Shown here: piece by piece, positions 1 through 64,000 of the stretch
Layout: each line of letters starts with the position of its first letter
Position numbering within the stretch: position 1 is the stretch's first letter
Source of the DNA: a bacterium
GTDB lineage: Bacteria; Joyebacterota; Joyebacteria; Joyebacterales; Joyebacteraceae
NCBI GenBank assembly: GCA_025782395.1
Contig: JALGZD010000211.1
Coordinates: 1-64,000 of the forward strand
Direction of reading: 5' to 3'
DNA length: 64,000 bases
Made by a program: the position numbers and the translations under genes
Notes under the pieces: generated by a model
Seen by the model: the letters and a program-made list of their open reading frames with translations, nothing else
What the model was told of the DNA's origin: nothing
Database searches by the model: none

Positions 1-151
1 GTCAGACCCGATCCCCTTCTCTGGCCCCCGAGACAATCCTGCGTCTGCTTGCCTTTCTGCCCGGGCCTGCTTCCACACCCACTCCGGCCTAGACATGCCT
101 TCGGCAACAGACCCTGTACCCGTGCGTTGCCTCAAGGGCGTGACTTGACGC
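1..151. other. Upstream stretch with no supported gene
   Basis: No coding region can be supported here. Short open stretches exist in all frames but none has a recognisable product or a start with a ribosome binding site. The third + frame is open to a TAG near position 96 and could in principle be the tail of a gene truncated by the window edge, but the translated tail is not recognisable. The rplU promoter follows directly. Confidence 0.4.
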
Positions 152-179
152 TTGACATCTCTGGCAATAGCCGTATAGT
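152..179 (+). promoter_or_regulatory. Sigma70-type promoter of rplU-rpmA
   Basis: A perfect -35 TTGACA at 152-157 is separated by 16 bp from a -10 TATAGT at 174-179 (5 of 6 consensus bases). Transcription would start near 186, giving a leader of about 50 nt that contains the AGGAGG ribosome binding site at 229-234. Confidence 0.75.
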
Positions 180-238
180 ATAAAGGTTTGGATAACTGAG
201 CATCGCAGTAGCTGAGGGACGAAGAAGCAGGAGGATGT

Positions 239-553
239 GTGGATTACGCAATCGTGAGAACCGGAGGGGTGCAGTTCAAGGTCTCCGAGGGGGATAGAAT
301 CCGCGTTCCCAAACTTCACAGTGAGGTTGGGGAGAGCGTCAGGATCGAGGATGTTCTGGCTCTCAGCGTAGATGGTGAGCTGACCGTCGGTACGCCCATC
401 GTCGAGGGTGCGAGTGTGTCAGCGAAGATCGCGGATCATGGTCGCGCGAAGAAGATCATCGTCTACAAGAAGAAGCGCAGGAAAGGCTACCAGCGGAAGA
501 ATGGGCATCGGCAGGGCTATACCGAGCTTAGTATCGCCAAGATCACGGCGTAG
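239..553 (+). CDS. rplU: 50S ribosomal protein L21
   Basis: 104-residue L21 of normal family length. It binds 23S rRNA in the large subunit. The N-terminus has the typical YAIVRTGGVQFKV stretch, and the C-terminal half carries the basic motif KKIIVYKKKRRKGYQRKNGHRQ followed by the conserved GYTELSI, in shortened quotes here. The start is GTG at 239, four bases after a perfect AGGAGG; the ATG at 235 is in another frame. It is followed 47 bp later by rpmA, the usual pair, both served by the promoter at 152-179. Confidence 0.97.
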   Translation: MDYAIVRTGGVQFKVSEGDRIRVPKLHSEVGESVRIEDVLALSVDGELTVGTPIVEGASVSAKIADHGRAKKIIVYKKKRRKGYQRKNGHRQGYTELSIAKITA

Positions 554-600
554 ATTGCAGCAGGGCGGGCGAGGGTGCCCGGTGACGGAGGATTCCGGAA

Positions 601-849
601 ATGGCACACAAGAAAGGTGTTGGAAGCTCGCGGAACGGCCGCGATTCCAACGCGAAGCGGTTGGGAATCAAACGCTTCGGCGGCCAGTTCGTGCGAGCTG
701 GGACAATCATTCTCAAGCAGCGCGGGACCAAGTTCTTCCCGGGCGAGAACGTGGGCAAGGGAGGGGACGACACGCTCTTTGCTCTCAGTGACGGTCTTGT
801 TACGTTCCAGCGCTGGGGCAGGGACAGGAAGCGTGTGAGCGTTCAGTAG
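601..849 (+). CDS. rpmA: 50S ribosomal protein L27
   Basis: 82-residue L27. Its N-terminal arm reaches toward the peptidyl-transferase centre. The sequence begins [20 protein letters not shown], the standard L27 start without the cleavable N-terminal extension known from Firmicutes, and continues with the conserved [22 protein letters not shown] region (residues about 27-48). A GGAGGA ribosome binding site sits about 10 bases before the ATG. The GTPase gene obgE, which commonly follows rpmA, is not found downstream. Confidence 0.97.
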
Positions 850-981
850 TCCCGGAAGAGCTTAGGAGGATGGGTTTCCAGGTGCAATACGAGCGTGCCG
901 GCCGCGACGAGGGTGGGCAATCGGTGGAAGACGAGGACGGACAGGCGTCCGGCAGTCGTTCGTGTGGCGCATGTGATTCGG

Positions 982-1028
982 AAGAGGTGTTCTCTCGGGT
1001 GGTGTCGATCCCCTTGAAAACACCTCTT
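982..1028. repeat. 10-bp perfect inverted repeat downstream of rpmA
   Basis: AAGAGGTGTT at 982-991 is the exact reverse complement of AACACCTCTT at 1019-1028, with a 27-base spacer. It lies inside the 265-bp gap between rpmA and the next gene. The long loop and lack of a strong T-run make it a weak terminator. It may instead be a leader structure for the next gene or an operator. The rest of the gap (850-1114) holds no supported gene. Confidence 0.45.
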
Positions 1029-1114
1029 TGTTGTGTACGGACACGAGAAGTATGTGGGCATGAGAAGCACATATGGCGAGAGACGACCGGCCGTAGGGCT
1101 GGAGGAGACAGACG

Positions 1115-1768
1115 ATGAAGATCAAGTGGCTGGGTCACTCATCCTTCCTGATCGAGTCCAGCGACGGAACAAAGGTCATGACTGATCCGTTTGAGTCGGG
1201 TTCGTACGATGGCGCCGTCGGATATGCTCCGATCAGGGACTCCGCCGATGTCATCACGGTGAGTCACGATCACGCCGACCACAATGCTGTGGATGAAATC
1301 GCGGGGGATCCAGCGATCATCCGTGGTGGTGAGGAGAGAACGATCAAGGGTGTGGTTCTCCGCGGCGTTGGGACATTCCATGACGAGAGCAAGGGACAGG
1401 AGCGCGGGCGCAACATCGTTCACGTCGTTGACGTGGACGGTTTGAGAGTGGGGCACCTGGGCGACCTGGGTCACCTGCTCTCGGACGATGAGGTAGAGGC
1501 TGTAGGCCAAGTGGACGTGCTGCTGGCGCCGGTCGGTGGCTACTACACCATAGGTCCCGAGGAAGCCAGGGATGTGGCCGAGCAACTGGGCGCCCGGATC
1601 GTGATCCCGATGCACTACAAGACAGAGGACCTGGGTTTCCCCATTCAGCCCGTTGATGACTTCCTGAAGCTGATGAAACAGGTGGAGCGAGTCGGGGCGA
1701 CGAGTATCGAGATAGACAAGGACAACCTCCCGGACAAGCGGAAGGTGATCGTTCTGGACTACAAGTAG
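1115..1768 (+). CDS. MBL-fold metal-dependent hydrolase (UPF0173-like)
   Basis: 217-residue metallo-beta-lactamase-fold protein of the small UPF0173/YtkL-like type. The metal-binding signature HxHxDH is at residues 51-56 (H51, H53, D55, H56), preceded by the family-typical start MKIKWLGHSSFLIES. Later segments include HLGDLGH and a PMHYK motif near the C-terminus that fits the last metal ligand. No signal peptide is visible, so it is probably cytoplasmic. The substrate is unknown. Start ATG follows GGAGGAG. It sits just before the KDO genes (27-bp gap to kdsB), but nothing links it functionally to them. Confidence 0.85.
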   Translation: MKIKWLGHSSFLIESSDGTKVMTDPFESGSYDGAVGYAPIRDSADVITVSHDHADHNAVDEIAGDPAIIRGGEERTIKGVVLRGVGTFHDESKGQERGRNIVHVVDVDGLRVGHLGDLGHLLSDDEVEAVGQVDVLLAPVGGYYTIGPEEARDVAEQLGARIVIPMHYKTEDLGFPIQPVDDFLKLMKQVERVGATSIEIDKDNLPDKRKVIVLDYK

Positions 1769-1795
1769 CCTCACCCTTCAGAGCAGAGGGACGCG

Positions 1796-2557
1796 ATGGC
1801 GAGGGAGAAGGTGCTGGGAGTCATTCCGTGTCGACTGGAGTCCTCCCGTTTTCCAGGTAAAGCGCTGGTCCCGATCGCGGGTGATCCTCTCATCGTACAT
1901 GTCCTGAGGAGACTCTCAGCTGCTGCGTCGATCGATCGGGTCATTGTAGCGACAGACAGCGATGAAGTGGCACGCGTCGTGGCATCGAACGGTGGCAGCG
2001 TTGCCATGGTCACGCAGGTGTGTGCCACGGGAACCGACCGGGTTGCGTCGGCCGCGGCCTCGAGCGATGCGGAGATCATCGTGAATCTCCAGGGAGACCA
2101 GCCCCTCATAGAGCCGAAGGACATAGACCGTGTCGTCGGTTTCCTCTCGAACGGCTTCGATATCACGACAATGGCTTACGGCGACGACGACCCGGCGGGC
2201 TACTTGAGTCGTGATGTGGTAAAGGTCGTGAAAGACGCGGCAGGGCGTGCCCTCTACTTCTCGAGAGCTCCGATCCCTTCCTCAAGGACTCAGGAGAGCG
2301 GCAATCCACAAGCTGTTGCCGACGATCCCGGGAAGCCGTCGTATCTGCATCACGTTGGGATATATTGCTTCCGGCGCCGGACGCTCGAAAGATTCTCGTG
2401 TCTTCCCCGAGGGGAACTCGAAACAAGGGAGAATCTCGAACAGCTTCGCGCGCTGGAGAACGGGATGTCAATCGGCGTTGTCGTGAGCGAGCACGAGACG
2501 CCCAGCGTCGATCGTCCGTCCGATATTGCTGCGATAGGGCGATTGCTCGAAGCCTGA
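1796..2557 (+). CDS. kdsB: 3-deoxy-manno-octulosonate cytidylyltransferase
   Basis: 253-residue KdsB, which activates KDO with CTP to CMP-KDO for transfer to lipid A. The start VIPCRLESSRFPGKAL (residues 9-24) is the nucleotidyltransferase signature with the conserved Arg and Lys. Further family blocks are VIVATDSDEV, the GTDRVA region, NLQGDQPLI and HVGIYCFRR. Length is normal (about 250). It opens a run containing every KDO step here (kdsB, kdsA, kdsC, kdsD) with pyrG supplying CTP. An AGAGGGA ribosome binding site precedes the ATG. Confidence 0.95.
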   Translation: MAREKVLGVIPCRLESSRFPGKALVPIAGDPLIVHVLRRLSAAASIDRVIVATDSDEVARVVASNGGSVAMVTQVCATGTDRVASAAASSDAEIIVNLQGDQPLIEPKDIDRVVGFLSNGFDITTMAYGDDDPAGYLSRDVVKVVKDAAGRALYFSRAPIPSSRTQESGNPQAVADDPGKPSYLHHVGIYCFRRRTLERFSCLPRGELETRENLEQLRALENGMSIGVVVSEHETPSVDRPSDIAAIGRLLEA

Positions 2558-2560
2558 TGA

Positions 2561-4362
<1,802 letters not shown>

Positions 4363-4385
4363 AGGACAGAGAAAAGGAACAGCAG

Positions 4386-5213
4386 ATGGCAGAGAACCCG
4401 ATAGCCATCGGTGGAGTGGAGATAGGCCGCGGACGACCGCTGGCCCTGATAGCGGGTCCGTGCGCGCTCGAGAGCGAGGAGATGGTCCTGGATGTGGCGA
4501 AGGCGCTCGTCGGCATCGGGGAACAGCTCGGGGTCGACATTGTCTTCAAGTCCTCGTATCTCAAGGACAACAGGATGTCTCCCGGTTCGTACGCAGGGCC
4601 GGGACTCGATGAGGGACTGGCCATGCTCTCGCGGGTCAAGGAGGAGACCGGTCTTGCCGTGATCACGGACATTCACACTGTGGAGGAGGCACGAAGAGCG
4701 GCGGATGTGGTGGACGCGCTCCAGATCCCGGCCTTCCTGTGCAGGCAGACGCGACTTCTCGAGGCGGCCGCGCGGACGGGTAAGCCCCTGAATATCAAGA
4801 AAGGGCAGTTCATGGCGCCCGAGGACATGGGGAGGATCGCCGCCAAGGCGGTCGCGGCTGGAAATCCGAAGGTGCTTCTGACAGAGCGTGGAGCATCGTT
4901 TGGATATCACAACCTCGTTGTCGACATGCGGGCAGTACCGATAATGCAGGGCCTGGGCTGCCCGGTCGTGTTCGACGCGACGCACAGCGTGCAGCTCCCA
5001 GGAGCGGCGGGAGGCGTGTCCGGTGGGCAGCCGGAGTTCGTGCCGGTGCTGGCCAAGGCAGCCTGCGCGGCAGGGTGCGATGCGCTCTTCATCGAGACTC
5101 ACCCCGACCCGCCCTCGGCGCTTTCGGACGGGCAATCGATGCTCTCCCTGGCGGAGTTGCCGAAGGTACTTGAAGAGGTGTTGGCTGTGGCCCGTGTCGT
5201 TCGGACCGGATAG
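4386..5213 (+). CDS. kdsA: 3-deoxy-8-phosphooctulonate synthase
   Basis: 275-residue KDO-8-phosphate synthase, condensing phosphoenolpyruvate with arabinose-5-phosphate. Recognisable blocks are the IAGPCALES start (residues about 19-27), FKSSYLKDNR, KPLNIKKGQFMAPEDM, LTERGASFGYHNLVVDMR and FDATHSVQLPG. Normal length for the family. The Cys in AGPCA and the downstream ETHPDPPSALSDG block match the KdsA fold. Start ATG is preceded by an AAGGA element. Directly followed by kdsC with 9 bp between. Confidence 0.96.
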   Translation: MAENPIAIGGVEIGRGRPLALIAGPCALESEEMVLDVAKALVGIGEQLGVDIVFKSSYLKDNRMSPGSYAGPGLDEGLAMLSRVKEETGLAVITDIHTVEEARRAADVVDALQIPAFLCRQTRLLEAAARTGKPLNIKKGQFMAPEDMGRIAAKAVAAGNPKVLLTERGASFGYHNLVVDMRAVPIMQGLGCPVVFDATHSVQLPGAAGGVSGGQPEFVPVLAKAACAAGCDALFIETHPDPPSALSDGQSMLSLAELPKVLEEVLAVARVVRTG

Positions 5214-5222
5214 GGGGCGGGA

Positions 5223-5759
5223 TTGATTACGCTTGAGCCTTCGGCGGCGGAGAAAGTCCGTGTGCTTGTTCTCGACATCGATGGTGTGCTCACGAGACCC
5301 GAACTCGTACTCGGAAGGGATGGAGAGGAGCTCAAGGTCTTCTCGGTAAAGGACGGTGTGGCAATCAAATTCGCGCAGCACGCGGGAATCGATGTGGTTT
5401 TTCTGTCGGCACGAAGTTCGTTGATCGTCGAGCACAGGGCAACGATGCTGGGTGTAACGGAGGTCTATCAGGGAGAGCACGCGAAACTGTCCCGCATCCG
5501 GAGAATCGCCGAGGAACACGGGATTGGACTTGAAGCTATTGCCTATGTCGGAGATGACATCGTGGACATCGAACCGCTGATGGCGGCGGGAGTCGGTATC
5601 GCCGTGGCAGACGCGTGCGCCGATGTTCTCGCCGTCGTTAGTCACGTGACGGACGCGCTCGGTGGGCGGGGCGCAGTCAGGGAGACAGTTGAGGCGATTC
5701 TCAAGGCTCGGGGTGATTGGGAGAGGGTCGTCAAGGACTACATCGCGAACGCAAGTTGA
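5223..5759 (+). CDS. kdsC: 3-deoxy-D-manno-octulosonate 8-phosphate phosphatase
   Basis: 178-residue HAD-family phosphatase that removes phosphate from KDO-8-P. HAD motif I is VLDIDGVLT (residues about 16-24) with the nucleophilic and acid/base Asp; motif II is the LSARSS region, and motif IV is YVGDDIVDI. The short cap-less C1/C0-type architecture is characteristic of tetrameric KdsC. The start is TTG at 5223 after a GGGGGCGGGA element. It lies between kdsA and kdsD, which fixes the assignment over other small HAD phosphatases. Confidence 0.93.
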   Translation: MITLEPSAAEKVRVLVLDIDGVLTRPELVLGRDGEELKVFSVKDGVAIKFAQHAGIDVVFLSARSSLIVEHRATMLGVTEVYQGEHAKLSRIRRIAEEHGIGLEAIAYVGDDIVDIEPLMAAGVGIAVADACADVLAVVSHVTDALGGRGAVRETVEAILKARGDWERVVKDYIANAS

Positions 5760-5821
5760 CGGTGCGGCCGGCGCGGTAGCGGAGGAGGTCGGAGGGCGAC
5801 AGTTGTCCCGGTCCGTGTGGA

Positions 5822-6841
5822 ATGGAGAAAACAGTGAGCGGCTTGTCGGATGGAGAACGGGACGTTCTTGAGAATCGCCTGATAGCGCATGGGTGCGAGG
5901 TCCTGGCGATCGAGCAGGACGGCATAGCCAGGCTCGCTTCCGGCCTCGGCGCCGAGTTCGCCAGAGCGGCCCGAACGATCATTGAAACGAAGGGCAGGCT
6001 CGTCGTCTGCGGAGTGGGCAAGTCCGGCATCGTCGCCCGGAAGATAGCGGCAACGTTCGCCAGCACCGGGACACCCGCATTCTTCCTGCATTCGTCGGAG
6101 GCCGTGCACGGTGACCTTGGGACGGTAGAGGGGGGTGATGTTGTGCTCGCCGTGTCCAAGAGCGGGGAAGGGCAGGAACTTCTCGCAATGATCCCCGTTT
6201 TCAGAGACATAGGCGTGCCCCTCATAGCGATCACAGGCTCTGTCGCATCGACGCTTGCGGAGCGCGCCGACCTGGTTCTTGACGCTTCGGTCGAGAAGGA
6301 AGCGTGCCCGATGGACCTCGTGCCGACAGCAAGCACAACGGTGGCGCTCGCTCTGGGCGATGCTCTCGCGATGGTGGTCATGAGGGAGAAAGATATCGAC
6401 GCCAACCGCTTCGCGGTTTTTCATCCCGGCGGAGCACTGGGACGTCGGCTGCTCCTGAGGGTACGTGACGCCATGCACACCGGCGCCGAGCTTCCGGTGG
6501 TCCGTGATGGGGCCTTGATGCATGAGGCAATCGTTGAAATAGTAAACAAGCGTCTCGGTATGACAACCATCGTGGACGACACGGGTCGACTTGTGGGCAT
6601 TATCTCTGACGGGGATCTGAAGCGGATCCTCATGGATCGCTCCGACGTCCTGGAAGTGCCGGTTGAAGAGGTAATGATACGGACCCCGAAAACGATCGCA
6701 GAGGACGTCCTGCTCGCGGAAGCCCTTGAGCGAATGGAGACGGCCACCCCAAGCCCGATCACATCCCTTATCATTCTGAATGACGACGGATCTCCCAAGG
6801 GCGTCATACACATCCATGACTGTCTCAAGGCAGTAAGATAG
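5822..6841 (+). CDS. kdsD: Arabinose-5-phosphate isomerase (KpsF/GutQ family)
   Basis: 339-residue isomerase making arabinose-5-phosphate from ribulose-5-phosphate, the first KDO step. An N-terminal SIS domain (residues about 40-180) carries VCGVGKSGIVARKIAATFASTG and SKSGEGQEL, followed by FHPGGALGRR and two CBS domains (about 210-339) ending IHIHDCLKAVR. Length and order fit KdsD. ATG 5822 is used, but a GTG at 5834 after GGAGAAAACA is possible. This completes the KDO set; a promoter of the next operon follows its stop. Confidence 0.94.
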   Translation: MEKTVSGLSDGERDVLENRLIAHGCEVLAIEQDGIARLASGLGAEFARAARTIIETKGRLVVCGVGKSGIVARKIAATFASTGTPAFFLHSSEAVHGDLGTVEGGDVVLAVSKSGEGQELLAMIPVFRDIGVPLIAITGSVASTLAERADLVLDASVEKEACPMDLVPTASTTVALALGDALAMVVMREKDIDANRFAVFHPGGALGRRLLLRVRDAMHTGAELPVVRDGALMHEAIVEIVNKRLGMTTIVDDTGRLVGIISDGDLKRILMDRSDVLEVPVEEVMIRTPKTIAEDVLLAEALERMETATPSPITSLIILNDDGSPKGVIHIHDCLKAVR

Positions 6842-6850
6842 CCTCCCCCG

Positions 6851-6880
6851 TTGACCCCAGGGAACCCCTTCTGCTATTCT
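6851..6880 (+). promoter_or_regulatory. Candidate promoter 1 for lptC-lptB-rpoN
   Basis: TTGACC at 6851-6856 and TATTCT at 6875-6880 are 18 bp apart. TGC directly before the -10 gives an extended -10 element, as seen at several other promoters in this window. Confidence 0.55.
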
Positions 6881-6934
6881 ACATCGCGTTGCTGAGGTTG
6901 GATCGAAAAGACCACGGTCGGCGCTGTGTGCGGC

Positions 6935-6963
6935 TTGTAAGCGGAACCGAACCTGCGTATATT
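6935..6963 (+). promoter_or_regulatory. Candidate promoter 2 for lptC-lptB-rpoN
   Basis: TTGTAA at 6935-6940 and TATATT at 6958-6963 have a 17-bp spacer. A start of transcription near 6970 would exclude any lptC start at 6962 and agrees with the TTG at 7022. Confidence 0.45.
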
Positions 6964-7021
6964 GGGGGTGAGGGATTCGCGATGCTGCCGTCTCTACGGA
7001 TGGTTTCGCTCAGGAGGGGCA

Positions 7022-7585
7022 TTGTCTAGGAGATGTCTGAAGGTCGTCCTCGCCGTGCTGCTGACCGTGCTGGTTGCGCTCTCCGGGTGCGATCGCGGGA
7101 CCGGGGGTGATGCGGGTGGTGGGACGGTGCTTCCCGACCAGGAAATAAGCAGCTTCAAGCTCACGCAGACGAGTGATGGACGCATTGTGTGGACGCTCTC
7201 GGCAACTCTGGCGCTCGTGTTCGAAAAGGCGGACCGGGTCGAGACCACTTCACCCCGGATCGAGTTCTTTGACGAGGACGGGGAACTCAGGTCAACGTTG
7301 ACAGCGCGCACGGGCCTCCTGCGGCAGCGCACGAGCGACATGGAAGTGCTCGGGAACGTCGTTGTCACATCGGCGGACGGGACCGTGCTGGAGACAGAGA
7401 GACTTCTGTGGTGCGAACTGAAGGGCAAGATCGAGACCGACAGAGCCGTCCGCGTCACGAAGGACGGTGATGTCATGACAGGCACCGGGGCGGAGGCGGA
7501 CCCGGATCTCAGGAATCTGAGGATTCTGAGCGACTTCAGGGCCTACGTCCGCTCGGCGAGCGGTGAACTCGAGGAAGAGCAGTAG
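7022..7585 (+). CDS. lptC: LPS export protein LptC-like lipoprotein
   Basis: 187-residue protein assigned to the LptC family, the bitopic periplasmic bridge between LptBFG and LptA. TTG at 7022 lies four bases after AGGAGG (7012-7017). This start gives a short basic N-terminus, a hydrophobic stretch and a lipobox ALSGC at residues 19-23, so the protein looks lipidated rather than anchored by a plain transmembrane helix. The rest is a small beta-rich domain typical of LptC. lptB starts three bases after its stop, supporting the call; lptA, usually between them, is missing. Sequence similarity alone is modest. Confidence 0.75.
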   Translation: MSRRCLKVVLAVLLTVLVALSGCDRGTGGDAGGGTVLPDQEISSFKLTQTSDGRIVWTLSATLALVFEKADRVETTSPRIEFFDEDGELRSTLTARTGLLRQRTSDMEVLGNVVVTSADGTVLETERLLWCELKGKIETDRAVRVTKDGDVMTGTGAEADPDLRNLRILSDFRAYVRSASGELEEEQ

Positions 7586-7588
7586 CGA

Positions 7589-8359
7589 ATGAGCGACAAA
7601 CCTGCTTCAGGACGCGAGGGAGAACGAGGTTCAGTGCCGCGCGAACTCAGGGCGTCGGGGCTCGTGAAGAGCTACGGGCGTCGCAGGGTGGTGAATGAAG
7701 TCGAGCTCACGCTCGCACGCGGCGAAGTGGTAGGTCTGCTGGGACCGAACGGCGCCGGCAAGACCACGACCTTCCACATGATAGTCGGGCTTCTGAAACC
7801 GGACTCCGGCAGCGTGTACCTTGACGATGAAGAGATCACGCGACTTCCGATGTACAAGCGTGCGACAAGAGGTGTCGGCTATCTGTCACAGGAATCATCA
7901 ATCTTCCGTGGTCTTTCTGTCGGACAGAACATAATGGCCATTTTGGAAACACTGGATCTCTCACGAACGGAGCGGCGAGAGAGGCTGGCCGACCTGTTGA
8001 GAGAACTTGGCATAGAGGATCTAGTTGACCAGTCGGCGGCAACGCTGTCCGGAGGAGAGAGACGGAGGGTGGAAATAACGAGAGCCCTCGTCACGAACCC
8101 GGCGTTTCTCCTGCTCGATGAGCCTTTCGTGGGAATAGACCCGATTGTCGTTCAGGACATTCAGGCAATCATCAGGCGGCTGAAGAAGCGCGACATCGGG
8201 ATTCTGATCACCGACCACAGTGTACGGGAGACGTTGTCGGTAACCGATCGCGCGTATATCATGTATGAGGGGAAGATACTCCTTTCAGGGGGAGCGCACG
8301 AGCTGGCGACCAACGAGGAAGCCAGACGACTCTATCTCGGTGAACGGTTCCAGCTCTAA
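7589..8359 (+). CDS. lptB: LPS export ABC transporter ATP-binding protein
   Basis: 256-residue ABC ATPase of the LptB type, which powers LPS extraction from the inner membrane by LptFG. Walker A GPNGAGKTT is at residues 52-60, the signature is LSGGERRR, and Walker B with the D-loop is FLLLDEPFVGIDP. The last-ligand switch His is in LITDHSVRETL, the LptB-typical form. An N-terminal extension of about 18 residues precedes the domain. The lptC-lptB-rpoN order is a known arrangement; its permease partners are encoded at 23925-26347 on the other strand. Confidence 0.95.
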   Translation: MSDKPASGREGERGSVPRELRASGLVKSYGRRRVVNEVELTLARGEVVGLLGPNGAGKTTTFHMIVGLLKPDSGSVYLDDEEITRLPMYKRATRGVGYLSQESSIFRGLSVGQNIMAILETLDLSRTERRERLADLLRELGIEDLVDQSAATLSGGERRRVEITRALVTNPAFLLLDEPFVGIDPIVVQDIQAIIRRLKKRDIGILITDHSVRETLSVTDRAYIMYEGKILLSGGAHELATNEEARRLYLGERFQL

Positions 8360-8385
8360 CGGGGACAGGCAAGGAGACGAGCACG

Positions 8386-9864
8386 ATGGACATGAGACCA
8401 GGCCTTCACCTGAGGATGTCGCAGCAGCTGGTCATGACGCCCAGACTGCAGATGGCTCTCAAGATACTGCAGGTTTCGACTATGGAACTGGAGCAGTTCC
8501 TCAAGCAGGAACTGTTGCAGAATCCTCTGCTCGAGCGGGCGGACGAGGAAGAAGAGGCTGAGACTGAGGCGTCGGACGGGTCGGATGAGTCGGAGGAGGC
8601 GGGGAAGTCGGAGAGGGAGGCTGAGAGCGCGCCGGCTGAGAAGGACGAGGCGGCTGATGAGCCCGTGAAGACCGAAGAAGCCGACACTGCCGCCGAGGAT
8701 CTGGACTGGGACGACTACCTGGATGACGTCTACGCACATGCGTACGGGCAGAACCTTGAGCGCGAAGAGGATGAGCGGCTCGAACGCGTTCCCGTTGCGG
8801 TCGCGACTTTCGAAGATCAACTCAAACATCAGTTACACGTCGAATGCGACGAGGATGGACTCATCGGCATCGCCGAGTACATAATTGATGAGCTCGGCAG
8901 GGACGGGTACGTCAAGGACACCGTGGAGGGGATCGCGTCGGCGCTGCACGCTCCGCTCTCCGCAGTGGAGCGTGCACTCAAGATAGTCCAGTCGCTCGAT
9001 CCCGCGGGAATCGCGGCGCGCGACATAAGGGAATGCCTTCTTCTTCAGCTTGAGCGCAAGGGAATGAGCGACAGCGTAGCCGCGAAGGTCGTAACCACCT
9101 GCTTCGAGGAACTGAAGGCGTGCAAGTACGATCAGATACGCCGCAAGCTCGGAGTCACGGTGGACGAGCTGAGAAGCGCCATCGCCGAGATCTCCAAACT
9201 GGATCCGAGGCCCAGAATCGATCCCGGGGGGGGCGACCCGGGCTACATCACCCCGGATCTCATCGTGGAAGAGGTTGATGGTGAGTATGTGGTCTACCTG
9301 AACGATCAGGACGTGCCGCGTGTTCGGATCAATCCCACGTACCGGCGCATTCTACGCTCTGGAGGCGATTCGGAGGAGAAGGAATTCATCGTCAAGAAGC
9401 TCAAAGCCGCGCGTTGGATCGTCCAGAGCATAGAGAATCGACGCCGCACGATGGTCCGTGTGATGGAGAGCATCTCAAGGGCGCAGTCCGGGTTCTTCGA
9501 GAAGGGCATTGCGGCCATGAAGCCTCTCACCCTCCAGCAGATCGCTGATGATGTGAGCATGCATGAATCGACGATCAGCAGGGTAACGAGAGGCAAGTAC
9601 GTTCAGACGCCTCGCGGGACGTTCGAGCTCAAGTACTTTTTCTCGAGCGGCATCCGCACGAGCGACGGAACGGAAATCGCAGCGAAGGCGGTGCAGGACG
9701 CGATGCGCGGCATCATGAGCCGTGAGGACAAGAAGAGACCGTTGTCGGACCAGAAGATTGCGGAGGAGCTCAGGAGGATGGGCCTCAGGATCTCAAGACG
9801 TGCGGTTGCGAAATACAGAGACCAGATGGGCATTCTCCGGGCAGGGCTCCGCAAGGAGATATGA
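8386..9864 (+). CDS. rpoN: RNA polymerase sigma-54 factor
   Basis: 492-residue sigma-54. Region I (residues 1-45) is Leu/Gln-rich, including LRMSQQLVMTPRLQMALKIL, needed for activator response. Region II (about 48-105) is very acidic. The core-binding and helix-turn-helix domains follow, with the block HESTISRVTRGKYVQTPRG. The RpoN box that contacts the -24 element is SRRAVAKYRD at residues 470-479. Normal length. No bacterial enhancer-binding protein gene is in the window, so targets cannot be inferred here. Confidence 0.97.
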   Translation: MDMRPGLHLRMSQQLVMTPRLQMALKILQVSTMELEQFLKQELLQNPLLERADEEEEAETEASDGSDESEEAGKSEREAESAPAEKDEAADEPVKTEEADTAAEDLDWDDYLDDVYAHAYGQNLEREEDERLERVPVAVATFEDQLKHQLHVECDEDGLIGIAEYIIDELGRDGYVKDTVEGIASALHAPLSAVERALKIVQSLDPAGIAARDIRECLLLQLERKGMSDSVAAKVVTTCFEELKACKYDQIRRKLGVTVDELRSAIAEISKLDPRPRIDPGGGDPGYITPDLIVEEVDGEYVVYLNDQDVPRVRINPTYRRILRSGGDSEEKEFIVKKLKAARWIVQSIENRRRTMVRVMESISRAQSGFFEKGIAAMKPLTLQQIADDVSMHESTISRVTRGKYVQTPRGTFELKYFFSSGIRTSDGTEIAAKAVQDAMRGIMSREDKKRPLSDQKIAEELRRMGLRISRRAVAKYRDQMGILRAGLRKEI

Positions 9865-9892
9865 GGTTTTCCAAGAGTGGGGGGAGAGCGCA

Positions 9893-10138
9893 TTGATCAG
9901 GGACGTGATTCTGCAACGGACGGACTCCAACGCCGAGCGCTTCACTGTTCTGTACTGGAAAGCTGATCTCGGAGCGACGGTCGAAGAAGGGGACGAGCTT
10001 CTGATAGTTGAAGCCGAAGAGGAGAAGACGGCGCTGACGGTCCAGGCACCGTGTTCGGGTGTTCTGGTGGAGAGAGTGGTGAACGAAGATCAGCAGGTTG
10101 CAGCGGGCGACATTCTGGGGAGAATCGAATCCAAGTGA
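9893..10138 (+). CDS. Stand-alone lipoyl/biotinyl-domain protein
   Basis: 81-residue protein consisting of one lipoyl-like domain. The likely modified lysine is K45 in VEAEEEKTALTVQAP, followed by the second half-domain GVLVERVVNEDQQVAAGDILGRIE. The surroundings of the lysine resemble lipoyl more than biotinyl domains, which carry a Met-Lys-Met. TTG at 9893 follows a GGGGGAGAG element. Its stop overlaps the GTG start of lipA (GTGA), so the two are probably translationally coupled. Role unknown: it may be a carrier for lipoate assembly or a subunit of a 2-oxoacid or glycine-cleavage-like complex encoded elsewhere. Confidence 0.8.
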   Translation: MIRDVILQRTDSNAERFTVLYWKADLGATVEEGDELLIVEAEEEKTALTVQAPCSGVLVERVVNEDQQVAAGDILGRIESK

Positions 10139-11013
10139 ACGAAGATCTGCGTTTACCGCCGTGGTTGACCAAACCGATCGCAGACCCGGCTCGCACACGG
10201 CGCGTGAAGGAGACGATTGCCGAGTTCGGACTTACCACGGTGTGTGACGAGGCGAGATGTCCCAATAGAGTTGATTGCTTCAGCCGAGGGACTGCGACGT
10301 TCATGATCCTTGGAGACCGCTGTACGCGTGACTGCAGGTTCTGTGCGGTCTCGCACGGCGCGCCGGAGGCGCCCGACCCCGATGAACCTCGGAGACTCGC
10401 GGAGGCGGTGAAGCGCCTCGGACTCGAGTACGTCGTCATCACATCGGTGACCAGGGACGATCTTCCGGACCAAGGAGCAGAGCAGTTTGCCCGGACGATA
10501 CGCTCCGTCCGTTGTGAGCTGCCGGGCGTCGGTGTCGAGGTGCTGGTTCCGGATTTCGGCGGGCGGTTGGAGCTGGTAGACGTTGTTCTTCACGCAGGGC
10601 CGGATGTGTTCTCACACAACGTCGAGACGGTACGGCGTCTGTATGAGACAGTGCGGCCGCAGGCCGACCTGAATAGATCGCTGAAGGTACTCAAGCACGC
10701 GGCGGACGCGCGATACGACGGCCTCGTCAAGTCCTCCCTGATGCTGGGGCTTGGTGAAACGCGGCTTGAAGTGGACGCAGCTCTGAGGGACCTCCGGTGC
10801 GCCGGGACGGATATCGCCTATGTCGGGCAGTATCTGAGACCATCCCGCAACCATCTCAAGGTTCAGCGATTCATTCCACCGGAGGAGTTCGACGATATCA
10901 GAGAGACAGCTCTCGGAATGGGCTTCGGTTGGGTATCAGCGGGACCATTCGTGAGGAGTTCGTATGAGGCGGAGCGTGCAGTGCAGGCGCTCGTGGGGAA
11001 CGTGTGCTCGTGA
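10135..11013 (+). CDS. lipA: Lipoyl synthase
   Basis: 292-residue radical-SAM lipoyl synthase, inserting two sulfurs into protein-bound octanoate. The auxiliary cluster cysteines are C37, C42 and C48 (CDEARCPNRVDC), and the radical SAM motif is CTRDCRFC with C63, C67 and C70. Other family blocks are VITSVTRDDLPDQGA, HNVETV and SSLMLGLGET. GTG at 10135 overlaps the stop of the upstream lipoyl-domain gene; upstream in-frame codons back to 10051 lie in that gene and are not conserved. No lipB or lplA lies in the window. Confidence 0.96.
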   Translation: MNEDLRLPPWLTKPIADPARTRRVKETIAEFGLTTVCDEARCPNRVDCFSRGTATFMILGDRCTRDCRFCAVSHGAPEAPDPDEPRRLAEAVKRLGLEYVVITSVTRDDLPDQGAEQFARTIRSVRCELPGVGVEVLVPDFGGRLELVDVVLHAGPDVFSHNVETVRRLYETVRPQADLNRSLKVLKHAADARYDGLVKSSLMLGLGETRLEVDAALRDLRCAGTDIAYVGQYLRPSRNHLKVQRFIPPEEFDDIRETALGMGFGWVSAGPFVRSSYEAERAVQALVGNVCS

Positions 11014-11038
11014 TTGTTTGCTGTCGAAGGGAGGGGCG

Positions 11039-11560
11039 ATGAATATCAGGATCACGGCAAGGCACTTCGACCTCGAAGACGGCCTGCGAGATCACATTGA
11101 ATCCAAAGTGGAGCATCTCGCACACTACTTCGACCGTGTGGATGAGGCGAACGTGGTCCTCGAGAAAGAGGGGCGCCGTCACATCGTGGATCTCACAGTG
11201 CACGCGTCGAGGGTCATCATCTCAAGCGAGCAGTCGGCCGACGACTTCAGAGCTGCATTCGACAGGGCCGTAGACAAAGTGGAACGGCAGGTGCGGAGAC
11301 ACAAGGAGCGCATTCGGAGTCGCAAGGGCAGAGAAACCAGGGCTGGTGTGGCTGCCGCTGCCGGCGGGGTCGCTCCGGAAGAAGTGGGCATACTGCCGGA
11401 GGAACTGGCAAGCACGAGAATGAGTCCCGAGGATGCTTTCCACGAGCTGGAGGAGTTGGGCGCGAGGTTCCTGGTATTCTGGAATACGGAGACTGAAGAG
11501 GTCAACGTCATGTACCGCCGGGACGATGGGGATTACGGGCTGGTGGAACCGAGCGCGTAG
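11039..11560 (+). CDS. hpf: Ribosome hibernation promoting factor, long form
   Basis: 173-residue HPF/RaiA-family protein. The N-terminal S30AE domain (residues 1-100) starts MNIRITARHFDLEDGLRDHIE and binds the 30S decoding region. A variable linker leads to the C-terminal dimerisation domain (about 118-170, with MSPEDAFHELEELGARFLVF) that makes 100S ribosomes in long-HPF species. ATG at 11039 follows GGGAGGGG. The rpoN-proximal hpf followed by hprK and PTS genes matches the layout of the sigma-54 operon in many Gram-negative bacteria. Confidence 0.95.
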   Translation: MNIRITARHFDLEDGLRDHIESKVEHLAHYFDRVDEANVVLEKEGRRHIVDLTVHASRVIISSEQSADDFRAAFDRAVDKVERQVRRHKERIRSRKGRETRAGVAAAAGGVAPEEVGILPEELASTRMSPEDAFHELEELGARFLVFWNTETEEVNVMYRRDDGDYGLVEPSA

Positions 11561-11626
11561 CCGATGTGAGCATCTCTGGACAGAGGCATGCGGCAGCACG
11601 GTGTAGCGACGCAACGGAGCACTCTC

Positions 11627-12595
11627 ATGAGCAGATTGACGGTTCGGCAGATTCTGGGTGAACTCAGCGAGGAGTTGCCATTCGATGTGGCAACTTCCGG
11701 GGATGCTCTCGACAGCATCATTGGGACAAGTGAGTTATGCAAACCGGGACTCTTCCTTGCGGGATTCGAACAGGGCTTTGTGGCAGAGCGAATCCAGATA
11801 CTCGGAGAGGCCGAACTCGCCTTCCTGAGGACACTGGACTCCGACGGAAAAAGGCGAACGCTGGCGAGACTCGTTGTGGCCTCCGTCCCCTGCGTCATTG
11901 TCACGGATGGGCGTGAACCCCCTGCCGAGTTGGTCGAGCTGTGCAATGATGCGGGCATTCCCGTGCTGAGGACGGGGTCTGGGTCGAATCAGGTGGTGCG
12001 GGAGGTGGGCGCTGCGATCGATAGAGCGCTGTCTCCACGGACGTCGGTTCACGGCACGCTCGTAGACGTCTACGGCATGGGGTTGCTCTTTACCGGCCCA
12101 AGCGGCATAGGCAAGAGCGAGTGTGGTCTTGATCTCGTCGAGCACGGACACAGGCTTGTTGCGGACGACATTGTGATAGTCACGCGGACGCCTCAGGATA
12201 ATCTGATAGGGGCTGGGAGTGACCTTCTTCGTCACAACATGGAGATTCGCGGGATCGGTATCATCGATGTGCAGGCGGTCTTTGGAATTCGCGCTATCCG
12301 TCAACAGAAGCGAATCGAGGTCGAGGTACAGCTGGTTCACTGGTCCGATCTCGATGACTACGAGCGGCTGGGTCTGGACGAGAAGACAACCGAGATCCTC
12401 GGAGTTGAGATCCCCATAGTGACGCTGCCGCTGGTGCCGGGCAAGAACGTCACTGTGATTGCGGAGATTATCGCTCTGCACCAGCTTCTGAAGCTGCACG
12501 GAACCAACCCCGCAAGAGAACTGGACAAGCGGCTCAGAGATCTGGAATCGGACAAGTCGAGAGCCCGGAGAACCCTCAGGAGCGAAACGGAATGA
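11627..12595 (+). CDS. hprK: HPr kinase/phosphorylase
   Basis: 322-residue bifunctional enzyme that phosphorylates and dephosphorylates HPr on Ser46 in response to metabolic state. The P-loop GPSGIGKS is at residues 157-164, preceded by the conserved VHGTL (His142) and followed by the HRLVADD stretch and the MEIRGIGIIDV signature. ATG 11627 with GGAG seven bases upstream is preferred; an in-frame ATG at 11588 would add 13 residues. It overlaps EIIA by ATGA. The HPr in this operon has the matching Ser46, so a full Ser-phosphorylation control is encoded. Confidence 0.95.
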   Translation: MSRLTVRQILGELSEELPFDVATSGDALDSIIGTSELCKPGLFLAGFEQGFVAERIQILGEAELAFLRTLDSDGKRRTLARLVVASVPCVIVTDGREPPAELVELCNDAGIPVLRTGSGSNQVVREVGAAIDRALSPRTSVHGTLVDVYGMGLLFTGPSGIGKSECGLDLVEHGHRLVADDIVIVTRTPQDNLIGAGSDLLRHNMEIRGIGIIDVQAVFGIRAIRQQKRIEVEVQLVHWSDLDDYERLGLDEKTTEILGVEIPIVTLPLVPGKNVTVIAEIIALHQLLKLHGTNPARELDKRLRDLESDKSRARRTLRSETE

Positions 12596-12990
12596 CGAAG
12601 CTGGGCCGGGGAATCGGTTGCGTAATCGTCGCGCACGGTGAAGTCGGTGAGGGTCTGATGGGTGCGGTGCGGGGAATCCTGGGCACGCAGAGCGGGTGGA
12701 GGGCAGTGACGAACACGGGTCTGGGGCTTCCGGAGCTTGAGACGGCCGTTCGTACGGCCATCAAGGAGCTGGCAGGAATGCGCATGGTTGTTCTTTTCAC
12801 AGACATGCCGGGTGGCAGTTGTCACCACGCTTGCCGGAACATCATCAGGAACTCCGAGGGTATCAGAATGCTCACAGGCTTGAATCTCATGATGCTTCTG
12901 GAATTCTTTGTGAAGCGTGAGCGAGTCCCGATCGAAGAGCTTCTGTCTCTTGTGCAGGAACGAGGCAAGGACTCGGTCAGGCTCTCATAG
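12592..12990 (+). CDS. PTS mannose-family EIIA
   Basis: 132-residue EIIA of the mannose/fructose/sorbose (Man) family. The phosphorylated His is H15 in CVIVAHGEVGEGL, and the second conserved block is VVLFTDMPGGSCHHACRNI. It receives phosphate from HPr and passes it to EIIB. Start ATG overlaps the hprK stop (ATGA). Single-domain EIIA next to hprK is often regulatory, but here EIIB, EIIC and EIID follow in the same operon, so transport is likely. Confidence 0.92.
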   Translation: MTKLGRGIGCVIVAHGEVGEGLMGAVRGILGTQSGWRAVTNTGLGLPELETAVRTAIKELAGMRMVVLFTDMPGGSCHHACRNIIRNSEGIRMLTGLNLMMLLEFFVKRERVPIEELLSLVQERGKDSVRLS

Positions 12991-12998
12991 GAGGACGC

Positions 12999-13496
12999 TT
13001 GGCTTTCGTGCTGGTCCGGATAGACGATCGCCTGATTCACGGACAGGTGACACTGGCGTGGGGATCCTCGCTGAATCCCGATGTAATGGTTCTGGTCAAC
13101 AATGACGTTGCGTCAACGGAGTGGAAACGCGAGTTGTATTCCACCACGGATACGATGGGGGTTCGGATAGACGTGCTCGGAATAGACTCGTTCCTCGATC
13201 ATCTGGCGAAGGGTCGCTGGCAGAGTGAAGATGCCATTCTGGTGGTGAACTCGGCAGCCGATCTCCTTGCGCTCGTGCGAGGTGGACTATCCATCAAGCA
13301 AATCAATGTCGGCGGCATGCACTTCAGTGATGGGAAACGCGAGGTGCTTGCATACGTCTACGTGGACGATGACGATATCAGGGATCTTCTCGATATCTCG
13401 GATCTAGGCATTGCAGTAGAGGCGCGCGACGTCCCACAGTCCGAGCCGGTGGATCTCGTGCCGAAGCTGCTGAAACTCCGTGAGAAGAGCACGTAG
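12999..13496 (+). CDS. PTS mannose/fructose/sorbose-family EIIB
   Basis: 165-residue EIIB of the Man family. The phosphorylated His14 is in VRIDDRLIHGQVTLAW. The blocks KQINVGGMHFSDGKRE and YVYVDDDDIRDLL are typical. TTG at 12999 lies six bases after AGGAGG. A GH57 gene is inserted between this gene and EIIC. Sugar specificity cannot be read from the sequence. Confidence 0.92.
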   Translation: MAFVLVRIDDRLIHGQVTLAWGSSLNPDVMVLVNNDVASTEWKRELYSTTDTMGVRIDVLGIDSFLDHLAKGRWQSEDAILVVNSAADLLALVRGGLSIKQINVGGMHFSDGKREVLAYVYVDDDDIRDLLDISDLGIAVEARDVPQSEPVDLVPKLLKLREKST

Positions 13497-13515
13497 AAGA
13501 GGAGCGCCACCGACC

Positions 13516-15696
13516 TTGAGCTGCGTCACTCTTATCCTCTGCATTCACGACCACCAACCCGTCGGGAATCTGGACGGGGTTTTCGAGCACGCATACAGAT
13601 CCTCGTACCTGCCCTTTCTGGACAGGATCGAGAACTACCCGGAAATCAAGTTCGTCCTTCACACGACAGGTCCACTTCTGGAATGGCTCGACGCGAACGC
13701 ACCGGAGTATGTCGAGAGAGTGAGCGCGCTGGTCGCAAGGGGACAGGTCGAGATTCTGACGGGCGCTTTCTACGAGCCGATTCTCCCAGGTATCCCGGAG
13801 AGAGATGCGAAAGGGCAGATCGAGCTCTCGACGGACTACATCGAGCGCCGTTTCGGTGTGCGTCCTCGAGGAATGTGGCTTGCGGAACGCGTCTGGGAGC
13901 CCGGGATCGCCGAAGTGATCGCCGAGAGTGGCGTCGAGTATGTTGCGCTCGATGACTATGAATTCCGCTTGGCAGGTCTTCCGGATGACGATCTCGGAGG
14001 CTATTTCATGACTGAGGACCACGGCGTCCCTCTCAAGGTCTTTCCGATCAGCAAACGCCTGAGGTACCTCATCCCGTTCGCGGAACCTTCGGAGACGCTG
14101 GATCATCTGCGATTGCTCGCTGAGCGAGGCGATGATCTCGTGGCAGTCTTCGGCGACGACGGTGAGAAGTTCGGTGTCTGGCCCGGAACGCACAAGCATG
14201 TCTACGTCGATGGTTGGCTCGACCGGTTTCTCCAGGCGCTGGGGGAGAATTCAGACTGGCTGGAGCTTTCTACCTTCGCCGAGTTCATTGACTCAGTGCC
14301 TGCACGGGGGCGGGTCTACCTGCCGAGCTCATCGTATCCGGAGATGATGGAGTGGGCACTTCCGACGGTTGCGCGGCGAGAGTACCATCTGTTCATCGGT
14401 CGGCTGAAACGCCAGGGATGGGAAGAGCGTTGGGGGGCCTTCGTCAGCGGCGGAACGTGGAAGGGTTTCCTCTCGAAGTACGATGAAGCAAACCACATGG
14501 CGCGGAAGATGTACCGCGTGAGCGGGAAGGTGGAGAACGCCGCTTCGGATGCCGTGACCCGTGGGAGGGCGGATGCAGGAAACCAGGGGGTCGCCGATCA
14601 CAGTGCCAAAGCAGTAGTTGCTGCGGCTAAGGAGGCTTTGTGGAAGGGGCAGTGTAACTGCGCCTACTGGCACGGTGTCTTTGGGGGAATCTACCTTCCG
14701 CATCTGAGAGCGGCCATCTACCAGCACCTCATCAGAGCTGAGAATCTTCTCGATGCCGGTCGGGAGAGTAAGCTTGAGGTCAGCGCGGAGGTGGTTGATC
14801 ACGACCTCGACGGAAACCAGGAAGTCCTCCTGGAATCGAAGGAGGTCAATGCATACGTACATCCCTCGAGAGGCGGAATGGTCTTCGAACTCGACCTGAG
14901 GAGGGCCGAGTGGAATGTCTTGGCGACCATGGCACGGCACGAAGAGGCCTATCATCATGCGCTTGAGAACTCCTCACTTGGGGAGCGAAATGACGAAACG
15001 GTCAGCATCCATGACGCGATGGTTGCGAAGGAAACAGGGTTGTCGGAGCTCGTGCACCCCGATGCCTACCCAAGGGTGGGAGCGATCGATCACATCCTCC
15101 CGGTTGGTGTCGGCCTGAGCGAAATGAGAGATCCGGCCGGAAGCGATCTTGTTCCGCTGGGGGGCGAGCGGTACGAGTTTGAAGTCGTGCGCTGCGAAGG
15201 GAGCGCCGGCGTCAAGCTGGTCGTACGCGCGGGTGTCCCGAACGGAAGCGGAACCGTTCCGATCGAACTGACCAAGACCGTCAGGCTCGATACTGCCGGG
15301 AGACTTCGAGTCTCTTGGTCATTGAGAGCCGAGGGTACGCTCGACGCGGTCTTTGCCAGCGAATGGACGCTGGCGCTATTGACGGGACACCCGGACTACG
15401 CCGAGCTCGTTCAGGATGATGACTGCATGATTCGCGCGGATTCATCGCACGAACTCGAGTCCTGCCGGCATCTTGCCGTCAAGGACCGAATCCGGCGAGA
15501 GGTCGTCAGGATGGACTTCGGAGGCGAGGTGGGAGTCTGGATCCATCCTCTCGAGACTGCTTCGCAGTCTGAAAGCGGGTTTGAGAAAGTGTACCAAGGC
15601 ATCACGATACTGCCGCACTGGAGAGTCTCATTGGCCGCAGGTGAGACGGCTGCCTTCGAGATGACGCTCGATTCTGCGGCTCTGGGGGAGGAGTAA
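13516..15696 (+). CDS. GH57 alpha-amylase/4-alpha-glucanotransferase
   Basis: 726-residue glycoside hydrolase family 57 protein with the extended C-terminal beta domains (DUF1925/DUF1926 type) of 4-alpha-glucanotransferases. The N-terminal catalytic barrel starts VTLILCIHDHQPVGN. The nucleophile is E124 in WLAERVWEP and the acid is at about D214 in FGDDGEKFG; these positions are close to those I recall for the Thermococcus litoralis enzyme. No signal peptide, so cytoplasmic glycogen/maltodextrin remodelling is likely. Start TTG 13516 (AGGAG 11 bases upstream); GTG 13480 is an alternative. Lying between PTS EIIB and EIIC is odd. Confidence 0.9.
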   Translation: MSCVTLILCIHDHQPVGNLDGVFEHAYRSSYLPFLDRIENYPEIKFVLHTTGPLLEWLDANAPEYVERVSALVARGQVEILTGAFYEPILPGIPERDAKGQIELSTDYIERRFGVRPRGMWLAERVWEPGIAEVIAESGVEYVALDDYEFRLAGLPDDDLGGYFMTEDHGVPLKVFPISKRLRYLIPFAEPSETLDHLRLLAERGDDLVAVFGDDGEKFGVWPGTHKHVYVDGWLDRFLQALGENSDWLELSTFAEFIDSVPARGRVYLPSSSYPEMMEWALPTVARREYHLFIGRLKRQGWEERWGAFVSGGTWKGFLSKYDEANHMARKMYRVSGKVENAASDAVTRGRADAGNQGVADHSAKAVVAAAKEALWKGQCNCAYWHGVFGGIYLPHLRAAIYQHLIRAENLLDAGRESKLEVSAEVVDHDLDGNQEVLLESKEVNAYVHPSRGGMVFELDLRRAEWNVLATMARHEEAYHHALENSSLGERNDETVSIHDAMVAKETGLSELVHPDAYPRVGAIDHILPVGVGLSEMRDPAGSDLVPLGGERYEFEVVRCEGSAGVKLVVRAGVPNGSGTVPIELTKTVRLDTAGRLRVSWSLRAEGTLDAVFASEWTLALLTGHPDYAELVQDDDCMIRADSSHELESCRHLAVKDRIRREVVRMDFGGEVGVWIHPLETASQSESGFEKVYQGITILPHWRVSLAAGETAAFEMTLDSAALGEE

Positions 15697-15698
15697 CG

Positions 15699-16379
15699 TT
15701 GACGGAACCGCTTGCCATCGTTCTCCTGTCGATTCTGGCTGGCGCAGTCGCGCTCGATACGACTGCGGTGCTGCAGATGATGTTCTCACAGCCGCTCGTG
15801 GCAGGAACATGTGCCGGGCTGATCCTGGGACAGCCTGAGACGGGGCTCCTGATCGGGACCGCCCTGGAGCTTGTCTGGGTGGGGGTGCTTCCGGTTGGAG
15901 GTGCGGTGTTTCCTGACACGGGACCGGCGTCTGTAGTGGGGGTTGGGCTCGCAGGGCTTCTGATCTCGCAGGGAACCGCCGGCGGGTGGGCGATTTCCTC
16001 CGGCCTCTTCGTAGCTCTTGGCGTCGCGGCGCTTGGGCGGCTGCTGACTGTGAAGCTGCGGAGGCTCAACGTCCGTTTGGCCGAGGAAGCCCTATCGTCG
16101 GTCGAGAGGGGCGATCTCGGAGGTGTGCGTCGCGCCATCCTTCGAGCAGTCGGATTCAGATTCACGTCCGTGGCGGTCTTGTCGGCTGCCGTACTGGCGC
16201 TCACGGTCCCGTTTCTGGGCAGGGTCTTCGAGGGGGTTGCGGTCGGTGAGTTCCCGGCGCTGCTCTGGGCCGCGCCGATAGCGGCTGGGACGATCCTGGC
16301 GGTTGGTCGTGGCAGATTTGAGCGAGTTCTTCTCGGGGCAGGATTTCTGGCAGGCGTTCTCGTGGTGGCGGTGAGGTAG
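15699..16379 (+). CDS. PTS mannose-family EIIC
   Basis: 226-residue polytopic membrane protein, with several hydrophobic helices and the EIIC-Man signature GLILGQPETGLLIGTALELV (residues about 40-59). It forms the sugar channel with EIID. TTG at 15699 follows a GGGGGAGGAG element and begins just after the GH57 stop. It is somewhat shorter than the typical 250-265 residues. EIID starts three bases after its stop. Confidence 0.9.
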   Translation: MTEPLAIVLLSILAGAVALDTTAVLQMMFSQPLVAGTCAGLILGQPETGLLIGTALELVWVGVLPVGGAVFPDTGPASVVGVGLAGLLISQGTAGGWAISSGLFVALGVAALGRLLTVKLRRLNVRLAEEALSSVERGDLGGVRRAILRAVGFRFTSVAVLSAAVLALTVPFLGRVFEGVAVGEFPALLWAAPIAAGTILAVGRGRFERVLLGAGFLAGVLVVAVR

Positions 16380-16382
16380 AGC

Positions 16383-17177
16383 GTGGCGACTGAAGTGGAA
16401 AAGAGCAGAACGGTCAAACGATCGAGGCAGAATGGGCTGGCCTTTCGCCTCTCGCTGCTCGCACGATCGTTCTTGCTGCAAGCCGTGTGGAACCCAAGGG
16501 GGATGCAGAACGTGGGTTTCTGTTTCGCTCTGATGCCGCTTGCACGCTCGCTGTCGGTGCTGGAGAAACAGAAGTTCATGATCCGGCACCTCGGCTTTTT
16601 CAACACCAACGCGACCATGGCATCGTATGTCATCGGCGCGGTAGCAAGGCTAGAGGCCGAGGGTCGTGGGATGCTGGAGTCGGATGACATCAAACTGACC
16701 ATGGGCGGGTCGCTCGGTATGGCGGGGGACTCACTCATGTGGGGGGCAGTTCGTCCTGCCGCCAGTTTGGCTGCCGCTCTGATTGCCATCTCTGTTCTCC
16801 ACGACGGAGCTTGGAGCATCTGGCTGGCTCCTGTTAGCCTACTGGCCATATACAATGTTCCACATCTGTATCTGAGGGCCCGGGGTATCTGGGCGGGCAG
16901 CAGGCTGGGTCCCGCGGCAGCGCGGGAAGTGATCGGGCCCGGTTTCAAGAGGGTAGTGACCGTTGCGCGAGCATTCGCAGCCTTTGGCGCGGGTGTGGTT
17001 CTGGCGCAGGCTGTGATTCGCGGACGTGGCATGGATCCCGTTCCACTCGTGGGAGCGCTGCTTCTTCTTGTCCTGGCTTCTTTTGCAGCACGATTGAGGC
17101 TTTCGCCGAGCGTGGTTGGGTTGGCGGGGGGTTTGGCGTGGTTTCTTCTGTTGCTGTTGGGTGGAAACGGGGGGTAG
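16383..17177 (+). CDS. PTS mannose-family EIID
   Basis: 264-residue EIID of the Man family. The N-terminal block RSFLLQAVWNPRGMQNVGFCF and the later FFNTNATMASYVIGAVARLE are family hallmarks, and the C-terminal half has several hydrophobic helices. GTG at 16383. With EIIA, EIIB, EIIC, HPr and EI adjacent, this is a self-contained mannose-type PTS. The C-terminal end overlaps no gene; HPr starts two bases after the stop. Confidence 0.92.
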   Translation: MATEVEKSRTVKRSRQNGLAFRLSLLARSFLLQAVWNPRGMQNVGFCFALMPLARSLSVLEKQKFMIRHLGFFNTNATMASYVIGAVARLEAEGRGMLESDDIKLTMGGSLGMAGDSLMWGAVRPAASLAAALIAISVLHDGAWSIWLAPVSLLAIYNVPHLYLRARGIWAGSRLGPAAAREVIGPGFKRVVTVARAFAAFGAGVVLAQAVIRGRGMDPVPLVGALLLLVLASFAARLRLSPSVVGLAGGLAWFLLLLLGGNGG

Positions 17178-17178
17178 A

Positions 17179-17445
17179 TTGATCGAGAGAGTGGTCACGA
17201 TAGCCAATCGCGTCGGTCTTCATGCGCGCCCTGCAGCGGAGTTCGTGAAGCTCGCCGGTCGCTTCAGAGCGGATGTGAAACTGAGCAAAGACGATCTGAC
17301 CGTCGATGGAAAGAGCATCATGGGAGTCATGATGCTTGCCGCCGAGCACGGTAGTTCGATCATCATTACTACGGAAGGATCGGACGAGGAGGAGGCCATG
17401 GCGGCGCTTGCCGGCTTCCTTGAGACCGACTCTGACGAGGAGTAA
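17179..17445 (+). CDS. ptsH: Phosphocarrier protein HPr
   Basis: 88-residue HPr. H15 (NRVGLHARPA) accepts phosphate from EI, and S46 in GKSIMGVMML is the HprK target. Normal length. TTG at 17179 is preceded by GGGGGTAG at the end of the EIID gene. The presence of both His15 and Ser46 with hprK upstream indicates dual regulation, as in Gram-positive HPr. Confidence 0.95.
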   Translation: MIERVVTIANRVGLHARPAAEFVKLAGRFRADVKLSKDDLTVDGKSIMGVMMLAAEHGSSIIITTEGSDEEEAMAALAGFLETDSDEE

Positions 17446-17448
17446 GTT

Positions 17449-19236
17449 TTGCGCCTGGATCTGTCGGAAATTGGTAGGGCAATGGTCATCGAGGGCATCC
17501 CGGCTTCTCCGGGGATCGTCATCGGCAAGGCCTTTATCATGGACACCCAGCGACCGCACGTATCTCACGAGACGATCTCTCCTGGGAACGTCGAGCGCGA
17601 GGTCGAGGACTTCATGGCGGCCGTGGCCGACACACGTGGGCTCTTGGAGCGGTTGCGCGCGAAGCTGAAGGATGAGCTGGGTGAGAACCACGCCAGGATG
17701 TTCGACGCCCATCTCATGATGCTCGAGGACTCCATGATTCTCGACGGCACTGTCAAGCGGATTCGGGAGAAGAGGTGCAGAGCGTCGCTGGCCTTGACCG
17801 AGACCATGGGCCAGATCATCAAGGTCATGGGGCGTACTGATGATGAGTACCTTCGCGATCGGATCTACGACATCAAGGATATCGAGCGCAGGCTCCTCAT
17901 GCAGTTGCTTGGGCGGAAGGACGGATGTCTGGATGATCTGGATGCGGAGGTCATCATCGTTGCACACGATCTCCCAGCTACGGTTACCGCATCGATGCGC
18001 CGAGAGCGCGTGAAGGGTTTTGTCACAGAGGTGGGAGGACGTACGTCGCACGCGTCGATTATGGCGAGATCGTTGGAGATACCTGCCGTCGTTGGGACGC
18101 ACTCGGTAACAGACGCTGTGGATCAGGGAGAGACGGTCATCGTCGACGGTATCATGGGGGTCTTCGTACACGGTTTCGACGACGCAGTACTCGAGTACTA
18201 CCGTGACCGGCAGAAAGAGTATGAGGAGTTCGAAGAGCAGCTACTGCTCGTCAAGGATTACCCGGCAGTGACACGCGACGGACACAAGTTCGAGCTCGGG
18301 GCGAACATCGAGCTTCCTGAGGAGGCGGATTCGGCCAAGAGGCATGGCGCAGAGGGGATCGGGCTTTTCAGGACTGAGTATCTGTTCATAGCGAGAGATG
18401 ACATTCCATCAGAGGACGAGCAGTACGAGGCATACCGGGGAGTTGTAGAAACGATGGCTCCGGGATCGGTGATCATCAGGACGCTCGACGTAGGTGGCGA
18501 CAAATTCGTCGCCGGGGGCGAGCACGAGCGTGAGGCGAACCCGTACCTTGGCTGGAGGGGTATCCGCTACTCTCTCGGGCAACCGAATCTCTTCATCCGA
18601 CAACTCAAAGCCATTCTCCGGGCGAGCGCGCACGGCAAGGCCCGGATTATGTTCCCGATGGTATCGTCGCTGAACGAAATCAGGGACGCCAAACAGGTGC
18701 TCGAAGCGGCGCGTCAACAGCTGATCATTGAGGGTAAGCAATTCGCGGATCCGATCGACATCGGCATAATGGTAGAAACACCGGCCGCAGTCGTTCTTGC
18801 CGAAGCGTTCGCGACGGAGGTGGATTTTTTCAGCATCGGCTCGAACGATCTCATCCAGTACACGCTTGCCGTGGACCGCGGGAACGACCGCGTCGCGTAC
18901 CTCTACGACCAGTACCATCCGGCAGTCCTCAGGCTGATTCGGGACACCGTCCGGGCCGCGAGGAAGCACAAGATCTGGGTTGGAATATGCGGGGAGATGG
19001 CCGGGGACCCACTCGCGGTCCTGCTGCTCATCGGAATGGGGCTGGATGAGCTATCGACAAGTCCCCTGATGCTTCCCGAGGTGAAAAGCATCATTCGCTC
19101 CACCAGTTACCGGTCTGCGAGGAAGACTCTGGCAAAGGCACTCGAGATGACGACCGGATCGGAAGTGAGACGCCATCTCGAGCAGATATTCAAGAAAAGA
19201 TACCCTGAGATAAGCGCGACGGAGATGATCTCATGA
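17449..19236 (+). CDS. ptsI: PTS enzyme I (PEP-protein phosphotransferase)
   Basis: 595-residue EI, which takes phosphate from PEP and passes it to HPr. The active His is H201 in GGRTSHASIMARSLEIPAVVG-like context, and the PEP-domain block has FFSIGSNDLIQYTLAVDR and the active Cys in GICGEMAGDP. TTG at 17449 after AGGAG is used; ATG at 17482 would start at MVIEGIPASPG and place the His at 190, close to E. coli H189. Start is therefore unsure. Overlaps the next gene by ATGA. Confidence 0.95.
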   Translation: MRLDLSEIGRAMVIEGIPASPGIVIGKAFIMDTQRPHVSHETISPGNVEREVEDFMAAVADTRGLLERLRAKLKDELGENHARMFDAHLMMLEDSMILDGTVKRIREKRCRASLALTETMGQIIKVMGRTDDEYLRDRIYDIKDIERRLLMQLLGRKDGCLDDLDAEVIIVAHDLPATVTASMRRERVKGFVTEVGGRTSHASIMARSLEIPAVVGTHSVTDAVDQGETVIVDGIMGVFVHGFDDAVLEYYRDRQKEYEEFEEQLLLVKDYPAVTRDGHKFELGANIELPEEADSAKRHGAEGIGLFRTEYLFIARDDIPSEDEQYEAYRGVVETMAPGSVIIRTLDVGGDKFVAGGEHEREANPYLGWRGIRYSLGQPNLFIRQLKAILRASAHGKARIMFPMVSSLNEIRDAKQVLEAARQQLIIEGKQFADPIDIGIMVETPAAVVLAEAFATEVDFFSIGSNDLIQYTLAVDRGNDRVAYLYDQYHPAVLRLIRDTVRAARKHKIWVGICGEMAGDPLAVLLLIGMGLDELSTSPLMLPEVKSIIRSTSYRSARKTLAKALEMTTGSEVRRHLEQIFKKRYPEISATEMIS

Positions 19237-20297
19237 GCCTGCTCAACGATCCAGAAGTGATTGCTGCTGGTGATCCGGGAGGGATGCGGGCGCACCTGGA
19301 GGGTTTTTCCAGTCAACTGCGGAAGGCCGCTGGAATCGGAGAGAGCTGCGCCATCTCACGAAGCGGCAGTGGGATCTCGTCTGTTGCAGTGCTCGGCATG
19401 GGCGGTTCCGCCATCGGAGGGGAGTTCGCTCAAGGGTACCTCTACGATAGACTGCGCGTACCGATCCAGGTAGTCAGGAACTACTGTCTCCCGGCTTACG
19501 TAGGTCCGGACACACTGGTCATTACGTCGAGCTACTCAGGCAACACTGAGGAGACCCTCGCGAGCTACTCGGAAGCCGTGTCGAGAGGTGCGAAGCCGAT
19601 CTGCTTTACCACAGGCGGTGAGCTGGCTCGCAGGGCCAATGAGGCCGGGCACGACGTCGTCACCATCCCGCCGGGGCTTCCTCCAAGGGCAGCGCTCGGC
19701 TACAGCCTTGTGCCGCTGCTCAGGATCCTCGGGAGGCTGGGTCTCGCGCCCGATCCGATCTCGGAGATCGATGAGGGAATCGAGATGGCGGCGAAGCTGG
19801 CCGATGAGTACGGCATGGCCGGGGATTTGGACAGCAATCCCGCGAAGGACCTTGCGGAGTGGTTGCACGGGTACGTACCTGTGATCTACGGATCGGTTCC
19901 GTGGACATCGGTGATCGCGACGAGGTGGTGCGGGCAGTTCTCAGAGAATTCCAAGGTCGTAGCTCATGCGAACGAACTGCCGGAGATGAACCACAACGAG
20001 ATCGTCGGTTGGGGTGCTCACAGTCCGCTGACGGAGATGGCGCGGGTCGTGTTCCTGTGCGACAGCGAGGATCACACGCGGGTGGCGAGGCGGATCGAGA
20101 TCACCAGAGAGTCCATTGCCTCAACCGGGGCTGAGGTTCGCTCGTTCGGGAGCAGGGGAGCGTCACGACTGGCAAGACTGCTTTCACTGGTCATTCTCGG
20201 TGATTTCGCGAGCCTCTACCTGGCTGTTCTGAGCGGAGCAGATCCGACGCCCGTTCGGCCGATAGACAAGCTGAAGGCAGCGCTGGCCGAGAGCTAG
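19233..20297 (+). CDS. Bifunctional phosphoglucose/phosphomannose isomerase
   Basis: 354-residue SIS-fold isomerase of the bacterial/archaeal bifunctional PGI/PMI type. Blocks seen are LGMGGSAIGGEF, SSYSGNTEETLASY, a middle ATRWCGQFSENSK, and ELPEMNHNEIVGW with the catalytic residues, plus the C-terminal RPIDKLKAAL. It interconverts glucose-6-P or mannose-6-P with fructose-6-P. It overlaps ptsI (ATGA), so sugar taken up as the 6-phosphate enters glycolysis directly. Mannose use would fit, but the substrate is inference. Confidence 0.9.
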   Translation: MSLLNDPEVIAAGDPGGMRAHLEGFSSQLRKAAGIGESCAISRSGSGISSVAVLGMGGSAIGGEFAQGYLYDRLRVPIQVVRNYCLPAYVGPDTLVITSSYSGNTEETLASYSEAVSRGAKPICFTTGGELARRANEAGHDVVTIPPGLPPRAALGYSLVPLLRILGRLGLAPDPISEIDEGIEMAAKLADEYGMAGDLDSNPAKDLAEWLHGYVPVIYGSVPWTSVIATRWCGQFSENSKVVAHANELPEMNHNEIVGWGAHSPLTEMARVVFLCDSEDHTRVARRIEITRESIASTGAEVRSFGSRGASRLARLLSLVILGDFASLYLAVLSGADPTPVRPIDKLKAALAES

Positions 20298-20360
20298 CCA
20301 ACGAGATGTCACTCTGCCCGGCGTGGTGTTGCGGCAGGGTGCGGCACGAAAGGAATCTAC

Positions 20361-21344
20361 ATGAAGGCGATCATCCCGGCCGCCGGGATCGGTACGAGAC
20401 TGAGACCACACACCCACACGGTTCCAAAGGCGCTCGTACAGGTGGCTGGCAAACCAATACTGGGGCACATTCTGGACGAGATCATCGGGATCGGCGTGGT
20501 GGAGGTGGTGCTTGTAACAGGCTACATGGGCGAGAGAATCCAGGAGTATGTGAGGAGTGCCTACCCGGGTCTAAGTGTCCGCTACATCCATCAGGAGGAG
20601 CGGAAGGGGCTGGGACATGCTATCTACATGGCGCGTGAGTGCACGAGCGATGAACCGAGCCTGATAGTTCTGGGCGACACGATTGTGACAGCGGACTTCT
20701 CGAGTCTGGTCAATGGAGATCGAACGCTCATTGGCGTCAAGGAGGTGGACAACCCCAGCCTGTTCGGCGTTGTCGAGGTTGACGGTCGGATAGTGACGAG
20801 CATGGTCGAGAAACCCGACGTTCCGCGCAGCAATCTGGCCATCGTGGGTCTCTACTACATCGCGAACACACCTCTTCTCATGGAGTGCCTTACAGAGATC
20901 GTTGACCGTGACCTGAGGACAAAGGGAGAGTACCAGCTGACGGACGCCCTCAGGATGATGCTCGACCGGGGGGAAGAGATGGGGACGTTCCTGGTCGAGG
21001 GTTGGTACGACTGCGGACGGCCGGAAACGCTCCTTGAAACGAACAGGTTTCTGCTCTCGCGTTCCGGGGGGAACGGAGCGGAGCGAGAGGGGGCTATACT
21101 GATTCAGCCTGTGTCCGTAGACGAGAGCGCAGTGATAGAGCACTCCATCGTTGGTCCGTATGTCTCGGTGGCTGCGGGAGCCATCATCAGGGAATCGATC
21201 ATCCGCGACAGCATCTTGAACGCAAATGCGCTTGTTGAGAAGAGCGTTCTGCGGGAGTCGCTGATCGGTGAGGGCGCCGTGGTTAAGGGACACTACAGGA
21301 GGTTCAACGTCGGCGACTCATCGGAGATAGATATCGGCTCCTAG
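20361..21344 (+). CDS. NDP-sugar pyrophosphorylase-like nucleotidyltransferase
   Basis: 327-residue sugar-phosphate nucleotidyltransferase. The N-terminal signature is [19 protein letters not shown] (residues 7-25), with LGDTIV and TDALRMML as later conserved blocks. The C-terminal part (about 240-327) looks like a left-handed beta-helix. It resembles RmlA/GalU/GlmU-type enzymes that make NDP-hexoses, but the nucleotide and sugar cannot be fixed. It follows the phosphosugar isomerase by 63 bp and precedes metK. Confidence 0.85.
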
Positions 21345-21424
21345 AGAGGGGTGACACGGACGTCAAGCCGGCAGCGAGCTGCCCCGTGGCTGCGGGTCAA
21401 AGCGAATCGGGAATGGAGGATCAC

Positions 21425-22561
21425 TTGAACAAACATCTATTTACATCGGAGTCGGTCACGGAGGGGCATCCCGACAAGGTTGCTGATCAGATATCGGATG
21501 CGATACTCGACGCGATCCTCGCGGATGATCCGGTGGGACGTGTCGCGTGTGAGACGCTCGTGACTACAGGGCTGGCGTTTGTCTCTGGTGAGATAAATAC
21601 GGAAGCCTATGCAGACGTGCCGGCGATCATCCGTGAGACGATAAGGGAGATCGGCTACACGGATGCCAAGTATGGTTTCGACGCCGAGACGTGCGCTGTC
21701 GTGACGGCGATAGACAAGCAGTCGCCCGATATCGCCAGGGGTGTCGACACGGGAGGGGCCGGTGACCAGGGGATGATGTTCGGGTACGCGACGGTGGAGA
21801 CCGAGGATTACATGCCGGTGCCGATCCACCTAGCACACGCGTTGGCCCGCAGGCTGGCGAGGGTGCGAAAGGACGGGGAGATGGACTACCTCGGTCCGGA
21901 CGGCAAGACGCAGGTGACGGTGGAGTATGAGAACCACCGCCCGGTTCGCATCGATACGGTTGTCGTCGCGGCACAGCACGCTGAGGGTTGTGACATGAAA
22001 GAGCTCACGGAGGAGATCCGGGCAAAGGTTGTGGACCCCGTTCTGCCTGCCGAGCTTCTCCACGGTGCCGAATACAAGCTCCTGGTGAATCCGACGGGCG
22101 CCTTCGTCAAGGGCGGTCCACACGCCGACTGCGGCCTGACGGGCAGGAAGATAATCGTGGATACGTACGGCGGGGTTGGGAGTCACGGGGGAGGGTGCTT
22201 CTCCGGCAAGGATCCAACGAAGGTAGATCGTTCAGCCTCGTATGCTGCACGCCATATGGCGAAGAACCTGGTGGCGGCGGGTCTCGCCAAGCGCTGTGAG
22301 ATCCAGCTGGCCTACGCGATCGGTAAGAAGAAACCTGTCTCCGTGATGATTGACTCATTCAAGACAGGTCTCGTGCCGGACGAGGAGCTTAACGAACTCG
22401 TCGTGAAGCACTTTGATCTTACTCCGGGGGCCATAATCGAACGTCTGGATCTGAGAAGGCCGATCTACAAGAAAACGGCGGCGTATGGGCACTTCGGCCG
22501 ACGCGAGCCTGAATTCACATGGGAACGGCTCGACATGGTCGACGAACTGAAACAGGGATGA
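21425..22561 (+). CDS. metK: S-adenosylmethionine synthetase
   Basis: 378-residue MetK, making SAM from ATP and methionine. Blocks are [34 protein letters not shown], and [25 protein letters not shown]-type region near residue 245. TTG at 21425 follows GGAGGA (21415-21420) and gives the usual [10 protein letters not shown] start; ATG 21413 and an earlier in-frame start at 21386 are possible. Followed by ahcY, so SAM making and recycling are paired. No SAM riboswitch was recognised upstream. Confidence 0.96.
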
Positions 22562-22579
22562 AATTCCTCGGGAGGCCTC

Positions 22580-23833
22580 ATGCGGCACGATATCGCAGAC
22601 ATTGACCTTGCCCGGAAGGGGCGAGACAGGACCGAGTGGGCGGCGCAGACGATGCCGGTTCTCAGAAGCATCCGGGAACGCTTCGCCAAGGAGCGGCCGC
22701 TTGAGGGACGCGTTGTGGGCGCGTGTCTTCACGTGACCACGGAGACCGCGAATCTGATGATCGCCTTGGCAGCGGGTGGGGCGGAGGTGTGGCTGACCGC
22801 TTCAAATCCGCTCAGCACGCAGGACGATGTTGCCGCCCATCTGGTGAAGGACCATGGGATGCCGGTCTTCGCGGTTCGCGGAGAGGACAACGACCGGTAC
22901 TACAGCCACATCCGCGCGATCCTCCATGCCTCCCCGACGATAACGCTGGACGATGGTGCAGATCTCATTTCTACGATTCATGAGGAGAGAGACGATCTGA
23001 TTCCGGGTCTCATCGGGAGCATGGAGGAGACGACGACGGGTGTGATCCGTCTGAAGGCCATGGAGAAGGACGGCAAGCTCCGGGTTCCGGTCATCGCAGT
23101 GAACGACGCCGACACGAAGCACATGTTTGACAACAGATACGGAACGGGCCAGAGCACGATTGACGGGATTCTGCGAGCCACCAACGCGCTGATTGCGGGA
23201 TCGACATTCGTGGTGGCGGGCTACGGATGGTGCGGGCGTGGGCTCGCCAACAGGGCACGCGGGATGGGGGCCAGCGTGATAATTACCGAGGTGGATCCAC
23301 TCAAGGCGCTGGAGGCCGTGATGGACGGTTTCCGTGTGATGCCGATGGATCAGGCGGCCCCGCTGGGTGATATCTTCGTTACGTTGACCGGCGATATCCG
23401 TGTTCTGACGGTCCGGCACTTTGAGGCGATGAAGGATGGAGTCTTGATTGCCAACTCGGGGCACTTCGATGTCGAGATCGACAAGGAGGCTCTCGTCGCT
23501 CTGGCGAGCGAGACAGGTCATCCAAGGGAGTCCGTCGATACCTACATGATCAAAGGGAAGCGTATCAACCTCCTGGGGGAGGGTCGCCTTGTGAACCTGT
23601 CAGCTGCGGAGGGACACCCAGCGGCTGTCATGGACATGAGTTTTGCCAATCAGGCTCTCTGCTGCGAGTATCTGGCCAAACTGGATGATAGGCTGAAGGC
23701 AGGCGTCTACCGAGTGCCGGCCGAGATCGACGCGGATGTGTCGCGACTCAAGCTCGCCTCGATGGGAACCGAGATCGACACGCTGACCGCCGAGCAGAGA
23801 GAGTATCTGGCTTCGTGGAAGCTCGGCACGTAA
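22580..23833 (+). CDS. ahcY: Adenosylhomocysteinase
   Basis: 417-residue S-adenosylhomocysteine hydrolase, cleaving SAH to adenosine and homocysteine. The NAD-binding block is [19 protein letters not shown], and other hallmarks are [12 protein letters not shown], the [14 protein letters not shown] stretch, and [15 protein letters not shown]. Length suits the bacterial/archaeal short form lacking the larger insertion of other bacteria. It lies 18 bp after metK. A strong hairpin follows. Confidence 0.95.
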
Positions 23834-23866
23834 GCCGGTCAGGTATTGTGAAGCGACAACGATGCA

Positions 23867-23893
23867 TCGGGCGGGCAGCCTTTTCCCGCCCGA
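23867..23893. terminator. Hairpin terminator between ahcY and lptG (convergent)
   Basis: Perfect 9-bp stem TCGGGCGGG (23867-23875) and CCCGCCCGA (23885-23893), 9-base loop. On the + strand CGCGCTTTTCT follows, which fits rho-independent termination of ahcY. It sits between converging genes and may serve both. Confidence 0.65.
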
Positions 23894-23924
23894 CGCGCTT
23901 TTCTACCGCTGCTGTCGCTCAGAG

Positions 23925-25001
23925 CTACTTTGGGGCTCGCGCGGCTATCCACAACCCAATGCCTGCGAAGAGGATGTTCGCACTCCAGGCGGCGAGCAAG
24001 GGATGGAGCACACCCCGGCCGCCGAGAACCTGGGCAACCCGAATAAGACCGTAGTAAAGAAACGAGGTGGAGAGGGCAAGGGTGAATGCAAGGGCGAAAC
24101 CGGTTCTTCGGCTTCCCATTGCCAACGGCGCACCGATGAGAGTCATGATGAATGTGACAAAGGGGAACGCGATCTTCAGATTCAGTGCCACCCGGAGCGC
24201 GCGCGGATCGTTTCCGGTTGCCTGCAGCTTTGCGATATAGTCTCTCAGCTCAAAAAACCCACGCTCTTCGGGTTCCAGATCGCGACGCACGAGGTCGTCC
24301 GGCGTGGGTTCAGAATACGAGAGCACATACGTATCAAACGGATCTGTCTGTTCGCCGGTCGCCGTGAATGTCCGTAGCCTCCCGGATGAGAGGACCCAGT
24401 GATCGGTCTCCCATCTCGCGGACTCGGCGTCGATCCGCATCGTAGGTCGCAGGTTATCATCGAACTCCTCGACGGTGACATCTTCCATGAGCCGGCGGCG
24501 TGTGTTGTAGCGTCTGGTCAAAAGCATGCTGCCGTCCGGCCGCACATAGATGAGATCCACCCGAGTCGTGGGGTCGCTCCTGCTTCTTTTGATGTAGTCG
24601 TCTTCAATGGCGATCCGGTGTCGCGTGGCAGGCGGCAGAATCGTCTCGCCCATCACCATCGTGACAAGGCTGACCAGGAGCGCAAGACCCAGGACCGGAG
24701 AGAGGATTTTCCTCAGGCTCAGCCCCGCGCCTTTCATGGCGATCAGCTCATTCGAGCGTGCCATGCCGCCGACGGAAAGGAGAGTTGCGAGAAGCACGGC
24801 GACAGGCGCGGTCAGAACGAAGATGAGTGGAGTTGAGTAGAAGTAGTACAAGAAGACGATCCTGAGCGGAACGCGATTGTCAATGAAGGTATGCGCGTGG
24901 TCGAAGAGATCGACAAGGACATAGATGACCACAAAAGACGCAAAGACAAGAACCAGTGGCTTCAGAACCCTGCGGCAGATATAGGCGCGGAGTATTCTCA
25001 C
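23925..25001 (-). CDS. lptG: LPS export permease, LptG-like (YjgQ/YjgP family)
   Basis: 358-residue YjgP/YjgQ-family permease with the usual six-helix layout: N-terminal helices, a periplasmic beta-rich domain in the middle, then C-terminal helices. With LptF and the LptB ATPase it extracts LPS from the inner membrane. The start is GTG at 25001, VRILRAYICRRVLKPL, overlapping the stop of lptF by four bases (GTGA). Further upstream in-frame sequence is not conserved. F versus G is assigned only by gene order. Confidence 0.88.
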   Translation of the reverse strand: MRILRAYICRRVLKPLVLVFASFVVIYVLVDLFDHAHTFIDNRVPLRIVFLYYFYSTPLIFVLTAPVAVLLATLLSVGGMARSNELIAMKGAGLSLRKILSPVLGLALLVSLVTMVMGETILPPATRHRIAIEDDYIKRSRSDPTTRVDLIYVRPDGSMLLTRRYNTRRRLMEDVTVEEFDDNLRPTMRIDAESARWETDHWVLSSGRLRTFTATGEQTDPFDTYVLSYSEPTPDDLVRRDLEPEERGFFELRDYIAKLQATGNDPRALRVALNLKIAFPFVTFIMTLIGAPLAMGSRRTGFALAFTLALSTSFLYYGLIRVAQVLGGRGVLHPLLAAWSANILFAGIGLWIAARAPK

Positions 25002-26347
25002 TTGGCGTTGCTCCGGCTTGGAACCGGCACTCTGACAATGAAATCGACGATTCTCGTGATGGGTGCAGCGCGCCACTCGAGACACGTTGAGAACGTAAGG
25101 AAGAGCCCTATTGCGCCGAAGAACAGGTTCGGTGCCCACATCGCAAGTGCGGGGTCGACATAGCCCCGATCCCCAAGCTGTTCCCCACCCATCAGGAAGA
25201 GATAGTACACAAGAAAGACCAGGATGCCTATCCCTGCTCCGATACCGATTCCCCCTCGGCGGCTTCTGAGGCCGAGTGGAGCACCAAGGAGAACGAAAAC
25301 CATGCACGAGAAGGGTATCGATAGTTTCTTGTGGAACTCAACGTCCAATCGCCTCGCCTTCTTGGAGCTGCCTGCGATGCCTCTGAGTTCCCCTTGCGCT
25401 TTGCGCATGAGCTCTGAGCGCGCATCCCGAAGCTCGCGGTTGGATTGAAACTCGATCTCTCCACGGCTCATCGCCAGCAGGTCGTCCGTGTGTGACGAGA
25501 GGAGAGACCGAAGATCGTCGATCCCCGTGGCGGCTTCAGCCCGGTTGGCATCTCTGCGAGATGCGAGTTCAGCAACGGAGAGTTCCCGGTCGCCTCGTCT
25601 GCTACGCTCACTTCTGATCAGGGAACTTCCGCCCTGCGCTATGTTTATGACGTGCTTGTCGAATAGCAGGCGATGGAATTTCGTCGGGTCATCAGCATCC
25701 GCCTCCAGGATTTCGCCGTTCAGGAGTTCCACGCGGAGGACATCATTGGCGCTATCCATGCTCAGCACGCCGCTCTCTGCGACGATTGTCTGAGGCGGTT
25801 CGTCAGCGGAAACGCGGTGTATCTTCACCGAGAACACTTCAGAGGTTTCGGAATCCATGCTATCGATGAAGACGCTGTAGCCGCCGGGCAGTTCGGTCAG
25901 GACGCGGGGCTCGATCGTAGCAAGTGGCTTGATGTGGTGGATGTCGACGAGGAGGCCCTTGAGGCGGTAGTTGGCTGCCGGCAGCAAACGGTCGCCGAAT
26001 TCAAACAGACCAAACGTAATCAAGAGAGCAGCAAACAGCACGGGAAGCATGAGTGAGAAGACATTGACGCCGGACGCCTTGGCGGCCGTTATCTCGTTGT
26101 CTCCGGCGAGTCGGCCGAATGCCGTCAGGACCGCCACCATGACGGCCATCGGCACGGCGAGAAGCGTCATCCACGCGAGACTCAAACCGAAGGCTTCCAA
26201 TACAAAGAGCCCCGGTACGCCCTTCGCGATGAAGAGATTGAGGTAATCGACCAGGAAGTCCATCGAGAGGACGAAATAGAAGATAGCAAGTCCAGCAGAA
26301 GCAGGGATGAGATGCTGGCGAAGCACGTAGCGCGCGAGGATACTCAT
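24998..26347 (-). CDS. lptF: LPS export permease, LptF-like (YjgP/YjgQ family)
   Basis: 449-residue YjgP/YjgQ-family permease. Beginning MSILARYVLRQHLIPAS, it shows N-terminal helices (residues about 15-120), a long periplasmic domain and C-terminal helices with SIPFSCMVFVLLGAPLGLRSRR, the motif also seen in LptG. It is longer than typical LptF because of extra sequence around residues 210-330. The start at 26347 follows GGAGCAGGCAAAGG; an in-frame ATG 21 codons earlier is less likely. First gene of the pair. Confidence 0.9.
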   Translation of the reverse strand: MSILARYVLRQHLIPASAGLAIFYFVLSMDFLVDYLNLFIAKGVPGLFVLEAFGLSLAWMTLLAVPMAVMVAVLTAFGRLAGDNEITAAKASGVNVFSLMLPVLFAALLITFGLFEFGDRLLPAANYRLKGLLVDIHHIKPLATIEPRVLTELPGGYSVFIDSMDSETSEVFSVKIHRVSADEPPQTIVAESGVLSMDSANDVLRVELLNGEILEADADDPTKFHRLLFDKHVINIAQGGSSLIRSERSRRGDRELSVAELASRRDANRAEAATGIDDLRSLLSSHTDDLLAMSRGEIEFQSNRELRDARSELMRKAQGELRGIAGSSKKARRLDVEFHKKLSIPFSCMVFVLLGAPLGLRSRRGGIGIGAGIGILVFLVYYLFLMGGEQLGDRGYVDPALAMWAPNLFFGAIGLFLTFSTCLEWRAAPITRIVDFIVRVPVPSRSNAK

Positions 26348-26534
26348 ACCTTTGCCTGCTCCGGGCCAATCGTGACAAGGATGCAATTCACTAGCTGACT
26401 GCGAGAACAAGATATACTACTATTCCGGAACGGGCCGCAACATGATTGTGGTCTGTCAAAAGAGAGGAGGGCCGAAGACATGGAGTCCTCCTGTTGGTGG
26501 GTACGTGTGTTCAGCGTGTGTTACATGGAGCAAG
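26348..26534. other. Divergent intergenic region lptF / sprA
   Basis: The 187 bp between the two starts should hold promoters for both. On the + strand a TATACT at 26413-26418 looks like a -10 without a convincing -35. On the minus strand no clear promoter was identified. Upstream in-frame start of sprA at 26442 lies here and is considered less likely than 26535. Confidence 0.3.
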
Positions 26535-29500
26535 ATGATACGCGGATCTCTCGGTGTGTTCCGACATACCTCGAAGAATGAAGGGCCTTCCGATCTGTCG
26601 GAGCCCGGATCATCCGCCGTACGCGTGCCCAGCCGCGGTTGGGCTGTTTCCGCGCGGTTTCTGGTTCTGACGCTCATTCTCCTCGGGGTCTTCACCCAGT
26701 TTGAGAGCGTTGTCCGTGCCGACTCGGGTTCTCCGGAGCGGGAGGACACGGTCGCTGTGGTGCCGGGGGTGCCGCCGGCTGACACGCTTGCTCTCACGCC
26801 GGCTGACACGCTTGCTCTCACGCCGGCTGACACGCTTGCTCTCACGCCGGCTGACACGCTTGCTCTCACGCCGGCTGACACGCTTGCTCCCGCTCCGGCT
26901 GACACGCTTGCTCCCGCTCCGGCTGACACGTTTGTTTCCGCTCTGCCTGAGACACTTGCGCAGGCGCTACGTGACAGCACGGTTCCGCCCGATCCCTTCG
27001 CAATAGGCTTGTCGCTCGAGCCGGAGACCAAGGGCGAGTTCGCCCGTCCCTGGAGCTACAAACCGCGCGTCCCTCTCTTCGAATCAACCGTTGTGGCGGC
27101 GGCTCTGCCGAAGTTCGTGCTGACGGGCGTACCACTAAGGAACACCCTCCACGTCGATCTCGAGACGGGATTGGTCTGGGTCGAGTCGCGAAGCGGTGAC
27201 GTCCTGGCCTTCCCGGCCTACGCAGCTCCGCTTGATGAGTTCCAGGGTCAGGTTGGGAAGCGTTCGGTGAAGGCAGCCTGGCTGGCCGCGGTGCACAGGG
27301 AGCTTGCCGCGTCGAGAGAAAGACAGGCGGGCGGTCTCCTGGATATTGACATTCCGATGCCACTCCCTGGGCCTTTCGTCAAGGCGATCGGACCCGGCGC
27401 CAATCTTAAGGTGCGCGGGAGCGAACGGATCACATTCGGAGGACAGACGAGCTATACGGTGGAGGCACTGGAATCGGAATCGGGACCGGCGTCGCGGTGG
27501 CCTCAGCTGGACATGGAGCAGCAGTTGACCGTCAACCTTGAAGGGACGATCGGGCGCAAGATCCACGTCTACGTCGACCACAGAAGCGGTGGAGATACTT
27601 TCGGGGGAGGGAAGGCAAACCAGATACGGGTTCACTACGACGGCGATGAGGATGAAATACTCCAGAAGATCGAGCTGGGCGAGGTCAACCTGTCGTTGCC
27701 CGGAACGGAGTTCGTGAGCTACAGCGGGCATCACGAAGGGCTCTTCGGAGCGAAGATGACCGCAAGGGTCGGCAAGCTGGATCTCGTCTTGATCGCCAGC
27801 AAGGAGGAAGGCGAGTCTGCTGGAGCGGGTTTCACAGGGAGTTCGGAATCCGATTCCCTCCATATCGATGACATCTCATACAAGGCCAGGAGCTTCTTCG
27901 CTGTGGATGGTGACGTCCTCAAGTACTCCAACAGCGAGTTCTCTATTCAGGAGATTCACGTCTACGTGGATGACCGGAATGGCTCGAACAACATCGAGAC
28001 GGGTGCCGCGCCCGGCCGCACATATCTGGACGATCCCGTCGACGGATTGCCTCCTTCGGGCGGCCCGAGCCAGCGCGGGGACTTCGACGAGCTGATTGAG
28101 CTTGAAGACTATCTCTTCGATTACCAGAGCGGTGTTATTGAGTTTGTGAGACCCGTTTCGACAACTGGGGTGCTTGCCGTGAGCTACGTTCGCTTCGACG
28201 GCTATACAGTTGGGGGTGTGGACGGCGACAGTCTCCGACTGAAAATGCTCAAGAGAGAGGAACGCGTGGGTGGCACGGATTGGGAGCCGATCCAACGCTA
28301 CGAGCTGAAGCACATCTATGATCTTGGAGCCGACACCATCCCCGAAGAGGGTTTTGAGCTTACCATCAAGAAGCGAGCATCATCAGGAGAGGACCCTGAA
28401 TCGGAGAACGGTGTGCCGTTCATCGAGATCCTGGGACTCGACACGCATGGCCTGGGCGCAGATGCTGATCCTGACGGTGTGGTCGATCTGGAGTGGATAG
28501 ATTTCGAGAAGGGTTACCTGGTCTTCCCGCATCTCACGCCGTTCTGTCCGGACTACGACACGACGGCTTTCTACTATCCGGAAGGCGGAGGCCCCGACGC
28601 TATCTATGTGGCGGACGAGCTGGAAGAAAAGAACTGCAGCGTCTATTCGAAGGAGAGTTTCAGCGCTGACGATGACATCTACTACATCGAAGTGTCCTAC
28701 AACCGTCCGCAGACGACGTTCTATCTCGGACACATCAATATCATCGAGAACAGCGAGGTTGTTCGACTCAACGGCGTCCGGCTCACGCGCGGCATTGACT
28801 ATACGATCTACTATCCGGCAGGTCAGTTGACACTCCTTACGGAGGAAGCGAAGGAGCTGGACGCCAAGATAGCAGTGGACTACGACTACAAGCCGTTCGG
28901 CATCGGCGGAGAGAAGACCCTGCTGGGGACGCGTGCTGTCTACAACTGGCAGCAGAACATCAGCGTCGGCTCGACTTGGATGTACCAGAGCAAGGGGACG
29001 CCGGACGATCAGCCGAGACTGGGTGAGGAACCGTCCCGCACGGTGGTGGGCGATGTCAACCTCAGCGCGGAGTTCAGGCCCGAGCTCATGACCAGGATCG
29101 CGGACGCGGTCCCGTTCATCGACACGGATACGGAATCCTCGCTCAAGATCGCAGCAGAGGTCGCGGTCTCGATTCCGGAACCCAACACGAAAGGGTTCGT
29201 TGCCATCGACGACATGGAAGGAACCGAGAATGTGAGCCGGCTGGGTGTGACCAGGCGTCTGTGGGTTCCCTCAAGTGTTCCCGTTGAGCCGATGGGAATT
29301 TCTGCGGCGGACCGGGTGAACGTCGACTGGTTCAACCCGGACCGGAAGGTACGTGAAGGCGATCTTCATCCGGACCTCCCGTCCCAGGAGGCCAACGACA
29401 CGCACACGGTGCTTGAGATCGACCACGACACGACAGGATCGTCGTCCTGGGCCGGTCTGATGCGGCTTCTGGCGAAGACCGGCAATGACTACTCGAAGTA

Positions 29501-32500
29501 CGAATTCCTCGAGGTCTGGATTCACGACAACGGTGATCGACAAGGCACGGTGCACATAGATCTGGGTACGATCAGCGAGGATTATTACCCGCTCACGGAC
29601 CCGAACGGGGAATTGGACAGTGAGGATGAGGATCAGAATGGGTTCGACTACTACGAAGACACCGGTCTGGATCTCGTCGCCGGCGACGATGAGGATTCGA
29701 TTCCGGGCGACGACGAAGACGATGACTACTCGTTTACCTATGGGTCGGACGACTACACAAGGATCAATGGGACGGAGAACAACGAACGGCTTGACACCGA
29801 GGACCTGAACGGAAACTGGTACCTCGACACGGACAGCAAGTACTGGGAACTCGCCATCGGCCTATCCGACAGCACCTATCTTGTGCAGGATAACAGCCTC
29901 ATCGAGAGCGGGAATCACTGGCGTCTCTACCGCATCCCGCTCAGAAAAGCGGTCTCCGTCAACGGCATGACGGATTGGACTGTGGTCAAGTCAGCCAGAG
30001 TGTGGCTCGAGGGGCTGCTGATCGGGGGCGACCCGTTGATGATCGGCGGCATGGACATAGTGGGAAGCCAATGGGAACCGGGGCGGATCCGCGATGCGGC
30101 AGGGGCCGTGATCCCGGAGGACGAGCTGGAACTTTTCGGTGAGACATTCGGTGTGACTTCCAAGAACACAAAGGAGGACTTGGACTACGAGCCCCCGTAC
30201 GATCCGGGGACCGACGAAGACACGAATATCCCGAAGCGGGAGCAGTCACTCGTACTTCTCTTCGATGAGCTTGGGAGTGAGCATACGGCTGCCGCTCGGA
30301 AGGTCTTCTACGCGGACCAGGACTACACCGGCTACCAGTCCCTGGAGCTCTACGTCCACGGAGCCAGTGATGTAGAAGATGGCACGCAGTTCTTTGTTCG
30401 TCTGGGTGCCGACTCGCTCAACTACTACGAGTACCGCTTCGACGTGCGGCCAGGGTGGCGACAGAGGACGGGCAGTGAGACGAACAGACTCGAGATTCCG
30501 TTTGTGCTCTTCACCGATCTCAAACTAGAGGGGCTTGCAGAGGCCGACACGGTCTCAGTCGTGGGAAGCACGAGCGGGATCGATGGAGAGACTATCACCA
30601 GGGTCGGTTGGCCATCACTCTCGAGAGTGAAGCGGATCACGATCGGTGTTCGAAACGGGAATGAAGACTCCATATCGAGCCGGATATCAGGAGAAATATG
30701 GCTGGACGATATGCGCCTGAGCGATGTCCGGAAGGAGATAGGCCTTGCGCAGAGGCTCACAATAGGGGCGGATTTCGCGGACCTGCTGGGCGTGGATTTC
30801 GACCTCAGGCACGTCGACGGCGAGTTCCATTCTCTGAAACGGATCCACGGCTCGGGCCAGGACAACCTGACCTACAATGTGAATACCACACTCAGCGCTG
30901 GAAGATTCATAAGCGCGCTCGGCGTTTCTGCTCCAGTGAACGCGTCGATGAAGAGGTCCGTGACGCGACCCAAGTTCTCGACCGGTTCAGACATTGTGCT
31001 GTCCGATGAACAAAGCGATGCCGAGCAGACGACGGTTCTTGACAGAAGCGTGAGCATGTCTCTTTCACGGAAGCGACAGTCGCCCGATTTCTGGACGCAC
31101 CTGCTCGTTGATGGTCTTTCGCTCAGAGGTTCTGTGGCGTCCCACGAGAAGCTGGCACCGACGCGAGCGGACACCTCTACAACGATGCGCGGGCGGGTAT
31201 CGTATAAGTACGCGCCACAGAAGGCGGGAATCCGCCTCTTCGGGGAGACGAAGGTTTTCCTCAAGCCGACCAGCATTCGCTTCAATGCGGACACGCACCT
31301 GATCCACAGCGAGAGCTACGATATCGCATCCGACGCCGTGAAGACGAAGAGAAGTGAAACCTTCGACAAGAAGCTGAACGGTGACGTCAACGTGGATTTC
31401 CAATTCCTGGAGAATCTGAGGACATCCCACACGGTAGCGGTCAGACGTGATCTGGCCGACGACAACCGGCCGTGGGCAGGACTCAATATCGGGTACGAGA
31501 CCGAACGCCGGTACGCCAACAGCATGAGCTTCAACCCGAAATTCGGCAAGTGGCTGTCACCACAGTACAGTTTTTCGTCGAGCTACACAGACAATCACGG
31601 TCCGGAAGTCAGGAGGACCGGAGACCCGCCGGGCGTGCGGAATATCAGAGCCCAGAGCAATCACCAGGTGAGGATAACCTTCGATCTCAAGAAGCTGGTC
31701 GGGTCGGGATCTCCTGCCGCAGGAAAAAGACCTCCGCCGCGCAGGGAACCTACCGATGGAGAAAAGGGTGAGGAGGGGAGTGAAGGAGGGAAGGAACCTG
31801 AGGCAAGCAGTGAGGGGCCCGGATTCGGGGTGCTCCTGGACCCTGTCCTCGTGTTCATCAGGAGTATGGACGCGATTGACGGCCGGTACTCGATGAAGCG
31901 AAGTTCCCGATTCGACAGGGTTGCCTGGGACGAAGTTCCTGGTTGGACTTACAGGCTGGGACTGGTCGAGGCGGAATCGGCAGATGATCGAACCGAGGAG
32001 CGAACGATCGATCTGGGGACCGGGGTCAAGCTGACGAACCAGATTCGTCTCAAGGGGAACTACAAGCGAACCACAAGCGGCAGATGGTACAAGAACGCTA
32101 TCTCAGATTCTCAGTTCCTGCTCACGAGAACGGAATCAATGAACGAGATTACGAAAGGATCTCTTTCGTGGTCCGGTCTCGAGAGGGTCGGTCCACTCTC
32201 AGACATCTGCAAGTCTGTGCGGGCTCGAAGTGGCCTTGAATACAGGCGGTCCTACTCCGGACCGTTTGGTGAGCCCTCTACCAGAGGGAACTTGCTCTCA
32301 CTCAACCCTGTGTTTTCGGTGGACACGTCCTTCAAGAACGGTGTGACCGGGAGTTTCTCCTGGGACAAGAAGAGAGTCCGCACCTTCAGTCTCGGTGGAG
32401 TCGGTTCGGTTACGGAGGACCTTACGAGTTCAACGAGTTTCACCGTCAAGTACAGGTTTTCGGCGCCCCAGGGCCTCAAACTGCCTTTCTTCGGTCAGAA

Positions 32501-32768
32501 GCTCAGGTTCACAAGCAACCTCGACACGTCGCTGACCGTGCGGACTTCTTCGAAGGATTCGCGGACCGCGCAGGACGAAGGGATTCTGGCGAACGTGGAT
32601 GCGACATCTTCAAGCAGGGATTTCTCCGTGATCGGTGATGCCACGTACAGCTTCTCACGGAGCATCTCCGGTGGATTGCAGATGAGCTTCTCGCAGAGCA
32701 AGGATCTGAAGAGGGATCAGACACGCAGGACCATAGGTGTTCACATCAGCGCGGAGTTCAAGTTTTGA
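26535..32768 (+). CDS. sprA: SprA/Sov-like outer-membrane protein (type IX secretion translocon homologue)
   Basis: 2077-residue protein (with ATG 26535; ATG 26442 would add 31). In the FCB group SprA is the giant outer-membrane beta-barrel translocon of the type IX secretion system and gliding motility. Seen here: a hydrophobic signal segment (residues about 41-54), a 24-bp coding repeat giving ADTLALTP units (from residue 82), N-terminal SprA blocks including ITFGGQTSY and FVSYSGHHEGLFGAKM, the FVAIDDMEGTENV block near residue 890 that recalls SprA's IDDFE motif, an acidic segment, and repeated beta-strand-like sequence to a C-terminal Phe. Overlaps the next gene (TTGA). No other T9SS gene is in the window. 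Confidence 0.85.
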   Translation: MIRGSLGVFRHTSKNEGPSDLSEPGSSAVRVPSRGWAVSARFLVLTLILLGVFTQFESVVRADSGSPEREDTVAVVPGVPPADTLALTPADTLALTPADTLALTPADTLALTPADTLAPAPADTLAPAPADTFVSALPETLAQALRDSTVPPDPFAIGLSLEPETKGEFARPWSYKPRVPLFESTVVAAALPKFVLTGVPLRNTLHVDLETGLVWVESRSGDVLAFPAYAAPLDEFQGQVGKRSVKAAWLAAVHRELAASRERQAGGLLDIDIPMPLPGPFVKAIGPGANLKVRGSERITFGGQTSYTVEALESESGPASRWPQLDMEQQLTVNLEGTIGRKIHVYVDHRSGGDTFGGGKANQIRVHYDGDEDEILQKIELGEVNLSLPGTEFVSYSGHHEGLFGAKMTARVGKLDLVLIASKEEGESAGAGFTGSSESDSLHIDDISYKARSFFAVDGDVLKYSNSEFSIQEIHVYVDDRNGSNNIETGAAPGRTYLDDPVDGLPPSGGPSQRGDFDELIELEDYLFDYQSGVIEFVRPVSTTGVLAVSYVRFDGYTVGGVDGDSLRLKMLKREERVGGTDWEPIQRYELKHIYDLGADTIPEEGFELTIKKRASSGEDPESENGVPFIEILGLDTHGLGADADPDGVVDLEWIDFEKGYLVFPHLTPFCPDYDTTAFYYPEGGGPDAIYVADELEEKNCSVYSKESFSADDDIYYIEVSYNRPQTTFYLGHINIIENSEVVRLNGVRLTRGIDYTIYYPAGQLTLLTEEAKELDAKIAVDYDYKPFGIGGEKTLLGTRAVYNWQQNISVGSTWMYQSKGTPDDQPRLGEEPSRTVVGDVNLSAEFRPELMTRIADAVPFIDTDTESSLKIAAEVAVSIPEPNTKGFVAIDDMEGTENVSRLGVTRRLWVPSSVPVEPMGISAADRVNVDWFNPDRKVREGDLHPDLPSQEANDTHTVLEIDHDTTGSSSWAGLMRLLAKTGNDYSKYEFLEVWIHDNGDRQGTVHIDLGTISEDYYPLTDPNGELDSEDEDQNGFDYYEDTGLDLVAGDDEDSIPGDDEDDDYSFTYGSDDYTRINGTENNERLDTEDLNGNWYLDTDSKYWELAIGLSDSTYLVQDNSLIESGNHWRLYRIPLRKAVSVNGMTDWTVVKSARVWLEGLLIGGDPLMIGGMDIVGSQWEPGRIRDAAGAVIPEDELELFGETFGVTSKNTKEDLDYEPPYDPGTDEDTNIPKREQSLVLLFDELGSEHTAAARKVFYADQDYTGYQSLELYVHGASDVEDGTQFFVRLGADSLNYYEYRFDVRPGWRQRTGSETNRLEIPFVLFTDLKLEGLAEADTVSVVGSTSGIDGETITRVGWPSLSRVKRITIGVRNGNEDSISSRISGEIWLDDMRLSDVRKEIGLAQRLTIGADFADLLGVDFDLRHVDGEFHSLKRIHGSGQDNLTYNVNTTLSAGRFISALGVSAPVNASMKRSVTRPKFSTGSDIVLSDEQSDAEQTTVLDRSVSMSLSRKRQSPDFWTHLLVDGLSLRGSVASHEKLAPTRADTSTTMRGRVSYKYAPQKAGIRLFGETKVFLKPTSIRFNADTHLIHSESYDIASDAVKTKRSETFDKKLNGDVNVDFQFLENLRTSHTVAVRRDLADDNRPWAGLNIGYETERRYANSMSFNPKFGKWLSPQYSFSSSYTDNHGPEVRRTGDPPGVRNIRAQSNHQVRITFDLKKLVGSGSPAAGKRPPPRREPTDGEKGEEGSEGGKEPEASSEGPGFGVLLDPVLVFIRSMDAIDGRYSMKRSSRFDRVAWDEVPGWTYRLGLVEAESADDRTEERTIDLGTGVKLTNQIRLKGNYKRTTSGRWYKNAISDSQFLLTRTESMNEITKGSLSWSGLERVGPLSDICKSVRARSGLEYRRSYSGPFGEPSTRGNLLSLNPVFSVDTSFKNGVTGSFSWDKKRVRTFSLGGVGSVTEDLTSSTSFTVKYRFSAPQGLKLPFFGQKLRFTSNLDTSLTVRTSSKDSRTAQDEGILANVDATSSSRDFSVIGDATYSFSRSISGGLQMSFSQSKDLKRDQTRRTIGVHISAEFKF
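26778..26969 (+). repeat. 24-bp in-frame tandem repeat in sprA
   Basis: Eight consecutive 24-bp units encode octapeptides. Four read ADTLALTP, two ADTLAPAP, then ADTFVSAL and PETLAQAL. The first four DNA units are identical or nearly so. Being a multiple of three, copy-number change would keep frame and vary the length of a Pro/Thr/Ala-rich linker after the signal peptide. Confidence 0.9.
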
Positions 32769-33673
32769 CGAGGTCAACCGGACGGTCCAAGCAAAGGGTG
32801 CTGGGAGGGTTGCTGCTGAGCGTCGTTGGTCTGGCGACACTTACGGGATGCGGGCGCGTCGAGTTTGACGGTGAGGCAGCACACGGTCTCATCGAGGAGC
32901 AGTGTAGCCTGGGACCGCGATTCCCGGGTAGCCCCGGTCACGCCGGAATGCGTGACTGGCTCGTCGCTGAAGTGAGCCGCCACACGGACACAGTGTCGGT
33001 GCAGAGGTTCGAGGTTGGTGGATCGATGGGGGTGATCGAACTCACAAACGTGATTGCGTCGTTCAGGGTTTCTGAACGGCGGCGTGTGCTTCTGGGCGCC
33101 CACTGGGACACACGCGCAGTGGCAGAGCATGACCCGGATCCGGCCAATCGGGAAACCCCGATCCTCGGGGCAAACGACGGGGCGTCCGGCGTGGCAGTAC
33201 TCCTGGAGCTCGCGAGATTGATGTCCGAGCGGGAGCCGTCGGTCGGAGTCGATCTGGTCTTCTTCGATGGTGAGGATGGAGGAGACGAGGGAGGTCTGGG
33301 GGAGTGGTGCATCGGATCAACTTACTATGCTGCACACCTTGGGGATTACTGTCCGGAATACGCAGTGGTCATCGACATGATCGGTGACTGTGACCTTTCC
33401 ATTCCAATAGAACCCAATTCCTGGGCGGCGTGCCCGCTGGAGGTCGATCGCGTCTGGGCCGCCGCTGAGAGAGCGGAGGCGGGGAGCTTCACCAGATCAC
33501 CTGGAACGGCCCTCTATGACGATCATGCGCCGCTCATCCGGGCCGGGATCCCATCGGTGCTTGTGATCGATTTCGACTACCCGTACTGGCACACCCTGGA
33601 AGATACCCCCGACAAGTGCTGTCCGGAAAGCCTTGCCGAGATCGGACGCATGCTTGTCGAGCTGATCTACTAG
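32765..33673 (+). CDS. M28-family zinc peptidase/glutaminyl-cyclase-like lipoprotein
   Basis: 302-residue M28-type protein with a lipoprotein signal (TLTGC, lipidation at C29). Metal-binding candidates are H113 in LLGAHWDTR, D138 in ILGANDGASG, E170 in VFFDGEDGG, and late Asp/His in YDDHAPLI and YPYWHTLEDT. This pattern fits both aminopeptidases and glutaminyl-peptide cyclotransferases of the fold; DYPYWHTLEDTPDK resembles the cyclase group. TTG at 32765 overlaps the sprA stop, so it is translationally coupled. A role in maturing secreted N-termini is plausible inference. Confidence 0.85.
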   Translation: MTRSTGRSKQRVLGGLLLSVVGLATLTGCGRVEFDGEAAHGLIEEQCSLGPRFPGSPGHAGMRDWLVAEVSRHTDTVSVQRFEVGGSMGVIELTNVIASFRVSERRRVLLGAHWDTRAVAEHDPDPANRETPILGANDGASGVAVLLELARLMSEREPSVGVDLVFFDGEDGGDEGGLGEWCIGSTYYAAHLGDYCPEYAVVIDMIGDCDLSIPIEPNSWAACPLEVDRVWAAAERAEAGSFTRSPGTALYDDHAPLIRAGIPSVLVIDFDYPYWHTLEDTPDKCCPESLAEIGRMLVELIY

Positions 33674-33792
33674 GAGACGAAGGAAAACCGCCACGCCGTG
33701 TGGCCACCACCAGGGGCAGCTTCCAACGCAGGTGTGGGGTACTACAGGTCTATGCTTCACAGGAGTTCTTGCCGCTGTGTCGAAGTTTTTCC

Positions 33793-33821
33793 TTGCGCCT
33801 GTAGTCAGCTCGTGCTATTTC
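33793..33821 (+). promoter_or_regulatory. Candidate promoter of rimP-nusA-infB operon
   Basis: TTGCGC at 33793-33798, 17 bp, then TATTTC at 33816-33821 preceded directly by TGC (extended -10). The -10 is weak, but the placement immediately before the hairpin at 33830 is suggestive. Confidence 0.4.
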
Positions 33822-33829
33822 TTGTATCG

Positions 33830-33850
33830 AAGTGGGCACGCGGCCCACTT
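33830..33850 (+). terminator. Hairpin at the start of the rimP leader, or terminator of the sprA operon
   Basis: AAGTGGGC (33830-33837) pairs with GCCCACTT (33843-33850) across a 5-base loop, followed by TTCTGAGTGTTT. It begins just after the predicted transcription start of the nusA operon. It could be a terminator for upstream transcription or a leader structure; the two cannot be separated by sequence. The remaining gap 33674-33882 holds no supported gene. Confidence 0.5.
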
Positions 33851-33882
33851 TCTGAGTGTTTGGGCGACGCAACGAGGCAGCA

Positions 33883-34341
33883 ATGCAGAGGATCGAAGAC
33901 GGACTCTACGAACTCACATCGGAGTTCGTGTCGGACATGGGCTTCAAGCTTGTGGACGTGCGTGAGGTAAGAGAATACGGCCGCAGGGTGTTCAAGTTTT
34001 GCATCGATAGTGCTCGAGGCATATCGCTTGCCGATTGTGAGTCAGTGAGCCGCGAACTGGCCTACTTCCTGGATGCCGAGGGCGAGATCGAGGGAGCGTA
34101 CCTGCTTGAGGTGACCTCTCCCGGACTCGACCGTGATCTGGTGAAGGAACGCGAATACGAACATTTCGCCGGGCAGAGGGTCCGGCTCGTACTGCGAGGC
34201 GGAGGCGCTGACGGAATCATGGCGGGTACAATCGTGAGTGCGCAGCGGGGAATCCTGACGTTCAGGCCCGACGGCGCTGAGGAAGTGGAGATACCGCTGG
34301 CGAGCATCGCCCGGGCGCGTCTCGAGACTGAGGTTCTCTAG
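33883..34341 (+). CDS. rimP: Ribosome maturation factor RimP
   Basis: 152-residue RimP, needed for 30S maturation. The N-terminal domain has the GFKLVDVREVREYGRRVFKF block, and YLLEVTSPGLDRDL is the strongest family signature. The start is ATG 33883 after GAGGCAGC; an in-frame ATG at 33856 would add nine residues. It heads the standard rimP-nusA-infB-rbfA-truB-ribF-rpsO-pnp run. Confidence 0.95.
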   Translation: MQRIEDGLYELTSEFVSDMGFKLVDVREVREYGRRVFKFCIDSARGISLADCESVSRELAYFLDAEGEIEGAYLLEVTSPGLDRDLVKEREYEHFAGQRVRLVLRGGGADGIMAGTIVSAQRGILTFRPDGAEEVEIPLASIARARLETEVL

Positions 34342-34440
34342 GAACCACGACAGCTTCGGAAAACACTCGCAGGGAATTGGGAAGAGAATCAAGGGGTGAG
34401 CGACCGACGCCCCGACCTGCGTAGCAGGGGGAGACACCAC

Positions 34441-35952
34441 ATGAACACCGGGGTTCTGGAAGCGCTTCGAAGGGTAGCTCGTACGAAGCAGCTGCACAAT
34501 GACATCCTCGTTGAGGCACTGGAGGCGGGCATACTCTCGGCGGCTCGCAAGAAGTTCGGGCCGACCGCCGACATCGAGGTAAGCATCGACGAGGAAAGCG
34601 ATACGCTGGGCGTTTTCCTCAACAAGGTCGTGGTGGACGTGCCCGAGGATAGTGTTCTCGAGCTGGATATCGAGGCGGCACAGGAGATTGATCCCACCGC
34701 AGAAGTTGGTCAAACAGTTCAGGTCGAAGTGCCACTTGACGAATTCGGGCGGAACGCAATTCAGGCAGCCAAGCAGATCGTGGTTCAGAGGGTACGAGAG
34801 GCAGAAAGGGAGCACATATACGAGGAGTTCCAGGAGAGGATCGGCGATATCATCACCGGTGACGTCCAGCAGATCGAGCGGGGTGGCATCGTTGTAAACC
34901 TGGGACGGACCGAGGGACTGCTGCCGCCGAGAGAGCAGATCCGGCGTGAGCGCTACCGACAGGGGGACAGGATACGTGCCTACCTGGTGTCGGTTGAGAA
35001 GACCACAAAGGGACCACAGATCATCCTGTCGAGAACACATCCGAATTTCCTAAAGAAGCTCTTCCGCATGGAAGTGCCGGAGATATACGACTCGGTCGTG
35101 GAGATAGCCGCGATCGCGAGAGAGGCCGGTGGACGTTCGAAGGTCGCGGTAGTCTCTCACGATGAGCGCGTCGATCCTGTTGGAGCGTGTGTAGGGGTGA
35201 AGGGTTCCCGGATCCAGACGATAGTACGGGAACTGGCAGGGGAGAAGATCGACATCGTCGCGTGGAGTGTGGATCCGTCGGTTTTCGTTGGCCGAGCGCT
35301 GAATCCAGCCAAGGTCTCGAAAGCTGTGGTCAATGAGGCAGATCACTCCGTGAGAGCGATTGTGCCGGATGACCAGCTGTCTCTTGCGATTGGGCGAGGC
35401 GGGCAGAACGCGAGGCTTGCCGCGAAACTGACAGGGTGGAAGATCGACATTGTCGGAGAAAAGGAACACGCACGGGATCTGGAAGTTGCTCTGGCGCAGC
35501 GTGTTCCCGTGAGCGGACTGCCCGGTGTGGGACCGAAAATGGCTGATGCTCTCACGCGGGCGGGCTACCGACATGTGCAGGATCTCGATGGTGTCGAGAC
35601 CGAGGCCCTTCTGCTGGTCCCCGGCGTGGGAGAGAAGACGGCTGAAAAGATATCGATTGCAGTCGCAGCCGTGCTCGAGGTGCTTGAGGAGGAGAAACAG
35701 TCGCTCATCAGGACGATGGAGGAGCGCGCCCGAGCGGAGGCCATAGAGGCGGAGCTTGCAAGGAACCATGACGAGTGCGAGGATAGTTCCGACGAACCGG
35801 ATGACAGTCTGGAGAGCCAGGAGAGCGATGTGGCCGCAGATGATGACGCTGGTGCTGAGGAGACGGTTCTGAGCGACGAAGAGGAGCCGGACACCACCGA
35901 GAGCGATGAAGAGGAACCGGAGATCACCGAGAATGATGAAGAGGAGCGTTAG
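34441..35952 (+). CDS. nusA: Transcription termination/antitermination protein NusA
   Basis: 503-residue NusA, an RNA polymerase pausing and termination factor. Domain order: N-terminal domain (about 1-130), S1 domain with GGIVVNLGRTEGLLP, two KH domains including VGACVGVKGSRIQTIVREL and LAIGRGGQNARLAAKLTGWK, and a helix-hairpin-helix region (GLPGVGPKMADAL, LLVPGVGEKTAEKI). The last about 60 residues are extremely acidic with a 30-bp DNA repeat. ATG 34441 follows AGGGGGAGACACC; an upstream in-frame ATG at 34396 is less likely. Confidence 0.96.
   Translation: MNTGVLEALRRVARTKQLHNDILVEALEAGILSAARKKFGPTADIEVSIDEESDTLGVFLNKVVVDVPEDSVLELDIEAAQEIDPTAEVGQTVQVEVPLDEFGRNAIQAAKQIVVQRVREAEREHIYEEFQERIGDIITGDVQQIERGGIVVNLGRTEGLLPPREQIRRERYRQGDRIRAYLVSVEKTTKGPQIILSRTHPNFLKKLFRMEVPEIYDSVVEIAAIAREAGGRSKVAVVSHDERVDPVGACVGVKGSRIQTIVRELAGEKIDIVAWSVDPSVFVGRALNPAKVSKAVVNEADHSVRAIVPDDQLSLAIGRGGQNARLAAKLTGWKIDIVGEKEHARDLEVALAQRVPVSGLPGVGPKMADALTRAGYRHVQDLDGVETEALLLVPGVGEKTAEKISIAVAAVLEVLEEEKQSLIRTMEERARAEAIEAELARNHDECEDSSDEPDDSLESQESDVAADDDAGAEETVLSDEEEPDTTESDEEEPEITENDEEER
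35871..35949 (+). repeat. 30-bp repeat in the acidic tail of nusA
   Basis: Two full and one partial 30-bp units (from 35871, 35901 and 35931) encode SDEEEPDTTE, SDEEEPEITE and NDEEER. The tail ends with the stop at 35950-35952. A likely slippage-expanded acidic extension. Confidence 0.75.
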
Positions 35953-35994
35953 CTCCTTGTCAAGACCTGGTACTGAGAATCAACGGAGGTGCCT

Positions 35995-38343
35995 ATGGGA
36001 AAGAAACGAGTATATCAGGTAGCCAAGGAGTTTCGCATATCGACGGAGGCTCTCATCGGAATGCTCGGGAAACTGGGTGTCGAAGTGAAGAGCCACATGA
36101 ACACGATAGACGAAACCGCCATCGAGCGTGTCCGGGCCGAGTTCGAAAAGGAGAAGGACGCGGTCAAGAAGGAATATGCCAAGAAGGCAAAGAAGGCGGC
36201 GCGCGAGCGTTCGAAGGGCAAGGTGGCTCCACCGAAGGTGGATGCGAAGGGTAAGGGTAGGGGAAAGGCGGCAGCGGTTCACACCAAGGCTGCGTCTCGG
36301 GCAAGCGTGGGTGCTACCGGGGGGGAGAAGACGGCGGGGAGATCTGACGACAAGAGAGCACGGGATCAGCGGCGCGGCGGAGCGGCCCCTACGAGGCGCA
36401 CGCATACGGGTCCTCCCGCGACCCGTGGACGCCGGAGGCATAAGCCCCGGGTAGATCAGAAGACGGTCGAGGCGACCGTGAGGCGCACGCTGGCCACTGG
36501 GGGTGACAGACGACCGACAAAGCGTAGGCGGAGAAAGGAACGAGGAGAAAGCGACCTGACTCAGGTTCCTGAGAGGCTGCAGATCCCTGAGTTTGCCTCC
36601 GTCGCAGAATTCGCAGAGCAGCTTGAAGTCGCGCCCAATGAGGTAATCAAGAAATGCCTGGATCTGGGTCTCATGGTTACCATCAACCAGCGGCTCGACG
36701 AAGACACGCTGACGCTCCTGGCAGAGGAGTTCGGCGAGGACGTTGAGTTTCTGCGCGAGTACGGTGAGGACTTGCTGGAGGAAGCGCGCGACAGGATCGA
36801 CTCAGAGATCGAGGCGACCGAGAGAGCTCCGGTTGTCGTAGTCATGGGACACGTGGATCACGGCAAGACCCTGCTCCTGGACTACATCAGGAAAGCGAAT
36901 GTAATCGCGGGGGAAGCCGGAGGAATCACGCAGCACATCGGCGCCTATGAGGTGAGCGTGGACGGGCGCACGATCACTTTCCTTGATACGCCGGGTCACG
37001 AGGCCTTCACCGCAATGCGTGCGCGAGGCGCGCAGATCACCGATATCGTCGTGCTGGTCGTAGCTGGGGATGACGGCGTCATGCCCCAGACTGTTGAAGC
37101 GATCGACCATGCTAAGGCCGCGGGCGTTCCAGTGATTGTCGCTATCAACAAGATGGACCTTCAAACGGTGAACCCCGACAAGGTGAAGAGCGAACTCGCC
37201 GCAAAGGGGCTGGTCGTCGAGGAATGGGGAGGCGAGACTGTTGCAGTCGAGACATCAGCCAAGACGGGCGCCGGTGTCGACAAACTGCTCGAGATGGTAC
37301 TGATCCAGTCTGAGCTTCTGGAGCTCTCGGCGGTTGCAGAAGGACCAGCGCGAGGCGTTGTTGTGGAAGTCGAGAAGGAGCGGGGGCGCGGTGTTGTTGC
37401 GACCGTGCTCGTTCAGACAGGGATACTCAAGGTTGGTGACTGCTTTGTTGTCGGCACGGTCGACGGCAAGGTCCGCGCTCTGTTTGATGAACGAGGTAAC
37501 AGTGTCGAATCAGCAGGGCCATCACAGCCGGTACAGGTATCCGGTCTGGCGGGGGTTCCACAGTCCGGAGACATCGCGGCTGTGGTCGCGGACGAGCGGC
37601 GCGCACGAGACATCGGCGCGAAGCGTCGCCAGCAGCAGTGGGAACGCTCAACGCGCTTCCGGCACAGGGTGACGCTGGAGGATCTGCACAGGCAGATCGT
37701 CGAGGGCGCTGTGAAGGATCTGCGAATAGTCATACGTGGCGACGTAGATGGCTCGGTCGGCGCGCTCGCAGATTCACTCGAACGGCTATCGACGTCCGAG
37801 GTCAGGATTCAGGTTATTCGCAAGGCTGTGGGCCCTGTGACTGAGACCGACATACTGCTGGCCGCTGCCTCGAACGCCATCATCGTAGGCTTCCATATCG
37901 GAGCGTCGGTGCGTGTCAGGGAACTGGCTCGTCGAGAGCATGTGGAGATCCGTCTGTACAAGGTGATCTACGAGGCTGTCGAGGACATCCGTGCTGCCAT
38001 GGAGGGTATGCTGGAACCGGAACGCCGCGAGGTAGTGGTGGGAACCGCCGAGGTGCGCGAGGTCTTCCGGATTCCGAACAAGGGGCCGGTCGCCGGTTCC
38101 TATGTGCTCTCAGGTGTTGTGAAACGGAATACCAAGGCGAGAGTCATACGCGACGAGATGGTCGTGTGCGATGGCATGATCGAATCCTTGAAGCGTTTCA
38201 AGGATGACGTCCGCGAAGTTCAGACGGGGTTCGAGTGCGGGATCGGCATTACGGGAATGAACGACGTGATGCCCGGCGACCTCATCGAGGTCTATGACAT
38301 TGAGGAGATCGCCAGGAGATTGGGAGCGCCGACCAGCGCCTAG
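35995..38343 (+). CDS. infB: Translation initiation factor IF-2
   Basis: 782-residue IF-2, the GTPase delivering initiator tRNA. The N-terminal IF2N domain is at about 1-60, a Lys/Arg-rich linker follows (about 60-195), then a second IF2N-like segment and the GTP-binding domain, with G1 GHVDHGKT at residues 285-292, followed by DTPGHEAF and NKMD. C-terminal domains end with [15 protein letters not shown] 35995 is five bases after GGAGG; GTG 35989 is part of that site and less likely. Confidence 0.97.
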
Positions 38344-38361
38344 GGAAGCGTGAGAGAGGGC

Positions 38362-38646
38362 ATGCTCGTATCCACACTAAAGGTGGATCTCCTCCTTCGG
38401 GAGAGCCGTTCGCTCAAGGATCGGCGGCGTGTCCTGAACAGTCTGAAAGACAGGATTCGTTCGAAGTTCAACGTGTCGATCGCCGATGTCGGCGAGCAGG
38501 ATTCGTGGCATCGAGCAGTTCTGGGCGTGGCGGTCGTCTCGAATGACGGCCGTTTCGCAAATGAGGTGCTTTCAAAGGTGCTCCGATTGGTCGAATCGGA
38601 GCCGAGGGTCGAGATCGTGGAGCAGATACTCGACCTGGGACGATAG
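38362..38646 (+). CDS. DUF503 family protein (YlxP-like)
   Basis: 94-residue DUF503/YlxP-like protein. The start MLVSTLKVDLLLRESRSLKDRRRVL matches the family. Family members are commonly found between infB and rbfA, as here; YlxP has been linked to 30S assembly. Not further characterised from sequence. ATG 38362 follows GAGAGGG; GTG 38350 would add four residues. Confidence 0.9.
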   Translation: MLVSTLKVDLLLRESRSLKDRRRVLNSLKDRIRSKFNVSIADVGEQDSWHRAVLGVAVVSNDGRFANEVLSKVLRLVESEPRVEIVEQILDLGR

Positions 38647-38674
38647 TGGTGATCAGGAACGGGAGGTCTTGGGA

Positions 38675-39079
38675 GTGGCGCACAAGCGCGTCCTGAGAGT
38701 GGCCGAGGCCACGAAAAGGGAACTCGGCTTCATTCTGGACCACAAGATCAACGACCCACAGCTTGGCCTCGTGACGGTGACAAGGGTCGACATGTCCGAT
38801 GATCTTCGCCATGCGAAGGTCTATGTGACTACTCTGGGTGATGCCGAGGACAAGACACGGGCTATCAGGCGGCTGGTCCGGGCACGCGGTTTCATTCGAT
38901 GCGAGCTGGCTCAGGCACTCCCGTTGCGGGTTGCTCCAGAGCTTGTGTTTGTGCGGGACGATTCGGCCGAGAGGTACCTTGAGATCAAGGGGCTACTCGA
39001 CGAGATCTGCACGGAGGAGGAAAGAGCAGGTGCTGGACACGAACCAGCGAGCGAAGATACAGAAGACGCTGACGAGTGA
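38675..39079 (+). CDS. rbfA: Ribosome-binding factor A
   Basis: 134-residue RbfA, binding 16S rRNA helix 1 region during 30S maturation. Type-II KH-like fold signature VAHKRVLRVAEATKRELGFIL and later ARGFIRCELAQALPLRVAPEL. GTG 38675 after GGGAGG (eight-base spacer); TTG 38669 possible. Its acidic tail overlaps the next gene by 50 bp in another frame. Confidence 0.93.
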   Translation: MAHKRVLRVAEATKRELGFILDHKINDPQLGLVTVTRVDMSDDLRHAKVYVTTLGDAEDKTRAIRRLVRARGFIRCELAQALPLRVAPELVFVRDDSAERYLEIKGLLDEICTEEERAGAGHEPASEDTEDADE

Positions 39080-40010
39080 CGGACCGTTCCTCGTAGTGTC
39101 GCACCGGAGACCGGACGGCGATGCAATCGGCACCAGCCTTGCGCTTGCCGCATGGCTGCGAGGACAGGGTAAGGAGGTAGCGGTCTGGATGCCGGACCCC
39201 GTGCCCGCAAACTACCGCTTTATTCGCGCTGTGCAACACATCGTCGCCAGCCTGCCACCGGACCTTTCAGATACAGTCGTGGTCTTTGTGGACTCTCCGG
39301 GTATCGACAGAGCGGGAGATGCAAGCGCCTTGCTGGGCAAGGCGCGGATGATCATCAACATAGACCATCACACTGGGAACACGAGATTCGGTGACCTTAA
39401 CCTCGTTGACACGAGCGCGGCTGCAGCTGCGCTGATTCTGCTGGAACTGATGGAAGAAGCTGGAATCGATCCGGATCCAGAGGTCGCCTCACTGCTCTAC
39501 GTTGGACTCCTTGCGGACACAGGGGGGTTCCGCCACGGCAACACGGATGCGCGCGTTCTGGCGGCAGCCGGCCGTCTTGTGGAGAGGGGCGCAGACCCTG
39601 CGGAGCTCTCCAGGAACGTGTTTGGAGAAGTAGCGGCAGGTCAGATCCATCTCCTGGGACTCGTTCTCAGTTCGTTGGAACTCGAACTCGATGGACGGGT
39701 GTCTCTCATGTTTCTCACCGACGAGATGAGGACCCGGGCGGGTGTGTCCGAAGAAACGCTCGAGGGGCTCCCGACCTATGGGAGGATGATAAGGGGTGTA
39801 GCTGTTGCCGTGCTGTTGAGAGAGGAACCCGGTGCCACCAGAGTTAACCTCAGGTCCAAAGGCGTGGTCGATGTGAATGCCATCGCGGCGACACTCGGAG
39901 GTGGCGGTCACGCTTCGGCCTCGGGGGCAACAGTTGATGCTCCGATCGATGTAGCGCGCAGGATTGTCCTCTCAGCCATTCGCGATGCCGTGGAGTCGAT
40001 CAGACCATGA
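39030..40010 (+). CDS. nrnA: DHH-family phosphoesterase, NrnA-like (oligoribonuclease/pAp phosphatase)
   Basis: 326-residue DHH/DHHA1 protein. The DHH motifs are VSHRRPDGDAIGTSLAL, VDSPGIDR and NIDHHTGNTRFGD; the C-terminal DHHA1 domain has the GGGGHASASGA motif for substrate binding. NrnA-type enzymes degrade short RNAs and 3'-phosphoadenosine-5'-phosphate. Location between rbfA and truB is common for this family. GTG 39030 follows a GGAGGAGG site about ten bases upstream and gives a 50-bp overlap with rbfA. Confidence 0.93.
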   Translation: MLDTNQRAKIQKTLTSDGPFLVVSHRRPDGDAIGTSLALAAWLRGQGKEVAVWMPDPVPANYRFIRAVQHIVASLPPDLSDTVVVFVDSPGIDRAGDASALLGKARMIINIDHHTGNTRFGDLNLVDTSAAAAALILLELMEEAGIDPDPEVASLLYVGLLADTGGFRHGNTDARVLAAAGRLVERGADPAELSRNVFGEVAAGQIHLLGLVLSSLELELDGRVSLMFLTDEMRTRAGVSEETLEGLPTYGRMIRGVAVAVLLREEPGATRVNLRSKGVVDVNAIAATLGGGGHASASGATVDAPIDVARRIVLSAIRDAVESIRP

Positions 40011-40912
40011 ACAGGCTCTTCGTCATAGACAAGCCGTCGGGACTCACATCGCACGATGTCGTCGACAGAGTGAGACACGTGCTGCGGATGAGGCGCGTCG
40101 GGCACGCCGGGACATTAGACCCTTCGGCAACGGGTGTTCTACTTATAATGACGGGGTACGCGACACGCCTGGCGCAGTTCCTTGTGGAGACCGAGAAAGA
40201 GTACGCGGGACAGATGGTTCTGGGCGTTGCGACTGACACGCAGGATGCTGACGGGAAAGTCATCGCGACCGGCGACATCGCCGGAATCGACAGAACCCAG
40301 GTGGAGAGCGCCTGCGCGGCATTCAGAGGCGACATAGAGCAGATCCCTCCGATGATGTCGGCAGTCAAGCGGAATGGGGAACGGCTCTATGTTCTCGCGA
40401 GGAAAGGTATCGCGGTCGAGCGTGAGCCAAGACCGGTCAGGGTCGAGCGATTCGAAATCATGTCGTTCGCTCCACCGTTGGTGGGGTTCGAGGTCGTCTG
40501 TTCGAAGGGCACGTATGTTCGCACCCTGGTGGCGGATGTCGGCGAACGGCTTGGCTCGGGCGCGCACGTGAGCGAACTCAGGCGGACCAGAGTCGGGCGT
40601 TTCCACTCCGGGACGGCGATACCTCTTGCGGAGTTTGAGCGTGCGACAGGAAACGTCGAGACGCTTGGATACTCCCTTTTCGAGGCAGTGCAGCATTTCA
40701 CATCTCTTCACCTCAATGGGAGTGAGGCGGACAGGATCTCAGAGGGGGGAGGCATAGAGGTGGAATCCGCACGCCTTGAATCGCCTTCCGAGTATCTCCG
40801 CCTGACGCCGGACGGGCAGCGTCTTCTGGCAATAGCTGCGATGGAGCGCGGAGAGGACGGGGCCGCAGTGACGGTGCGTCCCATCCGGGTCTTTCCCGGG
40901 GAGGGTTGTTGA
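40007..40912 (+). CDS. truB: tRNA pseudouridine-55 synthase
   Basis: 301-residue TruB. The catalytic Asp is D38 in VGHAGTLDPSATGVLL, and VIDKPSGLTSHDVV is near the start. It modifies U55 in the T-loop of most tRNAs. The ATG overlaps the stop of the previous gene (ATGA). A C-terminal PUA-like segment (about 240-301) is present. Confidence 0.96.
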   Translation: MNRLFVIDKPSGLTSHDVVDRVRHVLRMRRVGHAGTLDPSATGVLLIMTGYATRLAQFLVETEKEYAGQMVLGVATDTQDADGKVIATGDIAGIDRTQVESACAAFRGDIEQIPPMMSAVKRNGERLYVLARKGIAVEREPRPVRVERFEIMSFAPPLVGFEVVCSKGTYVRTLVADVGERLGSGAHVSELRRTRVGRFHSGTAIPLAEFERATGNVETLGYSLFEAVQHFTSLHLNGSEADRISEGGGIEVESARLESPSEYLRLTPDGQRLLAIAAMERGEDGAAVTVRPIRVFPGEGC

Positions 40913-41832
40913 GAATCCTGAGGAGTCCTCGCGAGCTGCCGGCAAATGCAGCCGAGCTTTCGGTGACTGTCGGCAACTTCGATGGTGTTCACAGGGGGCA
41001 TCGGGCGGTTTTCGCTGAACTCCTCTCAAGCGGGATCCGGGACTGCCGGACTTCTGTTGCAGTGGCCTTCGTGCCGCACCCGTTGGCCGTTGTCGCACCG
41101 GAGCGTGCCCCGCAACTTCTGAGTCCGGAACAGGAGCGTGAGGAACTCGTTGCTCACTCCGGAATCGACGCTCTTCTGGTAGTCGATTTCACACATGAGA
41201 TCGGGCGAATGACCGCGCAGGAGTTCCTGACCTGGTTAGGGATCGGCAGGGGAGCGCATCTCGTGCTCGGTTATGACTTCCACATGGGTCGCGACAGGGC
41301 ATGTGGACTTGAGCGTCTTGGTGAGCTTGGCAAAGACATGGGATATGGGTTTGACGTCGTTCCACCCGTGCTTCAGGACGGAATTCCCATCTCGAGTTCC
41401 CGAATACGGAGGGTTCTGACGGAAGGGGATGTGGCGGCTGCGGGCAAGATGCTCGGCAGGGACTATACGCTTGCCGGTGAAGTTGTGGCAGGCGACGGCA
41501 TAGGAGCCCGTCGGTTCGGCACGCCAACCGCTAATCTCCGTCTGCCTGATACGAAGCTCCTCCCGGCTGACGGTGTGTACCTTATCGGGGTGCCCTCATT
41601 CGAGGGCCGCTTCGGGCTTCTGTATATCGGGAGACGGCCGACGTTTGGTCGGGGAGAGCGGCGCGTGGAGGTACATATCTTCGATTGCGACGCCGATCTG
41701 TACGGTGGGAGACTGGTCGTCAGTGTACTGCGACGCCTTCGCGGCGATATCAGATTCGATGAGGATGAGGCTCTGGCGAAGCAGATCCTGCTGGACATCG
41801 CTCAAGGTCGGGCACTCGCGGGCGAGTTCTAG
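40909..41832 (+). CDS. ribF: Bifunctional riboflavin kinase/FAD synthetase
   Basis: 307-residue RibF. The N-terminal FAD synthetase domain shows [16 protein letters not shown] and [15 protein letters not shown]; the C-terminal riboflavin kinase has [12 protein letters not shown] and YIGRRPTFG. It makes FMN and FAD. TTG 40909 is four bases after GGGGAGG; the neighbouring TTG 40906 is possible. It overlaps the truB stop. Confidence 0.94.
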
Positions 41833-41868
41833 GTAAGGCCGCCGCTGAAGCAGGGGGCGATTTTGTCT

Positions 41869-41897
41869 TTGACATGGGGATATCCGTATGCTACATT
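41869..41897 (+). promoter_or_regulatory. Promoter of rpsO-pnp
   Basis: A perfect TTGACA (41869-41874), 17 bp, and TACATT (41892-41897) with TGC directly before the -10. Strong extended -10 sigma70-type promoter, placed in the ribF-rpsO gap, so rpsO and pnp can be expressed apart from the upstream operon. Confidence 0.75.
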
Positions 41898-41936
41898 CCT
41901 AAAGTTAGAGACGAGTTGGAGCAATCCGGCAAGAAG

Positions 41937-42221
41937 ATGAGGAGTTTGGATTTGTCGCTGTCGAAGGAGAGGAAGCAAGAGATTGTCCATCGGTTTGAGA
42001 CTCACGCTGGCGATACTGGGTCGGCGGAGGTTCAGATTGCGCTCTTGACTGAGAGAATTGAGACACTCGCCGAGCACTTCGGCCAGCACAAGAAGGACAA
42101 CCACTCACGGCTGGGCCTTCTGAAGATGGTCGGTAAGAGGCGACGTCTCTTGAACTACCTCAAGACAAGCAAGATGAGTAGTTACAAGGCAGTAATCAAG
42201 GAACTGGGGTTGCGCAGGTAG
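41937..42221 (+). CDS. rpsO: 30S ribosomal protein S15
   Basis: 94-residue S15 with ATG 41937. The hallmarks are [20 protein letters not shown], the [11 protein letters not shown] stretch and [20 protein letters not shown] near the end. The family is usually 88-89 residues, so the N-terminus has a few extra residues. Ribosome binding site is weak. An earlier in-frame ATG at 41874 is upstream of the -10 element and excluded by the promoter. Next gene is pnp, the classic pair. Confidence 0.96.
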
Positions 42222-42263
42222 TGCGAGCATCAAGCAATGGTGCGCATGCCCTCAAGGAGCTGG

Positions 42264-42287
42264 CCCTCCCGCGAGCAGGTGGGAGGG
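42264..42287 (+). terminator. Hairpin between rpsO and pnp
   Basis: CCCTCCC (42264-42270) pairs with GGGAGGG (42281-42287), 10-base loop, then TTTCGCTT. It may be a partial terminator or, by analogy with E. coli rpsO-pnp, an RNA processing structure. Position supports either. Confidence 0.5.
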
Positions 42288-42328
42288 TTTCGCTTAGTTA
42301 GTGGCCCCAGCATAAGTGGAGGAAAGAG

Positions 42329-44497
42329 ATGCAGTTCAAGTTGGAAAAGGAATGGGCGGGAAGACCGTTCTCGATGGAGACGGGGCGCCTTGCGAAACAG
42401 GCAAGTGGAGCGGTGCTGATCCAGTACGGGGAGTCAGTCATTCTGGCAACCGTTGTGAGTTCACAACACACGACCGAGCGTGACTGGTTGCCGCTCTTCG
42501 TCGAATACCGACAGAAGTTCTATGCGGCGGGAAAGATCCCCGGGGGCTTTTTCAAGAGGGAAGGCAGGCCGCAGACTAAGGAAATCCTCAGCGCCAGACA
42601 GATCGATCGCCCGCTTCGTCCTCTCGTTCCTTCCCATATGAGGAACGAGATCCAGGTGTTCGTGAACATTCTGTCGGCCGACGGGGAGAACGACCCCGAT
42701 ATCCTCGGCATCATCGGTGCAAGTGCTGCGATGTGTCTCTCAAACGTTCCGTTTGCGGGACCGGTTGGAGCTGTGAGAATCGGGCTCATTGAAGGCGACT
42801 ATGTTGTGAACCCGACGTTCGAGGAGCTTGAGACGAGCCGGCTGAATATCGTCGTTGCCGGGACCGACGAGGCGGTGGTCATGGTCGAGGGCTCGGCCCG
42901 TGAGATCTCTGAGGACGAGATGCAGGGCGCTCTCGATCTGGCACACGTCGAGATCCGGAAGGTGGTGGCGTTCCAGAATGAGCTGATTGCGGACCGACAG
43001 GCCGAGAAGCTCGTGATAGCTCCGAAGGAACTCCCCGATGGACTCGATGAGCGCGTTCGCAGAGCATACGGCGAGCGAGTCGGACAGGCGACCGGCATTC
43101 GCAACAGGGTGGAGCGCCGTGAAACGCTTGATGCGCTGTGCGATGAAGCGCTCGAGGCGCTCGGCGAGGAGTATCCGGATGCGAGCCGGGCCATTTCCGA
43201 TGTGATTCATGCTCTCGAGAAGGAAGCAATACGTGGTCGCGTCATCAGAGACCATGTGAGAGTGGATGGACGTGGTCCCGATGACGTGAGGGAGATCACG
43301 TGTGAGACGTCGGTTCTTCCGAGAACTCACGGTTCCGCGGTCTTCACAAGGGGAGAGACACAGGCGCTTTGCGTGACAACGCTCGGCTCGACGAGGGATG
43401 AGCAGAAGATCGACGCCCTTGAGGGAGAGTCGTGGAGGAGCTACATGCTTCACTACAACTTCCCGTCATTCTCGGTGGGTGAGGTGAGACCGATCAGGGG
43501 GCCCGGCCGTCGCGAGATAGGCCACGGGATGCTCGCAGAGAGATCGATAGAACCCGTGCTTCCGACCACTGAGGTCTTCCCATACACGATCCGCCTTGTC
43601 TCCGACATCCTGGAGTCGAACGGGTCGTCCAGCATGGCCACCGTGTGCGCCGGCTCGCTGGCGCTCATGGACGCAGGCGTGCCGACGAAGTCGGCCGTCG
43701 CCGGTGTCGCCATGGGCCTGATGAAGGAAGGCGATGACTACGTCATCCTGACGGACATCCAGGGCCTGGAGGACCATATCGGCGACATGGACTTCAAATT
43801 GGCCGGGACGGAGACGGGCATTACAGCGTTCCAGTTGGATTCGAAGATCGGTGCGATCCCGTCGCGGCTTCTTTCGGAGGCGCTTGCCAAGGCCAAGGTG
43901 GCGCGGTTGCACATTCTCGGTATCATGGCTGAGTCGCTCGAAAACGCGAGACCGGATCTGTCGCAGTACGCTCCCAGAATCGTGATGGTGAAGGTGCCGC
44001 CGGACAAGATCGGGGAGATCATCGGTCCGGGGGGACGCGTCATACGGAAGCTGCAGGAGGAGAGCGCAACCAAGATCGACATCGACGACGAAGGCATCGT
44101 CAAGATCTCCGGTACTGATGCCAGCGGCGTGGAGTCGGCGCGGTCGACGATCGAGCTTATGATCAAGGTGCCCGAGGTTGGAGAGATCTTTGAGGGTCCT
44201 GTCCGCAGCATCACGGATTTCGGCGCCTTCGTCGAGATCCTGCCCGGGCGGGACGGCCTTGTTCACATCTCAGAGCTTGAGTACCACCGGGTGAACAGTG
44301 TCGAGGATGTCTGCAAGCTGGGTGACATCATGAAGGTAAAGGTCATAGGGGTTGAGGATCACGGCAAAGTTCGCCTGAGTCGGAGAGCTCTTATGGAGAA
44401 GCCCGAAGGCTACGTCGAACGCAGCAGCAGACCTCCCGGCAGGCGCCCATCGAGACCGGGTGGCCGCTCCGGAGGAGACAGAAAGAACCGCAGATAG
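42329..44497 (+). CDS. pnp: Polyribonucleotide nucleotidyltransferase (PNPase)
   Basis: 722-residue PNPase, a phosphorolytic 3'-5' exoribonuclease of the degradosome kind. Two RNase PH-like domains (about 10-220 and 310-540) are present, with the second holding the active site. The KH domain (about 550-610) has IIGPGGRVIRKL, and the S1 domain (about 620-690) has ITDFGAFVEILPGRDGLVHISEL. Ends in an Arg/Gly/Pro-rich tail. ATG follows GGAGGAAAGAG. Confidence 0.97.
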   Translation: MQFKLEKEWAGRPFSMETGRLAKQASGAVLIQYGESVILATVVSSQHTTERDWLPLFVEYRQKFYAAGKIPGGFFKREGRPQTKEILSARQIDRPLRPLVPSHMRNEIQVFVNILSADGENDPDILGIIGASAAMCLSNVPFAGPVGAVRIGLIEGDYVVNPTFEELETSRLNIVVAGTDEAVVMVEGSAREISEDEMQGALDLAHVEIRKVVAFQNELIADRQAEKLVIAPKELPDGLDERVRRAYGERVGQATGIRNRVERRETLDALCDEALEALGEEYPDASRAISDVIHALEKEAIRGRVIRDHVRVDGRGPDDVREITCETSVLPRTHGSAVFTRGETQALCVTTLGSTRDEQKIDALEGESWRSYMLHYNFPSFSVGEVRPIRGPGRREIGHGMLAERSIEPVLPTTEVFPYTIRLVSDILESNGSSSMATVCAGSLALMDAGVPTKSAVAGVAMGLMKEGDDYVILTDIQGLEDHIGDMDFKLAGTETGITAFQLDSKIGAIPSRLLSEALAKAKVARLHILGIMAESLENARPDLSQYAPRIVMVKVPPDKIGEIIGPGGRVIRKLQEESATKIDIDDEGIVKISGTDASGVESARSTIELMIKVPEVGEIFEGPVRSITDFGAFVEILPGRDGLVHISELEYHRVNSVEDVCKLGDIMKVKVIGVEDHGKVRLSRRALMEKPEGYVERSSRPPGRRPSRPGGRSGGDRKNRR

Positions 44498-44506
44498 AGG
44501 AGAGAG

Positions 44507-44540
44507 GGCCCGCCGGTCTCCCGGCGGGCCTTTCCTTATT
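44507..44540 (+). terminator. Rho-independent terminator after pnp
   Basis: Perfect 10-bp GC stem GGCCCGCCGG (44507-44516) and CCGGCGGGCC (44521-44530), 4-base loop TCTC, followed by TTTCCTTATT. Classical form, ending the rpsO-pnp unit. Confidence 0.88.
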
Positions 44541-44566
44541 GTGGCCGAGCGGTTTCATTGTATGCT
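44539..44566 (+). promoter_or_regulatory. Candidate promoter of dut
   Basis: TTGTGG (44539-44544), 16 bp, TATGCT (44561-44566). The -35 is poor. It is the only likely site between the pnp terminator and dut. Confidence 0.3.
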
Positions 44567-44610
44567 GGGTCGCGGTTCGGGTTTGCAGGGTGTTCTCAGG
44601 AGGATGTGGG

Positions 44611-45078
44611 TTGGCTGAGAAACTTAGAATAGAGATAGCCCGATTGAGTGGGTCCGACGGCCTGCCGCTTCCCAAGCGAATGAGTGTGGGCGCGTCGGGC
44701 GCCGACCTTCATGCGGCGCTGGACGAGGCTGTGAGCATCCGGCCGGGGGCCTTTGCTCTGATACCTACGGGAATAGCGATTGCCGTTCCGCGCGGCCACG
44801 AGGCTCAGGTGCGGTCGCGAAGTGGACTGGCCGCCCGAAATGGGGTGTTTGTACTCAACAGCCCGGGAACGATCGATGCGGACTACAGAGGGGAGATAGG
44901 AATCATACTGGCCAATCTGGGATCGGAGCCTTTCACTGTTAAGAGGGGTGATCGAATCGCACAGATCGTCGTATCGCGTGTCTCCGAAGTGGAGTGGGTC
45001 GAGACGAAGGAACTTGCCGGGACCAGGAGACAGGATGGTGGTTTCGGCCACACCGGAGTCGGTGGCGACAGGGAGTAA
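44611..45078 (+). CDS. dut: dUTP diphosphatase
   Basis: 155-residue trimeric dUTPase. Motifs I-V are visible: SGADLHAA, VRSRSGLAARNGV, GTIDADYRGEIG, FTVKRGDRIAQIV and the C-terminal GGFGHTG that closes over the site. It removes dUTP and supplies dUMP. TTG 44611 lies seven bases after AGGAGG (44598-44603). Confidence 0.96.
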   Translation: MAEKLRIEIARLSGSDGLPLPKRMSVGASGADLHAALDEAVSIRPGAFALIPTGIAIAVPRGHEAQVRSRSGLAARNGVFVLNSPGTIDADYRGEIGIILANLGSEPFTVKRGDRIAQIVVSRVSEVEWVETKELAGTRRQDGGFGHTGVGGDRE

Positions 45079-45083
45079 CCGCT

Positions 45084-46049
45084 TTGACCGAAGCCAGAGA
45101 AACAGACTCAGGGGACATGAAGGGCCGGCCGCTGGACTTCATCTTCCTGCTCCGACCGGCCGTTATGGTGCCACTCTGGCTTTTCCTTGTGCACGGCGCC
45201 CGCCTTGCTTCCAGACCGGAGAGCCTCTGGTCTCCTACTCTGCTGCCGAGCTTGAGAACCACCCTCGCGCTTGTCTCGATGAGCTGCATGCTGGGTGGAG
45301 CGTACATACTGAACCAGATCGCCGACATCGAGAGCGACAGACTCAACGACAAGCTCTTTCTGCTCCCGCGTGGGATCATTTCTGTGCGTGCGGCTCGGCT
45401 CGAACTGGTCGTGGTCTGGATTCTCGCGCTCGTTGCGGCCTTCGCCTTGCCCGTTCGCTTCGCCGTCGTCCTTGCCGCCTCACTGCTCCTATCGCTGACC
45501 TATTCAAACAGACCGGTGCGCGCCAAGGCGAGAGCACCGCTGGATCTCTTGTGGAACGCGATTGGTTTCGGCGCCCTGGGGGCAGCGGGAGGCTGGACGG
45601 CGGCCGGGGCGACCCTCGGGGCACACGCACTTCCGGCTCTCTCGTATGTGCTCGCGGTTGCCGGCATAACCGCATCCACCACAATCCCGGATCTGGAGGG
45701 CGACGAGGCGACAGGGCTGTCAACGACCGTCTCTCTGTTGGGGAAAAACGCCACGAGTCTCCTGGCGTTGATCCTTCTCACCTCGGCTGCAATCGCAGGC
45801 ATGATCGCTCGTGAACCCGTGGCCGTTTTCGGCTCGCTCCTTTCGCTTCCCGGGCTTGCGCGCGCCCACGCGTCGGGTCGTCGGGAAGACCGGACTTCCG
45901 CAAATCAGATAGCCGTCATCGTGTTTGCGCTCCTCGTCTGCATCTGGTCCCCATACCTCCTGGTGATGCTCGGCGCTGTCTTCGGGGCCTCGCGCGTGTA
46001 CTACCGTAGGCGTTTCGGGATCAGCTATCCGGGACCGGGCACTCCCTGA
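45084..46049 (+). CDS. UbiA-family prenyltransferase
   Basis: 321-residue polytopic membrane protein of the UbiA superfamily. The first Asp-rich motif is N77-QIAD81-IESD85, and the second is in IPDLEGDEATG. Numerous hydrophobic helices match the usual nine. It joins a prenyl chain to an aromatic or other acceptor, but the acceptor is unknown: quinone and geranylgeranylglyceryl-phosphate synthases are both possible. TTG 45084 is six bases after the dut stop. Confidence 0.85.
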   Translation: MTEARETDSGDMKGRPLDFIFLLRPAVMVPLWLFLVHGARLASRPESLWSPTLLPSLRTTLALVSMSCMLGGAYILNQIADIESDRLNDKLFLLPRGIISVRAARLELVVVWILALVAAFALPVRFAVVLAASLLLSLTYSNRPVRAKARAPLDLLWNAIGFGALGAAGGWTAAGATLGAHALPALSYVLAVAGITASTTIPDLEGDEATGLSTTVSLLGKNATSLLALILLTSAAIAGMIAREPVAVFGSLLSLPGLARAHASGRREDRTSANQIAVIVFALLVCIWSPYLLVMLGAVFGASRVYYRRRFGISYPGPGTP

Positions 46050-46077
46050 CTTCCCCGGCGCGCTAGCGCTATCTTGC

Positions 46078-46103
46078 CTGAGGGGCTTTTCTGAGGGGCT
46101 TTT
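46078..46103 (+). repeat. 13-bp tandem duplication upstream of trkH
   Basis: CTGAGGGGCTTTT occurs twice in direct tandem (46078-46090 and 46091-46103), three bases before the predicted -35 of trkH. It may be an operator-like site or a slippage duplication. Confidence 0.8.
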
Positions 46104-46106
46104 CGG

Positions 46107-46136
46107 TTGACAGCGCTCCGGCGGCCTCCGTATCCT
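46107..46136 (+). promoter_or_regulatory. Candidate promoter of trkH-trkA
   Basis: Perfect TTGACA (46107-46112), 18 bp, TATCCT (46131-46136). The GTG start of trkH is at 46174. Confidence 0.6.
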
Positions 46137-46173
46137 CGGCACATTCGAGAAGGCTGCCGGAGGAGATCGGTCC

Positions 46174-47925
46174 GTGGATAGGGAACGCATCACAAACAGG
46201 CTGTCGCGCGTCATGTTGGCAGTTGCCGGAGTGGCCGCGGTCTCACTCATCGCGGAATACGGGTTCTACCTGAACCCTTCCCAATTTCGTGTTCTCCATC
46301 TCATAGACATCGCCGTTGTGGGCCTGTTCCTGATGGACGCCGTCGTGAGGTTCTCCCTCGCGCGCCGCAAGATAGCGTTTCTTCGCGCACGCTGGCCCGG
46401 GCTTGTGATAATTGTGCTCATAGCTGCTCAGATCGCCCTCGTAGCTATGCTTCGGGGAAAAGGGTGGCTGGCGCCGTTCCTCGAGGTGAGGAGCGTGTTC
46501 TCGCTGGCGAAGGGTTACATCATCGTTCTCCAGGGCTACCTGGTTGTCCTGATCGTCGGCGAAATGGTGAGGCTCAATCGGCGACTGGCCTCCTATCGAA
46601 TCAAGCCGGCGAGAACCGTGATCTTCTCCTTCCTGTTCATTATCCTGGTCGGCGCACTGTTGCTTTCTACACCGAGGGCTACCCCAGAGGGTGGGATCCC
46701 GGTCGTGGACGCGCTCTTCACGGCGACATCATCGGTCTGCGTGACCGGTCTTGTCGTTCGTGACACAGGGCGTGACTTCACGCGGCTCGGGCAGGGGGTG
46801 ATCCTCGGGCTCATACAGATTGGGGGACTTGGTCTCATCACCTTGACCGCGTTTTTTGCGATCGTCATGAGACGTGGCCTCGGTGTGCGCGAGAGCCTCG
46901 TGCTGCGTGGGATGATGACATTCGAAGCCATCGGGCGAATCGGCCGCACGCTCAGGTACATGATCGCCATCACCTTCTTCCTCGAGGTTCTTGGTGCAGT
47001 CTTGCTCTATGCGTTGGGGGGGCGGTCGGGCGGCACGATTGGAGACAGGCTTTTCACATCTGTCTTTCATTCCATATCGGCCTTCTGCAATGCCGGTTTC
47101 TCTCTCTTCTCGACAAGCTTCGAGCGCTACGCGGGCGACATTCCCGTCAATCTCGTGATGACGTCGCTCATCATCATCGGTGGCCTGGGTTTTCCAGTTA
47201 TCATGAACGCTTTCGGGCGGCGGCCTCTGGTAGCGGGACGCCGGTCCACGACGTCGAGGTGGTCGCTGCACACCAAGCTCGTTGTCCTCATGACGGTCTC
47301 GCTCCTGGTGCTTGGGACCGTCGGCTTCCTTGCCTTGGAAAGCGACGGCATTCTCGCCGGGAAACCGCTCGGGGAGAAGCTCCTGGCCTCCTACTTCGCA
47401 TCTGTGACCGCAAGAACCGCCGGTTTCAACACTGTCAGAACCGCCTGGCTCGGTCTTCCGACCCTGTTCCTTCTGGCCGGGCTCATGTTCATCGGTGGAT
47501 CGCCCGGTGGGACTGCGGGTGGCGTCAAAACATCGACATTCGGCGTGGTTTTCGCCTCGATGGCGTCGATGTTCGGTGGTAAGGGTAGAGTAGAACTCTT
47601 CAAGAGGAGGATACCCGACAGGATCGTTCGCGAGGCTCTGGTCGTGGTTGCGATGGGGATAATGGTCGTCAGCTGCGGGACCTTTGTGCTCGTGATCTTC
47701 GAGGATTTGACTTTGAGGGAGGTTCTGTTTGAAGTAGTCTCGGCGTTCGGAACGGTCGGGCTGTCTATGGGAATCACGCCAGGCCTTTCTGTGGCGGCCA
47801 AGCTTACCCTGATGATGATAATGCTGACCGGTCGAATCGGTCCCTTGACACTTGCGCTGGCCATCGGGCAGAGACAGGTGCAAAGCCTGTACGATTACCC
47901 TGAGGGACGGGTCGTCATCGGGTAG
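46174..47925 (+). CDS. trkH: Trk/Ktr-type potassium uptake membrane subunit
   Basis: 583-residue TrkH/KtrB-family potassium transporter. The selectivity-filter regions of this superfamily are seen in TSSVCVTGLVVRDTG, ISAFCNAGFSLFS, and later ARTAGFNTVRT and SAFGTVGLSMG. About 120 residues with extra helices precede the first pore repeat. It pairs with trkA downstream. GTG 46174. Confidence 0.93.
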   Translation: MDRERITNRLSRVMLAVAGVAAVSLIAEYGFYLNPSQFRVLHLIDIAVVGLFLMDAVVRFSLARRKIAFLRARWPGLVIIVLIAAQIALVAMLRGKGWLAPFLEVRSVFSLAKGYIIVLQGYLVVLIVGEMVRLNRRLASYRIKPARTVIFSFLFIILVGALLLSTPRATPEGGIPVVDALFTATSSVCVTGLVVRDTGRDFTRLGQGVILGLIQIGGLGLITLTAFFAIVMRRGLGVRESLVLRGMMTFEAIGRIGRTLRYMIAITFFLEVLGAVLLYALGGRSGGTIGDRLFTSVFHSISAFCNAGFSLFSTSFERYAGDIPVNLVMTSLIIIGGLGFPVIMNAFGRRPLVAGRRSTTSRWSLHTKLVVLMTVSLLVLGTVGFLALESDGILAGKPLGEKLLASYFASVTARTAGFNTVRTAWLGLPTLFLLAGLMFIGGSPGGTAGGVKTSTFGVVFASMASMFGGKGRVELFKRRIPDRIVREALVVVAMGIMVVSCGTFVLVIFEDLTLREVLFEVVSAFGTVGLSMGITPGLSVAAKLTLMMIMLTGRIGPLTLALAIGQRQVQSLYDYPEGRVVIG

Positions 47926-47957
47926 CGGCGTATCCTGTGGCGTCCGTGGAGGTAACC

Positions 47958-48632
47958 ATGAAGAGATTTGCGGTGATAGGCCTTGGGCTTCTCGGTCGCA
48001 CCGTAGCACGGGATCTGGCGGGTCGAGGAGTTGAGGTGATCGCTATCGATCGCGATCAGGAACTCGTTCAGGCGATTGCGGATGAGGTCACGCTGGCGGT
48101 CCGCCTGGATTCCACAAACCGGGAAGCACTGTTGCGGCAAGGGGTGGACAAGGTGGACGCGGCGCTCGTCGCCATAGGGGAAAACTTCCAGGCAGCAGTG
48201 CTTACTACGGCCATCCTCAAGGAATTCGGGATTGAGCGCGTGATCTCACGCGCCGTCACGGAGGAGGAAGCTCGGATTCTCAAGCTTGTGAATGCGGACG
48301 AGGTAGTCCTCGTTGAGGAGCTCGTGGCGCGCAAGCTCGCCCAGGGGATGACGACGCCGAGCTTGGTCGATATGGTCAAGTTGTCGCCCGGTATCAGTCT
48401 TGCCAAGATCACGGCGGCGCAGGAGATGTGGGGAAAGACGCTGGCGTCGCTGAGATTCCGGCAGCGGTACAGGCTGAACGTCGTTGCCGTGATCAAGCCG
48501 GAGGGCGTGGACCGGGGGAGTCCGGAGACGCTTCTGCTCGATCCGGAGGCGGTTATCAACGAGGGGGATGTCCTTCTCGTGAACGGTCCGGATGAGGCCA
48601 TCGAGCGACTGGCAGCCAGTGACACCGACTAG
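47958..48632 (+). CDS. trkA: TrkA/KtrA-type potassium uptake regulator
   Basis: 224-residue protein with one RCK-N domain (Rossmann GLGLLGRTV near residues 8-16, then VEVIAIDRDQELV) and a C-terminal TrkA-C domain (about 145-224). It binds nucleotides and gates the upstream trkH channel. The size fits KtrA rather than the duplicated E. coli TrkA. ATG 47958 follows GGAGGTAACC. An in-frame start at 47937 would add seven residues. Confidence 0.93.
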   Translation: MKRFAVIGLGLLGRTVARDLAGRGVEVIAIDRDQELVQAIADEVTLAVRLDSTNREALLRQGVDKVDAALVAIGENFQAAVLTTAILKEFGIERVISRAVTEEEARILKLVNADEVVLVEELVARKLAQGMTTPSLVDMVKLSPGISLAKITAAQEMWGKTLASLRFRQRYRLNVVAVIKPEGVDRGSPETLLLDPEAVINEGDVLLVNGPDEAIERLAASDTD

Positions 48633-48684
48633 GACAGGCAGCATCAGCAGAAGGCGACAGCGCTTGGATTCATCCGGAGGTTAG

Positions 48685-49980
48685 ATGAGGCAGCGTTACT
48701 ACATTGAGGATATCGGCGAGTATGTGAACTGTGAGGTCACGCTCGAGGGTTGGCTCACCGGCAAGCGGTCGAGCGGCAAGATACTCTTCCTCCAGTTCCG
48801 CGACGGGACCGGATTCATTCAGTGTGTGGCGAGCAAGACAGACGTTGGAGACGAAGCGTTTGCGTCAGCGGACGGCCTGACTGTGGAATCGTCCCTCATA
48901 GTGACCGGAGTGGTCAAAGAGGACAGGCGCGCTCCTGGAGGCTACGAGCTTTCTGTGACAGGATTCAAAGCCGTGCAGGTTGCGGAGGAGTACCCGATCG
49001 GTCGCAAGGAGCACGGGGACGCTTTCCTTCTCGATCACCGCCACCTCTGGATACGCTCCTCACGACAGTTCGCGATCCTGCGAATCAGGGCGACCGTGAT
49101 ATCGGCAGCGCGCGACTATTTCGACTCTCGTGGCTACACAATGCTCGACACGCCGATCCTGACTCCCGCGGCGTGCGAGGGAACCACAACGCTCTTTGCG
49201 ACCGACTATTTCGGCGAGAGCGCTTACCTCACGCAGAGCGGGCAGCTCTACAACGAGGCGACGGCGATGGCGTTTGGGAAGGTCTACTGTTTCGGGCCGG
49301 CGCTCCGGGCCGAGAAGAGCAAGACCAGGCGTCATCTGACTGAATTCTGGCAGATAGAGCCGGAGATTGCGTACGCCGATCTGGGCGACATCATGGACGT
49401 CCAGGAAGAGCTGCTATCGGAGATTGTGGCTCGGGTTCTGAAGGACCGGGCGCGCGAACTTGGGATGCTGAAACGTGATACTGCCGTGCTGGCGCGTGTC
49501 CAGGCGCCGTTTCCGCGCGTGACCTATACGGAAATGGTGGATCTTCTCAGCAAGAACGGCGTTGAGTTCGAGTGGGGGAACGACTTCGGCGCGGATCACG
49601 AGACCGTGATGTCGCGGACTTTCGACCGTCCATTCATGGTGACGCATTTCCCGAAGAGCGTGAAGCCGTTCTACATGGAGATCGACCCCGACGATGAGCG
49701 CCTGACGCTATCTGTCGATATGCTTGCGCCGGAGGGCTACGGTGAGATCGTCGGCGGAGGGCAGCGGGTCACCGATCTCGCCACGCTCGAACGGTCTATC
49801 GATGAGGGAGCCCTGCCGCGGGCCGACTACGAGTGGTACGTAGACTTGAGGCGTTTTGGCTCAGTGCCGCACGCTGGTTTCGGTCTTGGCATTGAACGGG
49901 TGGTCGCCTGGATATGTGGAATCCACCACCTGCGCGAGACGATTCCGTTCCCGCGCATGCTCAACCGGCTTCGCCCATAG
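48685..49980 (+). CDS. asnS: Asparaginyl-tRNA synthetase
   Basis: 431-residue class II synthetase. The N-terminal OB fold binds the anticodon, and the catalytic domain shows [34 protein letters not shown] (motif 2 region) and [15 protein letters not shown] (motif 3). The QxxLYNE pattern separates AsnRS from AspRS. Normal length. Ends facing glnA; no hairpin is obvious in the 103-bp convergent gap. Confidence 0.96.
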
Positions 49981-50083
49981 CGGCTGCATTCCCCGTAGAG
50001 GCGCGTCCCGTGTTCATGCGCGAAACGCCGCGTCGGCCCTTTGCGCCGCTACCTGCGATCGAAGACCGACGTTTCCGTCATAG

Positions 50084-51538
50084 CTAGCAGTCGAAGAACA
50101 GGTCGTACTCGAACGGGTGAGGCCTCGTGCGGACTTCTTCGGCCTCGCGCCTCTTCAGGTCTATCCAGACTGAGATGAAGTCCTTGGGGAAGATGCCGCT
50201 TTCGGTGAGGAACGCGGAGTCGCGCTCCAGATCGTCGAGTGCCTCCTCGAGTCGTGAAGGGAGCGGGACTATCTTGTTTCGCTCGCTTAGTGGGAGCGAG
50301 CTCAGATTGACGTCGAATGGGCCGAACCCGTTGTCACGGGGATCGTGGCGCCTCTCCATGCCGTCGAGACCGGCAGCCAGGAGGGCGGCCATGGTGAGAT
50401 AGGGGTTCCCTGTGGCGTCGGAGGGGCGGAACTCCACGGTCTTGGAGTCGGGCGTGGTCGCGTATGCCGGGATGCGAATGGCCGCGCTTCTGTTTGCCGC
50501 CGAGAAAAAGAGGTTTGTGGGAGCCTCGAATCCCGGGCGCAAACGCCGGTAGGAGTTCGTGCTCGGGTTGGTGATGGCGGCAAGCGCACGGCCATGATCC
50601 AGGATGCCACCGATGAAGTAGAGAGCCTTCTCGGAGAGACCCGCGTAACCGGACTCGTCATGAAAGAGCGGACGTCCGTCACGCGTCAGCTTGACGTGGA
50701 AATGCATGCCGCTTCCGCTCTCGGTGGCGAGCGGTTTGGGCATGAACGTGGCCGCCTTGCCCCACTGAGAGGCCGTGTTGCGGACGATGTACTTGGCCAG
50801 CATCAGATGGTCCGCGGCCTCGATGAGCGACTCCGGGAGGACCTCGATCTCCACCTGGCCGGGGGCGCCGTTCTCATGGTGGTGGTACTTGACAGGGATG
50901 CCTGCCTTCTGCATGTGTAGCGTCATCTCGTTTCTGAGATCGAAGCTCATGTCGGACGGCGGAACCACGTGATAACCACAGCCCCGACGGATGCGGTAGC
51001 CGGGTTGCTCATCGAGTTCCGGGTGCGTCCACGCAGCTTCATCTGAGAAGACCTCGTAGTGAGCTCCGCTCGGTCCCTCAGCATACGAAACTCTGGAGAA
51101 CAGATAAAACTCAAGCTCGGGGCTCCAGAGGCTCACATCGGCGTGGCCGGATGCGGCAAGTACTTCTTCCGCCTTGGCTGCGATGATCCGCGGGTCCCGC
51201 GAGAACGGGCTGCGCGAGTCGGCCTCCGCTGCCGTGGCAACAAGCACGGCCGTCGGATGATCTGCGAACGGATCGATGCTCGCAGTCGTGAAATCAGGGA
51301 GGAGCACCATGTCTCCCCGCTCGACGGTCTTGAAGCCCGCCACGCTCGAACCGTCGAAACCTACCCCGGATGTGAAAAGCTCCGATCGGACAGAGCTCAA
51401 GGGAAGAGTGACGTGGTGCCAGCGCCCCGGGAGATCGGTGAACCTGAGATCGAGGAAGGCAACGGGTGAGTCCTCAAGAATCTTCAGCAACTCCTCCGGG
51501 TTTCCGGACTCTCTGAGCTTACGGGTGAGTTCACTCAC
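50084..51538 (-). CDS. glnA: Glutamine synthetase, type I
   Basis: 484-residue GSI. Beta-grasp and catalytic domains with GFDGSSVAGF, YHHHENGAPGQVEIEV, GSGMHFHVKL, FSAANRSAAIRIP and VEFRPSDATGNPYL. It makes glutamine from glutamate and ammonia. In place of the adenylylated Tyr of E. coli (NLYDLPP) the sequence has NLSSLPL, with Ser413, so control by adenylylation is unlikely. GTG 51538 follows GGAGAG; an earlier in-frame ATG at 51592 adds 18 residues. Promoter at 51629-51657. Confidence 0.95.
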   Translation of the reverse strand: MSELTRKLRESGNPEELLKILEDSPVAFLDLRFTDLPGRWHHVTLPLSSVRSELFTSGVGFDGSSVAGFKTVERGDMVLLPDFTTASIDPFADHPTAVLVATAAEADSRSPFSRDPRIIAAKAEEVLAASGHADVSLWSPELEFYLFSRVSYAEGPSGAHYEVFSDEAAWTHPELDEQPGYRIRRGCGYHVVPPSDMSFDLRNEMTLHMQKAGIPVKYHHHENGAPGQVEIEVLPESLIEAADHLMLAKYIVRNTASQWGKAATFMPKPLATESGSGMHFHVKLTRDGRPLFHDESGYAGLSEKALYFIGGILDHGRALAAITNPSTNSYRRLRPGFEAPTNLFFSAANRSAAIRIPAYATTPDSKTVEFRPSDATGNPYLTMAALLAAGLDGMERRHDPRDNGFGPFDVNLSSLPLSERNKIVPLPSRLEEALDDLERDSAFLTESGIFPKDFISVWIDLKRREAEEVRTRPHPFEYDLFFDC

Positions 51539-51628
51539 TGCGGTCTCTCCGATGTTGCGTGGACTGTTTGGGAACAAGAGGGCGTGGCTCAATGAGCCGC
51601 GCCCTCGAAGCAGCTAACTACCAACAAT

Positions 51629-51657
51629 ATTATACCCGGAAACGCGGGGTGGGTCAA
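51629..51657 (-). promoter_or_regulatory. Sigma70-type promoter of glnA
   Basis: On the minus strand, TTGACC (51657-51652), 17 bp, and a perfect TATAAT (51634-51629). The leader is about 85 nt to GTG 51538. No sigma-54-type -24/-12 element was noticed here, despite rpoN in the window. Confidence 0.8.
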
Positions 51658-51732
51658 TCTCCAGCAGGAGGAGCGTTCTTCCTCACCATGGGGTCGGGGT
51701 GGGCCTTTCCGGGCTCATTTGGCAGAAGCAGC

Positions 51733-51762
51733 TTGACACTTCGATTCCTGGACGGTTAGATT
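51733..51762 (+). promoter_or_regulatory. Candidate promoter of cyclophilin operon
   Basis: TTGACA (51733-51738), 18 bp, TAGATT (51757-51762). Divergent from the glnA promoter in a 278-bp shared region (51539-51816), which shows no gene. Confidence 0.5.
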
Positions 51763-51816
51763 GGAGTCAGAAAATGGGTGATTATGCGTACCAGAGTGTA
51801 GAAGAGGGGGGATCGA

Positions 51817-52539
51817 ATGTTCCACGCGAGAAGAGTGCTTGGGCTTGCGGTGTTGACGGTGATTCTGCTGGCGGCAAACGGGTGTTCGACGACGGCGGAT
51901 GGAGAGGATCAGCCGGGCATCAGCGCTCGGCAAGAGGTAGTGCAAAAGGATGCGCCGATCCAGGAGAGTGCGCATGAGGAGGCTGAGCTGGTGACTGCTA
52001 CCCTGACTTACTTCGATGAGAGCGGAGTCCAGAAGACAATGAAGGTGCCATACCTCCCGGCAGGGCAGAAGATCGCGACGATCGAGACCAGCAAGGGAAC
52101 GATGAAAGTCGCCCTCTGGGAGGACAAGGCGCCGAACACAGTGATCAATTTCGCTCATCTCGCAAACAGCGGTCGCTACGACGGCGTGGAATTCCACCGA
52201 GTGATAGCAGGGTTCATGGCACAGACGGGTGACGTTGAGCATAAGGGTGGCTTTGGAGGACCGGGGTACTCCATACCTGCCGAGTTTGACGACAGCCTGA
52301 CACATGTTCGGGGCGTTGTCTCGATGGCGCGATCTACTGATCCTGATTCCGCCGGCAGCCAGTTCTTCATCATGCTGGCGGCGGCACCGCACCTCGATGG
52401 GAAATACACGGCGTTCGGCGAGGTCATCGAAGGCCTTGACGTGATCGATGAGATCAAGAAGGGCACCGGCGGTAACGGTGCGCTGGACGATCCCGACACA
52501 ATCATCAGGCTGCGCGTCGAAAGCGTAACTGCGGAGTAG
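51817..52539 (+). CDS. Cyclophilin-type peptidyl-prolyl isomerase lipoprotein
   Basis: 240-residue PPIase. N-terminal signal with a lipobox ending at C23 (AANGC), then about 60 residues of linker and the cyclophilin domain: GTMKVALWEDKAPNTV, VEFHRVIAGFMAQTGD, GSQFFIMLAAAPHLDGKYTAFG. Envelope folding helper. It is likely first in a run with the two TPR genes. Confidence 0.94.
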   Translation: MFHARRVLGLAVLTVILLAANGCSTTADGEDQPGISARQEVVQKDAPIQESAHEEAELVTATLTYFDESGVQKTMKVPYLPAGQKIATIETSKGTMKVALWEDKAPNTVINFAHLANSGRYDGVEFHRVIAGFMAQTGDVEHKGGFGGPGYSIPAEFDDSLTHVRGVVSMARSTDPDSAGSQFFIMLAAAPHLDGKYTAFGEVIEGLDVIDEIKKGTGGNGALDDPDTIIRLRVESVTAE

Positions 52540-52579
52540 CTACAGCGCCGCCTCCGGCGGTAGCGTGGAGGTCGTCTTG

Positions 52580-53224
52580 ATGATGCGTTTCGCATGTGTG
52601 CTGGTTTTCGCGTTCGCGATAGCTGTTCTGCCCGGCGTCTCCTCCGAAGCAGACGTGATTTCGGATGCCGGAGGAGCTGAGAGTCCGGAGGATGTTCTTC
52701 TCAGAATAGGTGAGCTTACGGGTCGCATCGCGGACAACCCAAAGGATGTCGAGCTTCTGATCGAACTGGGCAACATCTACTACGAGATGAACATGCTTGA
52801 CGACGCGCTCGCGACATACATCACGGTGACGGAGATAGACTCGACGCATGCGGGCGCCAGATTGAATCTCGGGACGCTGTACACGGATATGGGCGAGCTC
52901 GGAGAGGCTGTTCACGAACTCGAGCTGGCCCTTGGGTTAGATCCCGAGAATCCCATGATCGTGACAAACCTTGGTAGCGCATACTACGGTCAGCGACGCT
53001 ATTCCGACGCGGTCGACATGTACCGTGTCGCGCTTCACATGGATCCTGACAACGTGGAAGCGCACTTCAACCTGGGTGTCGCCTTCGCGGACGGGCAGGT
53101 TTTCGATGAGGCTGTTCGGGAGTGGGAGAAGGTAATAGAGTTGTCTCCCGGAAGTGCGGCAGCCAACATCTGCAAAGAGAATATCCTGATGATCAACGAG
53201 TTCCGCGGCGACGGGAAACCGTAG
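52580..53224 (+). CDS. Exported TPR-repeat protein
   Basis: 214-residue protein with an N-terminal hydrophobic signal segment (residues about 1-20) and about four TPR repeats over residues 50-195, as in ELLIELGNIYYEMNMLDDAL and VTNLGSAYYGQRRYSDAV. TPR proteins act as scaffolds; partner unknown. ATG 52580 follows GGAGG by eight bases; TTG 52577 and GTG 52565 are possible. Confidence 0.88.
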   Translation: MMRFACVLVFAFAIAVLPGVSSEADVISDAGGAESPEDVLLRIGELTGRIADNPKDVELLIELGNIYYEMNMLDDALATYITVTEIDSTHAGARLNLGTLYTDMGELGEAVHELELALGLDPENPMIVTNLGSAYYGQRRYSDAVDMYRVALHMDPDNVEAHFNLGVAFADGQVFDEAVREWEKVIELSPGSAAANICKENILMINEFRGDGKP

Positions 53225-53263
53225 GCCGGCTGAGTCTTCCTGCGGACCGTGCTGAGAGGGGCA

Positions 53264-54442
53264 ATGATGACAAAGAAACCCATGGTTGTTCGTCTGTTGG
53301 TTCTTCTTGTCGTGGGTTCTGTCTGTCTGGCTCTGGGCGGCTGTATGACCCCGGCGCCGACAACGGACGAGGTCACGATCACCATTGAAGGATCGGGGGG
53401 GGCATCTTCTCCGCAGGCCGCTGTGACACCGGCTGAGAAGGCGTACCACAGTGCTACGGAGTTCTATCGGGTGCGCGAGCTCGGTAAAGCGATTGAGAAC
53501 TTCGAGAGGGCGAGGGAACTCGACCCGGGCTATGTGGAGCCTCTCTACGGACTCGGACGCATCTACCTTGTCGACACGCAGGAATTCGAGAAGGCACTGG
53601 AGATGTATGAACTTGCTCGGGATCTGGCTCTCGACGACCCGTACTCTCATTCATCTTTGGCCTACGCGTACTTCGTGATGGGTAGGTATCAGGAGTCGGT
53701 CGATACGTACGTCGAAGCAGTGCAGCTGAATCCCGACGATGCCGACGCGTTTCTCAACCTGGGATACGCATACGAGAAGATGCAGATGCACCTGGGAGCG
53801 ATAGAGGCCTATCGCCGCGCTCAGGAACTGATGCCCGACGATACTCGCGCGTCGCAGTCACTGGCCCACCTCTACTACAGGGCGGGAATCTACGACCAGG
53901 CGATAGCGGCTTACGAGAAGGTCCGGATCCGAGGATCGGCCAGCGCGTACACGCTTTCGACGCTGGGCTTCCTCTACATGAAGATCGGCAATCTGGACAG
54001 GGCGGAAACCCTGTTCCTGGCCGTTCTTCAGCAAACGCCCGGAGACGTCACGGCCAGGGCCAACCTCGCCGGCGTGTACAGAGACAAGGGTGATTACGGG
54101 AAGACTGTGGAGCAGTACGAGCTCCTGCTCCAGGAGCGGCCGGACGATGTGTCGTACCTTCTTGCTCTTGCCGACGCGTACAACGAGGCAGGCCAATACG
54201 CCTCTGCGATCATCACTGCGAAGCATGTACTTGGACTGAGAGCCGGGTCCGGCAGTGCGTACATCGCGTGGGCGAAGGCCCTCGAGAAGCAGGGGAACTA
54301 CGAGGGTGCGATCGCAAAGCTCGAACAGGCGAAGAGCGATCCAGAGTGGCGAAGCCACGCGATCCTGGAGATCGAGCGTCAGCACCAGCTGATCGAGATC
54401 AGGGAGCAAAAAGAGGCCCGCGACCGCTGGAACCAGGGCTAG
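53264..54442 (+). CDS. TPR-repeat lipoprotein
   Basis: 392-residue lipoprotein with lipobox LGGC (C27) and about nine TPR-like units from residue 60 to 380, as in PLYGLGRIYLVDTQEFEKAL. Similar arrays are found in secretion and envelope-assembly lipoproteins. Function unknown. ATG 53264 follows GAGAGGGG; GTG 53249 adds five residues. It lies 39 bp after the smaller TPR gene. Confidence 0.88.
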   Translation: MMTKKPMVVRLLVLLVVGSVCLALGGCMTPAPTTDEVTITIEGSGGASSPQAAVTPAEKAYHSATEFYRVRELGKAIENFERARELDPGYVEPLYGLGRIYLVDTQEFEKALEMYELARDLALDDPYSHSSLAYAYFVMGRYQESVDTYVEAVQLNPDDADAFLNLGYAYEKMQMHLGAIEAYRRAQELMPDDTRASQSLAHLYYRAGIYDQAIAAYEKVRIRGSASAYTLSTLGFLYMKIGNLDRAETLFLAVLQQTPGDVTARANLAGVYRDKGDYGKTVEQYELLLQERPDDVSYLLALADAYNEAGQYASAIITAKHVLGLRAGSGSAYIAWAKALEKQGNYEGAIAKLEQAKSDPEWRSHAILEIERQHQLIEIREQKEARDRWNQG

Positions 54443-54572
54443 CAGATCAGTGGAGTTCGGGGAGTCCACCGGAGCTACGGTGTCCCGAGCGAGGAGATCT
54501 GAGAGGCAACATCGGCCGGTCCGGAAGCGGGCTGGCCACTCTCTCGGGGAACAAAGACCCCGGAGGTGCGCG

Positions 54573-55739
54573 ATGGGTGTCATCTACATGGACTACAACG
54601 CGACAACGCCTGCCGATCCCCGGGTCGTGGAGGCGATGCTACCGTATTTCACGGAGAGGTTCGGCAACCCCTCCAGTCCATACGGTCTGGCCCACAAGTC
54701 TCGCGCAGCCGTCGAACGGGCGCGCGAGCAGATGGCTTCCGGTCTTGGCTGCAGATCCTCGGAAGTGGTTTTCACGAGCGGTGGGTCGGAGTCGGACAAC
54801 AGTGCGATCAAGGGTGTGGCGTTCGCGCATCTGCCGGAACGCGGACACATCATCACGAGCGCGATCGAGCATCATGCAGTTCTCTTGACATGTGAGTATC
54901 TGGAGAAGGAGTTCGGCTTCTCTGTCACCTATCTGCCCGTGGATGCCGACGGCTTGGTAGATGCAAAGGACGTGAGGCGGGCGGTGCGGGATGACACATG
55001 GTTGATAAGTGTCATGTATGTGAACAACGAAGTCGGAACCATCCAGCCTCTGAAGGAGATAGCCGATATCGCCCGGGAGCACGGGATCACGTTTCACACG
55101 GACGCGGTACAGGCAATCGGGAAAATCCCTGTGGATGTGGATGCGCTCGGAGTCGACCTTCTCTCACTGTCGGCACACAAGCTCTACGGTCCAAAGGGTG
55201 TAGGCGCGCTCTACGTGCGAGCCGGAACGCGAATGCACCCGCTCGTGCACGGAGGTAGTCACGAGCGCGGGATGCGGGCGGGTACGGAGAATGTTCCCGG
55301 CATCGTCGGCCTCGGCAAGGCAGTTGAACTCGCCGTCGACGAGATGGAGATAGAGACCGCGCGCCTGACGCCCCTCCGCGACCGCCTGGAGAAGACACTC
55401 CTGAGTGAGATCTCCGGCGTGGCGCTGAATGGTCACAGGGAGAAGCGAATCCCAAGCACCGCGAATCTGTCCTTCCTGTTTGTCGAGGGCGAGAGCATCG
55501 TGCTGAGTCTTGACATGGAGGGGGTAGCGGTCTCTACGGGATCGGCCTGCACGACCGACGCAGCCGGTCCTTCCCATGTCCTAGCGGCAATGGGGATCAA
55601 GCCGAACGTGGCACAGGGCTCTGTCCGCTTCGGCCTGGGGAGACACACCCGTGAAGCAGATGTGGATCGCGTCCTCTCGCTGATGCCGGGTATTGTCGAG
55701 CGTCTCAGGGCGATCTCACCCTTGAGAGACAGAGCCTAG
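54573..55739 (+). CDS. Cysteine desulfurase (NifS/IscS type)
   Basis: 388-residue PLP enzyme supplying sulfur for Fe-S clusters and thiolation. N-terminus VIYMDYNATTP, PLP lysine K203 in SLSAHKLYGPKG, and the persulfide Cys326 in STGSACTT. The active loop resembles the NifS/IscS group. No iscU or nfu-like scaffold follows. ATG 54573 follows GGAGG; an upstream in-frame start at 54450 is not conserved. Confidence 0.94.
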   Translation: MGVIYMDYNATTPADPRVVEAMLPYFTERFGNPSSPYGLAHKSRAAVERAREQMASGLGCRSSEVVFTSGGSESDNSAIKGVAFAHLPERGHIITSAIEHHAVLLTCEYLEKEFGFSVTYLPVDADGLVDAKDVRRAVRDDTWLISVMYVNNEVGTIQPLKEIADIAREHGITFHTDAVQAIGKIPVDVDALGVDLLSLSAHKLYGPKGVGALYVRAGTRMHPLVHGGSHERGMRAGTENVPGIVGLGKAVELAVDEMEIETARLTPLRDRLEKTLLSEISGVALNGHREKRIPSTANLSFLFVEGESIVLSLDMEGVAVSTGSACTTDAAGPSHVLAAMGIKPNVAQGSVRFGLGRHTREADVDRVLSLMPGIVERLRAISPLRDRA

Positions 55740-55745
55740 CCACTG

Positions 55746-56708
55746 ATGAACCGCAGATCACATTCAGGTCTGATTCCCGGGAGGGTGCTCGTCGCCCTCC
55801 TGCTGATTCTAGGTGCGGCTTCAGCAGCTGTGGACGAAGAACGATGGGAGAAGGTCCGGGCTGGTGGAGTGATTGTACTCTTTTCTGAGGCGGATGCTCG
55901 AGGGGCTGCGCGCGCTGGCAAGATCATCGATGCGACAATGCAGCAACTCCTGGAGGACATGTCGCTCGAAGGACTCGGCCCCGTCCGCGTCATCATTGCT
56001 GAGAGCGACGAAGAGTTCGCTGAGCTGACGGATGGAGGAGTCCCCGACTGGGGCGTTGGCTGCGCGATCGCGAATCGAGATCTCATCGTCCTCAAGAGCC
56101 CGCGAATCGTGACCTATCCACTTCAGATGGAGAAGGTGGTGGTTCACGAACTGGCTCACATAGCGACCGCACGAGTCCTTGGATCTGTGCGTGTGCCGCG
56201 GTGGTTCGACGAGGGAGTTGCGATGACCGTGGCCGGGCAGTGGCGACTCAGTCAGTCGAGTGCGATGGCAAGTGCAGTGCTGTTCAATCGGCTGATTCCT
56301 CTGGCAGAACTGGAAGGACGATTTCCGGAGGGGATTCAGGAGGCGCGACTCGCATATGCTGAGAGCTTCCGTGCCGTGGAGTTTCTGAGGTCGGCGACAG
56401 AACACGAGCATGTGGGCGGCCTTGTGAATGCCGTGAGAGTTGCCGGTTCCTTTGATGCGGCGCTCGATGGTCGGATGGGTATGACACGGGCCGGCTTCTA
56501 CGCTGCGGCCGATGAGTTCTTCGAAGAGAGGTTCGGAATCGGTCTCTTGCTCACCGGGTGGAATCCAGTCCTTCTGGCGGCGGGGCTTCTGGCTGTTCTT
56601 GCTGCCGTACTCCGGGTCCGCGGGAGAAGGCGGAAGCTGAGGGAATGGGAGAGAGAGGAACGGGTCGGGACACGGGTCGAGCGTCGGGGCAACCGATCCT
56701 GGCAGTAG
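55746..56708 (+). CDS. Membrane-anchored MA-type metallopeptidase (HExxH)
   Basis: 320-residue protein. Signal peptide-like N-terminus (about 12-28), and a gluzincin-type zinc site H134-E135-LA-H138 with a likely third ligand E156 in PRWFDEGVA. A single transmembrane segment (about 266-287) is followed by a basic tail. The catalytic domain should face outward. Substrate unknown. It begins six bases after the cysteine desulfurase gene. Confidence 0.85.
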   Translation: MNRRSHSGLIPGRVLVALLLILGAASAAVDEERWEKVRAGGVIVLFSEADARGAARAGKIIDATMQQLLEDMSLEGLGPVRVIIAESDEEFAELTDGGVPDWGVGCAIANRDLIVLKSPRIVTYPLQMEKVVVHELAHIATARVLGSVRVPRWFDEGVAMTVAGQWRLSQSSAMASAVLFNRLIPLAELEGRFPEGIQEARLAYAESFRAVEFLRSATEHEHVGGLVNAVRVAGSFDAALDGRMGMTRAGFYAAADEFFEERFGIGLLLTGWNPVLLAAGLLAVLAAVLRVRGRRRKLREWEREERVGTRVERRGNRSWQ

Positions 56709-56712
56709 CGGT

Positions 56713-56741
56713 TTGACAGCTACACTCCACATTGCTATACT
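56713..56741 (+). promoter_or_regulatory. Promoter of the tRNA cluster
   Basis: Perfect TTGACA (56713-56718), 17 bp, TATACT (56736-56741) with TGC before the -10. Transcription would start about 5 bases before the first tRNA. Confidence 0.8.
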
Positions 56742-56753
56742 GCGTGAGCGAGG

Positions 56754-56840
56754 GGAGGGCTAGTCCTAATTGGTAAGGCAGCGGTCTTGAAAACCGCCGG
56801 GTTTGCGCCCTTGGGGGTTCGAGTCCCTCGCCCTCCGCCA
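56754..56840 (+). tRNA. tRNA-Ser (anticodon TGA)
   Basis: 87-nt class II tRNA with CCA encoded. Acceptor GGAGGGC pairs with GCCCTCC; anticodon stem GCGGT/ACCGC around loop CTTGAAA gives TGA at 56788-56790; a variable arm GGG...CCC and T-arm GGTTCGAGTCC are present. Reads UCA and related Ser codons. Confidence 0.95.
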
Positions 56841-56870
56841 TGACAAGTGACATAGGCGAACACGCGCGAT

Positions 56871-56960
<90 letters not shown>

Positions 56961-56970
56961 GACCAGTAGA

Positions 56971-57047
56971 GCGCCCATAGCTCAATTGGATAGAGCATCT
57001 GACTACGGATCAGAAGGTTGGGGGTTCGAGTCCTCCTGGGCGTACCA
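56971..57047 (+). tRNA. tRNA-Arg (anticodon ACG)
   Basis: 77-nt tRNA with CCA. Acceptor GCGCCCA; anticodon stem TCTGA/TCAGA around CTACGGA gives ACG (needs A34 to inosine by TadA). T-arm GGGGGTTCGAGTCCTCC. Reads CGU, CGC and CGA. Confidence 0.96.
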
Positions 57048-57052
57048 GAGTG

Positions 57053-57095
57053 CATCCCCGAATCGCTTGCGACTCGGGGATGTCTGTCTGTTGGG
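57053..57095 (+). terminator. Terminator of the tRNA cluster
   Basis: Stem CATCCCCGA (57053-57061) with TCGGGGATG (57074-57082); the loop contains a further TCGC/GCGA stem. A T-rich tail TCTGTCTGTT follows. Confidence 0.75.
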
Positions 57096-57114
57096 GTGGT
57101 TGCACTGTTCGGTG

Positions 57115-57143
57115 TTGACTTCTCAGGGGACCTTGGATATGGT
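57115..57143 (+). promoter_or_regulatory. Candidate promoter of orphan lipoprotein gene
   Basis: TTGACT (57115-57120), 17 bp, TATGGT (57138-57143). Lies between the tRNA terminator and the gene at 57241. Confidence 0.5.
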
Positions 57144-57240
57144 GTTCGCGCCGGAGGACTTGTCGATTTGAGACACGAGGGCTATTGTGAGGGATGGAGG
57201 CTTGCTCGGAGGCCGGGTTCCTGAGACTGGAGGTGCGAAG

Positions 57241-58506
57241 ATGAGGATCGCAAGATCTGCAGCAGTCTTGGTGGCGGTGGTATTGCTTGGGCTTACAGGG
57301 TACGGTTGCAGCACAAGTGGCGATGGTGGCGGGCAATCATACTTGTCCTGCAAGACCGCGCTTGAAGAGGATCTTGCGCGCGTAGACATGATGCAAGAGT
57401 CCCCTTGGGAGTGGGATATCGATTTCGCGGAACATCTTGACTGTTTTGAGGGAGTTCTGGAAGACGATCCCAACAATCCCGACGCTCTTCTCATGGCCGC
57501 TTTCTGTCGTCTGATGGTGACGGGCACCAATGAGGAGTTGGGCGACATCATGGACGATCTGTTCGACGATGGCAGCAAGAGCGCGAGACACAACGCCCTC
57601 TTCTGGTATCTCAACCGACCCGACATGGAGACGGTGCGCAACGTGATACAGAAGAACGTGCGGGAGGACTTCATTTTCTCGGATATCCAGGACTTCATCG
57701 TGGAAGAGGTGATTCCCTCACTCGATGAGATTGATGCTTACCTGACTCTCTTCGAGGAGATGGACGTAGTAGTCACACTGGACCCATGGGCGGCGTTGCC
57801 CGATTCACTGGTGCCGCCGGACTCGCTGGGGATCCCGGACTACCTCGAATTCGACGCGACGGACGCGTACTTTGCGCACGTGCCGGTCGATGCCATGCAG
57901 TCGATGTGCTACATGGTTGTCTCCTACAACGTTGACACGCTGGAGGATGAAACCCTCGAGTATCTCATCGATGAAGACAGCGATTTCCTGACGCTCAACA
58001 GCGGCGACCACATGAATTCGGCCTACGATGAGCTGATGGAAGCAGCCGACCATCTCGATGATGCCTGTGATGCACTTGAGGGAGAGACCGATGATCAGGC
58101 ATACGACTTCATCACTGTGTCGGAGTCCGGGTGGATTCCTCTGGAGGATGACGATTTGCTCGGTCCCGGAGCGGTCGATTCGCTGCGGAACGCAGCGGAT
58201 ATGCTCAGGGATGCGCTGACCGACGAAATGATCATCAATCCTTCCGAGCACGATCCGAGCGCGCCCGACATGGAAATCCACGTCAGTCTCGACTCGATGT
58301 TCAACAACCCGCTGGAGGACTTGCGAGACTATTTCCCGGAACACACCTGGTCCGTGGCGGGTGACACGATGTACGTGACGGAGCCGCTCACGCGTCCTGA
58401 CCCCACGTTCAATGGTCCTGACACGTCATACGACGGGATTTTCCCGGGGATGACCAACGAGGACTGGCGCCTTCTCTACGATTGGGAAGAACCGAACTGG
58501 CGCTAG
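57241..58506 (+). CDS. Acidic lipoprotein of unknown function
   Basis: 421-residue predicted lipoprotein (lipobox TGYGC, C23). The mature part is very Asp/Glu-rich, mostly helical-looking, without a recognised domain; residues about 70-100 have a TPR-like look (FEGVLEDDPNNPDALLMAAF). Segments such as PDSLVPPDSLGIPDYL are Pro/Ser-rich. ATG 57241 follows GGAGG; an upstream in-frame start at 57187 adds 18 residues. Own promoter and following hairpin suggest a single-gene unit. I do not recognise the family. Confidence 0.8.
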   Translation: MRIARSAAVLVAVVLLGLTGYGCSTSGDGGGQSYLSCKTALEEDLARVDMMQESPWEWDIDFAEHLDCFEGVLEDDPNNPDALLMAAFCRLMVTGTNEELGDIMDDLFDDGSKSARHNALFWYLNRPDMETVRNVIQKNVREDFIFSDIQDFIVEEVIPSLDEIDAYLTLFEEMDVVVTLDPWAALPDSLVPPDSLGIPDYLEFDATDAYFAHVPVDAMQSMCYMVVSYNVDTLEDETLEYLIDEDSDFLTLNSGDHMNSAYDELMEAADHLDDACDALEGETDDQAYDFITVSESGWIPLEDDDLLGPGAVDSLRNAADMLRDALTDEMIINPSEHDPSAPDMEIHVSLDSMFNNPLEDLRDYFPEHTWSVAGDTMYVTEPLTRPDPTFNGPDTSYDGIFPGMTNEDWRLLYDWEEPNWR

Positions 58507-58530
58507 ACTAGGGGTTTGTGCTTTGAGAGA

Positions 58531-58564
58531 GGCGGCACGGGGGCCCTTGGGCCCCCGTGCTGCT
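58531..58564 (+). terminator. Strong hairpin after orphan lipoprotein gene
   Basis: Perfect 12-bp stem GCACGGGGGCCC (58535-58546) and GGGCCCCCGTGC (58549-58560), extendable with wobble pairs to 16 bp. No T-run follows, so it is a hairpin or factor-assisted terminator rather than a standard one. Confidence 0.6.
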
Positions 58565-58704
58565 GTCGGGCGCGGCGGTTTCGGCGCCTGTGGCCCTGCA
58601 GGGTGAGTGATGCTGTAGGGTGTTACTCCTGTTACATGGCACAGGGCTTGACTAGTAGTCGTGTGGGAAAAAGCATCGGATTGGGTTCTTTGCACGGAGG
58701 TTCC

Positions 58705-59847
58705 TTGCCCACTGTTATTCATACAGCAGACGTGCATCTCGGCGCGCCGCTAGGTTGGCTTGGAGCACGCGCATCCGATCAACGCGAGCAGCTGCGGCAG
58801 ACGTTCCGTTCGATCATCGACCTGACTATCCAGGAAGACGCGGACTGCCTCATCATCGCCGGGGACCTGTTCGACAGCAATCGGCCGCCGGGGTCGGCCG
58901 TTCGCTTCGTGCTCCGCGAGCTGGCGCGGTTGGGCGATTCCTCCGAAACGTACACCGTGATCCTCCCGGGTTCGCACGATCACATGGGGGATGGATCGGT
59001 CTTCTCCTGCTACAGCAACGAGTTCGCCCAGATCGAGCGTGTGCACATTCTCGGGGCGCACGATGTGCGTTCCGTGGTGATTCCACGCGCGAGTCTTGTC
59101 GTGCACGGAGATCCGCCGCGCTCGAACTCGTCGAGTGAGCACCGGCTGGCAAAGCTCAGGCCGCAGGCCGACCACGAATACAATGTCGCAGTCGCGCACG
59201 GCTCGGTGGATGTGGTTCCCGTAGAGCCGGAGGATCATCCGATATCGCGCGACGAACTTCTGGCACCGGGTTGGTCGTACTTCGCGCTGGGACACTGGCA
59301 CTCCTGGAGGGAGATCGAAGGGAAAGGGGCGCCGGCCGTCTATCCGGGCGCGCCCGAGGTGATTGCCGCTGATCAGGCGGGATCCGGACATGTGGCGCGG
59401 ATCAGCCTGGGTGGTGAGGGGGTGGAGGTAACCAAGGTGAGAGTCGGTGCGCGCACGGTATCGAGTGTGCAAATTGACGTAGGCGGGGCGATGGACACCG
59501 ACGAAGTCGCGCGCCGGGTGGCGACCGAGCACCCAAAAGATGTGAATGCAATCCTCTCCATGACTCTGACGGGTCTCATGCCGGTCGGTTCAGGATTTGA
59601 ACCCGAAGCGTTGCTTGAGGTGCTCAAGCCGGACTACTTCCACGTCAGGTTGCCACGTCTGAACTACGAGGTGCGACTGAGCCACGATGATCTGGAGGCG
59701 CTTCCGGAACGACTCGTCATAGGACGGTTTGTTCGCCTCATGAAGGAACAGATCGATGCTGCCGAGGACAGCAACGACCGGGAGGATCTGGAGGCTGCTC
59801 TTCAGATGGGAGTTGCATTGCTTCAGGGGAAGGACGTGCTGGCGTGA
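58705..59847 (+). CDS. YhaO/SbcD-like metallophosphoesterase (Mre11-type nuclease)
   Basis: 380-residue calcineurin-like phosphoesterase. Motifs: D9-H11 in TADVHLGA, D54 in AGDLFDS, then PGSHDH where the family has GNHD (Ser90 instead of Asn), H165 in VAHGSVD and GHWH (H197, H199). The C-terminal part may bind the partner ATPase encoded next, with which it overlaps (ATGA). This pairing matches the YhaO-YhaN type, a relative of SbcCD/Mre11-Rad50. TTG 58705 is four bases after GGAGG. An in-frame start at 58516 adds 63 unconserved residues. Confidence 0.88.
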   Translation: MPTVIHTADVHLGAPLGWLGARASDQREQLRQTFRSIIDLTIQEDADCLIIAGDLFDSNRPPGSAVRFVLRELARLGDSSETYTVILPGSHDHMGDGSVFSCYSNEFAQIERVHILGAHDVRSVVIPRASLVVHGDPPRSNSSSEHRLAKLRPQADHEYNVAVAHGSVDVVPVEPEDHPISRDELLAPGWSYFALGHWHSWREIEGKGAPAVYPGAPEVIAADQAGSGHVARISLGGEGVEVTKVRVGARTVSSVQIDVGGAMDTDEVARRVATEHPKDVNAILSMTLTGLMPVGSGFEPEALLEVLKPDYFHVRLPRLNYEVRLSHDDLEALPERLVIGRFVRLMKEQIDAAEDSNDREDLEAALQMGVALLQGKDVLA

Positions 59848-61973
59848 GACTGGGGCGACTCAAACTCCGCAATTTCAGGGGCTTTGGGGACTACGAGCTC
59901 AATTTTGCTCAAGGTCTCAATCTGCTCATCGGCGCAAACGAGTCAGGAAAGAGCACAATCATTGACGCCCTCGGGGTTGTGCTGTTCGTGGATCCCGGTA
60001 CGAAGGCCAGAGCGATCCGTGAGCTTGAGTCGTGGGGATCAACAGGTGGAATGCGTCTGGAACTCACGTTCGAGCACGGTGAAAGCAAGTACGAACTCAG
60101 GAAGGACTTCGGATCCGGGCGCGCTGAGCTCAGTGGCCCGGACATAGGTCTCGTGGCTGAACGAGCCAAGGTGAGCGAACTCATCGGGGAGATGGTCGGT
60201 TTCGGGAGCCGTGAGGCATTCGAGTCGGTTGCCATGGTGCGACAGGGTGAATTGGTTGCGTTCGGCGGCCAGCCCGGCAAGAGCAGGCGGGCCGAGCTTG
60301 TCCCGATGATAGAACGAAAAATGACCAGTGCGAGCGGGCGAGTGGACGCCGCCGCAGTTGTTTCCGCGCTGGAGGAGCGCATCCGCGACCTGCGCGTGGG
60401 CATTGACCGACCGGCTGTTCGTCCAGGTCGTCTCAGGAAACTCATGGATGAGGAGAGAACGCTCGCTCAGAAGATCGCGGCAGTCGGCCAGGAGTGGTCG
60501 AAGCAGCTGGCGAGAAAGGCGGCTCACGCGGGCAGACGCGAGGAATGGACGGCCGTGAACGATGACCTAAATCGCCTGGTCAGAATCGTCGAGCAGCAGG
60601 AATCCAGTATCAGACTGTCTGAGGAGCTTGAGCAGATCCGGGAGAACCTGCTTAAGAGAGAGGCCACGATTGCGAGGATCAGGAAGCTCACGGCGGATCT
60701 GGATGACGCTGGACGGGAGAAGGACAGCGTTCCGCCGGGGGAGTGGGAAGCCGTCAAGTTGGCGCGGAGCGATCTTGAGGCAACCGAACGACTGATCCGC
60801 CAGTTCAAGGAGGAAGCGACAGTCAAGGAGGGTGCGTCCAGTTCGAAGACCGGGGGGATCGCCGCGGTGTTGGTGATCGCAGGGCTTGTGACGGCTTCCA
60901 TCGCGGTCTTCATCGTCGGCGACTCGACGCTGCGTCTTGCGGTAGGAGGGATCGCCTTCGCCCTTCTCCTCTGGTCGACCGTGCAGTTCCGCCATCTGGC
61001 CCGAATTCTCGAATACGAGCAAGGTCTCAAGAACCACATGCGGGAGCGGGGGAAGCGAGAACTTGCGTTTCAGTCTGCACTCATGAGGATCGGAGTCCCG
61101 AGCTACGCGGAATTCGCACGCATCACGGAAACCCAGGAGACGCTCTGGCGCCGCGCTGAGGTGTCGAGGGCGCAGCTCAACGAGGTCTGTGACGGCAAGG
61201 ACCCCGAGGAGTTCGAGGAGACACTACGCACCGACGCGGTCTCGCTGGGTCGCAGGCGCACCGAACTCGAGGGGCTGGTGGGTGGCCCCGACGTTCCCGA
61301 GCTGCTTCTCGACAGAGCAGCGCTTGCGAAGCTTCGGGAAGAGCGAGACAGCAAGAGGGAGCAAGAGACGCGTCTGCGACGTAGCATCGATGACGATCAG
61401 ATACGGATGGAGCGCGATGAGAAGGGAGAAGCTCTTCCGGATCTTGAGGCGAAGCGGGAATCGGTGCTGGCCGGGATCAGTAGGGTAGAGGAACGCATCA
61501 GGATCATGCAATTGGCGGCACAGGGGCTCGAGGGAGCGCTCACGAGCACGAAGGAGGAGGCCGCCGAGGTACTCGCTCCGATCATCAGCAGGGTCCTTGA
61601 GCGGATCACGGGCAGCAGGTACTCACGCGTGTCGGTCAGCAAGGATCTCGAAGTCTCCCTTGACAACCCATCGCTGATTCCCGGAGCTCCAGAAAATGTT
61701 CTCGAGAGCGATCTCAGCACCGGCACGGTCGACCAGCTCTACCTCGCCACTCGCTACGCTCTTCTGGAGTTCCTCTCTTCCCAAGACGGCGCGCCCTTCA
61801 TTCTGGACGACTCCCTCGTCAATTGCGACCCCGAGCGCCGGCAGCGGACGTTCGAGCTGATGCGCGAGATATCGGCTGAGCGCCAGGTGATCGCCTGCAT
61901 GTGCGAGGATCACGGCGTCGAGCGTCCAGTCAATCTGATCAAATTGCCATCCATCAGCACGCCATCTTCATGA
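59844..61973 (+). CDS. YhaN/SbcC-like SMC-family ATPase with internal membrane hairpin
   Basis: 709-residue ABC-type ATPase split by a coiled coil. N-terminal Walker A GANESGKST at residues 30-38. Long coiled coils flank two predicted membrane helices at about 338-358 and 364-382, where Rad50/SbcC has a zinc hook. C-terminal signature SDLSTGTVDQLYLATRYAL and Walker B FILDDSLVNCD. No CxxC hook is visible. Start GTG/ATG-like codon overlaps the previous gene; its stop overlaps a 54-codon ORF. Likely works on DNA ends at the membrane. Confidence 0.88.
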   Translation: MRLGRLKLRNFRGFGDYELNFAQGLNLLIGANESGKSTIIDALGVVLFVDPGTKARAIRELESWGSTGGMRLELTFEHGESKYELRKDFGSGRAELSGPDIGLVAERAKVSELIGEMVGFGSREAFESVAMVRQGELVAFGGQPGKSRRAELVPMIERKMTSASGRVDAAAVVSALEERIRDLRVGIDRPAVRPGRLRKLMDEERTLAQKIAAVGQEWSKQLARKAAHAGRREEWTAVNDDLNRLVRIVEQQESSIRLSEELEQIRENLLKREATIARIRKLTADLDDAGREKDSVPPGEWEAVKLARSDLEATERLIRQFKEEATVKEGASSSKTGGIAAVLVIAGLVTASIAVFIVGDSTLRLAVGGIAFALLLWSTVQFRHLARILEYEQGLKNHMRERGKRELAFQSALMRIGVPSYAEFARITETQETLWRRAEVSRAQLNEVCDGKDPEEFEETLRTDAVSLGRRRTELEGLVGGPDVPELLLDRAALAKLREERDSKREQETRLRRSIDDDQIRMERDEKGEALPDLEAKRESVLAGISRVEERIRIMQLAAQGLEGALTSTKEEAAEVLAPIISRVLERITGSRYSRVSVSKDLEVSLDNPSLIPGAPENVLESDLSTGTVDQLYLATRYALLEFLSSQDGAPFILDDSLVNCDPERRQRTFELMREISAERQVIACMCEDHGVERPVNLIKLPSISTPSS

Positions 61974-62134
61974 CCAACAAGAGCGACGGATATGAGGCTC
62001 CGCCGACGCCTGGTGGTGCGTGGGGTTCTTGCGTCCTGTGCTGTTTCGCTGAGAGCGGGAGACTCGCGGCGAGGTGGGTTCTATCTGCGGCGTTGCGCTT
62101 GAGCGCCGGGAGTGAGAAGATGAGGACAGCCTGA
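61970..62134 (+). CDS. Small ORF, 54 codons, overlapping both neighbours
   Basis: ATG at 61970 overlaps the YhaN stop (ATGA), and its TGA at 62132-62134 overlaps the ATG of the CHAT gene (TGATG). The product is MTNKSDGYEAPPTPGGAWGS..., with a Cys-rich CVLCC stretch at residues 21-25 and a basic, weakly amphipathic C-terminal half. No family recognised. Double overlap is the main evidence; a chance ORF between coupled genes cannot be excluded. Confidence 0.45.
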   Translation: MTNKSDGYEAPPTPGGAWGSCVLCCFAESGRLAARWVLSAALRLSAGSEKMRTA

Positions 62135-63609
62135 TGCCTTCACGGGGGCCGGATATGGAAATGCGCTGTCCGAAGTGTGGTGGTACTACTGTCGTCAAGA
62201 GCGAAACGTGGAGTCGGAGCAGCAGTCGCCTCGTGCGCGTGGCGCAGTGCGAGTCGTGCGGGAGCGAATTCAGGAGAGAGCTACCTTGGGGCGGTGTTTC
62301 TCCATCGGAGATGCCTCGTAGCCGGCGCGGAATGCTCAGATGGAGTCTGTGGCTTATTGTGTCCTTGACCGTGATCTGGATCGCTCTCAATCTGACCGAC
62401 TTTGTGGCAAGATCGCTCATCTACCGGACGGTGACGCGAACGGCTGAGGGCTTTCTTCATCCCGGCTGGATTGTTGCGCTGATCCTGTCGGGAACGCTGC
62501 TTTGGTTGGCTGGCAGGCGGCGCGCAACGCTCCCTATCCGCCCGGCCATACTCGCGCCGGACGTCCACATCAGACTGGAGCCAGGGGGGAAGCTGTCACT
62601 GATCTTTACCGGTAGTCGAGGTGCGATCGCTCACGACTATGTGCTTGGTCGCCGCCACGAGGAAGAGAAGAACCTCCTTCGTGAGCTCGATGACATGGCC
62701 AGACGCAGCGTGACGTTCGAGGACTGTGACGGACTGCCCGGCGCCGACGAGATCGCCGAGGCACATCGCGGTATCTATGCTGTTGGACGGGGATTGGCCT
62801 CTATTCTCGGCGGAGATGAGGACGGTGGAGCAATGGACCAACTGGTGGATCTCCCGGGGGACCACCTTCTCCTGCGGGTTCAGCGCGAGCTGAGCGCCTT
62901 TCCGTGGGAACTCCTGGTTCCCAAGTCCGGAGGAGAGCCTCTCTGGAAACTCTACTCGCTTTCGCGCCAGATCAGAACAGACGATTCCCGGGACACGCTC
63001 TGGCGCAGACCTGTGAGGCCGTTGAGAATGCTCCTGATGGCGAATCTGGAGCAGGGGAACGAAGGGCGGGATCTTCCTCAGGCAGAGCGCGAGGCGCAGG
63101 AGATCCTCGAGTTCGGAGCGCTGAGGCCGGAGCTCTTGCGCGTGATCAGGCGATCGCCACGAGACCTCGGGGAGCTGCGGGCCGCGCTTAACGAGCGCTA
63201 CGACATCGTCCACTACGCGGGTCACACGGCTCATAATGAAAGTGGTGGAGCGGGTTGGGTACTGCCGAGCGGTGAGATCATTGATGGTCAAGATCTCTTC
63301 CTGCCTGCAACAACTCCCGTTCTGGTGTTCTCGAATGCATGCGGCGAGGGAACGGGGACCGAGCTCCGGGTGGGTAGGCTTGCTGCGTCGTTCGCCGAAG
63401 GTGGAGTACCCGCCTATCTCGGCACGCTCTGGGAGCTTCATGATACCGGGAGCGCGGCGTTCGCGTTGGCCTTCTACCGCAGCATTCTCGACGGCGACAC
63501 ACTGGGCGCCTCAGTCCGGAGCGCGCGCGAACAGTCCTTCAGATTCAACGCCTTCTCGTGGGCCAACTACGTCCTCTACGGGGATCCGACTGCGAGACTC
63601 ATCGAGTAG
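62134..63609 (+). CDS. Membrane CHAT-domain (caspase-like) protease with zinc ribbon
   Basis: 491-residue protein. N-terminal zinc ribbon CPKC (C12, C15) and CESC (C39, C42), then two transmembrane helices (about 68-88 and 111-127), a spacer and a C-terminal CHAT domain (about 295-491) with catalytic His364 in HYAGHTA and Cys403 in VFSNACGEG. CHAT domains are cysteine peptidases of the caspase/separase clan. Both the ribbon and the peptidase should be on the same side, probably cytoplasmic. ATG 62134 overlaps the small ORF; ATG 62155 (MEMRCPKC) is an alternative. An ECF sigma factor follows. Confidence 0.9.
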   Translation: MPSRGPDMEMRCPKCGGTTVVKSETWSRSSSRLVRVAQCESCGSEFRRELPWGGVSPSEMPRSRRGMLRWSLWLIVSLTVIWIALNLTDFVARSLIYRTVTRTAEGFLHPGWIVALILSGTLLWLAGRRRATLPIRPAILAPDVHIRLEPGGKLSLIFTGSRGAIAHDYVLGRRHEEEKNLLRELDDMARRSVTFEDCDGLPGADEIAEAHRGIYAVGRGLASILGGDEDGGAMDQLVDLPGDHLLLRVQRELSAFPWELLVPKSGGEPLWKLYSLSRQIRTDDSRDTLWRRPVRPLRMLLMANLEQGNEGRDLPQAEREAQEILEFGALRPELLRVIRRSPRDLGELRAALNERYDIVHYAGHTAHNESGGAGWVLPSGEIIDGQDLFLPATTPVLVFSNACGEGTGTELRVGRLAASFAEGGVPAYLGTLWELHDTGSAAFALAFYRSILDGDTLGASVRSAREQSFRFNAFSWANYVLYGDPTARLIE

Positions 63610-63674
63610 AACGAACGGCGCCGCGAAGAAGTCGGCTCTGGGGCGCGTCAGACATATGCAGCGAGGAAGGCCCT

Positions 63675-64000
63675 TTGCGCTCTACCAAGGATCGTGACAA
63701 CGCGAGCGTGAAGTTGATTGCGCGTCTGAAGGCGGGCGACGGTGCGGCATGGACGGACTTCATCGAGCGCTACCGCCGGCTCATCTTCAGCGCCATCAAC
63801 AGGGTGAACGGGCGCTACGGAGCAGAATGGGACGAGGCTGTGATGGAGAACCTCTTCGCCGAGGTGCTCTTCAAGCTGCTACGCCGCAATGCAGCCGCGC
63901 TGACATCGTGGCAGGGGCGCTGCCGTCTGGAGACCTGGATCTACAGAATCGTGAGGAACGTCTGCATCGACGAACTCCGGAAGGCGGGGCGCAGGGGGGA
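63675..64000 (+). CDS. ECF-type RNA polymerase sigma factor (partial, cut by window edge)
   Basis: The first 108 codons of an ECF sigma factor are visible. TTG 63675 lies four bases after GAGGAAGG. The translation includes KLIARLKAGDGAAWTDFIE, LIFSAINRV and the region-2 block LETWIYRIVRNVCIDELRK, a hallmark of sigma region 2.4. Region 4 and any anti-sigma gene lie beyond the window. Placement 65 bp after the CHAT gene suggests joint control. Confidence 0.88.
   Translation, partial: MRSTKDRDNASVKLIARLKAGDGAAWTDFIERYRRLIFSAINRVNGRYGAEWDEAVMENLFAEVLFKLLRRNAAALTSWQGRCRLETWIYRIVRNVCIDELRKAGRRG

Follow-up and report, generated by a model that had tools for sequence, protein, structure and literature searches.

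Among the described systems that resemble the locus analysed here, the type III-E CRISPR system Craspase (Csx29 TPR-CHAT, Csx30 and CASP-sigma) pairs a CHAT protease with an ECF sigma factor and its inhibitor, and the sigma factor is freed by cleavage of the inhibitor (PMC10028731). DdvS/DdvA of Myxococcus xanthus (PDB 8rlz, 8rot, 8rw5) also comprises an ECF factor and an anti-sigma factor, DdvA, whose single transmembrane chain contains both the ZAS motif and the CHAT fold. Genes for CHAT or other proteases are found near those of the ECF54 group, for which proteolytic control has been proposed (PMC8999054), and in EACC2-caspase-ECF neighbourhoods a caspase-fold protease with variable sensor domains is encoded beside an ECF gene (PMC8195603).

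A comparison with Craspase reveals several differences: no Cas7-11 with a CRISPR array turns up in the gene set identified between NifS and RecR, the locus lacks crRNA and Csx30 (no Csx30 chain was found in the PDB with the profile of the inhibitor, ZAS-beta), and the CHAT protein is membrane-anchored. The cut site predicted here is an invariant arginine, whereas the sites cut by Craspase show no conservation. DdvA unites ZAS and CHAT parts in one protein; here they are encoded by separate genes, and the anti-sigma factor is predicted to be soluble. ECF54 is described without an anti-sigma factor and is set apart by that description from the present locus, which has an anti-sigma gene. The EACC2-caspase-ECF neighbourhoods likewise join a caspase-fold protease with variable sensors to an adjoining ECF gene; no EACC2 or TRADD-N component was seen when the locus was annotated with Pfam. 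No description of an ECF-ZAS-CHAT three-gene operon was found in the open-access papers searched.

Components of the locus

The following features lie at the end of the window (the whole 64,000-nucleotide stretch analysed) and just beyond it on the contig.

58637-58651, forward strand: sigma54-like -24/-12 site TGGCACAGGGCTTGA, a candidate promoter of the operon, ahead of YhaO
58705-59847, forward strand: YhaO, SbcD/Mre11-like metallophosphoesterase, 380 aa, TTG start
59844-61973, forward strand: YhaN, Rad50/SbcC-like ATPase, 709 aa, hydrophobic in a stretch near its middle
61970-62134, forward strand: 54-codon open reading frame (54 aa), probably not a gene
62134-63609, forward strand: putative CHAT protease, 491 aa, with a zinc ribbon, two TM helices and a CHAT domain
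63675-64000 in the window (whole gene 63675-64289 on the contig), forward strand: ECF sigma factor, 204 aa
64303-65121 on the contig (L002:6303-7121), outside the window, next after the ECF gene: ZAS-beta putative anti-sigma factor, 272 aa

An earlier note on this DNA had read a module of YhaO-like, YhaN-like, CHAT and ECF genes plus a small ORF, and had proposed a look downstream of position 64000 for an anti-sigma gene or a CHAT substrate. The four main genes are confirmed by family matches, and the 4-bp overlap of YhaO and YhaN and the 65-bp spacing between the CHAT stop and the ECF start at 63675 hold; the ECF gene crosses the window end and is followed by a gene with a double zf-HC2 motif, which encodes a putative anti-sigma factor. 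The small ORF is not borne out as a component and was rejected: profile searches return no family match, tblastn finds no match in any relative, and the YhaN-CHAT gap where it would lie is only 18 bp in G001.

YhaO matches Metallophos (6.5e-11) and SbcD (9.8e-21) in Pfam and NCBIfam, as well as Mre11/SbcD in the PDB, and YhaN matches AAA_23 (5e-17) and AAA_27 in Pfam and Rad50 (2.1e-21). The two resemble SbcC-SbcD/Mre11-Rad50 and YhaN-YhaO in their nuclease and ATPase folds, their motifs and the paired order of their genes, and are set apart from them by the hydrophobic hairpin of YhaN, the replacement of GNHD by GSHD in YhaO, and a probably dead nuclease in genus g4. All five metallophosphoesterase motifs are present in the YhaO of G000, GSHD included. 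This variant was dropped as a sign of nuclease loss because several non-family YhaO proteins carry GTHD at the same place. In genus g4 the metal-binding His of motif V is lost (GHxH to GHxR/G/P). Walker A, the LSxGT signature and a DD Walker B are all found in YhaN of G000; among relatives, Walker A occurs in all sequences and the signature in all full-length ones, and the Walker B pattern is unmatched in about half by pattern scan. A hydrophobic segment at about 331-385, present in all full-length relatives, is likely to form one or two TM helices (a hairpin).

The CHAT protein matches PF12770 (2.9e-23), a clan CD peptidase family, and carries four cysteines in its zinc ribbon (C12, C15, C39 and C42). 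His364, Cys403 and the acidic Asp437 are invariant in all 67 CHAT proteins compared, so that the His-Cys dyad of a putative protease is present. The single sequence has no match in a sequence search of the PDB; the profile matches SAVED-CHAT, and the structure model matches separase and Csx29, the latter being among the best fold matches. The two TM helices are bordered by positively charged residues, both towards the zinc ribbon and towards the CHAT domain, a pattern consistent with a cytoplasmic CHAT domain. The CHAT proteins of other loci carry different fused domains (TPR, cyclase-like or CsgG-like), and a scan of residues 1-120 in the 67 proteins gave no ZAS motif.

The ECF factor matches TIGR02937 (8.3e-25) and has regions 2 and 4. 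In the ECF tree, the factors from loci with ECF, ZAS and CHAT genes, of the family and of other phyla, separate from 26 others (64/64 versus 0/26, support 0.993), which places the ECF factor of the window with CHAT-linked factors of other phyla. The ZAS-beta protein contains two zf-HC2 motifs (7.4e-11), a disordered linker and a C-terminal Ig-like beta domain. Both zinc motifs are invariant in the family, and profile matches in the PDB include RslA, ChrR, RsiW and DdvA; a Foldseek search with the model gave weak Ig/FN3-like matches only, none indicating function. The H-x3-C-x2-C zinc motif beside an ECF gene identifies the protein as a putative class I ZAS anti-sigma factor, from ZAS motifs and gene position only.

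Conservation within Effluviviacota and in other phyla

Within Candidatus Effluviviacota, all family genomes whose contigs span the region, apart from G005, share the order YhaO-YhaN-CHAT-ECF-anti-sigma, which is far beyond chance. This order would suit a single five-gene device, in which a membrane YhaO/YhaN complex detects abnormal or foreign DNA ends and acts through CHAT to free the ECF factor. However, the entire block of housekeeping genes from the NifS-like gene to RecR is just as syntenic in the family. Adjacency therefore proves little for such a device, and it was rejected as evidence after calibration against these neighbours.

In G005, CHAT, ECF and anti-sigma genes are jointly absent, YhaO-YhaN is retained and no CHAT occurs elsewhere in the genome. 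G005 is nested in the tree as sister to G011, which has the trio, and the three genes were lost together. Residual evolutionary rates covary for YhaO-YhaN (0.89), ECF-ZAS (0.51, p 0.005) and CHAT-ZAS (0.42, p 0.018) and do not for CHAT-ECF (0.00), CHAT-YhaN (-0.18) or CHAT-YhaO (0.02), in a comparison of just 11 taxa with several tests made.

Of the 60 assessable loci outside the family that carry the nearest CHAT genes, 48 have an ECF gene less than 1.2 kb upstream of CHAT, and a ZAS gene separates the two in 45 of these 48; none of the 60 has YhaO/YhaN. These loci were chosen by similarity to the CHAT of the window, and one subfamily is therefore favoured. In the converse search, a ZAS-beta profile was run against 290 genomes without conditioning on CHAT and nine further regions were read: CHAT adjoins the ZAS/ECF genes or lies within about 1.2 kb of them in eight, and the ninth (L280) has only a weak 133-aa CHAT match 1.5 kb from the ECF gene. 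The already known trio of G059 was also returned. On this sequence evidence, the ECF-ZAS-CHAT trio is a recurrent, co-lost unit, present in many other bacterial phyla without the DNA genes, and co-evolves for the CHAT-ZAS and ECF-ZAS pairs.

The earlier note had read its five genes as one putative module. The part that stands is the likeness to the CHAT/anti-sigma/ECF relay of type III-E, since the trio is recurrent, co-lost and, for the two pairs with ZAS, co-evolving; the five-gene module with a DNA-end sensor is not supported, as YhaO-YhaN is found without CHAT or sigma at six non-family loci and in G005, and CHAT-sigma pairs are found without the nuclease in other phyla, the pattern that the note had named as refuting it.

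Further points favour a five-gene device. The sigma54-like site matches at 9/10 positions and is conserved at -61 to -79 in G000, G001, G003 and G004, and eight other family genomes have 8/10 variants of it between -63 and -114; about two matches this good are expected by chance per strand in 64 kb, and conservation therefore carries the promoter claim. CHAT and ECF have no such site in front of them and the anti-sigma gene is followed by a strong hairpin, which together suggest one transcript. A sigma70 promoter/terminator scan gave no signal above chance, and by eye no ECF promoter motif is seen upstream of CHAT or ECF in close relatives. YhaO and YhaN overlap in the window, and G006 and G015 show an 11-bp overlap of YhaN and CHAT. 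Membrane segments occur in YhaN as well as in CHAT, and CHAT is intact in genus g4, where the loss of the YhaO metal ligand is what a sensor-only role would allow. Physical coupling of the five genes in a single operon within Effluviviacota is likely, and a lineage-specific functional link may therefore exist. Given YhaO-YhaN without the trio in G005, the trio without YhaO/YhaN in other phyla and the lack of rate covariation between CHAT and YhaO/YhaN, one five-gene device is considered unlikely.

The linker arginine and the candidate relay

The reading that we regard as fairly probable is one of two neighbouring functional units: a YhaO-YhaN complex and a CRISPR-independent protease/anti-sigma/sigma relay. 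The first would be an SbcD-SbcC/Mre11-Rad50-like DNA-end complex. In the second, the anti-sigma factor would probably hold the ECF factor at rest, and CHAT would be activated by an input received through its own fused domain, here the zinc ribbon and TM hairpin. Active CHAT may then cleave the anti-sigma factor after an invariant linker arginine (R|S/G). The beta domain would thereby be split off from the ZAS domains, and the sigma factor would be freed directly or after further degradation and would act on a regulon of its own. From the shared operon position alone, YhaO-YhaN may possibly supply the CHAT input in Effluviviacota.

The predicted cut site is Arg170 (codon at contig 64810-64812), which lies in a linker with pLDDT < 50. 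It is invariant in 59/59 anti-sigma proteins, and in 22/22 after thinning to <40% identity, which equals the conservation of the zinc ligands H88, C92 and C95. Without alignment, R[SGAT] is found in the linker of 56/59 proteins, versus 45% of shuffled linkers. In an independent ZAS-beta set, an arginine occupies the linker column in 6/10 proteins; the exceptions are L278, a true trio with K/H at this column, L279, where the alignment may be a few residues off, and two L280 copies that have no linker. Separases, gingipain R and MALT1 cleave after a P1 Arg via acidic S1 residues (PMC4626109). CHAT need not prefer Arg, because the CHAT proteases of Craspase cut at non-conserved, non-Arg sites (A|S, L|D and M|K; PMC11106740). 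The invariant residue could instead be conserved for a part in binding sigma or in the folding of the beta domain.

In soluble ZAS anti-sigma factors, ChrR for example, the C-terminal domain serves to sense ligands. ZAS-beta might likewise be an anti-sigma factor that responds to a ligand, with CHAT acting on other substrates as an effector or accessory protease, such as a sigma-induced cell-death protease, rather than as the releaser of sigma. The presence of ChrR among the PDB matches and the nil CHAT-ECF covariation agree with this; however, it gives no reason to expect an invariant Arg[S/G/A] in the disordered linker of a protein encoded next to a clan CD protease, and the CHAT-ZAS covariation of 0.42 also speaks against it, which leaves it improbable. 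Anti-phage defence, to which the likeness to Craspase and to defence ATPases and the SAVED-CHAT similarity might point, is less probable still: comparison with known defence systems, as the earlier note had proposed, gave generic PADLOC ATPase and CHAT hits only (P-loops of GajA/PtuA/Mad3), and the locus is inherited vertically at one syntenic site among housekeeping genes throughout the family, with no sign of mobility.

Significance

A broader proposal joins both units: a widespread CRISPR-independent ECF-ZASbeta-CHAT class of sigma regulation, with a caspase-like protease, swappable sensors and a cut at one invariant Arg of a dedicated anti-sigma factor, wired in Effluviviacota to a membrane Mre11/Rad50-like DNA-end complex. 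In this full form it is doubtful. To our knowledge, few bacterial CHAT proteases have known natural substrates, and the invariant arginine offers a one-residue prediction of both substrate and cut site, which could cover many proteins in Nitrospirota, Desulfobacterota, Omnitrophota and others. If the prediction is true, the sigma relay of Craspase would be one case of a general regulatory logic and not a CRISPR oddity.

Gene order and transcription of the locus

The contig is 72,959 bp long and the window covers its positions 1-64000, which allows the locus to be read past the window edge:

58705-59847, + strand: YhaO (SbcD/Mre11-like)
59844-61973, + strand: YhaN (Rad50-like)
62134-63609, + strand: CHAT protease
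63675-64289, + strand: ECF sigma factor
64303-65121, + strand: putative anti-sigma factor (ZAS) of 272 aa, carrying two zf-HC2 zinc motifs
Then, in order: GAF-domain sensor kinase, GGDEF response regulator, TadA, three tRNA genes, large SRP RNA, DnaX, YbaB, RecR

The earlier note had suggested looking for an anti-sigma factor beyond position 64000, and the double zf-HC2 protein directly downstream of the ECF gene is a putative one. The 54-codon ORF between YhaN and CHAT, which that note counted as part of the module, is set aside: it has no homologue in the loci searched, and the YhaN-CHAT gap of genome G001 is too short to hold it. The large bacterial SRP RNA lies at 11807-12070 of L002 (the stretch of the source contig reaching past the window), 3' of the three tRNA genes and adjoining DnaX.

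The named relatives are Candidatus Eisenbacteria / Candidatus Effluviviaceae, of the phylum Candidatus Effluviviacota. Every family genome with a contig reaching across shows synteny of the whole block between a NifS-like gene and RecR, and this synteny fixes the order YhaO-YhaN-CHAT-ECF-ZAS; however, the flanking genes are equally fixed, so the order by itself is no proof of common function. Three features suggest that YhaO through ZAS form one transcript: a sigma54-like -24/-12 site upstream of YhaO, the lack of such a site upstream of either CHAT or ECF, and a highly stable hairpin (z -5.75) 3' of the ZAS gene. A perfect sigma54 -24/-12 site (TGGCAC-N5-TTGC) is located before the sensor kinase/GGDEF response regulator operon (L002 about 7270-7285, contig about 65270); almost every family genome keeps it, most of them with a 10/10 match.

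Occurrence of CHAT, ECF and ZAS apart from YhaO-YhaN

The proposal of a single five-gene module agrees with the fixed order within the family, G005 excepted, but is not supported by co-occurrence. The complete genome G005 retains YhaO-YhaN and their neighbours but lacks CHAT throughout, as well as orthologues of the ECF and ZAS genes. G005 is the sister of G011, which carries all three, both in the concatenated tree (support 0.97) and in one that uses YhaO/YhaN from other phyla as the root (0.94), and this nested position indicates that the trio was lost jointly in the G005 lineage. Additionally, six YhaO-YhaN pairs from other phyla have no CHAT or ECF within the several kb read on each side.

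Conversely, the closest CHATs outside the phylum (Nitrospirota, Desulfobacterota, Omnitrophota, Myxococcota and others), as found in one scan of genome contigs, are mostly in ECF-ZAS-CHAT operons. Among 60 assessable loci, an ECF gene lies at most 1.2 kb upstream of CHAT in 48, a ZAS gene lies between the two in 45, and YhaO or YhaN occurs in none. The converse search, in which a profile of ZAS with the C-terminal beta domain was run against 290 genomes, yields nine further regions; CHAT adjoins ZAS/ECF or lies within about 1.2 kb in eight, and the CHAT of the ninth, L280, is a weak partial match only, 1.5 kb from ECF. L280 (G213:C8) contains two ECF-ZAS pairs, whose ZAS proteins have no linker, with a 133-aa CHAT fragment between the pairs. 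L278 (G153:C42), one of the eight, has CHAT-ECF-ZAS in the Effluviviacota order without YhaO/YhaN, and loci L119, L125 and L137 carry two or three consecutive CHAT genes 3' of the ZAS gene. In a tree whose root is not fixed, the trio ECFs split from 26 other ECFs (64/64 vs 0/26, support 0.993).

The CHAT protease and the linker of the putative anti-sigma factor

The dyad His364/Cys403 and Asp437 of the CHAT domain are kept in 67/67 sequences, and the structures most similar to its model are separase, Csx29 and DdvA, an anti-sigma factor of M. xanthus. The N-terminal part consists of a zinc ribbon with four Cys, followed by a pair of TM helices; basic residues lie next to both helices, on the side of the ribbon and on that of the CHAT domain, which suggests that ribbon and CHAT domain are both cytoplasmic. 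In the CHAT proteins of other phyla, this part is replaced by TPR, adenylate-cyclase-like or CsgG/LpoB-like domains.

The putative anti-sigma factors share one layout across phyla: ZAS, a helical and disordered linker, and a C-terminal Ig-like beta domain. Linker Arg170 (numbering of the reference genome G000) is present in 59/59 proteins, and in 22/22 after thinning to <40% identity, whereas neighbouring linker columns are 7-73% conserved. The following residue is Ser, Gly, Ala or Thr in 56/59, compared with an expected 45% of shuffled linkers that contain a dipeptide of this kind. Cutting after Arg by means of acidic S1 residues is known for separases, gingipain R and MALT1 (PMC4626109). From this precedent and the invariant Arg, we propose that CHAT would cleave the putative anti-sigma factor after Arg170. 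Against this prediction, Craspase CHATs act at non-conserved sites, and L278, a true trio from an independent set, has K/H in place of the linker Arg.

Craspase, in which a CHAT protease cuts Csx30 and frees CASP-sigma (PMC10028731), is the closest working analogue. DdvS/DdvA and ECF54 are near in protein make-up: DdvA combines ZAS and a CHAT fold in one chain, and ECF54 has CHAT neighbours but, according to its published description, no anti-sigma factor (PMC8999054). In membership tests, the trio matches none of the three.

The YhaO metal site and rate covariation

The YhaO metal motifs are intact in G000. The last metal-binding His of GHxH is lost (GHxR/G/P) in 6/6 genomes of genus g4 (G007, G013, G016-G019; loci L067, L074, L077-L080), and G013 has also lost the motif I His. 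The G016 YhaO gene looks frameshifted near residue 20. If the motif loss is real, the YhaO nuclease is probably inactive in this genus, which nevertheless keeps the operon, YhaN and CHAT included; the YhaO-YhaN complex might then have a function that needs no catalysis.

Covariation of pairwise distances was calculated for 11 taxa after removing the divergence of four block genes. Residual covariation is 0.89 for YhaO-YhaN, 0.51 for ECF-ZAS (p 0.005) and 0.42 for CHAT-ZAS (p 0.018), and CHAT has none with YhaN (-0.18), YhaO (0.02) or ECF (0.00). This pattern, suggestive only with 11 taxa, is that expected if the anti-sigma factor contacts both CHAT and the sigma factor, with the DNA complex separate.
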